This document shows positions 1-33,700 of a DNA stretch of 33,700 bases, piece by piece. The notes beneath the pieces were generated by a model. The model was not told where the DNA came from and did no database searches. It saw only the letters and a list, made by a program, of their open reading frames with translations. This DNA is from an uncultured Bacilli bacterium. Lineage in GTDB: Bacteria; Bacillota_I; Bacilli_A; RFN20; CAG-826. Position 1 is the first letter of the stretch. Every line of letters begins with the position of its first letter. The stretch spans positions 1-33,700 of the forward strand of contig CALVMY010000062.1 of NCBI GenBank assembly GCA_944349405.1, read 5' to 3'. The position numbers and the translations under genes were made by a program.

Positions 1-849
1 CAAAACGCAATTATACAATCTAAATATTTAATTTATTATCTTGATTATTTAGAATTAAAAAATCCAAAAAATGAAAAAGAAATCGATGTTTCGTCTATAA
101 AACCTCCTTTCGTAATCGAATTTAAAGATGTTTATTTTAAATATCCAAACAATGATATTTATGCTTTAAATGGTGTTACATTTGAATTAGGCAAATATAA
201 TAGAACAGCTATTGTTGGAAAAAATGGAGCGGGTAAATCAACAATTATTAAATTAATTGCTCGATTTTATAAACCAGAAAAAGGTGAAATCTTAATAAAC
301 GGAGTTAATATTAATGATTTTAATTTTAAGGATTATCAAAAATTATTCTCGATTGTTTTCCAAGATTTTTCTCTTTTTGCTTTACCTATTAAAGAAAATG
401 TCGCTTCTTCTAATTCTATAGATGAAGATAAAATAAAAAGCATTTTAAAAGATGTGAATTTTGATTATGAAAAACTTAATGAAGGAATTGACACATATTT
501 ATATAAATATATTGAAGAAGGAGTTGAAGTAAGTGGTGGTGAAGCTCAAAAAATTGCTATTGCTCGTGCTTTATATAAAAATTCTCCTTTAGTTTTGTTG
601 GACGAACCAACTTCAGCTTTAGATCCAATTAGTGAGTCTGAAATTTATTCGTTGTTTGATAAATTAGTTATAAATAGAAAAGCTATATATATTTCTCATC
701 GAATGTCTTCGACTAAATTTTGCGATAACATCATTGTTTTAGATAAAGGAAAGATAGTTGAGGAAGGAAATCACGAAAATTTGATGAATATAAAAGATGG
801 ACTTTACAAAACACTATTTATTTCGCAAGCAAAATATTATAAAGAATAA
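1..849 (+). CDS. ABC exporter, C-terminal ATPase half (partial, 5' end outside window)
   Basis: The frame is open from base 1, so the gene starts upstream; 282 residues are visible. They hold a complete nucleotide-binding domain: Walker A GKNGAGKS (visible residues 73-80), Q-loop Gln121, signature VSGGEAQ (177-183), Walker B LVLLDEP (197-203) and H-loop His233. About 40 residues before the domain look like the tail of a fused transmembrane domain, as in ABCB/MsbA-type exporters that pump lipids, drugs or peptides and work as dimers. The domain is closest in style to exporter ATPases (FQD Q-loop, SHR H-loop). A GTG at 454 is an internal codon, since Walker A lies before it. Substrate cannot be told. 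No clear hairpin terminator follows. Confidence 0.9.
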   Translation, partial: QNAIIQSKYLIYYLDYLELKNPKNEKEIDVSSIKPPFVIEFKDVYFKYPNNDIYALNGVTFELGKYNRTAIVGKNGAGKSTIIKLIARFYKPEKGEILINGVNINDFNFKDYQKLFSIVFQDFSLFALPIKENVASSNSIDEDKIKSILKDVNFDYEKLNEGIDTYLYKYIEEGVEVSGGEAQKIAIARALYKNSPLVLLDEPTSALDPISESEIYSLFDKLVINRKAIYISHRMSSTKFCDNIIVLDKGKIVEEGNHENLMNIKDGLYKTLFISQAKYYKE

Positions 850-975
850 TTAATGATATAAATCACATATTTTAATTATCACGTGGAAAATATAGTATTT
901 ATTTTTTTATAAAAATATTTGTTTTCTCTTTTTATTATCTTTGTAAAAGACTGTTTTTATTTTTAACTAAAAGAC

Positions 976-1001
976 AATTCATTTATAATTATAAATGAAT
1001 T
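976..1001. promoter_or_regulatory. 26-bp perfect palindrome with embedded -10-like box, upstream of the 1022 gene
   Basis: Bases 976-1001 are their own reverse complement (13-bp half-site starting AATTCATTTATAA). The centre contains TATAAT at 984-989, and the Shine-Dalgarno AGGAG (1006-1010) of the next gene follows directly. No good -35 is placed 17 bp upstream. It could be an operator over a -10 box, or chance in AT-rich DNA. Confidence 0.35.
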
Positions 1002-1021
1002 TATTAGGAGATTATTAATTT

Positions 1022-2056
1022 ATGGGATTCAAAAAAGAAGAAAAAAAGATAGAAGTTCTCATTCCGCCTGAGGAATTAGAAAAAGGCGAAGAAGAAAAAG
1101 TTGAAGAAAATGAAGATAGTGAAGTTGAAGAAGTTGAAGAATTGAACGTCGAAGATAGCGAAAGAGAACTTTCAAAAAAAGTAGACGAAAAAAGAGAAGA
1201 ATTTAATAAATTCGCAAAAAAACAAAAGATTTATAACTATATTGCAACTGGTATTTTACTTGTTGTTTTAATTGTTGCTTTTGTTATTGCTTTAACTGTT
1301 GGTAATCAAGAAGGACAAAGTTGGGTTACCTTACTTGTTTTAGGTATTGCTGTAGTTTTACTTGTTGCTTCATTTGTTTTTACTCGTCTTCAAAGAAAGA
1401 AAATGGATAAAATTGGAAACGAATATGTTCAATTTGTTTTAACCGAAACAAATAAAGAAATTTATAGAGGAGAAAGATTTACTGATTTAAATTTTGCTTT
1501 ATCAAACGATGAAAAAGAATCATTTAATGAATCAAGAATTTTCTTAAATATCAAATCATTTAAAGCAATTAATGTTACAACAGGAAAAGTTAATGGGAAT
1601 CCATTCAAAGTTTTTGATTGTGCTGCATCAGTATTAATTAAAAATAGACCACAACCTCATTTTTTAGGTAGAATGTTTGTTTTTGATTTAAAAGATGTTG
1701 ACCCTTCTTTAAGAGCAATTTTCCAAATTAAAGGTGGAGAATATTCTTATCCGGTTGATGATATTGAAGATTTACAATTAATTGAAGGAAATAACAAATA
1801 TAGTTTTTACATAAGCGATGAAAAAGTAAAAACTATTTTTGATGGAAAAGTATTAGGTTTAATTAAAAAATTCAAAGTTGATAAAAACATTATTGATGTT
1901 ATCGTTTCACTTAATAATTCAAAATTATTTATTGGAATTGATTATGCTGATGAATTTATCAATGTTCCAACAAAAGAAAGTATTAATTTAAAAAATATTT
2001 CTAAATCTAAACTTGATTTAGAAAAAGTTATTGCAATTAGAGAAGCTATCAAATAA
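1022..2056 (+). CDS. Membrane protein with acidic N-terminus and two TM helices, unknown function
   Basis: 344 residues, family not recognised. Residues 1-70 are cytoplasmic-looking and highly charged, with a Glu-rich stretch at about 15-60. Two hydrophobic helices follow at about 72-93 and 101-121, separated by a short loop, so both ends would face the cytoplasm. The remaining 220 residues form a soluble mixed alpha/beta-looking domain without motifs I know. The start is supported by AGGAG 11 bases upstream. The next gene (2110) follows after 53 bases with its own strong ribosome site, so co-transcription with the Ntdp and t6A genes is plausible. Confidence 0.8.
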   Translation: MGFKKEEKKIEVLIPPEELEKGEEEKVEENEDSEVEEVEELNVEDSERELSKKVDEKREEFNKFAKKQKIYNYIATGILLVVLIVAFVIALTVGNQEGQSWVTLLVLGIAVVLLVASFVFTRLQRKKMDKIGNEYVQFVLTETNKEIYRGERFTDLNFALSNDEKESFNESRIFLNIKSFKAINVTTGKVNGNPFKVFDCAASVLIKNRPQPHFLGRMFVFDLKDVDPSLRAIFQIKGGEYSYPVDDIEDLQLIEGNNKYSFYISDEKVKTIFDGKVLGLIKKFKVDKNIIDVIVSLNNSKLFIGIDYADEFINVPTKESINLKNISKSKLDLEKVIAIREAIK

Positions 2057-2109
2057 CTTTTCATATTTTTATTTAACTTTTCTATTTAAAAAGAAAGGAG
2101 GGTAAAAAT

Positions 2110-2640
2110 ATGGAGAACTTAGAAAAGAAATGGATTGAAGTTCAAGGATATAAACACGATGGACGAATGCATCGCATATGGGATCGTGTTTATGTTGTTG
2201 AAGAAAAAGAAAATTATATAGTGGTTTGTTCAACTAAAACAAAAGTAGTCGAGCATAATTTTAGAGTTTGGTATACAAAAGAATCAGCTGTTATGATCTT
2301 TTTTAAAGATATATGGATGAATGTAATTGCAATGTTTAAAAAAACAGGCATTACCTATTATGTAAATTTAGCTTCACCATATATTAAAGATAAAGGCTAC
2401 ATAAAATATATTGACTATGATTTGGATATGAAGTTATATCCAAATCAAAATATAAGAATTATCGATGTTAAAGAATATGCTTACCATCGAGAAAAATATC
2501 AATATGGGGAAGATATTGATACGATTTTAAAATTCAACATCAACAAAGTTAAAAACATGATGAAAAATCGAGATTTCCCTTTCATTGATGAAAAAATTAC
2601 TGAATTTTATGAAAAATATAAACAAGAAGAAGGTGAATAA
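2110..2640 (+). CDS. Nucleoside tri-/diphosphate phosphatase, Ntdp/YgaC family (DUF402)
   Basis: 176 residues, the usual length for the Firmicute Ntdp/YgaC family, which hydrolyses nucleoside tri- and diphosphates in the cytoplasm. It follows the family pattern from memory of B. subtilis YgaC: YKHDGRMHRIWD (14-25), a VNLASPY segment (85-91) and the acidic core KYIDYDLDMKLYP (99-111), whose Asp residues 102, 104 and 106 fit a metal-dependent phosphatase site. A textbook Shine-Dalgarno AAGGAGG sits about 8 bases before the ATG. The stop codon is almost contiguous with tsaE, so it probably leads the t6A gene cluster in one transcript. Confidence 0.88.
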   Translation: MENLEKKWIEVQGYKHDGRMHRIWDRVYVVEEKENYIVVCSTKTKVVEHNFRVWYTKESAVMIFFKDIWMNVIAMFKKTGITYYVNLASPYIKDKGYIKYIDYDLDMKLYPNQNIRIIDVKEYAYHREKYQYGEDIDTILKFNINKVKNMMKNRDFPFIDEKITEFYEKYKQEEGE

Positions 2641-2646
2641 TTGATT

Positions 2647-3126
2647 ATGGAAATAAAACTTATTTCTAAAAAGAAAGAAAATACTTTGGCATTAGGTAAA
2701 ATAATTGCTTCATTTGCTTTTAAAGGTGAAGTAATTATTTTAAGTGGAGATTTAGGAGCTGGCAAAACTACCTTAACAAAAGGTATTGGAAAAGAATTAG
2801 GAGTAAAAGAAGAGATAAATTCACCTACTTTTAATATTTTAAAATGTTATTTTTCAAGCAGGCTTCCTTTATATCATATCGATGCTTATCGTTTAGAAGA
2901 TATTCCACGTGAAAATAAAAATATTGGTTTAGAAGAAGTTATTGAAGGAGATGGAGTCGCTATTATTGAATGGCCTAAATTTATTGAAGAATTTATTAAT
3001 TACGACGATGTTTTAGATATTGTTATTAAAATAAATGAAAATAATGAAAGAGAATTCACAATTTATAGTAAAAATGGAAAATTTTTAGATTTGTTTAACA
3101 AACTTAAAAAGGAGTATAAGTTATGA
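2647..3126 (+). CDS. tsaE: tRNA threonylcarbamoyladenosine biosynthesis ATPase TsaE
   Basis: 159 residues. TsaE is the P-loop ATPase that works with TsaB and TsaD in making the t6A37 modification of ANN-decoding tRNAs. Visible marks are Walker A GDLGAGKTT (34-42), the conserved SPTF (59-62), HIDAYR (77-82) and the IIEWP strand (106-110). I chose ATG 2647; a TTG at 2641 in the same frame lies only 5 bases after the weak AGGTG (2631-2635), against 11 for the ATG. It ends in TGA inside an ATGA overlap with tsaB, so the two are translationally coupled. This is the only TGA stop in the window. Confidence 0.93.
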   Translation: MEIKLISKKKENTLALGKIIASFAFKGEVIILSGDLGAGKTTLTKGIGKELGVKEEINSPTFNILKCYFSSRLPLYHIDAYRLEDIPRENKNIGLEEVIEGDGVAIIEWPKFIEEFINYDDVLDIVIKINENNEREFTIYSKNGKFLDLFNKLKKEYKL

Positions 3127-3707
3127 TTACTTTACTTTTAGATTCTTCAAATACACTTTTAGTAGTTGGTCTTGCTAAAGACGATAAGATAATCGATGAG
3201 ATTATTTATGAAGCATGGCAAAAGCAAAGTGAATTTATGATTTTGGAAATAGAGAAAATATTGAAAAGAAACGAAATAAATCCTAAAGAAGTTGGGGAGA
3301 TAATTGTTTCAAAAGGACCAGGCTCTTATACTGGGGTAAGAATTGCTTTAACAATAGCCAAAATTTATGGCTATGCATTAAATATTCCTGTTTTTGCTGT
3401 TTCTTCTTTGCAAATGCTTGAAAAAAGAGATGAAATTTCAATTTGTCTAATGAACGCAAGGAGTCAAAGATCTTATTTTGGTGTGTATAAAAACGATGAA
3501 GTAATTGTAGAAGATAAAGTTCTTACTAACGAAGAAGTAAAAAAATATATTTTGGACCACCCGGATTATAAAGTGATGGGTGAAGTTTCATATTTATCGT
3601 TAAATGAAGAAAAATCAGATATTTTAAATAATATGTTAAGATTAAAAAGTGGAAAAACTAAAGTAGAAAATATCTTAACTTTGAAAGCTATTTATTTAAA
3701 GGATTAA
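3123..3707 (+). CDS. tsaB: tRNA threonylcarbamoyladenosine biosynthesis protein TsaB
   Basis: 194 residues, ASKHA-fold partner of TsaD. The N-terminal strand LLLDSSN (4-10) and the hallmark GPGSYTGVR (65-73) identify it. TsaB scaffolds TsaD and TsaE in the bacterial t6A complex; it has no full catalytic metal site of its own. The protein is a little shorter than the common 220-230 residues, with a reduced C-terminal half. It overlaps tsaE by 4 bases, and the Shine-Dalgarno AAGGAG lies within the end of tsaE (about 3108-3113). The GNAT gene begins 2 bases after its stop. Confidence 0.93.
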   Translation: MITLLLDSSNTLLVVGLAKDDKIIDEIIYEAWQKQSEFMILEIEKILKRNEINPKEVGEIIVSKGPGSYTGVRIALTIAKIYGYALNIPVFAVSSLQMLEKRDEISICLMNARSQRSYFGVYKNDEVIVEDKVLTNEEVKKYILDHPDYKVMGEVSYLSLNEEKSDILNNMLRLKSGKTKVENILTLKAIYLKD

Positions 3708-3709
3708 AA

Positions 3710-4150
3710 ATGAATATTATAAAAGCAAGCAAAGATAATTTTGATGCAATTTATGAAATTGAAAAAACATCAACTTATGAAAAAATGAGCGAAGAAGAAC
3801 TCAAATACGAATTAAATGAAAATCCTGTCGCTTTTTTCTTTTTGCTTGTAAATAATAATGACGAAATTATCGCATACATTGATTTTTGGATAACTTTTGA
3901 CTCATCAACAATTTTTAAAATCGTTACAAAAGAGAACGAAAGAAATAAAGGCTATGCCAAAAAATTGCTTACTTATGTTATTGAATTTTTAAAAACAAAG
4001 GATGTGCTTTATTTAACTCTTGAGGTAAGAAAATCGAATATTTATGCGATAAAATTGTATGAATCTTTAGAATTTGAAAAAATTGTCGAAAAACCAAAAT
4101 ATTATAAAGATGGTGAGGACGCAATTTATATGGTAAGAGGTATTAATTAG
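3710..4150 (+). CDS. rimI: GNAT acetyltransferase, RimI-like (ribosomal protein S18 N-acetyltransferase)
   Basis: 146 residues, typical for RimI. The acetyl-CoA binding region is NERNKGYAKKLL (76-87), followed by LEVRKSNIYAIKLYESL (104-120) and the RimI-like end KYYKDGEDAIYM (130-141). RimI acetylates the N-terminus of ribosomal protein S18 in the cytoplasm. Its place between tsaB and tsaD is a common gene order in Bacilli and supports the RimI call over a generic GNAT. Its two flanking gaps are 2 bases each, so it is part of the same operon. Confidence 0.86.
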   Translation: MNIIKASKDNFDAIYEIEKTSTYEKMSEEELKYELNENPVAFFFLLVNNNDEIIAYIDFWITFDSSTIFKIVTKENERNKGYAKKLLTYVIEFLKTKDVLYLTLEVRKSNIYAIKLYESLEFEKIVEKPKYYKDGEDAIYMVRGIN

Positions 4151-4152
4151 TT

Positions 4153-5166
4153 ATGGATAGAATCATTTTAGCTATTGAATCAAGTTGTGATGAAACAGCT
4201 GTAGCAATATTAAAAAATGGTGAATTAAAAGCCAACGTCATTTCTTCTCAAATAGAAGTTCACCAAAAATACGGCGGAGTTATGCCTGAAATTGCTTCAA
4301 GACTCCATTTAGAAAATATTGGAGCGGTTTTAGATGAAGCTTTGAAAAAAAGCGATGTTAAATTGGAAGAGGTTAGTGCGATTGCTTTTACTAGGGGCCC
4401 TGGATTAATTGGAGCTTTACATGTAGGTCTTCAAGCGGCCAAAACCTTATCATTAATTTATGATATTCCTTTAATTCCAGTTCATCATTTAGCAGGACAC
4501 ATTTATGCTAACGAATTTATAGAAAAATTATCATTTCCTTTATTGGCAGTTGTAGTTAGTGGCGGAAATACTGAACTCGTTTATATGAAAGATCATTTAA
4601 ATTTCGAAATTATTGGCGAGACTAAAGATGATGCAATTGGTGAGAGTTATGATAAGGTTGCGCGAGTATTAGGGCTTCCATATCCTGGAGGTGTCGCAAT
4701 TGATAAATTAGCAAAAGAAGGGAAACATACTTATAAATTGCCAACTCCACTCCATGATAATTCATTAGATTTTTCATATTCAGGATTAAAAACCGCAGTT
4801 ATTAATCTTATTCATAAAGAGGAACAAAATGGGAATGAAATTAGAGTTGCAGATATGGCAAAATCTTTCCAAGATATTGCCGTTAATGAAGTTTTAACTA
4901 GAGTTAAAAGAGCGGCTGAAAGATATAAAATAAAAGAAATTGTCTTGGCTGGTGGAGTTAGCGCAAATTCTTATTTAAGAAGTGAGATAACAAAAGAGTT
5001 TGAAAATAGTGATATTAAAGTAATTATTCCTCCATTATGGTGCACAACTGATAATGCGGCAATGATTGCAATGGTTGGAAATTATTTATATGATCGAAAA
5101 ATATTCGCTCCACTTTCAATCGGAGTTGATCCTTCCTGGAAAATTGAAGATTTCGATAAGTTTTAA
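4153..5166 (+). CDS. tsaD: tRNA N6-adenosine threonylcarbamoyltransferase TsaD
   Basis: 337 residues, full length. TsaD transfers the threonylcarbamoyl group from threonylcarbamoyl-AMP to A37 of tRNA. Visible marks are ESSCDETAVAI (9-19), the RGPGLIGAL loop (81-89), the metal-binding HHLAGH (His112 and His116), VVSGGNT (134-140), GESYDKVARVLGLPYPGG (163-180), an FSYSGLKTA segment and the C-terminal TTDNAAMIA, whose Asp completes the metal site. It closes the tsaE-tsaB-rimI-tsaD set. TsaC, which makes the intermediate, is not in the window. No clear terminator follows; a new promoter for asnS begins at once. Confidence 0.97.
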   Translation: MDRIILAIESSCDETAVAILKNGELKANVISSQIEVHQKYGGVMPEIASRLHLENIGAVLDEALKKSDVKLEEVSAIAFTRGPGLIGALHVGLQAAKTLSLIYDIPLIPVHHLAGHIYANEFIEKLSFPLLAVVVSGGNTELVYMKDHLNFEIIGETKDDAIGESYDKVARVLGLPYPGGVAIDKLAKEGKHTYKLPTPLHDNSLDFSYSGLKTAVINLIHKEEQNGNEIRVADMAKSFQDIAVNEVLTRVKRAAERYKIKEIVLAGGVSANSYLRSEITKEFENSDIKVIIPPLWCTTDNAAMIAMVGNYLYDRKIFAPLSIGVDPSWKIEDFDKF

Positions 5167-5177
5167 AAATATTTGTG

Positions 5178-5186
5178 TGGTATAAT
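5178..5186 (+). promoter_or_regulatory. Extended -10 promoter for asnS
   Basis: TGGTATAAT matches the extended -10 consensus TGnTATAAT exactly. No good -35 is seen, as is usual for extended -10 promoters. Transcription would start near 5193, just before the AGGAG at 5199-5203. Confidence 0.6.
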
Positions 5187-5198
5187 TATTAAGATTTT

Positions 5199-5221
5199 AG
5201 GAGATTAAATGTAATATTATG
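5199..5221 (+). promoter_or_regulatory. asnS ribosome site with start-stop mini-ORF
   Basis: AGGAG (5199-5203) is ideally spaced, at 5 bases, for an ATG at 5209 that is followed at once by TAA (ATGTAA, 5209-5214). The asnS ATG at 5219 lies 15 bases from that AGGAG. A start-stop pair may lower initiation or allow reinitiation at asnS. Confidence 0.35.
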
Positions 5222-6598
5222 GAAAGAACGATGAGTGTCTGTCATGAGTTATTCGTTAAATTATCAAAAAACGAACTTCACGATGGTGATAAAGTATTTT
5301 TAGAAGGCTGGATAAGAGGCAATAGAGATAATGGTTCTATTGGTTTTATTGAATTTAATGATGGAACTTGTTTTAAAAATGTTCAATTAGTTTATACAAA
5401 TGAAACAAAAGCGTATGAAGAAATTTCTCATTATAAATATGCAGCTTCAATTGCAGTTAAAGGGACAATAAAATTAACTCCTGAAAATAAACAACCTTTT
5501 GAAGTTTTAATTGAAGAGGCTTCACTTTTAGGAGATGTGAGCGATGATTATCCTCTTCAAAAAAAGAGACATTCTTTTGAATTTTTAAGAGATATTGCTT
5601 ATTTAAGACCTAGAGCTAATACTTTCAATGCTCTTTTTAGGGTCAGAAATAAACTTGCTTTTGCAATACATAGTTTTTTCCAAGAAAGAGGATTTATGTA
5701 TGTTCACACTCCAATTATTACAGGAAATGACGCGGAAGGTGCCGGACAATGTTTTAAAGTTGTTGAAGATTTAAAAAAACCTGAAGAATTTTTTAATGCT
5801 AATGCTTGTTTAACTGTTTCAGGGCAATTACACGTTGAGCCTTTTGCTTTAGCATTTAGAGATGTCTATACTTTTGGACCAACTTTTAGAGCTGAACATT
5901 CAAATACTTCAAGACACGCCTCTGAATTTTGGATGATTGAACCTGAAATTGCTTTTGCTGATTTAGAAGATGATATGAACTTAATGGAAGATTTTCTTAA
6001 ATATATTATTAGTTATGTTTTAAAAAATTGTCCCGATGAAATGAACTTTTTCAATACAATGATTGAAAAAGGAGTTATTGATAAAATGAATCATATTTTA
6101 AATTCATCTTTTAAAAGAATGACTTATACTGAAGCAATTGAAATCTTAAAAAAAGCAGTTGATGAAGGTGTAAAATTTGAATACAAAGATATTTATTGGG
6201 GGATGGATTTACAAAGTGAACACGAAAGATATATCACTGAAAAAATTGTAAATGGCCCTGTTTTCTTAATCGATTATCCTAAAGAAATCAAAGCTTTTTA
6301 TATGAAATTAAATAAAGATGGAAAAACAGTAGCTGCTTGTGATTTATTAGTTCCAGGAGTTGGCGAAATTTGTGGCGGCTCACAAAGAGAAGAAAATTAT
6401 GATTTATTAAAAGAAAGAATGGATAAACAAGGAAACAGCGAAGTTCTTGAATGGTATTTAAATTTAAGAAAATATGGTGGATGTATCCATTCAGGATTTG
6501 GTTTAGGATTCGATAGATTATTGATGTATTTAACAGGATTAAGTAATATTAGAGATGTAGAACCTTATCCAAGAACACCAGGGAGCTTAAAATATTAA
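5219..6598 (+). CDS. asnS: Asparaginyl-tRNA synthetase
   Basis: 459 residues. A class IIb synthetase that charges tRNA-Asn with asparagine. An N-terminal OB-fold (about 18-115, beginning near VFLEGWIRGNRDNG) binds the anticodon. The catalytic core carries motif 2 (FRAEHSNTSRHASEFWMIE) and motif 3 at the C-terminus (GFGLGFDRLL, then the ending EPYPRTPGSLKY). The RHASEFWMIEPE form is typical of AsnRS rather than AspRS. The start could also be the ATG at 5231; 5219 is nearer the AGGAG. With gatCAB also in the genome, this enzyme suggests the amidotransferase is needed mainly for Gln-tRNA. The gene is followed after 3 bases by a small membrane protein. Confidence 0.96.
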   Translation: MERTMSVCHELFVKLSKNELHDGDKVFLEGWIRGNRDNGSIGFIEFNDGTCFKNVQLVYTNETKAYEEISHYKYAASIAVKGTIKLTPENKQPFEVLIEEASLLGDVSDDYPLQKKRHSFEFLRDIAYLRPRANTFNALFRVRNKLAFAIHSFFQERGFMYVHTPIITGNDAEGAGQCFKVVEDLKKPEEFFNANACLTVSGQLHVEPFALAFRDVYTFGPTFRAEHSNTSRHASEFWMIEPEIAFADLEDDMNLMEDFLKYIISYVLKNCPDEMNFFNTMIEKGVIDKMNHILNSSFKRMTYTEAIEILKKAVDEGVKFEYKDIYWGMDLQSEHERYITEKIVNGPVFLIDYPKEIKAFYMKLNKDGKTVAACDLLVPGVGEICGGSQREENYDLLKERMDKQGNSEVLEWYLNLRKYGGCIHSGFGLGFDRLLMYLTGLSNIRDVEPYPRTPGSLKY

Positions 6599-6601
6599 TT
6601 T

Positions 6602-6829
6602 ATGGCAAGAAAAAAAGAAAAGAAAGAAAACTTTATTGAGGAAAAAGATGAAACTTTAAAACCTAAAGTAAGAACAACTTCAAGAACTGTCGAGATTGAA
6701 ACCATTAAAGAAAAAAAGGCTATCAATTATAAAAAGAATCGCACAATTCTTATTACTTGTTCAATTATTTCATTTCTTTTGGTTGTCTATATAATTTATT
6801 TGGTAGTAATGACATTTATTGGTCAATAA
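6602..6829 (+). CDS. Small single-TM membrane protein, unknown
   Basis: 75 residues, not recognised. The first 47 residues are strongly charged (Lys/Glu rich, net basic) and a single hydrophobic helix spans about 49-72, ending with a very short tail, so the bulk would sit in the cytoplasm. The topology resembles SecE or tail-anchored helper proteins, but I see no SecE signature. It starts 3 bases after the asnS stop and ends just before a hairpin terminator, so it is the last gene of the asnS transcript. Confidence 0.7.
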   Translation: MARKKEKKENFIEEKDETLKPKVRTTSRTVEIETIKEKKAINYKKNRTILITCSIISFLLVVYIIYLVVMTFIGQ

Positions 6830-6832
6830 TAT

Positions 6833-6854
6833 AAAAGGCTGTAAAAGCCTTTTT
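6833..6854 (+). terminator. Rho-independent terminator of the asnS operon
   Basis: An 8-bp stem (AAAAGGCT with AGCCTTTT) closes a 5-base loop GTAAA, and the 3' arm merges into a T run. It lies directly after the 75-residue gene. Confidence 0.85.
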
Positions 6855-6922
6855 ATTATGTTTGCTTTATAAATAATGACAAAATTTCGAGTGTTTTAAA
6901 CTTTTTTATATTATTTTTGAAC

Positions 6923-6957
6923 AAAATCGTAAATTTTCTCATTTCGTTGCTTTCTTG
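6923..6957. repeat. 35-bp degenerate repeat, copy A
   Basis: This stretch aligns without gaps to 18524-18558 at 27 of 35 positions. The first 15 bases (AAAATCGTAAATTTT) are identical, and a second TCGT and a TTCTTG keep exactly the same spacing. The copy lies in a gene-free region between two converging terminators. Function unknown. Confidence 0.45.
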
Positions 6958-6960
6958 ACT

Positions 6961-6995
6961 TACGTCGACGGGCGGGAGGGGTTATTCCTTCTCCC
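6961..6995 (+). other. GC-rich patch with hairpin in the convergent intergenic region
   Basis: Bases 6964-6981 are almost all G/C, unlike the rest of the window. In plus-strand RNA, GGGAGGGG (6974-6981) pairs with CCTTCTCCC (6987-6995) through about 8 pairs including two G-U, followed by TTTAATT. This could end a small RNA or be a remnant of lost DNA. No protein frame of note; the rest of 6855-7033 holds nothing else I can name. Confidence 0.4.
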
Positions 6996-7033
6996 TTTAA
7001 TTATATTATATGTACCTATAGAATATTTCTTTA

Positions 7034-7060
7034 AGAAAAAAGCACCTTTTAAAGATGCTT
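7034..7060 (-). terminator. Rho-independent terminator of the minus-strand membrane operon
   Basis: On the minus strand, AAGCATC pairs with GGTGCTT (one G-T pair) around a 7-base loop, then T6. The 5' arm overlaps the stop codon of the 7059-7730 gene. Confidence 0.8.
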
Positions 7061-7730
7061 ATTTTTCATTTTTATCATCAACGTTTTTAATTGAATTATT
7101 ATAAAAAGTTGATAAATCCATTTTGCCTAAATCCACACTATATATTTCTTTTGAAAGTTTATTGATACGATATTTTCTAGCGACATAGGCTTGAACATCG
7201 ATTAAATAAATTATTCCTCCAATAAAAGTTAGAAGGAAAATAAAATAATTAAAGATTCGCTCATCAGAAAATGGAGCAGGTTCAAGCCAAACTATTTTAT
7301 CCCAATTTATTCCTAAAGGCGGAACATATTCAATCGAAGAGAAATCTAATAAATATAATAATGAACCGATGCCTGTTTCTCTTGATAATAATGAATCAGT
7401 CCATCTTTGAAAAGTAAATCCATAAATTAGATAAAGGATAAGTGCTCCAAGGAGTAAACAAATAGGGAGAGGAGAAGCTTTAAAGAAACGATCCATACTT
7501 TTAATATTTGCGATTTCTTGAAAATCTTTTGGATTATCAATTAATCTTGAAACTACCATTTTTGACATATCTTTGTCGACAGCTTTAGCTTGTTTTTTCA
7601 TAATAAATCTAACTAAAGCGCCAATTAATCCAATAATAACGAAAAGAAAAATGATTATAAAAAATATAACTAGAAGTATTTTCCGCCAATTTCTTGTAAA
7701 AAAGTTATCTAAAATTAAACTTAAAATCAT
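7059..7730 (-). CDS. Polytopic membrane protein, unknown (third gene of minus-strand operon)
   Basis: 223 residues, no family recognised. Three hydrophobic helices are visible at about 18-42, 88-106 and 160-178. Between helices 1 and 2 is a basic cytoplasmic-type stretch (about 43-85), and helices 2 and 3 flank a 50-residue loop rich in aromatic and Pro residues, probably outside. The start is backed by a GAGAGGA ribosome site 8 bases upstream, inside the end of the preceding gene. It is separated by 3 bases from the 7734-8291 gene, so the two are translationally close. Context gives no function beyond a shared membrane role. Confidence 0.75.
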   Translation of the reverse strand: MILSLILDNFFTRNWRKILLVIFFIIIFLFVIIGLIGALVRFIMKKQAKAVDKDMSKMVVSRLIDNPKDFQEIANIKSMDRFFKASPLPICLLLGALILYLIYGFTFQRWTDSLLSRETGIGSLLYLLDFSSIEYVPPLGINWDKIVWLEPAPFSDERIFNYFIFLLTFIGGIIYLIDVQAYVARKYRINKLSKEIYSVDLGKMDLSTFYNNSIKNVDDKNEK

Positions 7731-7733
7731 ATT

Positions 7734-8291
7734 TTAGTCCTCTCTTTTTAATGAAGACATATCAACTCTCTCTTCTTTAATCGATTCTTTTATTGAATCT
7801 TTTAATTCATCTATATTGTCATCTTCAACTGTATTGTCAAATTGATTTTCAATCAAAAAATCTTCGTCAACATCACTTGATTCAATATATTTAGGCTCTT
7901 TATTATTAGAATCAACCCTCGTCAATTTTTCAAAAAAGTTTGGATCTTCAGAAATCTTTTTCTTTACCTCTTTAGCATCCATATTGGCAATAATGATGTT
8001 ATTAGTAGTGTTATAAGTTATATTTGAAGTTTTAACTTCTTTAACTAAATCAAGATCTTTATCTCCTTCTTTTTTATCTTCTTCATGGTATCGGTTATTA
8101 TCTAAAATAAGTTCCGCTTTTTCTTCTAAAAATTTAACCTTTTTCTTATATTTTTTATTTTTATAAAGAAAAATATAGGTTATATCTTTAAAAAGGAGAT
8201 ATATTCCAAAAAACATTAAATAAATAAGTAAAAATGGGAAGGTGATAAAATATAATAATCCAAGTCCAAATGTCTTAAAAAAATCTTTCAT
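7734..8291 (-). CDS. Membrane-anchored protein with charged cytoplasmic tail, unknown (second gene of operon)
   Basis: 185 residues, not recognised. A long hydrophobic N-terminal segment (about 8-43) can form one long helix or a tight hairpin. It is followed by a Lys-rich stretch (44-58) and an acidic, low-complexity tail of about 125 residues ending in a predicted helical Glu/Lys region. No Shine-Dalgarno is visible before the ATG; instead a TAAAAT box lies 10 bases upstream, so initiation may be leaderless or rely on coupling to the gene before it, which ends 13 bases upstream. The rapidly varying acidic tail suggests a scaffold or adaptor rather than an enzyme. Confidence 0.7.
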   Translation of the reverse strand: MKDFFKTFGLGLLYFITFPFLLIYLMFFGIYLLFKDITYIFLYKNKKYKKKVKFLEEKAELILDNNRYHEEDKKEGDKDLDLVKEVKTSNITYNTTNNIIIANMDAKEVKKKISEDPNFFEKLTRVDSNNKEPKYIESSDVDEDFLIENQFDNTVEDDNIDELKDSIKESIKEERVDMSSLKRED

Positions 8292-8304
8292 AACAATAAA
8301 TATT

Positions 8305-9246
8305 TTATTTTATTTTCTTAAACTTATAAATAATTAATCTTTTTAATAGATAAATTAAACTAGAGATTAAAGGAACAATATTTAAAAATAAAAATTGATA
8401 AATTGGTTCAATATCTTTTAAATAAGCAATTGTAAATATTGAAATTAAGATTAAAACTGAAGAAATAATTAATAAAAGATAGCTTTTTTCAAATTTTATC
8501 TCTTTATAAATTAAAAATATCAGAATAATAAATGAAATAAACAAGAAAAGGTAAGAGAAATTTAAAAAGAAAAAAGAGGAAAGAATAAGTAATAAACTTA
8601 TAAAAATATTAATTAAAGAAAAAAATAATGAATTATTTTGAGATTCGTAAAAGACGACCTCGTTATTAAATCTTTTTATTTCATATGTTAAAAAGAAAAA
8701 AGAGATTAATATAGACACAAATGAATAAACAAAAATAATTAAATAAATAAAATATTGGACATATTCATTATTTTCTAAATTAAAGAGTGTTAAAAAAGTT
8801 TTAACTATATCAAAATTAAATAGATATAAGCCAAGATAAATTAATGCTATTTCAATAAATAAATTTAAAAATGATATAAATAAAATAAGAATGTATTTAT
8901 CTATTTTAATTACTTTTTTGTTATTTATTTCGTTTTTATTTATTAAGCCAAGAGAAAATACAAACGAAATAAGTAAAGAAGGTAGGAAATAATAAATAAT
9001 AAAGGAGATATCACCAATCGAAACTAAAAAACCTAAGATAGTTACGACAAATACATATAAAAGGTAATATCTTTTTTTGATAAATGTTGCTAATAGCGTT
9101 GAAGGGAAAACGATAATTAAAGCAATAAAAAATATTGTAATAGGAAGATATGTACCTAATGCTATTAAAACTAAATTGATTGATGTAATTAAAGCGATTA
9201 AAGGTATAGATGATTTCAAATCTTTTTTAAATTCAAGTAATTTCAT
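8305..9246 (-). CDS. Multi-spanning membrane protein (about nine TM helices), possibly YybS/DUF2232-like
   Basis: 313 residues, nearly all hydrophobic, with about nine or ten helices: roughly four in residues 12-100, a short charged loop (102-118), then five or six in 120-302. Length and layout recall the YybS/DUF2232 membrane family of Firmicutes, but I see no diagnostic motif and treat that as a guess; an ECF-type substrate component is another possibility. It is the first gene of a three-gene minus-strand operon. No Shine-Dalgarno precedes the ATG. TATAAT and TAAAAT boxes lie 12 and 7 bases upstream, so the mRNA may start at or next to the ATG. Confidence 0.72.
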   Translation of the reverse strand: MKLLEFKKDLKSSIPLIALITSINLVLIALGTYLPITIFFIALIIVFPSTLLATFIKKRYYLLYVFVVTILGFLVSIGDISFIIYYFLPSLLISFVFSLGLINKNEINNKKVIKIDKYILILFISFLNLFIEIALIYLGLYLFNFDIVKTFLTLFNLENNEYVQYFIYLIIFVYSFVSILISFFFLTYEIKRFNNEVVFYESQNNSLFFSLINIFISLLLILSSFFFLNFSYLFLFISFIILIFLIYKEIKFEKSYLLLIISSVLILISIFTIAYLKDIEPIYQFLFLNIVPLISSLIYLLKRLIIYKFKKIK

Positions 9247-9252
9247 TATAAC

Positions 9253-9266
9253 TATTTTATTATAAG
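9253..9266 (-). promoter_or_regulatory. Probable -10 region for the minus-strand membrane operon
   Basis: On the minus strand the sequence reads CTTATAATAAAATAG, holding overlapping -10-like boxes TATAAT and TAAAAT, 12 and 7 bases before the ATG at 9246. No convincing -35. The divergent pcrA start lies 124 bases away. Confidence 0.4.
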
Positions 9267-9370
9267 AAAATATATTCTTCGAGATTATTCGCTTATTTTG
9301 ACTTTTTACTTATATCAGTCACTTATTTTAATATATTAATATATTAAAATTTGTTAAAATTTATAACGTT

Positions 9371-11590
9371 ATGAATTTTGATTTAGACTTAAACGAAAAA
9401 CAATATGAAGCTGTCACATCTTCATATAAATATAACCGAATTATTGCAGGAGCAGGGAGTGGTAAAACTAGAGTTTTAACTTTTCGTCTTGCTTATTTAA
9501 TTAAAGAAAAAAATGTTGATCCGTATAATCTTTTAGCGATTACTTTTACTAATAAAGTTGCTAAAGAAATTAAAGAAAGAACTATTATCTTACTTCCTTC
9601 TTTTGATTTAAAAGATTTAAAAATTTCTACTTTTCACTCTTTTTGCAATTATTTTTTAAGAAGAGAAATAAAAGTTTTAGGTTTACCTCGTTCTTTTTCA
9701 ATTTTAGATGAAGAAGATAAGATGAATTTAATTAAGGATATCGGGGTGGATAAAGGATATCGTAAAGGGGATGACGTTATTGAAAAGGCAGCCGATTATA
9801 TTTCTTTTAATAAAATGGAAGGGAATTTGCCTGGAGATATAAACGCTGAGAAATTAGCTTCAAAATACAAGATTAGTTATGAATTTTTTGAAGAATATGA
9901 AAAAAGAAAAAATGCTCAATTTAGTTTAGATTTTGATGATTTATTAATTTATACAGTTTTAATTTTAGAAAAATTTCCTGAAATTAGGGAATCTTATAAT
10001 AAACGATTCTTTGAAATTTTAGTTGATGAATTTCAAGACACCAATAATTTGCAATTTAAACTTTTAACTCTTTTAGCTGGGAAAAAAGCTGGAATTTATG
10101 TAGTTGGAGATCCTGATCAAACTATTTATACTTGGAGAGGAGCCAATCAAAGAGTTATTTTAGATGTCGGAGAATATTTTAAGCCTTTAAATACTATTAT
10201 CCTTAATGAAAATTATCGTTCAACCGAAGAAATTTTAAATCATGCAAATAAATTAATTGATAACAATTTAGAAAGAATTAAAAAAGATTTATTTACTTCA
10301 AAAAAAGGCGGAGAAAAAATTACCGTTTATGAATCAAACGATGCTACTGAAGAGGCAAAATATGTTATTAAAAAAATAACTGAACTTAATTTAATTAAAA
10401 AAGTTAGTTATAAAAATATTGCTCTTTTATATCGTAGTGCTTTTTCTTCAAGAGAATTTGAAAGACAACTGGTTTATGCTCATATTCCTTATCGTATCTA
10501 TAGCGGTGTTAAATTTTATGAAAGAAGAGAAGTTAAAGACTGTTTAGCCTATTTTAAATTATTAATTAACCCACTCGATGATATTTCCTTTGCAAGAATA
10601 ATCAACGTTCCACGTAGAGGAATTGGAGATGCAAGTTTCGCAATGATTAAAAAAGAGGCCAAAGACAGAGACTTATCTTTATATAATTATTGTTTAAAAA
10701 TCGATGAATATATGTGCCCAATTTCTTCAAGAATGATTTCAAAAATTAAAGAAATGATTATTCTTTTAGAGGATACTAAAAATAAAGTTGTTGATAAAAA
10801 TCTTTCTTATTCAGAAGTTTTAAATGATTTAATAGCAAATCTTCATTATTATGAATACTTAGAAGAAAATTTTGATGACGACGATGAAAGAATTGAAAAT
10901 GTTCACTCCTTAATTGAAGATGTTAGAACATTTTTAAAGGACAATCCTGATTCTACGTTTGATGAATATTTACAAAATATTGCTCTAATTACTCAACAAG
11001 ACACCATTAATGATAGCGAAGACGCTGTTTCTTTAATGACGGTTCATACCGCTAAAGGATTAGAATTCGATTATGTTTTCATAGTTAATTTTAGTGATGG
11101 AATTTTCCCTAATGGAAGAAGCATAAGTGAAAGTGGTTTTAATGGCTTAGAGGAAGAAAGAAGATTAGCTTATGTCGCGATAACGCGAGCTAAAAAAGAA
11201 TTATTTATAACTTATAATAGTGGTTTTTCTTATGTTAGTAATGGAAGAGGAACGCCTTCAAGATTTTTAAAAGAAGCTGATTTAAGTATTAGAAAAATTA
11301 TTTCTGAGTCACCATCACAAGCTGCCCCGGGTCAAAGAATTTATAAAATAAATATTGCTGGAAGTGGAGTTTCAAATGTCCGTGAGTCAAGAGTTGGAAG
11401 AAATGAAAGCGCCGTTTCTTATGATGTAAGCAATAATATAATTTGGCATGTTGGAGATATCGCAATCCACGATGCTTTTGGCGAAGGAAAAGTTTTAAAG
11501 ATTGAAGGTGATATTTTGACCGTTGATTTTAAAAACTTTGGAATTAAAAAGATGCTTGGAACTCATAAAAAGATGAAAAAGAAGGAGTAG
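9371..11590 (+). CDS. pcrA: ATP-dependent DNA helicase PcrA (UvrD/Rep family)
   Basis: 739 residues, standard length. PcrA is a superfamily 1A 3'-5' helicase that acts in nucleotide excision repair, fork rescue and rolling-circle replication. Motifs in order: Q motif LNEKQYEAV (7-15), Walker A AGAGSGKT (26-33), Ia AITFTNKVAKEIKER, II VDEFQDT (218-224), III GDPDQTIYTWRGA (246-258), IV NYRST, V TVHTAKGLEFD (557-567), VI VAITRAKK (602-609). The C-terminal 50 residues form the Tudor-like, RNA polymerase-binding domain (GDIAIHDAFGEGKVLKIEGD). No Shine-Dalgarno precedes the ATG, although it is the first gene of its operon, and AT boxes lie 3-10 bases upstream. Order pcrA-ligA-gatCAB is as in Bacillus. 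Confidence 0.97.
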   Translation: MNFDLDLNEKQYEAVTSSYKYNRIIAGAGSGKTRVLTFRLAYLIKEKNVDPYNLLAITFTNKVAKEIKERTIILLPSFDLKDLKISTFHSFCNYFLRREIKVLGLPRSFSILDEEDKMNLIKDIGVDKGYRKGDDVIEKAADYISFNKMEGNLPGDINAEKLASKYKISYEFFEEYEKRKNAQFSLDFDDLLIYTVLILEKFPEIRESYNKRFFEILVDEFQDTNNLQFKLLTLLAGKKAGIYVVGDPDQTIYTWRGANQRVILDVGEYFKPLNTIILNENYRSTEEILNHANKLIDNNLERIKKDLFTSKKGGEKITVYESNDATEEAKYVIKKITELNLIKKVSYKNIALLYRSAFSSREFERQLVYAHIPYRIYSGVKFYERREVKDCLAYFKLLINPLDDISFARIINVPRRGIGDASFAMIKKEAKDRDLSLYNYCLKIDEYMCPISSRMISKIKEMIILLEDTKNKVVDKNLSYSEVLNDLIANLHYYEYLEENFDDDDERIENVHSLIEDVRTFLKDNPDSTFDEYLQNIALITQQDTINDSEDAVSLMTVHTAKGLEFDYVFIVNFSDGIFPNGRSISESGFNGLEEERRLAYVAITRAKKELFITYNSGFSYVSNGRGTPSRFLKEADLSIRKIISESPSQAAPGQRIYKINIAGSGVSNVRESRVGRNESAVSYDVSNNIIWHVGDIAIHDAFGEGKVLKIEGDILTVDFKNFGIKKMLGTHKKMKKKE

Positions 11591-13606
<2,016 letters not shown>

Positions 13607-13608
13607 GG

Positions 13609-13914
13609 ATGAAAGAAGTAAATAAAGATATCTTAAAAGATGCTGCTTCAAGATTATTATTCGATATGAAAGATGAAGAATATGACACTCTTTTAAACGA
13701 ATTTGGGATTATTACAAAACAATTAAAGTTGATGGACGAGATTAAGGGATTAAACGATGTTGAACCAATGTCTTTTCCATATGTTGATGAATCTTTTTCT
13801 CTTTTAAGAGAAGACGAACCAGTTAAAGAAGACGAAGTAGACAAAGAAGAAATGCTTCAAAATGCAAAAGTTTATCGTGATGGGCAAGTTAAACTTCCAA
13901 AGGTGGTTAATTAA
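13609..13914 (+). CDS. gatC: Asp/Glu-tRNA amidotransferase subunit C
   Basis: 101 residues, usual GatC size. It wraps around GatA and GatB and stabilises the amidotransferase. The N-terminal helices are followed by the conserved LNDVEPMSFPY-type segment (about 44-54) and a C-terminal VKLPKVV ending that matches the family's FKVPKVI-type end. AAAGGAG lies 8 bases before the start, inside the end of ligA. Genes gatC, gatA and gatB are packed with 1-2 base gaps. Confidence 0.92.
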   Translation: MKEVNKDILKDAASRLLFDMKDEEYDTLLNEFGIITKQLKLMDEIKGLNDVEPMSFPYVDESFSLLREDEPVKEDEVDKEEMLQNAKVYRDGQVKLPKVVN

Positions 13915-13916
13915 TT

Positions 13917-15389
13917 ATGAATTATTTAGATTTGACTATTAAAGAAATGCATGAAGCTTTAGTAAATAAAAAAATTAAAGTTTCAGATTTAGTTAAAAAA
14001 GCAATTGAAAGATGTAAAAATGATAAATTCAACGCATTAGAAGCTACTAATTATGAGGCTGCTTTAAATGAGGCTTATGAATTAGATAAAGAAGAAGTCC
14101 CATGTGATAATTTTTTATTTGGAATTCCTTATATTGCAAAAGATAATTTTTCAACAAGAGGTATCGAATCAACTGGCGGAAGTAATATTTTAAATGGTTA
14201 TATTCCATCTTTTGATGCTACTGTAATTAAAATTTTAAAAGAAAACAAAGCTATTATGATTGCTAAATCCACTTTGGATGAGCTTGCTATGGGCGGAAGT
14301 GGAAAAAGTGGTCATAAAGGAATTCAATTTAATCCTTATGATGAAACTAAAAACCATCTTATCGGTGGTTCTTCTAGTGGAAGCGCGGTAGCTACAGCCG
14401 CTTCCTATGTTCCTTTCTCTTTAGGAAGTGATACTGGCGACTCAATTAGAAAACCTGCATCTTATGCAGGACTTGTTGGTTTTAAACCTACTTATGGATT
14501 AATTTCCAGATTCGGTTTATTCCCTTTCTCAGTTTCTTTAGATCATGTTGGATATTTTACTCGTAGCGTCGACGATGCTGCTATTTTATTTGATTATTTA
14601 AATAAATACGATAAAAGAGATTATACTTCTTCATTAAAAGGAAGAAATAAAGTTTATCCATTAAAAGAAGAAAAACATCATAAAATTGCTGTTTTAAAAG
14701 AAGTAATAGATTCAATTAAAGATGAAATGATTCTTTCTTCTTTTAATAATTTAATTGAAAAGTTAAAAAATGAAGGGAACGAAGTTGAATATGTTTCGAT
14801 TGATCCTTCAATTTTAAAAGCTCTTTATCCAGCATATATTATTATTTCAAGTGCAGAAGCAACTTCAAATAATGCAAATTTAGACGGAATTAAATTTGGT
14901 AATCGTAAAGAAGGAAATTCTTATCAAGAAGTGATGTTTAATACTCGTAACGAAGGATTTAGCGAACTTATTAAAAGAAGATTTGTTTTAGGAAGCTATG
15001 CTTTAATGAGTGAAAATCAAGAAGAAGTTTATTTGAAAGCTAAAAAAGTTAGAAGAGTTGTTGTTGATAAAGTTAATGAAATATTTAATTCCTACGATTG
15101 CTTTATTGCTCCAGCTTCTCCAACAGTTGCCCACTCTTTAAATGAAGTTAGTGATGATTTAGACGATACTTATTTAATTGCTGATAACTATTTGGGTATT
15201 GGTAATTTTGGAGGTTTCCCTTCAATAACAATTCCTTTAGGAGTTAAAGAAAATTTACCATTCGGTTTATCTATTACTGGTAAAATTTTTGATGACTCAA
15301 AAGTATTTGAAATCGCTAAAGAATGTGAAAATTTAACTAATTTAAAGAATTTATCCACCGTTACTTTAAAAGAAAAGGAGGCTAAATAA
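13917..15389 (+). CDS. gatA: Asp/Glu-tRNA amidotransferase subunit A (amidase)
   Basis: 490 residues. GatA hydrolyses glutamine and passes the ammonia to GatB. The Ser-cisSer-Lys triad is visible: Lys75 in AKDNF, Ser152 in GGSSSGS and Ser176 in GSDTGDSIRKPA. The family's usual TGGSIR is TGDSIR here; that residue is variable in the amidase signature, so activity is expected. The product acts in the cytoplasm with GatB and GatC on misacylated tRNA, most likely Glu-tRNA-Gln, since asnS is present and gltX follows at 25347. Confidence 0.96.
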   Translation: MNYLDLTIKEMHEALVNKKIKVSDLVKKAIERCKNDKFNALEATNYEAALNEAYELDKEEVPCDNFLFGIPYIAKDNFSTRGIESTGGSNILNGYIPSFDATVIKILKENKAIMIAKSTLDELAMGGSGKSGHKGIQFNPYDETKNHLIGGSSSGSAVATAASYVPFSLGSDTGDSIRKPASYAGLVGFKPTYGLISRFGLFPFSVSLDHVGYFTRSVDDAAILFDYLNKYDKRDYTSSLKGRNKVYPLKEEKHHKIAVLKEVIDSIKDEMILSSFNNLIEKLKNEGNEVEYVSIDPSILKALYPAYIIISSAEATSNNANLDGIKFGNRKEGNSYQEVMFNTRNEGFSELIKRRFVLGSYALMSENQEEVYLKAKKVRRVVVDKVNEIFNSYDCFIAPASPTVAHSLNEVSDDLDDTYLIADNYLGIGNFGGFPSITIPLGVKENLPFGLSITGKIFDDSKVFEIAKECENLTNLKNLSTVTLKEKEAK

Positions 15390-15390
15390 T

Positions 15391-16815
15391 ATGAATTTCG
15401 AGGCAGTTATCGGATTAGAAATCCACGTTGAAATGAAAACTAAATCAAAAATGTTTTCAAATGCTCCTATCCATTTTAAAAGCGAACCAAATACAAACAT
15501 CACCTATTTAGATTTAGCTTATCCAGGCTCACTTCCAAGATTAAATAAGCAAGGCGTTATTAATGCCATAAGAGTTTGTAATGCTCTTCATATGGAAATT
15601 GATCATACCTTATACTTTGATAGAAAAAATTATTTTTATTCAGATTTACCAAAAGGCTATCAGATTACTCAACAAAATAGACCTATTGGCAAAAAAGGCT
15701 ATTTAGAAATAGAAGTTGATGGTAAAAAGAAAAAAATTGGTATTGAAAGACTTCATATGGAAGAAGACACTGCTATGCAACACCATTTTAGCGACTATAC
15801 TTTATTAGATTATAATCGTGCCGGAATTCCTCTTGTTGAAATTGTTTCTTATCCAGAAATTAGAAATGGTGAAGAAGCAAGAAAATATGTCGAAAAAATT
15901 AAAGAAATCGTTACTTATCTTGATGTAAGCGATGGAAAAATGGAAAATGGCTCGTTAAGATGCGACGTTAACATTTCAATAAGACCTTTTGGTAGTGAAG
16001 AGTTTGGCACAAAAGTTGAAGTTAAAAACTTAAATTCAACTGCTAATATTGAAACTGCTATCGATTATGAAATGATGAGACAGGCTTCTTTATTAATTAA
16101 GGGTGAAAAAATCCAACAAGAAACAAGAAGATTTGATGAAGCTAAAAAAGAAACTGTTTTAATGAGAGTTAAAACTGATGCGGTTGATTATAAATATTTT
16201 AGCGAAGGAAATATTCCTCCAGTTCATTTAAGTAATGAATTTATTGAAAACGCAATTAAAACTTCTAATGAATTATATGATGAAAAATTAATTAGATTTG
16301 AAAATGATTATAAGTTAAATCTTGTCGACACAAAAATCTTACTTTCAAGTAAAGAATTATCACTTTATTATGATGAGGCAGCAAAGAACACTAATCTTTA
16401 TCAACCCTTAGCAAACTATATTATTTCGGAAGTTTTAGGCTATTTAAATAAAAATAATCTTCAAATAACTGAATTTAATGTTAAACCTAAAGATATTGCT
16501 GATTTAGTTATTCTTTTAAATGAAAAGAAGATCAATTCAAAACAAGGCAAAGATATTTTCGCTAAAATGATTGAAACCAATAAATCCCCATTAGTTTTAA
16601 AAGAAGAAATGGGCTTAACTATCATTAGTGATGAAAATAAAATTAGAGATGATATTAAAGAAATTATTGCTGCAAATCCAACTCTTCCTAGTGATTTTAA
16701 AAATGGTAAAACTAGAGCTCAAGGATTCGTTATGGGCTTATTAATGAAGAAAAACAAAGGAAAAGTTGACCCAATTCTTGCTAATAAATTAATTGTTGAA
16801 GAATTAAATAAATAA
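15391..16815 (+). CDS. gatB: Asp/Glu-tRNA amidotransferase subunit B
   Basis: 474 residues, full length. GatB binds the misacylated tRNA, activates its side-chain carboxylate with ATP and amidates it. The family opening AVIGLEIHVEMKTKSKMFS (5-23), HMEEDTAMQHH, DYNRAGIPLVEIVSYPEI and LRCDVNISIRP are all present, and the C-terminal 150 residues are the helical YqeY-like tRNA-binding tail (ending near TRAQGFVMGLLMKKNKGK). AAAAGGAGG lies at the end of gatA, about 9 bases before the start. Confidence 0.97.
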   Translation: MNFEAVIGLEIHVEMKTKSKMFSNAPIHFKSEPNTNITYLDLAYPGSLPRLNKQGVINAIRVCNALHMEIDHTLYFDRKNYFYSDLPKGYQITQQNRPIGKKGYLEIEVDGKKKKIGIERLHMEEDTAMQHHFSDYTLLDYNRAGIPLVEIVSYPEIRNGEEARKYVEKIKEIVTYLDVSDGKMENGSLRCDVNISIRPFGSEEFGTKVEVKNLNSTANIETAIDYEMMRQASLLIKGEKIQQETRRFDEAKKETVLMRVKTDAVDYKYFSEGNIPPVHLSNEFIENAIKTSNELYDEKLIRFENDYKLNLVDTKILLSSKELSLYYDEAAKNTNLYQPLANYIISEVLGYLNKNNLQITEFNVKPKDIADLVILLNEKKINSKQGKDIFAKMIETNKSPLVLKEEMGLTIISDENKIRDDIKEIIAANPTLPSDFKNGKTRAQGFVMGLLMKKNKGKVDPILANKLIVEELNK

Positions 16816-16828
16816 GGAGAAATATATT

Positions 16829-18178
16829 ATGAAAAATGTAAATGTTAATGAAGAGAGACTTTCGTGTGAACTTTTTTCTGAACTTGAAAAATCTTATAAG
16901 GAAGACAAGAAAAACGATGTTATCAGACACGCTTTAATTAAAAATCCTATTGTTGATGTAGTTTATGATAATAAAAATGAAATCGATACTACATTTATTT
17001 TTTCTAACGAAGTTAAAACATTACCTGTTTGTAACCAAAAGGCAAGTGGAAGATGTTGGATTTTTGCTGGATTAAATGTTTTAAGAGAAATTATTGCTAA
17101 AAAACTTAATTTAAGAAATTTCGAATTATCGCAAAATTATATTGCTTTATGCGATAAATTAGAAAAAGCAAACTATGCTTTAACTTCAATCATTGATTTA
17201 ATTGAGAATGAACCAAACGAAAGAGTATTGATGCATATTCTAACTAATGGAGTTGGAGATGGCGGACAATGGGATATGTTCAGAAATCTTGTTATTAAAT
17301 ATGGTATTTTACCTAAAAATAACTTTAATGAAACATATCAATCTTCTAATACAATGGAAAGCAACCACCTTTTAAATACTTATATTAGAAAATTTGCTTC
17401 CGAAGCTAAAAAACTCGCTAATGAAAATAGGAAAAATGAAATTCATACCTTAAAAAAAGAATATTTAAAAAATATTTATAATTTATTAACTAATTCTTTT
17501 GGTCTTCCTGTAGAAAAATTTGATTTTGAATATTACGATAAAGACGATAAATATCATTTAGAAAAAGATTTAACCCCAAAATCATTCTTTGAAAAATATA
17601 TCGGGAATGAAATTGATGAATATGTTTCAATTATCAATTCTCCAACTAAAGATAAACCATTTAATAAAGTTTATACAATTGCTTATTTAAATAATGTTGT
17701 TGAAGGTAAATTAATTAAGCACTTAAATCTTCCAATGGAAAGAATTAAAGAACTTGTTGAAAAACAAATTGATGATAATAATATTGTCTGGTTTGGAAGT
17801 GATGTTTCTTTTTATAGAGATAGAAAAACAGGGCTTTGGGACGATTTAAGTTTTGATTATGTTTCAGCTTTTAATATTGACTATAAATTTAATAAAGAAG
17901 ATATGTTAGATTTCCATGCTTCAGTTATGAATCATGCAATGTGCTTAACTGGCTATAATAAAAAGGATGGAAAAACTAATCGTTATAAGGTAGAAAATTC
18001 TTGGGGAGAAGATGTTGGGAATAAAGGATATTTTATAATGTCTTCTTCTTGGTTTGATTCTTTTGTTTATCAAGCTGTTATCTTAAAAAAATATTTAAAT
18101 GAAGAAGAAATAGATGCCTATAACAAAGAACCTGTTGTTTTAGATCCATGGGATCCAATGGGCACTTTAGCTGATTAA
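16829..18178 (+). CDS. pepC: Aminopeptidase C (C1B, bleomycin hydrolase family)
   Basis: 449 residues, typical of PepC/bleomycin hydrolase. A cytoplasmic papain-fold aminopeptidase that trims peptides from the N-terminus as a homohexamer. The catalytic triad is Cys76 (ASGRCWIFAG), His369 (MNHAMCLTGYN) and Asn390 (VENSWGED). The C-terminal tail, which in this family reaches the active site and sets aminopeptidase specificity, is present but ends in LAD. It lies 13 bases after gatB with an AAGGAG site, so it is the likely last gene of the pcrA operon, an unusual partner whose link may be only shared expression. Confidence 0.95.
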   Translation: MKNVNVNEERLSCELFSELEKSYKEDKKNDVIRHALIKNPIVDVVYDNKNEIDTTFIFSNEVKTLPVCNQKASGRCWIFAGLNVLREIIAKKLNLRNFELSQNYIALCDKLEKANYALTSIIDLIENEPNERVLMHILTNGVGDGGQWDMFRNLVIKYGILPKNNFNETYQSSNTMESNHLLNTYIRKFASEAKKLANENRKNEIHTLKKEYLKNIYNLLTNSFGLPVEKFDFEYYDKDDKYHLEKDLTPKSFFEKYIGNEIDEYVSIINSPTKDKPFNKVYTIAYLNNVVEGKLIKHLNLPMERIKELVEKQIDDNNIVWFGSDVSFYRDRKTGLWDDLSFDYVSAFNIDYKFNKEDMLDFHASVMNHAMCLTGYNKKDGKTNRYKVENSWGEDVGNKGYFIMSSSWFDSFVYQAVILKKYLNEEEIDAYNKEPVVLDPWDPMGTLAD

Positions 18179-18194
18179 TTATAAAATAGATGGC

Positions 18195-18223
18195 TTGACA
18201 ATAATCATTTTTAGAAATATACT
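18195..18223 (+). promoter_or_regulatory. Near-consensus sigma-A promoter for the 46-codon ORF unit
   Basis: TTGACA (18195-18200), a 17-bp spacer and TATACT (18218-18223). The -35 is perfect and the -10 differs at one base. It is the strongest promoter in the window by eye. Transcription would start near 18230. Confidence 0.85.
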
Positions 18224-18230
18224 TTAGGAC

Positions 18231-18284
18231 CTTAAGCAAATTAGATAATGTTTATAACCCAAATACATGTCAATTTGACTTAAG
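18231..18284 (+). promoter_or_regulatory. Foldable 5' leader of the 46-codon ORF
   Basis: CTTAAGCAAATT (18231-18242) pairs with AATTTGACTTAAG (18272-18284) through 12 pairs with one bulged base, enclosing a 29-base loop. The stem starts at the predicted transcription start and ends 10 bases before the AAAAAGGAG site. No known riboswitch class is recognised; it may stabilise the mRNA or control translation. Confidence 0.5.
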
Positions 18285-18308
18285 TAAACAAAAAGGAGAT
18301 TGATAAGA

Positions 18309-18449
18309 ATGATTAAAAAACTCATTAATTTGATGAGTGGCAAACGTCATTCTTATAAAGACACGAATTCATACAGAAATGAAAATGGGTTGGAAAACTT
18401 TATAAATGACTATGTCGCTTATCTAGATTTAAAAGATTTAGATCTTTAA
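18309..18449 (+). CDS. 46-residue small protein of unknown function, strongly expressed unit
   Basis: A short frame of 46 codons (MIKKLINLMSGKRHSYKDTN at the start, ending YLDLKDLDL). The first 13 residues could form a short amphipathic basic helix; the middle is polar, the end acidic. No signal peptide, cysteines or leader-peptide GG motif. It is supported by a good Shine-Dalgarno (AAGGAG, 8-9 bases upstream), its own near-consensus promoter, a foldable leader and a strong terminator 5 bases after its stop, so it is a self-contained one-gene unit. It sits just before two MacB-type transporters, which may or may not be related. Alternatively the RNA itself is the functional product and the frame is incidental. 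Confidence 0.62.
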   Translation: MIKKLINLMSGKRHSYKDTNSYRNENGLENFINDYVAYLDLKDLDL

Positions 18450-18454
18450 AAAGT

Positions 18455-18500
18455 AGGCTTATTAATAAGATTTGCTCTGTTAATAAGCCTTTTTCTTTTT
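18455..18500 (+). terminator. Strong terminator after the 46-codon ORF
   Basis: A perfect 11-bp stem, AGGCTTATTAA (18455-18465) with TTAATAAGCCT (18481-18491), is followed by a T-rich tract. It isolates the unit from the transporter genes downstream. Confidence 0.9.
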
Positions 18501-18523
18501 AATAAAAAATAAGAAATTTAAAA

Positions 18524-18558
18524 AAAATCGTAAATTTTTCAAACTCGTAACATTCTTG
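18524..18558. repeat. 35-bp degenerate repeat, copy B, upstream of the ABC transporter pair
   Basis: Matches 6923-6957 at 27 of 35 positions with no gaps. A -10-like TATTAT follows at 18559-18564, only 2 bases before the transporter ATG. The element may be a regulator-binding site or promoter part for the transporter genes. Confidence 0.45.
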
Positions 18559-18566
18559 TATTATGT

Positions 18567-20579
18567 ATGGTCGAAGTAAAAAATTTAACGAAAGAATTTA
18601 TTGTAAATAAAAAGAAAAACATTGTTATTAACAACCTTTCTTTTTTTCTCCCTTCAAAAGGGATGTATTTTATAGTTGGTGAGTCTGGAAGTGGCAAATC
18701 TACTCTTTTAAATTTAATCGAAGGATTAATTTTGCCAACTAAAGGTTCAATAAAAATTAATAATCATCGAATAGATAAATTAAAAAATGATGAAAAAGTT
18801 GAATTTTATAAAAAAGAAGTTGGAATTTTATTTCAATCTTTCAATCTTTTTAATGATTTGACTGTTTTAGAAAATTTAAAAATTACATCTTTAATTAAAG
18901 AGGAAAACGACGAAGAAAATATTAAACGATATTTATCAAAATTTAAGATATATGAAAAAGTAAACCAAAAAGTTTATACATTAAGCGGTGGAGAAAAACA
19001 AAGATTAGCTTTAATTCGAGCTTTAATAAATAAACCTAAAATTATTTTAGCAGATGAACCAACTGGAGCTTTAGATAATGCATCAAGCATAATTTTAATG
19101 GGTGAATTAAAAAAAATAAGCGAAAATTCATTAATTTTAATTGTTACTCATAATTTAGAATTAGTTAAAAAATATGCTGATGGTTATTTAAAATTTCTTC
19201 CAAAAGGTTATGAATTGAATAATATTTTAAAAGAAAATCCTTCGAATAATGTGAATATTATTAAAAAGAATAAATTATTAATTAAAGATAAAATAAATTT
19301 TTATTTTCCTCTTTTAAAAAGAAATTTAATTAAAAATTTTAATAAAAATTTATTTACATCTTTATCAATAATTTTTTCATTATTTATCTCTTTATTCTCT
19401 TTTTCTTTTTATTTTAATATTAAAAACTATTCATCTTCTTTAATTTATACTTATCCCAATTATAATGTTTTTGAAGTTTATAAATCTTTTTCTTCTTCGA
19501 TAAATGGTTCATCTTTATCTATCGAAAGAAAAGAAAAAGTTGGAGATAAGGAAATTAAAGAAGGCTTAAATAATAATAATTTTGAAAATTTTGATGTTTT
19601 TGATAGTTTTGATTATTTTTTTAAAAATAATATAGTAACTATCGATAATATTGAATATAAAAATCTTATTTTCGAACCATCTTTTGAATTAATTAATAAT
19701 GATGTAATGGTTAATGATTCTTTTATTGATGCTTATTTAAAAGAATTTAAAGAAGGCATGACGATTCATTTTAATTCTTCTAATGTTTATAAAGGGTATT
19801 CTGATTATATTAATGATGAAATTGAGGAAACTTTTATAATTGATTTAGATTTTATAATTACTAAAAAAAGCGAAGAATTTAGCTTTTTAGGAACTCCAAA
19901 AATATATTATTCTTATGATTATTTTGAAACAATCTTAGCCAATTTGAATGCTTTAAATTTTTCAACTTTAGAAGAGATGGATATTTCATATTTAAATTTA
20001 TTAAAAAGAGCTAAAAATAATGATTCATTAACTTCTTATCAATCTTTAGTTGTTGTTGAAAAAGAAAAATTTAATGATTTTTATGGATTAATTGAAGAAA
20101 ATAGGATTTTTAAAAATTTAAAATTTAATAGTGACTCTTTAACGATTATCGATTCTTTCAATAACATAATTAACACTTTATTTATTGCTTTAATCTTTTT
20201 TATCGTAATGATTTCTTTAACGTCCTTTTTTATCATATTTTCTTTAACTTTTTATTCATATTTATCGAGTAAAAAAGAAAGAGCGATTTTAACCCTTTTA
20301 GGATCAAATAAGAAAAGTATTAATTTTTTATTCATTTTTGAAGAAGTTTTAGTTTTTGTTTTATCTTTTTTAATTTCAATATGTTTATATAACTTAGTTA
20401 AACCTTCAATAATAAATTTATTAAATTCTATTTTAAGTTTTAATTTAAATATCGATTTATCAATAATTTTAGTTTCGGTTATTTTCTTAATTTATTTACT
20501 AATAACTATTTTTTCTTCATTTATACCATTAAAAATGTCTAAAGATATTGAAATAGCTAAAGAATTAAAGGAGGAATAG
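18567..20579 (+). CDS. ABC transporter with fused ATPase and FtsX/MacB-type permease
   Basis: 670 residues. The N-terminal ATPase (about 1-215) has Walker A GESGSGKST (38-46), signature LSGGEKQR (139-146), Walker B with Asp163-Glu164 (ADEPTGALD) and H-loop His195, of the LolD/MacB group. The permease has one helix near 260-282, a 250-residue extracellular domain, then three helices (about 536-563, 590-608, 640-660), the FtsX/MacB plan. Such proteins act as mechanotransmitters: peptide sensing or resistance, lipoprotein or peptide handling. The order ATPase-then-permease is that of MacB. No Shine-Dalgarno is seen; the ATG directly follows a -10-like box. A second, similar gene starts 1 base after the stop. 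Confidence 0.9.
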   Translation: MVEVKNLTKEFIVNKKKNIVINNLSFFLPSKGMYFIVGESGSGKSTLLNLIEGLILPTKGSIKINNHRIDKLKNDEKVEFYKKEVGILFQSFNLFNDLTVLENLKITSLIKEENDEENIKRYLSKFKIYEKVNQKVYTLSGGEKQRLALIRALINKPKIILADEPTGALDNASSIILMGELKKISENSLILIVTHNLELVKKYADGYLKFLPKGYELNNILKENPSNNVNIIKKNKLLIKDKINFYFPLLKRNLIKNFNKNLFTSLSIIFSLFISLFSFSFYFNIKNYSSSLIYTYPNYNVFEVYKSFSSSINGSSLSIERKEKVGDKEIKEGLNNNNFENFDVFDSFDYFFKNNIVTIDNIEYKNLIFEPSFELINNDVMVNDSFIDAYLKEFKEGMTIHFNSSNVYKGYSDYINDEIEETFIIDLDFIITKKSEEFSFLGTPKIYYSYDYFETILANLNALNFSTLEEMDISYLNLLKRAKNNDSLTSYQSLVVVEKEKFNDFYGLIEENRIFKNLKFNSDSLTIIDSFNNIINTLFIALIFFIVMISLTSFFIIFSLTFYSYLSSKKERAILTLLGSNKKSINFLFIFEEVLVFVLSFLISICLYNLVKPSIINLLNSILSFNLNIDLSIILVSVIFLIYLLITIFSSFIPLKMSKDIEIAKELKEE

Positions 20580-20580
20580 G

Positions 20581-23369
20581 ATGTTAAAAATAAAAGATTT
20601 AAGTAAAAAATATAATGATGAAACTATATTTGAATCATTAAATTACGATTTTAAAGAACATGGCTTTTATACAATTTTGGGCGAATCAGGCTGTGGTAAA
20701 TCGACTTTATTAAATATTATTTCTTTAATCGAAAAAGAAAGTAGTGGTGAATTAATATTTTTTAATAAAAAAATTAATTATTTAAAAGAAAACGAAAGAA
20801 GAATTTTTAGACTCAATAATATTGGTTTTATTTTTCAATCATTTAATTTATTTAATGAAGACAATGTTTACAACAATTTTTTATTAGCTTTTAATTCTAA
20901 AAATTTATCTTCTAGCAAAAAAGAAAAAGAATTGATGATCTTTTATATCGATTCAATATTAGCGACTTAAAATATTCTTTAATTAAAGATTTAAGCGGAG
21001 GAGAAAAACAAAGAGTTGCTATTATTCGAGCTTTAATTAATAATCCTTCGATAATTTTAGCCGATGAACCAAGTGGTTCTTTGGATAAAGAAAATGAAAG
21101 ATTAATATTTTCTTATTTAAAAGATTTATCTTTAGACCATTTAGTAATTGTTGTAACTCATAATAAAAGGGTAGCTTATCAATATAGTGATTATCTTTTA
21201 AAATTAACTAAAAATGAGATTATTGAAGAAAAAATTGACAACAAATTAAAAAAAGAACGTATTTTATTATCAAAAGAAGCAAAAAATTTAAATAAAAAAA
21301 GAATTAATTTTTCCTTTATTATTAATCACTTTAAGAATCTATTTAAAAGTAAAAAAATAAGAATGAGTATGACCATTTCATTTTTATCTTTTTCTTTACT
21401 TGTTAGTGGATTATCAATTTATTTAAAAGATGGTCTTACTAATATGATTTTATCTTCTTTTGAATCTTTAAGTGGAGAAAATTCTCTTTTATTAAAAAGA
21501 AAAGAAGATGATGCTTCAATTTTATCATCTTATAGTGCTTCAAAAGATGATGTTATAAATATAATGATAAATAATCCTGATGAAGTCGATTATATTGGGT
21601 CTTCATATGTAAATAATTTGGAAGAATTTTTCATTGAAGAAAACTCTTTACATTTTTTATCTAGATGGGACAAAGAGATAAAAATCGAAGATTATGGCGC
21701 AAGTAGTTTCAATGAATTTAAATATATTCCTACATTCAACAGTGTTGAAGAAATTTATCCTCGTATTGAAAATAAAATTTATAAAGACGATATTGTAATC
21801 ACTTTAAGTAACGAAAAAATGGTTTCTTTATGTCAAAGTTTAGAGATTGAAGAAACTTATAAAGCTTTAGGAGAATATATTGAAAAAAATAAACCTTCAC
21901 TACTTTTAAAAATAAGAAATGATTATTGGACTTATGAAGATGAGCAGATATTTAATTTAAGAGGGGTCATTCCTTCTAGAGAAAATATAATTTATTCAAA
22001 CGATTATTTATTTAATGAATATGTTTTTGAAACATTAATGCGTTTTCCTTCCTCAAATATATTAGAAAAAGAAGAGGAATATCCGTGGGTTTTAAAAAAA
22101 GTATATTATTTTCATACGACTTCTTTTCCATCAAATTTAATCAATAAATTATCAAAAGAAGTAGAATATCGAAACTATATTTTTGATGGAGATAAAAAAA
22201 TGTATCATCCATCTTTAAAAGAAAATGAATATTCTAACCGAGTTTATTGTTATCAGGCTTTAAAAAATAGTATTGATCTATCATTTATTGATCAGTTTTC
22301 AAAAAAATATAATTTTAAAGAATATTATTATTCTACGGATGGAGGATATGTAAATTTTGGTTCGATTTTAAATGGATTTTATCGACCTACTTTCTTTTCT
22401 TTTTCTTTAGATAAAATAAATAAAATTATTGATTTAAATACAACTATTTCTTATGAAGATTATTATTCTTTAAATGTAGAAGAAGGGGTAGGAGAAGGAA
22501 ATTATTTAAAACAAGAAACAAATACAGTGCGATTTAATCCAAAAATGAATAAAAATATTGATGGTTCTTATCCAGATTCAATATTTGAAATTGCTATTTC
22601 AAGAGGATTAAGTAAAGTTTTAAAAGAAGATAATCCGATAAATAAAACACTTTATATATCGACAATTTCTTCAATTTATGAAGATGAAAATAAAATTTTA
22701 AGACCTCAATTTAAAACAATTGAAATAAGAGTAAGTGGAGTAGTTGATGAAGAAAATAGTGAAATTTATCACCATAATGATTATTCTCTTTCTTTATTTA
22801 GAGATTTATTTTCAATAAGTGCTTTCGAACTTAATGTAAATAGCGTTACTTTTTTCCTTGATGAAAAATTAAGCGAAGAAGATTTAAATATACTTAATTC
22901 TAATTTAGAAGAGTATGAAATTATTTCTCCTTTAAAAGAAATTAATGAATCATTAAATGAGACAATGTCTTATGTTTTGCTATTTCTTTTAATTTTTACA
23001 ATAATATCTTTTATTTCTTCAATTATTTTATTTTCAATAATTAATTACATTTCGTTTTTGGAAATTAAAAAAGAAATAGCTATTTTAATAATGATTGGAT
23101 ATTCAAATTTAGAGATAATTAAATACTTTTTTATAAATAATTTATTAAGCGGATTAATTAGTTTATTAATATCGATATTTAGTTTAATTTCTATTTCATT
23201 TTTGCTTCAAATATTATCGACACAAATATTTGGAGTATCGACGAATTTTTATTTTTCCTTTTTCTCAATCCTTATTATGGTTCTTTTCTTATTAACAATT
23301 TCTTTAATTTCTTTAATAATTTTATTAAAACCTTTAAAAAAATTAGACTTAAAAAAAGAATTACATTAG
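20581..23369 (+). pseudogene. Second ATPase-permease fusion ABC transporter, interrupted by a one-base frameshift
   Basis: The ATPase begins at 20581 after AAGGAGG, with Walker A GESGCGKST (34-42), but its frame ends at TAA 20968. One frame back (-1), the protein goes on: DLKYSLIKDLSGGEKQR, then ADEPSGSLD and the permease, to 23369. The new frame opens only after a TAG at 20913, and homology to the upstream paralogue places the shift at about 20916-20934, where runs of A6 and A5 occur. The total of 2789 bases becomes a multiple of three with one base added, giving about 929 residues. The permease has a first helix just after the ATPase, a roughly 500-residue extracellular domain and three C-terminal helices. 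It is either a fresh pseudogene, a sequencing or assembly indel, or a frameshifting site. The rest is intact, which favours a recent or artefactual change. A TTG at 21081 is not a true start, as it lies inside the Walker B/D-loop. Confidence 0.85.
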
Positions 23370-23381
23370 AAAAATAATCGA

Positions 23382-23410
23382 TTTACAAATTCGACAATCT
23401 TATATAAAAT
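23382..23410 (+). promoter_or_regulatory. Promoter of the cold-shock gene
   Basis: TTTACA (23382-23387), 17-bp spacer, TAAAAT (23405-23410). Transcription would start near 23417. Confidence 0.7.
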
Positions 23411-23419
23411 AGTGGACAT

Positions 23420-23435
23420 TATGGTAAAGACCATA
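23420..23435 (+). promoter_or_regulatory. 5' UTR hairpin of csp mRNA
   Basis: TATGGT and ACCATA form a 6-bp stem with loop AAAG, right after the predicted start of transcription and just before the GAAAGG ribosome site. Cold-shock mRNAs often carry structured leaders, so a role in temperature control is possible. Confidence 0.45.
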
Positions 23436-23455
23436 GAAAGGCTACTATTTAAAAA

Positions 23456-23665
23456 ATGGAAAAATTAAACGGAAAAGTTAAAAGTTTTAATAAAATAAAA
23501 GGATATGGATTTATTAACGGTGACGATGGCAACGAATATTTCTTTCATTTTTCTTCCTTAAATATGGAAGGATTCAAAACAGTTAATGTCGAAGATAAAG
23601 TAGCTTTTGAACCACAAGATGGCGAAAAAGGTAAAAGAGCTTTAAATATTGATATTATTAAGTAA
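23456..23665 (+). CDS. Cold shock protein, CspA family
   Basis: 69 residues, single cold-shock OB-fold. Binds single-stranded RNA and DNA and melts secondary structure. RNP1 is KGYGFI (15-20) and RNP2 is YFFHFSS (28-34), where the family usually has VFVHFS; the Tyr-Phe change keeps the aromatic surface. It is a single-gene unit with its own promoter, a leader hairpin and a downstream terminator. The ribosome site GAAAGG lies about 14 bases from the ATG, longer than usual. Confidence 0.95.
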   Translation: MEKLNGKVKSFNKIKGYGFINGDDGNEYFFHFSSLNMEGFKTVNVEDKVAFEPQDGEKGKRALNIDIIK

Positions 23666-23679
23666 TTAAAACTTTAATG

Positions 23680-23708
23680 AAAAAGGGTGCTGAAAAGTGC
23701 CTTTTTTT
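23680..23708 (+). terminator. Terminator after csp
   Basis: A-run, GGTGC paired with GTGCC (two wobble pairs, one bulged G) and T7. The A-run pairs with the T-run, extending the stem. Confidence 0.75.
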
Positions 23709-23728
23709 ACTGATTTATTTATAAAAAA

Positions 23729-23737
23729 TGATATAAT
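23729..23737 (+). promoter_or_regulatory. Extended -10 promoter of ychF
   Basis: TGATATAAT fits the extended -10 consensus. The start would be near 23744, followed by an AAGGG ribosome site about 11 bases before the ATG. Confidence 0.6.
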
Positions 23738-23765
23738 ATCAACGATTTGAAGGGATGAATAAATT

Positions 23766-24869
23766 ATGGGATTAAAAGCAGGAATTGTTGGATTACCAAA
23801 TGTCGGGAAATCGACTTTATTTAACGCAATTACCAATTCAAAAGTTGAAGCTGCAAACTACCCATTTGCAACTATCAAACCAAATGTTGGAATCGTTTCA
23901 GTTCCAGATAAGAGAGTAGATGAATTAGTTAAAATTTTTCATCCAAAAAGAACTATTTATACCACTTTTGAATTTTTTGATATTGCTGGATTAGTTAAAG
24001 GAGCTTCTAAAGGCGAAGGTTTAGGAAACCAATTTTTAGCCAATATTAGAGAATGCGATGCAATTATTGAAGTTGTAAGATGTTTTGAAAATAATGAGAT
24101 TATTCATGTTGAAAATACAGTTGATCCAGTTAGAGATATTGAAATAATAAACTTAGAACTTATTATGGCAGATTTAGAAACCTGCTCTAATAGATTAGGA
24201 AAAATCGAAAATAAAGCTCGTATTTCAAAAGATAAAGAAGCACTTCTTGAAGTAAATGTTTTAACTAAAATTAAAGAAGTTCTAAATAATGAAAAACCAA
24301 TTAGAAGTTTATCTTTTAATGATGATGAAAAGAAAATACTCAAAAATTTTGGATTTTTAACCGCAAAACCTATTATTTATGTTGCTAATGTAAGCGATGA
24401 AGTTTTAAATGATGTTGAAAATGATAAATATTATAAAGCTGTTAAAGAATATGCAGCCAAAGAAAACGCACAAGTTTTAGCAATTTCTTGCGAAATTGAA
24501 GCTGAACTTTCAACTTATTCAAAAGAAGAAAAAGAAGAATTTTTAAAAACAATTGGTGCAACTTCTTCAGGCTTAGAAAAATTAATTACTGCTACTTATA
24601 AACTTTTAGATCTTTCAACTTTTTTTACGGTTGGGGAAGATGAAGTTCGTGCTTGGACTTTTAAAAACGGAATGCTTGCTCCAGATTGTGCCGGAATTAT
24701 TCATACAGATTTTAAAAAAGGCTTTATTAAAGCAGAAACTTACACTTATGAAGATATTGTAAAATACGGGAGTGAAGCCCAATTAAAAGAAGCAGGAAAA
24801 TTAAGAATTGAAGGTAAAGATTATGTTGCAAAAGATGGCGATATTTTCTTCTTCAAATTTAATGTTTAA
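23766..24869 (+). CDS. ychF: Ribosome-associated ATPase YchF (Obg-like)
   Basis: 367 residues, standard length. An Obg-family P-loop protein that prefers ATP, binds ribosomes and takes part in stress and redox responses. G1 is GLPNVGKS (9-16), followed by [20 protein letters not shown] as switch II, a coiled-coil insertion (about 125-190) and a C-terminal TGS domain (about 280-365) with [20 protein letters not shown]. It begins a run of housekeeping genes, with ispF starting 2 bases after its stop. Confidence 0.97.
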
Positions 24870-24871
24870 AA

Positions 24872-25345
24872 ATGAGAATCGGTTTAGGTAAAGATATACA
24901 TAAATTTAAAAAGGGGTGCCCTTTAATATTAGGTGGAATTATTATTCCTTATAAAAAAGGTTTAGAATCTTATAGTGATGGAGATTGTTTAATTCATTCG
25001 ATAATCGATTCAATTTTAGGCGCACTAAATAATAAAGATATTGGAAGAATTTTTCCAAACAATGACCCTAAATATAATGATATTTCTTCAACAATTTTAT
25101 TAAAAGAAACAAATAATATTTTAAAAATGAGTAAATATAAGATTTCAAATATCGATGTATTTATTTCTTGTGAAGAACCTAAATTATCACCTTTGATTGA
25201 TAAAATGCGTAAAAATATCTCTAATATTTTAGAGATTTCGATCGATGATATATCAATAAAAGCCGGGACTAATGAAAAAATGGGCTATATTGGTAAAGGA
25301 AAAGCAATTGAATGTATAAGCGTTTGTTTATTGGAGGATAAGTAA
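24872..25345 (+). CDS. ispF: 2-C-methyl-D-erythritol 2,4-cyclodiphosphate synthase
   Basis: 157 residues. IspF closes the cyclodiphosphate ring in the MEP isoprenoid pathway. The zinc ligands Asp8, His10 (GKDIH) and His42 (DGDCLIHSI) are at the same positions as in E. coli, and IGRIFPNND and a C-terminal GTNEKMGYIGKGKAIE segment match the family. It shows the organism makes isoprenoids by the MEP rather than the mevalonate route. In many bacteria ispF sits with ispD; here it lies between ychF and gltX, with gaps of 2 bases and 1 base, and has no visible Shine-Dalgarno of its own. Confidence 0.94.
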   Translation: MRIGLGKDIHKFKKGCPLILGGIIIPYKKGLESYSDGDCLIHSIIDSILGALNNKDIGRIFPNNDPKYNDISSTILLKETNNILKMSKYKISNIDVFISCEEPKLSPLIDKMRKNISNILEISIDDISIKAGTNEKMGYIGKGKAIECISVCLLEDK

Positions 25346-25346
25346 A

Positions 25347-26786
25347 ATGGATGATAAAAAAGTAAGAGTTAGATACGCTCCTTCTCCAACCGGATATTTA
25401 CATATTGGAGGAGCAAGAAGTGCACTTTTTAACTATTTATATGCAAAAAAATTTGGTGGCGATTTTGTTTTTAGAATCGAAGACACTGACGTTGAAAGAA
25501 ATATCCCTGGTGCTGAAGAATCTCAACTTCATGATTTAATTTGGCTTGGAATTATTCCAGACGAATCAACTGAAAAGCCAAATCCAAAATATGCTCCATA
25601 TAGACAAATGGAAAAACTCGATATTTATCATAAATTTGCTCAAGAACTCGTTTCAAAAGGTTATGCTTATGAATGTTATTGCACAAAAGAAGAACTTGAA
25701 GAAATGAAAGAAGAACAACTTAGAAACGGTGTAAAATCTTTTAAATACGATAGAAGATGCCTTTCTTTAAGTGAGGAAGAGAAAGAAAAATATAAAAAAG
25801 AAGGTCGAATTCCTTCAATTAGATTAAAAATGCCTTCCAATCATACCTTAAAATTCCACGATTTAGTTAGAGGAGATGTTTCTTTTAATAGTGATGATAT
25901 TGGGGATTTTGTAATTATGAAGTCAAATGGAATCCCTACTTATAATTTTGCTGTCGTTGTTGATGACCATTTAATGGAAATAACCCATGTTTTAAGAGGA
26001 GAAGAACATTTATCAAATACACCAAAACAACTTCAAATTTATGAATATTTTGGATGGGAGCCTCCTCAATTTGGCCATATGACAATTATTGTTAATCCAA
26101 ATGGAAAGAAATTATCAAAAAGAGATTTAAATATTTTACAGTTTATGTCTCAATATAGAGATTTAGGTTATGTTCCAGAAGCAATTTTTAATTTCCTTTT
26201 CTTATTAGGTTATACCGATCAAAACGGACAAGAAATCTTTACAAAAGAAGAAGCTATTAAGAGTTTTGATCCAAAAAGATTATCAACTTCACCAGCGATG
26301 TTTGATCAAAAGAAGCTTTTATGGGTTAACTCAACTTATATTAAAAAAATGGATAATGAAACTTATTTTAAGTTTATTGAACCTTTTGTTAATAAAATTG
26401 AATTTTTAAATAATTTAAGTAAAGAAAGAAAAGATGAAATTTCATTAATGTTTAAAAATGAAATTAGTTATGGAGCACAAATTATTGATTTGTTAAACGA
26501 TATTATTGTTTTAAAAACAGATTTAGATGATGCTGAAAAAGAGATTATTTCTAAAGAAAGTGCTTCAAAAGTTTGCGCTTTATTTAAAGAAAAACTTGAA
26601 AAATTATCCGAAACCAACGAAGAAAATGTTAAGAATATCTTTAATGAAATTAAAAATGAAACCGAATTAAAAGGGAAAGAAATTTATATGCCTATTAGAA
26701 TTAAATTAACCGGTGTGATGCATGGCATAGAAATGTATAATATTATCGATATTTTAGGTAAAGAAGAAACGCTTAAAAGATTATAG
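25347..26786 (+). CDS. gltX: Glutamyl-tRNA synthetase
   Basis: 479 residues. A class I synthetase: the HIGH-type motif is PSPTGYLHIGG (12-22) and the KMSKS-type motif is KLSKR (255-259), usual for GluRS. The CYCTKEELE insertion and the helical C-terminal anticodon domain are present. No GlnRS is in the window, while gatCAB is, so this is probably a non-discriminating enzyme that also loads Glu onto tRNA-Gln for GatCAB; that is inference. The GGAGGATAAG ribosome site lies in the end of ispF. Confidence 0.96.
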   Translation: MDDKKVRVRYAPSPTGYLHIGGARSALFNYLYAKKFGGDFVFRIEDTDVERNIPGAEESQLHDLIWLGIIPDESTEKPNPKYAPYRQMEKLDIYHKFAQELVSKGYAYECYCTKEELEEMKEEQLRNGVKSFKYDRRCLSLSEEEKEKYKKEGRIPSIRLKMPSNHTLKFHDLVRGDVSFNSDDIGDFVIMKSNGIPTYNFAVVVDDHLMEITHVLRGEEHLSNTPKQLQIYEYFGWEPPQFGHMTIIVNPNGKKLSKRDLNILQFMSQYRDLGYVPEAIFNFLFLLGYTDQNGQEIFTKEEAIKSFDPKRLSTSPAMFDQKKLLWVNSTYIKKMDNETYFKFIEPFVNKIEFLNNLSKERKDEISLMFKNEISYGAQIIDLLNDIIVLKTDLDDAEKEIISKESASKVCALFKEKLEKLSETNEENVKNIFNEIKNETELKGKEIYMPIRIKLTGVMHGIEMYNIIDILGKEETLKRL

Positions 26787-26806
26787 AATCAACTATATTT
26801 TTTAAG

Positions 26807-26812
26807 TATAAT
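26807..26812 (+). promoter_or_regulatory. Possible -10 box for rpoE
   Basis: A perfect TATAAT lies 27 bases before the rpoE ATG, with an ACGAGGT ribosome site between. The -35 position (26784-26789) is poor, so the promoter may be weak. Confidence 0.45.
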
Positions 26813-26839
26813 ATTTAGGTGAATTAACGAGGTAGAAAA

Positions 26840-27256
26840 ATGGAAGATAAATATAAAAATGAATCATTAGTTGATGTTGCTTACGATATTTTAAAACAAC
26901 ATCCAGGTGAAATTACTTTTAGAGATTTATTTAATTTAGTAGCTGAAAAAACAGAGATGACTTTAGATAGAAAAGACGCTACAATCTCAGGATTTTTTAC
27001 TAATCTTTCATTAGATGGAAGATTTGTTACATTAAAAAATAATGAATGGGATTTAAGAGAAAGACATACATTTGATAAAGTTCATGTTGATTTAAATGCT
27101 ATTTATGAAGATATTGAAGAAGATTCATCAGTTGCCGAAGATGAATTAGAAGATGAAGACGAAAAGAATTTACATCTTGGAGACGAAGATGACGAAGAAA
27201 ATAGCGGCTCAAATGATGGTTATTATGATGATTCAAATTCATCAGAAAATTATTAA
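26840..27256 (+). CDS. rpoE: DNA-directed RNA polymerase delta subunit
   Basis: 138 residues. Delta is specific to Firmicutes and promotes recycling and initiation control of RNA polymerase. The N-terminal HARE-HTH domain (about 1-75, with DLFNLVAEKTEM and a WDLRE end) is followed by a disordered, very acidic tail (about 85-138, many Asp and Glu) as in B. subtilis RpoE. The gene precedes fba, as often found in Bacilli, where pyrG usually lies between; pyrG is missing here. Confidence 0.93.
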   Translation: MEDKYKNESLVDVAYDILKQHPGEITFRDLFNLVAEKTEMTLDRKDATISGFFTNLSLDGRFVTLKNNEWDLRERHTFDKVHVDLNAIYEDIEEDSSVAEDELEDEDEKNLHLGDEDDEENSGSNDGYYDDSNSSENY

Positions 27257-27288
27257 TAAATAATTTATTTTAAGGAGGAATATTATTT

Positions 27289-28161
27289 ATGTTAGTTTCT
27301 GCAACTGAAATGATTAACAAAGCTCATGCTGGACATTATGCTATTGGCCAATTTAACATCAATAACATGGAATGGATTAAAGCAATTTTAACTGCTGCTG
27401 AAGAAATGAAATCCCCAGTTATCTTAGGTGTCAGTGAAGGCGCTGGAAAGTATATGTGCGGATTCGATAATGTCGTAGGAATGGTCAAACACATTCACGA
27501 TTATTTAAAAATTACAGTCCCTGTTGCTTTACATCTTGATCATGGTACATATGAAGGTGCAAAAGCTTGTTTAGCCGCTGGATTTACCTCAATTATGTTT
27601 GATGGCTCCCACTTCCCATTTGAAGAAAACTTAGAAAAGAGTAAAGAATTAATCGCTTTAGCTCATAGTGAAGGAAAATCAATTGAATGTGAAGTTGGTG
27701 GAATTGGTGGAAGTGAAGACGGTGTTACTTCTTCAGGTGAATTAGCTGATCCAAAAGAATGTGCTACAATCGCTGCTTTAGGAGTCGATTTCTTAGCTGC
27801 TGGAATCGGTAATATCCATGGTGTTTATCCATCTAATTGGGCCGGATTAAATTTCGATAGATTAAGCGAAATTCAAGAATCAACTAATGGAAAACCACTC
27901 GTTTTACATGGTGGAACTGGTATTCCAACAGAACAAATTAAAAAAGCTATTTCATTAGGTGTTTCAAAAATTAACGTCAATACTGAATTACAACTTCAAT
28001 TTGCTGCTGCAACAAGAAAATATATTGAAGAAGGCAAAGATTTAGATATTGGCAAAAAAGGTTTTGATCCACGTAAATTATTAAAACCTGGCTTTGAAGC
28101 TATGGTTGAAATTACTAAAGCAAAAATTAAAGAATTCGGAAGCGACGGAAAGGCTTTCTAA
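27289..28161 (+). CDS. fba: Fructose-1,6-bisphosphate aldolase, class II
   Basis: 290 residues. A zinc enzyme of glycolysis and gluconeogenesis that interconverts fructose-1,6-bisphosphate and two triose phosphates. LHLDHG (81-86) carries the catalytic base Asp84 and zinc His85; Glu134 (IECEVGG), His177 (GNIHGVY) and His207 (LHGGTG) complete the metal site. KINVNTELQ closes the phosphate site. Tagatose-bisphosphate aldolases look alike, but the length and KINVNTE motif favour Fba. A strong AAGGAGG site precedes the start. Codon choice in this gene is richer in frequently used codons, fitting high expression. Confidence 0.94.
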   Translation: MLVSATEMINKAHAGHYAIGQFNINNMEWIKAILTAAEEMKSPVILGVSEGAGKYMCGFDNVVGMVKHIHDYLKITVPVALHLDHGTYEGAKACLAAGFTSIMFDGSHFPFEENLEKSKELIALAHSEGKSIECEVGGIGGSEDGVTSSGELADPKECATIAALGVDFLAAGIGNIHGVYPSNWAGLNFDRLSEIQESTNGKPLVLHGGTGIPTEQIKKAISLGVSKINVNTELQLQFAAATRKYIEEGKDLDIGKKGFDPRKLLKPGFEAMVEITKAKIKEFGSDGKAF

Positions 28162-28164
28162 TTA

Positions 28165-28944
28165 ATGTTTATATCTGAATTAGCTAAAATGATTGGTGCA
28201 GCTAAAATAGCTAGCAAAATCATTTTAGATGTTTATCATAAAGGTTTCGAAGTCTTTACTAAAGACGATGATTCTCCAGTTACCGAAGCTGATAAAAGAG
28301 CTGATGATGCAATTAGGGAATATTTATCTAGTTTTTTCCCTGATTATGCTTTTTTAACTGAGGAACATGCCGATAATTTATCAAGATTAGATAAAGATTT
28401 AGTATTTATCGTCGATCCACTTGATGGAACGAAAGATTTTGTCGATCATTATGATGAATTTACTGTTAACATTGCTTTAGCTTATAAACATAAAATTGTT
28501 GCCTCAGTTATTGCAGTCCCTGTTTATGGATTAATTTATTATGCATTAAAAGATTATGGGGCTTATAAATTAGATTTAAAAGAAAATATCACAACTAAAA
28601 TATTCGTTAATGATAAAACTAGTGATTTAACTGTTTTAAAATCTCGATATCATAGTGTAAAAGAAGAAGAAGTTTTATTTAAAAAACATAGCGATAAAAT
28701 TAAACATGTTGAAACTGCTGGAAGTGCGTTTAAAGCTTGTTTAATTGCCGAAGGAAAAGCCGAACTTTCCTATCGATTATCTACTGGGACTAAAGAATGG
28801 GATACTGCTGCCTTTGATTTAATTGTTAAAGAAGCCGGAGGATATGTCTATTCTTTAGATAAAAGTGAAATTGAATATAATCGAAGAAATGTTCAAAACG
28901 ATTATTATATAATCGCTAATAATTTAAAAAACTGGTTGCTTTAA
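28165..28944 (+). CDS. cysQ: CysQ/inositol monophosphatase family phosphatase, probably 3'(2'),5'-bisphosphate nucleotidase
   Basis: 259 residues, FIG superfamily with magnesium-dependent activity. Metal ligands are Glu66-Glu67 (LTEEH), Asp84 and Asp87 (DPLDGTKDF) and the later Asp in the STGTKEWDTAAFDLI segment. The N-terminal SPVTEADKRAD is the usual CysQ/IMPase segment. The length and TKDFVD form favour CysQ, which hydrolyses 3'-phosphoadenosine 5'-phosphate, but inositol or other sugar phosphates cannot be excluded. It starts 3 bases after fba and ends before a terminator, so fba-cysQ are co-transcribed. Confidence 0.85.
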   Translation: MFISELAKMIGAAKIASKIILDVYHKGFEVFTKDDDSPVTEADKRADDAIREYLSSFFPDYAFLTEEHADNLSRLDKDLVFIVDPLDGTKDFVDHYDEFTVNIALAYKHKIVASVIAVPVYGLIYYALKDYGAYKLDLKENITTKIFVNDKTSDLTVLKSRYHSVKEEEVLFKKHSDKIKHVETAGSAFKACLIAEGKAELSYRLSTGTKEWDTAAFDLIVKEAGGYVYSLDKSEIEYNRRNVQNDYYIIANNLKNWLL

Positions 28945-28963
28945 TATTTAAATAAAATAAATA

Positions 28964-28999
28964 AAAATAGCAGAATTTAAACGATAATTCTGCTATTTT
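28964..28999. terminator. Bidirectional terminator between cysQ and nfu
   Basis: A perfect 14-bp stem (AAAATAGCAGAATT with its complement) around an 8-base loop, with T-rich sequence on both strands. It can serve both the plus-strand fba-cysQ transcript and minus-strand nfu. Confidence 0.92.
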
Positions 29000-29017
29000 T
29001 TTATTTTAATAAATTAA

Positions 29018-29314
29018 TTAGTTAGAAGGAGTGATGTTATAGCCGCTCTCTTTTAAAGCTTTTTTAATTTCTTCTTTTTGAGAAGCGAGTCTAACTGCAA
29101 CTACTCCAGGAACCTCTTCCATTAAAATAACTTCAATTCCGCTTTCTAAAGTATCATTTATTAAAGCGCAGCCTTCGCAAGCTCCAACCATATTTATATA
29201 AACAATACCATCTTCAAAAGAATCGAATTCACAATCTCCCCCATCTCTTTGAATAAATGGTCTAATCTTATCTAAAGTATCTTTTATTTTCTTAATTGTT
29301 TCTTCATTTTCCAT
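29018..29314 (-). CDS. Nfu-type Fe-S cluster carrier (NifU C-terminal domain)
   Basis: 98 residues, one NifU-like domain. The CxxC pair (Cys46 and Cys49 in GACEGC) binds a bridging [4Fe-4S] cluster between two subunits and passes it to client proteins. RDGGDCEF near 23-30 and a DTLESGIEVILMEEVPGV helix-strand segment match the family. I start it at 29314 (MENEET). An in-frame ATG-like start at 29353 adds an AT-rich stretch that overlaps the promoter, so it is unlikely. The mRNA would begin 3-4 bases before the ATG. Confidence 0.9.
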   Translation of the reverse strand: MENEETIKKIKDTLDKIRPFIQRDGGDCEFDSFEDGIVYINMVGACEGCALINDTLESGIEVILMEEVPGVVAVRLASQKEEIKKALKESGYNITPSN

Positions 29315-29324
29315 ACGATTAATT

Positions 29325-29353
29325 ATTTTAATGATAAATTTAGGTAAAATCAA
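29325..29353 (-). promoter_or_regulatory. nfu promoter (near-leaderless)
   Basis: On the minus strand TTGATT (29353-29348), a 17-bp spacer and TAAAAT (29330-29325). The ATG is 10 bases after the -10, so the leader would be only about 3-4 bases and has no Shine-Dalgarno. Confidence 0.7.
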
Positions 29354-29354
29354 T

Positions 29355-29369
29355 TAAAATACATATATG
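29355..29369 (+). promoter_or_regulatory. Probable leaderless -10 for the 29367 gene
   Basis: TAAAAT (29355-29360) lies 6 bases before the ATG at 29367, so transcription would start at the ATG. No clear -35. It overlaps the divergent nfu promoter region. Confidence 0.45.
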
Positions 29370-29858
29370 GATATAAATGTTTTAATCTCTATTTTGTTAG
29401 CTTTATTTTTGACTTTAATTATTGAAACTCCCTTTTATTTTTTTCTTTTAAAAATAAAGAAATATTCAGGGATACTCTTTTTATTTTTATTAAATTTAAT
29501 AAGTAATTTAACGATGAATTTAATAAATATATATTTATTTTCATTTTCAGATCTTTTTATATATCTTTATGAAATAGTTATTCCATTAATCGAAGGATTA
29601 ATTATATCTTTTTATATTTATAAAATTGATAATAAAGTATCGAGCTTATGGCTTAATAAAAGAACATTTTTAACAGTTATTTATATTATATTTATTAGTT
29701 ATTTAACTAACTTTATTTCCTTTATTATCGGATATTTATTTAATAATTATTTATATGATTATTCATATTATTTATTATATTTAGCTTTATATATTCTTAT
29801 TTTTATAATCGAACTTATAATATTTATTTTAGTTTTATATTTTAAAAAAGAAGAATAA
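29367..29858 (+). CDS. Small polytopic membrane protein, unknown
   Basis: 163 residues, five or so hydrophobic helices with short loops: about 5-28, 33-58, 65-88, 100-124 and 134-158. Two short charged loops (30-33 and 88-99) fit the positive-inside rule. No family recognised and no catalytic motif. It has no Shine-Dalgarno and lies alone between divergent nfu and a bidirectional terminator, so it is a one-gene transcript. AT-rich codon bias (many Ile, Leu, Phe, Tyr) is typical of membrane genes in this genome. Confidence 0.7.
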   Translation: MDINVLISILLALFLTLIIETPFYFFLLKIKKYSGILFLFLLNLISNLTMNLINIYLFSFSDLFIYLYEIVIPLIEGLIISFYIYKIDNKVSSLWLNKRTFLTVIYIIFISYLTNFISFIIGYLFNNYLYDYSYYLLYLALYILIFIIELIIFILVLYFKKEE

Positions 29859-29863
29859 TAAAT

Positions 29864-29891
29864 AAAAGTGACTATTTTGATAGTCACTTTT
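29864..29891. terminator. Bidirectional terminator between 29367 and 29900 genes
   Basis: A perfect 11-bp stem, AAAAGTGACTA with TAGTCACTTTT, closing a 6-base loop TTTTGA, with T/A tracts on both sides. It serves both converging genes. Confidence 0.9.
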
Positions 29892-29899
29892 AATAATTA

Positions 29900-31024
29900 T
29901 TATTCGTTGTTATTAGAAGAATTATCTTCTTCTTCATCTTTTAAAGTTGAGATTGAAACACTTTCTTGAATGATGTTTTCTTTAACAGGTGTATTTTCTT
30001 CTTCTTCAATAGGTGTTTCATTTTCTTCTTTATTTATATTTTCTTTTGCTTTTCTTTTTTCTTCTTTTAATCTTTTCTTATCTTCTTTTTCTTTTAAAAG
30101 TCTTTCTCTTTCTTCTTCCTTTTTTTCTTTTAATAATTCTTTTTTCTTTTTAGAATTCATTAATCCGATAGTTAAAGAAATAACTCCTGCAATAATTAAA
30201 ATAGATAAAATAATGATTAAATATATAAAAAACATTTTTCCTTCTTTGCTAAACTTAGTAGGAGAATAAATATTAGCGTTTAAATAAAGTATTAAATCAA
30301 CAGATCTAATATCGGCCTTATTTTTAACTCCATCGATAGTAAATGAGGCATAATATTTTTGATCTTCATAACGTGTATTAGAGGCTCTAAGATCTATGCT
30401 TGTATTTTTTCCATCTTCTAAATAACGGATATGAAGACCTGCAAACATTGTGCTTGGTAAAGATTCAACATCAAAAGCTAAATCAAAAGTAGTAGAAGAT
30501 GAATCAGAAGCAACTACGCGATTAATAATTGAATAAGATGAATATTCTTTTTCTTTATAACGATAAGCAACCCCTTCTTTAGCACTGATATTAGAAATAG
30601 TTAGAGGTTTATCATCTTCAAAAATATAAGAATAGTCACTTAAATCAAATGTAAGCTCTTTACTTTCATTAGGTAAAATATAGAAATAGTTATTATCATT
30701 TTCATTAACGAAGTTATATTCATCTAATATAACTTCGTATTGACGATTAATAATTAAAGTAATTTGATGTTCTAAAACATAAGAGCCATAATTTTCAATA
30801 TCAAAAGTATAAATATATGAACTAGAAGCAGTTATTTCTTCCTCTTCTTCATTATTTTCTGTTTTGTTTTCATTTTCGCTTTCTTCTTCAATTACTTGAG
30901 TAATTTCATTAATTCTAAATCCAACATAATGGCTATTTATAGCAACATAAGGAATAGGAGCGGCTGAATTAGACATTAATAGAGGGAATAATCCGATTAA
31001 AAGTAATAATTTATTCTTTTTCAT
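29900..31024 (-). CDS. Surface-anchored protein with ectodomain, TM helix and charged cytoplasmic tail (paralogue of 31027-31851)
   Basis: 374 residues, unknown family. A signal peptide (about 1-21, ending LMSNSA) without lipobox Cys; an acidic low-complexity linker (about 45-65); an extracellular beta-rich domain (about 68-260); one membrane helix (264-288) and a long Lys/Glu-rich tail (291-374) that could form a cytoplasmic coiled coil. AAAGGAGG precedes the start. Its ectodomain aligns with the upstream gene: YTFDIENYGSYVL resembles YTLNVTNNGDYFL, and ILPNESK resembles VVPNQSK. The two therefore probably arose by tandem duplication. The tail could link an outside signal to a partner inside the cell; that is inference. 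Confidence 0.82.
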   Translation of the reverse strand: MKKNKLLLLIGLFPLLMSNSAAPIPYVAINSHYVGFRINEITQVIEEESENENKTENNEEEEEITASSSYIYTFDIENYGSYVLEHQITLIINRQYEVILDEYNFVNENDNNYFYILPNESKELTFDLSDYSYIFEDDKPLTISNISAKEGVAYRYKEKEYSSYSIINRVVASDSSSTTFDLAFDVESLPSTMFAGLHIRYLEDGKNTSIDLRASNTRYEDQKYYASFTIDGVKNKADIRSVDLILYLNANIYSPTKFSKEGKMFFIYLIIILSILIIAGVISLTIGLMNSKKKKELLKEKKEEERERLLKEKEDKKRLKEEKRKAKENINKEENETPIEEEENTPVKENIIQESVSISTLKDEEEDNSSNNNE

Positions 31025-31026
31025 AA

Positions 31027-31851
31027 TTATTTATCCTCCTTTAATTCTTTGCTTCTTTTATTAACTAAAGCGATTGTTAATCCAATAACTACAATTGTTA
31101 AAGTTCCTAAAATAGCACAAATGATAAGAATTATTTTATCTCCTTCATTTAATTTAGTTTCATCTTCTTCAAGAGGAGAAGTATAAGTTGGATATAAAGT
31201 TAAAGAAAAATCACTGAGTTGGCTTTCCAAAATGTTTCCATCAAGCGTCAAATCAAAAGTAAAGTATGGAGACACACTATCGTTATAATAATAAATTTGT
31301 GAATCAACATAAGAAGATTGATACACTCTTTGATTATTTAAACTATAAGAAACTGAATAGGCAAAAGCATGAACTTCATCATCTAAAGAAGCAAAATATG
31401 TGATAGTTGTCTTATTAGTTTGTTGATCATAATTTCTTACAAAACGGTCGATTTCTAAATTTTCATAACCTTCAAAATCAAAAGCGTTAGCAAAATTATT
31501 ACGAATATCAACAGCCTTTAATTCGTAATCTTCAGGAATTGAATCTATCTTTACATAGATGTTTTTACTTTGATTTGGAACAACAAAATTAGATAAAGAG
31601 TCAACTATATCAGCTCTAATTGAAAAATCTTGATCTTCAAGTTCTAAATAAATCGAACTGCGGTTAGTTAAAAAATAATCACCATTATTGGTAACATTTA
31701 AGGTGTAATAATTTTCATTACGAGTGTCTTTTAAAACAGAATTAATCTCAAAATCATAATAATTTTCTTTTTCATCATAATCGTAAGATTTAAAACTGGT
31801 AATCAATAAAGGTAATAATAAAACACTCAATACTTTATTAAACTTTTTCAT
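31027..31851 (-). CDS. Surface-anchored protein, signal peptide, ectodomain and C-terminal TM (paralogue of 29900-31024)
   Basis: 274 residues from the ATG at 31851. Signal peptide MKKFNKVLSVLLLPLLITSF (1-20), a beta-rich extracellular domain of about 215 residues and a C-terminal helix (about 238-262) with a short basic tail. No lipobox or sortase LPxTG motif. An upstream in-frame ATG at 31875 lies between the -35 and -10 boxes, so it cannot be on the mRNA; the 31851 ATG falls at the predicted start of transcription. The stop is 2 bases before the 29900-31024 gene, and the second gene's Shine-Dalgarno lies inside this one, so the two form an operon. Confidence 0.82.
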   Translation of the reverse strand: MKKFNKVLSVLLLPLLITSFKSYDYDEKENYYDFEINSVLKDTRNENYYTLNVTNNGDYFLTNRSSIYLELEDQDFSIRADIVDSLSNFVVPNQSKNIYVKIDSIPEDYELKAVDIRNNFANAFDFEGYENLEIDRFVRNYDQQTNKTTITYFASLDDEVHAFAYSVSYSLNNQRVYQSSYVDSQIYYYNDSVSPYFTFDLTLDGNILESQLSDFSLTLYPTYTSPLEEDETKLNEGDKIILIICAILGTLTIVVIGLTIALVNKRSKELKEDK

Positions 31852-31857
31852 ACAATT

Positions 31858-31886
31858 ATTGTAGTTAAATTTCATAAAATAAACAA
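31858..31886 (-). promoter_or_regulatory. Leaderless promoter of the surface-protein operon
   Basis: Minus strand: TTGTTT (31886-31881), 17-bp spacer, TACAAT (31863-31858). Six bases then lead to the ATG at 31851, the expected transcription start, so the mRNA would have no leader. Confidence 0.7.
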
Positions 31887-31947
31887 TTTAAAATAAGGTA
31901 AAATTAGCAAAATTAAGGCTATATCTATCAAAAATAGACTTTTAAAA

Positions 31948-31976
31948 TTGAAGTGGCTATTAAAATCAATTATATT
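31948..31976 (+). promoter_or_regulatory. Leaderless promoter of the HAD phosphatase gene
   Basis: TTGAAG (31948-31953), 17-bp spacer, TATATT (31971-31976); the ATG at 31984 follows after 7 bases and thus sits at the predicted transcription start. Confidence 0.7.
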
Positions 31977-31983
31977 ATTGACT

Positions 31984-32787
31984 ATGAGTAATGAAATTAA
32001 AGTAATATTTATTGATTTTGACTGGACTTTATTTGATCATAAAACCCGTTCTTATAATTTAAATGGGGTAGAAGCTTTAAAAAAAGTTCACGATAAAAAT
32101 ATAAAATTAATTTTAAATTCAGCAAGAAGCTATTATTCTTTAAAAATGCTAGATGTTTTTAAACTTATTCCTTTTGATGGAATGATTACTTCAAATGGCG
32201 GTGAATGTCTTTATAAAGATAAAACTCTTTATTATAAATCGATAGAAAAAGAGACAGTTAACAACTTTATTTCGTTTTTGAACAATCACAATTTCTCATT
32301 TATTTTAATTACTAAATTTAATAATTTTATATCGATAAAAAATGATGACAAAGAAAAAATAATTAATGATTTTTATAAAGTTTATTATGAACCTTTTCCT
32401 TTAGATATTTCTTTTTATAAAGATGAAGATGTTTTAGCTTTCCAAGTATTTTCTTATCAAAAAGACGATGAATTGTTAAAAAAAGAAAGTGATAAATACG
32501 ATTTATTTTTTGATCGATTTACTGATAACAATGTTGAAATAACTAAATATCAATTTTTAAAAAGTGAAGGAATTGATGAAATATTCTCTTATTTAAACTT
32601 AAAAAAAGAAGAAGCGATGGCTTTTGGAGATGATTTAAATGATATTGCAATGTTTAAAAGAGTTAAATATGGAATTTGTATGGGAAACGGAAAAGATGAA
32701 GCTAAAAAAGAAGCTTATTATGTGAGTGAAAATATAGAAGATGATGGCATGGCAAAAGCTTTGAAAAAATTTAATTTAATTGATTAA
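31984..32787 (+). CDS. Cof-type HAD-superfamily hydrolase (IIB)
   Basis: 267 residues from ATG 31984, a normal Cof length. HAD motif I is DFDWT (Asp11, Asp13), with Trp in place of the usual Gly; motif II is LNSAR (44-48), with Ser46; motif IV is FGDDLNDIAMF near 220. The C2B cap lies between. Such enzymes dephosphorylate sugar phosphates, FMN or other small phosphates in the cytoplasm; the substrate is unknown. An in-frame TTG at 31948 coincides with the -35 box and would add residues unlike the family. The gene ends before a shared terminator. Confidence 0.88.
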   Translation: MSNEIKVIFIDFDWTLFDHKTRSYNLNGVEALKKVHDKNIKLILNSARSYYSLKMLDVFKLIPFDGMITSNGGECLYKDKTLYYKSIEKETVNNFISFLNNHNFSFILITKFNNFISIKNDDKEKIINDFYKVYYEPFPLDISFYKDEDVLAFQVFSYQKDDELLKKESDKYDLFFDRFTDNNVEITKYQFLKSEGIDEIFSYLNLKKEEAMAFGDDLNDIAMFKRVKYGICMGNGKDEAKKEAYYVSENIEDDGMAKALKKFNLID

Positions 32788-32793
32788 GTATAA

Positions 32794-32821
32794 AAAAAGA
32801 ACGACTAGTGTCGTTCTTTTT
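32794..32821. terminator. Bidirectional terminator between HAD gene and tRNA operon
   Basis: A perfect 12-bp stem, AAAAAGAACGAC with GTCGTTCTTTTT, loop TAGT. Plus-strand T run ends the HAD transcript; minus-strand T run ends the tRNA operon. Confidence 0.92.
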
Positions 32822-32883
32822 ATCAAATCCCAATAAATAATAATCGCGTTTTGTGCAACTTTTTGGGGTAATTTTAATTTTTT

Positions 32884-32970
32884 TGGTGCCCGGGACCGGA
32901 ATCGAACCGGTACGGTATCGCTACCACAGGATTTTAAGTCCTGCGCGTCTACCTATTCCGCCACCTGGGC
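32884..32970 (-). tRNA. tRNA-Leu (anticodon TAA)
   Basis: Class II cloverleaf with a long variable arm (GGTAGCGATACC region), anticodon loop CTTAAAA giving TAA, T-arm GGTTCGATTCC and encoded CCA (87 nt). One A-C mismatch in the acceptor stem. It is the last gene of the five-tRNA operon. Confidence 0.95.
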
Positions 32971-32977
32971 ACTTAAA

Positions 32978-33053
32978 TGGTGACTCACTGGAGATTCGAA
33001 CTCCAGACCCCTTGATTAAAAGTCAAGTGCTCTACCAACTGAGCTAGTGAATC
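32978..33053 (-). tRNA. tRNA-Lys (anticodon TTT)
   Basis: Full cloverleaf of 76 nt. Acceptor GATTCAC pairs with GTGAGTC (one wobble), anticodon loop CTTTTAA, encoded CCA. It reads AAA and AAG, very frequent codons here. Confidence 0.96.
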
Positions 33054-33065
33054 AAAAATTTTTGT

Positions 33066-33141
33066 TGGCTGGGGTGGCTGGACTCGAACCAGCGAAATGA
33101 CAGAGTCAAAGTCTGTTGCCTTACCTCTTGGCTACACCCCA
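33066..33141 (-). tRNA. tRNA-Gln (anticodon TTG)
   Basis: 76 nt, acceptor TGGGGTG with CACCCCA, a U1-A72 pair typical of tRNA-Gln that is charged via GluRS and GatCAB; discriminator G73, anticodon loop CTTTGAC, encoded CCA. Fits the gatCAB and gltX genes in this window. Confidence 0.95.
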
Positions 33142-33157
33142 ATTTATAAAGTGTAAG

Positions 33158-33241
33158 TGGTGGAGGGGGGCAGATTCGAACTGCCGAACCCGAAGGAATT
33201 GATTTACAGTCAACCGCGTTTAGCCTCTTCGCTACCCCTCC
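33158..33241 (-). tRNA. tRNA-Tyr (anticodon GTA)
   Basis: Class II cloverleaf of 84 nt with a long variable arm, acceptor GGAGGGG with CCCCTCC, anticodon loop CTGTAAA and encoded CCA. Confidence 0.95.
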
Positions 33242-33256
33242 AGTTATGTTATAAAT

Positions 33257-33332
33257 TGGTGGATGTTAGAGGGCTCGAACCTCTGACCTCCGCCGTGTAA
33301 AGGCGATGCTCTCCCAGCTGAGCTAAACATCC
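33257..33332 (-). tRNA. tRNA-Val (anticodon TAC)
   Basis: 76 nt, acceptor GGATGTT with AACATCC, anticodon loop TTTACAC, T-arm GAGGTTCGAGCCCTC, encoded CCA. First gene of the five-tRNA operon, nearest the promoter. Confidence 0.96.
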
Positions 33333-33365
33333 TTCCTTTTTACCTCACGAAATGCGTGCTTAATA

Positions 33366-33394
33366 AATATACCAACATTCACTGCTTAAGTCAA
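33366..33394 (-). promoter_or_regulatory. Promoter of the tRNA operon
   Basis: Minus strand: TTGACT (33394-33389), 17-bp spacer and TATATT (33371-33366), with TGG directly before the -10 (extended). About 30 bases of leader precede tRNA-Val, containing a small CACG/CGTG hairpin. Confidence 0.85.
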
Positions 33395-33483
33395 TAAGAA
33401 GTTCTCATCTAAACAGCATAAATATTATAAAAAAAAGTATAGATTTTTAAAAGTAAAAATTTATTGAATTTATGAAACTCGTT

Positions 33484-33521
33484 TTTAGATTTTGAACACC
33501 TTAAAATTTAGACTTTGAACA
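33484..33521. repeat. Two 15-bp direct repeats near the left end of the IS
   Basis: TTTAGATTTTGAACA (33484-33498) and TTTAGACTTTGAACA (33507-33521) differ at one base, 23 bp apart. GAACACCTTAA (33494-33504) also recurs inverted as TTAAGGTGCTC (33604-33614) with one mismatch. These may be transposase-binding sites. The element boundary is not certain. Confidence 0.45.
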
Positions 33522-33532
33522 ATTGATATTAC

Positions 33533-33563
33533 AAAAATTCTCGATAAAATTCGAGATTTTTTT
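33533..33563 (+). terminator. Terminator upstream of the transposase gene
   Basis: TCTCGA and TCGAGA form a 6-bp stem, extended by flanking A5 and T5 across a T-T mismatch, then more T. It points toward the transposase, so it would stop read-through transcription entering the element from outside. The flank 33395-33483 holds nothing else I can identify. Confidence 0.7.
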
Positions 33564-33584
33564 CTTTTAAAATAACTTTTTATA

Positions 33585-33593
33585 TGCTATAAT
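33585..33593 (+). promoter_or_regulatory. Extended -10 promoter of the transposase
   Basis: TGCTATAAT fits the extended -10 consensus; transcription would start near 33600. An AAGGGG ribosome site follows, 6-7 bases before the ATG. Confidence 0.65.
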
Positions 33594-33632
33594 ATAAGGT
33601 GTTTAAGGTGCTCAATCAAAAAAGGGGTTATT

Positions 33633-33700
33633 ATGCGATACTTTTTAAAGAAAACTAAAAGAAAAAACGATACTTATTTACAAATTTATATTTCCAAATA
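33633..33700 (+). CDS. IS1634-like transposase, N-terminus (partial, runs off the window)
   Basis: Only 22 codons are visible. MRYFLKKTKRKNDTYLQIYI resembles the start of IS1634-family transposases (a KKTKR...YLQIYES-type opening in Firmicutes). These are DDE enzymes that move the element by cut-and-paste. The own promoter, upstream terminator and repeats fit an insertion-sequence left end. The assignment rests on a short match recalled from memory and needs the rest of the gene. Confidence 0.55.
   Translation, partial: MRYFLKKTKRKNDTYLQIYISK

Follow-up and report, generated by a model that had tools for sequence, protein, structure and literature searches.

Comparative evidence for complementarity between the leader loop and codons 26-28 of a small-protein mRNA in uncultured gut Bacilli

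The fold of the Escherichia coli cspA mRNA takes in its coding sequence. The conformers of this mRNA differ in ribosome access, and the message is a target of the protein that it encodes (PMC9947658). Autogenous control of translation is described for the E. coli alpha operon (uS4), rpsO (uS15) and rpmI-rplT, the last with a long-range pseudoknot and bL20 (PMC10931766). The type I toxin mRNAs hok and aapA1/aapA3 carry an in-frame anti-Shine-Dalgarno (anti-SD) segment and form long-distance pairings (PMC6733600), and in the Guanidine-II riboswitch two hairpins are joined by loop-loop kissing (PMC9300104).

The unit described here lies in a 33,700-nucleotide stretch (the window) on a contig of a 1.07-Mb metagenome-assembled genome. 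A sequence-only reading of the window had described a complete expression unit with a promoter, a 12-bp stem, an SD, a 46-codon frame and an 11-bp terminator. We found all of these parts in place, the stem as part of a leader hairpin (Table 1), and the unit recurs in 18 of 26 genomes. Its promoter ranks first among 19 promoter-like sites in 3 kb, and a promoter with 9-12 of 12 consensus matches occupies a similar position in 17 of the 18 homologous units. AGGAG starts 11-17 nt 5' of the ATG in all 18. A hairpin followed by a T-run is visible 3' of the frame in the other units too; the window's own terminator was absent from a simple terminator scan because its loop is longer than the limit of the scan. 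The resulting transcript would be ~270 nt long with a single gene. Its folding z is -6.6 (-2.2 for the leader alone), and among eight type A sequences 8 of the 15 pairs in the main leader helix are changed on both sides. At gathering score, Rfam matched only tRNAs in the window, and nothing credible appeared for 18195-18500 up to E = 1; matches to U7 (E 0.055) and SIB (E 0.94) were rejected as lying far under their gathering scores. A minus-strand promoter-like sequence, TTGACA-17-CATTAT, is present inside the leader at 18245-18273. When the 18 units were scanned for such an antisense promoter, it proved not to be conserved, being limited to G005 and part of the type A leaders.

Table 1. Positions of the features discussed (window coordinates unless a locus is named)
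Feature	Position	Strand	Evidence
Promoter: TTGACA 18195-18200, 17-nt spacer, TATACT 18218-18223	18195..18223	+	11/12 consensus matches
Leader hairpin: ~12 lower pairs and upper stem	18231..18284	+	predicted fold, -12.6 kcal/mol
Apical-loop segment AACCCA, partner of codons 26-28	18256..18261	+	pairing tests
Shine-Dalgarno AAGGAG	18293..18298	+	sequence
Start-codon region AUAAGAAUGA, complementary to codons 13-16; candidate OFF pairing	18303..18312	+	pairing comparison
46-codon gene MIKKLINLMSGKRHSYKDTNSYRNENGLENFINDYVAYLDLKDLDL, ATG at 18309, TAA ending 18449	18309..18449	+	open frame, homologues
Outer coding-sequence helix, 5' arm	18332..18342	+	pairs with 18413-18423
Inner 5' arm of coding hairpin, codons 13-17; can also pair with the ribosome site	18346..18361	+	
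Codons 26-28 segment UGGGUU, partner of leader loop	18386..18391	+	pairing tests, compensatory changes
Outer coding-sequence helix, 3' arm	18413..18423	+	paired changes
Intrinsic terminator: 11-bp stem 18455-18465 / 18480-18490, then T-run	18455..18499	+	sequence, fold
TnpB-like genes beside P-type ATPase	L117:3705-5060, L118:129-1484, L119:3058-4455		

A profile search identified one copy of the gene in each of the 18 carriers within the genus, 14 of which were also found by single-sequence search. The frame is open in all 18 homologues and is 44-47 codons long. Outside the genus, no credible match was found in the family (224 genomes), the order (279) or a sample of the class (395), nor a credible homologue among the viral contigs, phages and plasmids searched. 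The gene is absent from eight genomes of the genus, some of them closely related to carriers; weak matches in these eight were rejected as chance, since they fell in other genes or in the wrong frame. The sequence types, among them types A and B, track the SecY species tree.

The sequence-only reading had proposed to compare synonymous and nonsynonymous change. In this comparison, dN/dS was 0.20 between G001 and G016 and 0.09-0.17 when G022 was set against type A genomes close to it. Other close pairs, with few changes, gave 0.2-0.65; the upper values come from G000 against G021 and G003 (0.65, with very few changes) and from G014-G008 (0.6). RNA constraint probably depresses dS in close pairs. 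By these comparisons the frame is a true gene under purifying selection, and the earlier suggestion of a small regulatory protein is partly borne out. The earlier reading had also looked to relatives for homologues with a preserved frame and for covariation in the stems, and both were found. The protein has the conserved core motif RNENG(F/L/I)xxFIxDYVxYxD and is hydrophilic (GRAVY -0.58 to -1.10), with a basic N-terminal and an acidic C-terminal part. Pfam, NCBIfam and PHROGs returned no match to the 46 residues. An AlphaFold model of modest confidence (mean pLDDT 68.5) consists of a helix at residues 2-10, a linker and a helix at residues 27-43, and a fold search of the PDB with this model gave no match at E up to 10.

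We compared the folding energy of each of the 18 coding sequences with 300 within-gene permutations of its synonymous codons. The native energy was below that of the shuffles in 17 of 18 (z -1.7 to -5.0; mean of all, -3.3; -5.0 for the window's own copy), whereas 65 random 47-codon segments from other genes of the window gave a mean of -0.28 (sd 0.98). Little structure was predicted in the coding sequences of G005 and G018. In the predicted fold, which compensatory changes support, codons 8-17 pair with codons 33-39. Among eight type A sequences, 6 of the 11 pairs in the helix between codons 8-12 and 35-39 are changed on both sides, and 89.5% of the type A cells are paired, compared with 31-42% when the partners are slid. 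Overall, two-sided changes affect 15 pairs, where shuffles gave 8.1. The corresponding helix of type B is shifted and is 94.6% paired. RNAalifold found no fold common to all types together because the register of the coding helix shifts by about one codon between types, and the types were therefore analysed separately. By this comparison, RNA structure is conserved within the coding sequence itself, as it is in the leader. The earlier idea of a functional RNA with a coding-like frame is thus partly right as well. Small hairpins were also seen in the early codons, one at codons 2-8 just 3' of the start codon in type B units L021-L026 (e.g. UUUUCUAAAUUAUUUAGAAAA) and a CUCAU/AUGAG hairpin at codons 5-10 in type A units; these could add to control of the start site.

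In every unit, a short stretch with C residues in the apical loop of the leader is complementary to one and the same site in the coding sequence. When each loop was scored against all 9-nt windows of the frame that follows it, codons 26-28 were the top partner in 18 of 18 units. GGG is rare in these AT-rich frames and a C-rich loop finds it easily. The ranking alone does not handle this rarity, and we therefore used a leader-swap test, which does. Summed over 11 lineages, which are not fully independent and whose sequences serve both the kiss hypothesis and its tests, the units' own pairs reached -84.0 kcal/mol compared with -61.8 kcal/mol for swapped leaders (sd 5.3, p = 1.5e-4). Shuffling the loops of the 11 lineages gave a Fisher combined p of 5e-10, and 3e-5 was obtained with the four re-wired lineages alone. 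In these four, both sides have changed: UGGAU with AUCCA in G019 (GGA:UCC), AGUGGUG with CACCACU in G001 and AGUGGU with ACCACU in G016 (both GGU:ACC), and AUUGGU with ACCAAU in G005 (UUGGU:ACCAA). G005 has lost the conserved glycine (NKNW for NENG; codons AAU UGG UUA) and retains the loop match ACCAAU. The compensation rests on these four lineages because the kiss barely varies within type A. In G004/G024 it is down to 4 pairs, including a G-U, and is no better than with a shuffled loop (P about 0.2). The comparison shows that the leader loop and codons 26-28 are kept complementary. The sequence-only reading missed this main point, namely that the coding sequence, on the comparative evidence, folds and pairs with the leader loop.

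A further pairing involves the ribosome site. In 17 of the 18 units its best coding partner, despite differences in sequence, falls in codon columns 13-17. The start-codon region is matched by UCAUUCUUAU in type A, and AGAUGAAU by AUUCAUCU in G015; the other combinations are AGGAG with CUCCU in type B, AAAGGA with UCCUUU in G019 and the SD with UUCUUCUU in G005. Swapping gave p = 0.006 and synonymous permutation p = 0.067. We keep this pairing as a secondary claim, likely rather than established, because the permutation misses 0.05. Codons 13-17 double as the 5' arm of the coding hairpin, so the two structures would be mutually exclusive.

We propose, with confidence a little better than even, that the ~270-nt RNA acts in cis as a clamp or a switch on translation of the small, cytosolic protein that it encodes. 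The coding hairpin presents codons 26-28 near its tip, so that it could kiss the leader hairpin across the ribosome site. The leader stem ends 16-25 nt 5' of the ATG and the coding hairpin of the window begins 23 nt after it; a closed kiss would therefore bracket the SD and AUG, and the two flanking hairpins would hinder loading of the 30S subunit. Pairing of codons 13-17 with the SD/AUG would provide an alternative closed state in competition with the coding hairpin. The fold would be opened by ribosomes as they translate, and binding of the protein, or of some other factor, to it would set the protein level (autoregulation). The pairing could instead act in trans or be non-regulatory. A bolder version, which we consider unlikely, is that protein and mRNA form a dedicated ribonucleoprotein in which the protein, with its basic N-terminal and acidic C-terminal helices, binds the kissing fold and the RNA is message, sensor and partner at once; if so, the coding sequence would have evolved as one half of a bistable switch.

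The unit of the window is flanked upstream by a gene for a C1-family aminopeptidase and downstream by an ABC/FtsX gene, an arrangement restricted to the type A clade; other lineages have different neighbours, e.g. DinB or a P-type ATPase. The second ABC gene is split: the ABC part starts in frame 20581-20970, and its LSGGEKQR signature lies in a different frame, one that runs into the 762-residue FtsX frame 21081-23369. The frameshift, near 20940 (within 20581-21200), is either real or an assembly error. Elsewhere in the window, five tRNA genes (Leu, Lys, Gln, Tyr, Val) form a cluster on the minus strand at 32884-33332. In three genomes where the small gene is absent (G025, G012 and G010), a TnpB-like gene (OrfB_IS605, Cas12f1-like TNB) lies beside a P-type ATPase gene, and the same site in their relatives G016 and G001 has the small gene instead. 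Two different TnpB lineages occur at this site, which suggests an insertion hot spot or replacement.

RNAIII and SgrS are RNAs that both act and encode a protein. A dual-function transcript of this kind, whose folded RNA would itself act (in trans through the C-rich loop, or as a scaffold) and whose internal pairing would mask the loop, would fit the strong promoter, the dedicated terminator, the high degree of structure (z -6.6 over ~270 nt) and the presence of a C-rich loop within an AT-rich leader in most units. In G019, G001, G016 and G005, however, loop and codons of the same unit have been re-wired together, as expected for a partner in cis, the frame is retained in every copy, and no RNA-only copy was found in the eight gene-less genomes; we find this explanation possible and rather doubtful. 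The transcript could also encode a toxin, as part of a type I toxin-antitoxin-like locus in which the long-distance pairing and the in-frame anti-SD-like segment would lock translation as in hok and aapA. Such features are described for aapA3 (PMC6733600), and the stand-alone unit and its patchy presence would agree with this. The protein is hydrophilic, however, each carrier has one copy whose type follows the species tree, there is no conserved antisense promoter and reverse-strand matches are limited to few units, all of which make such a locus improbable.

The complementarity would be incidental if this were an ordinary small-protein gene in which folding of the RNA did no more than adjust mRNA stability or elongation. 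The motif RNENG...DYV.Y.D is conserved, and selection on the protein could account for the GGG that it contains. This is hard to reconcile with the swap and shuffle tests, the z values from synonymous shuffling and the paired changes, and in G005 the protein motif is lost and the pairing kept, so that we regard an ordinary gene as distinctly unlikely. The ABC/FtsX gene downstream in the window had led to the idea of a secreted peptide handled by the adjoining MacB/FtsX-type transporters. Because the neighbours change between lineages and the transporter is confined to one clade, this idea is left unsupported, and with mostly polar or charged residues and no leader-peptide motif seen by eye in the protein it is very improbable. 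The control in cis proposed above remains our preferred reading, and the interaction between leader and coding sequence is directly testable by compensatory change because its pairs have been re-wired across lineages.

Overlapping constraints of a comparable kind occur in viral RNAs and in a few toxin and r-protein mRNAs. The unit is a clear example from nature in which a bacterial coding sequence is under what appears to be joint selection for protein and for long-range pairing to its own leader, in a nameless protein family known within one genus of uncultured gut Bacilli. Matching the leader loop against the apical loop of the coding sequence also provides a search recipe for small-protein genes that annotation pipelines skip.

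Like the Guanidine-II riboswitch, the unit would have two kissing hairpins; it differs in having no Rfam match and in that one of the hairpins is coding. With cspA it shares a short mRNA for a small protein, here of 46 residues and without a cold-shock domain. The resemblance to r-protein operators lies in a long-range leader pairing that, by comparative evidence, embraces the ribosome site, but here the partner, codons 26-28, sits at the tip of a coding-sequence hairpin. We rejected membership among these operators: the protein has no Pfam or NCBIfam match and is not ribosomal. As in hok and aapA1/aapA3, a small frame is combined with a stable RNA, a candidate in-frame anti-SD segment and long-distance pairing; here, the leader pairs with the coding sequence rather than with the 3' end. 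Two features set the unit apart from type I toxin-antitoxin loci, since the sequence scan found no conserved antisense promoter and the protein is hydrophilic rather than a hydrophobic membrane toxin. The unit belongs to neither group and most likely works like both the r-protein operators and the aapA/hok folds.
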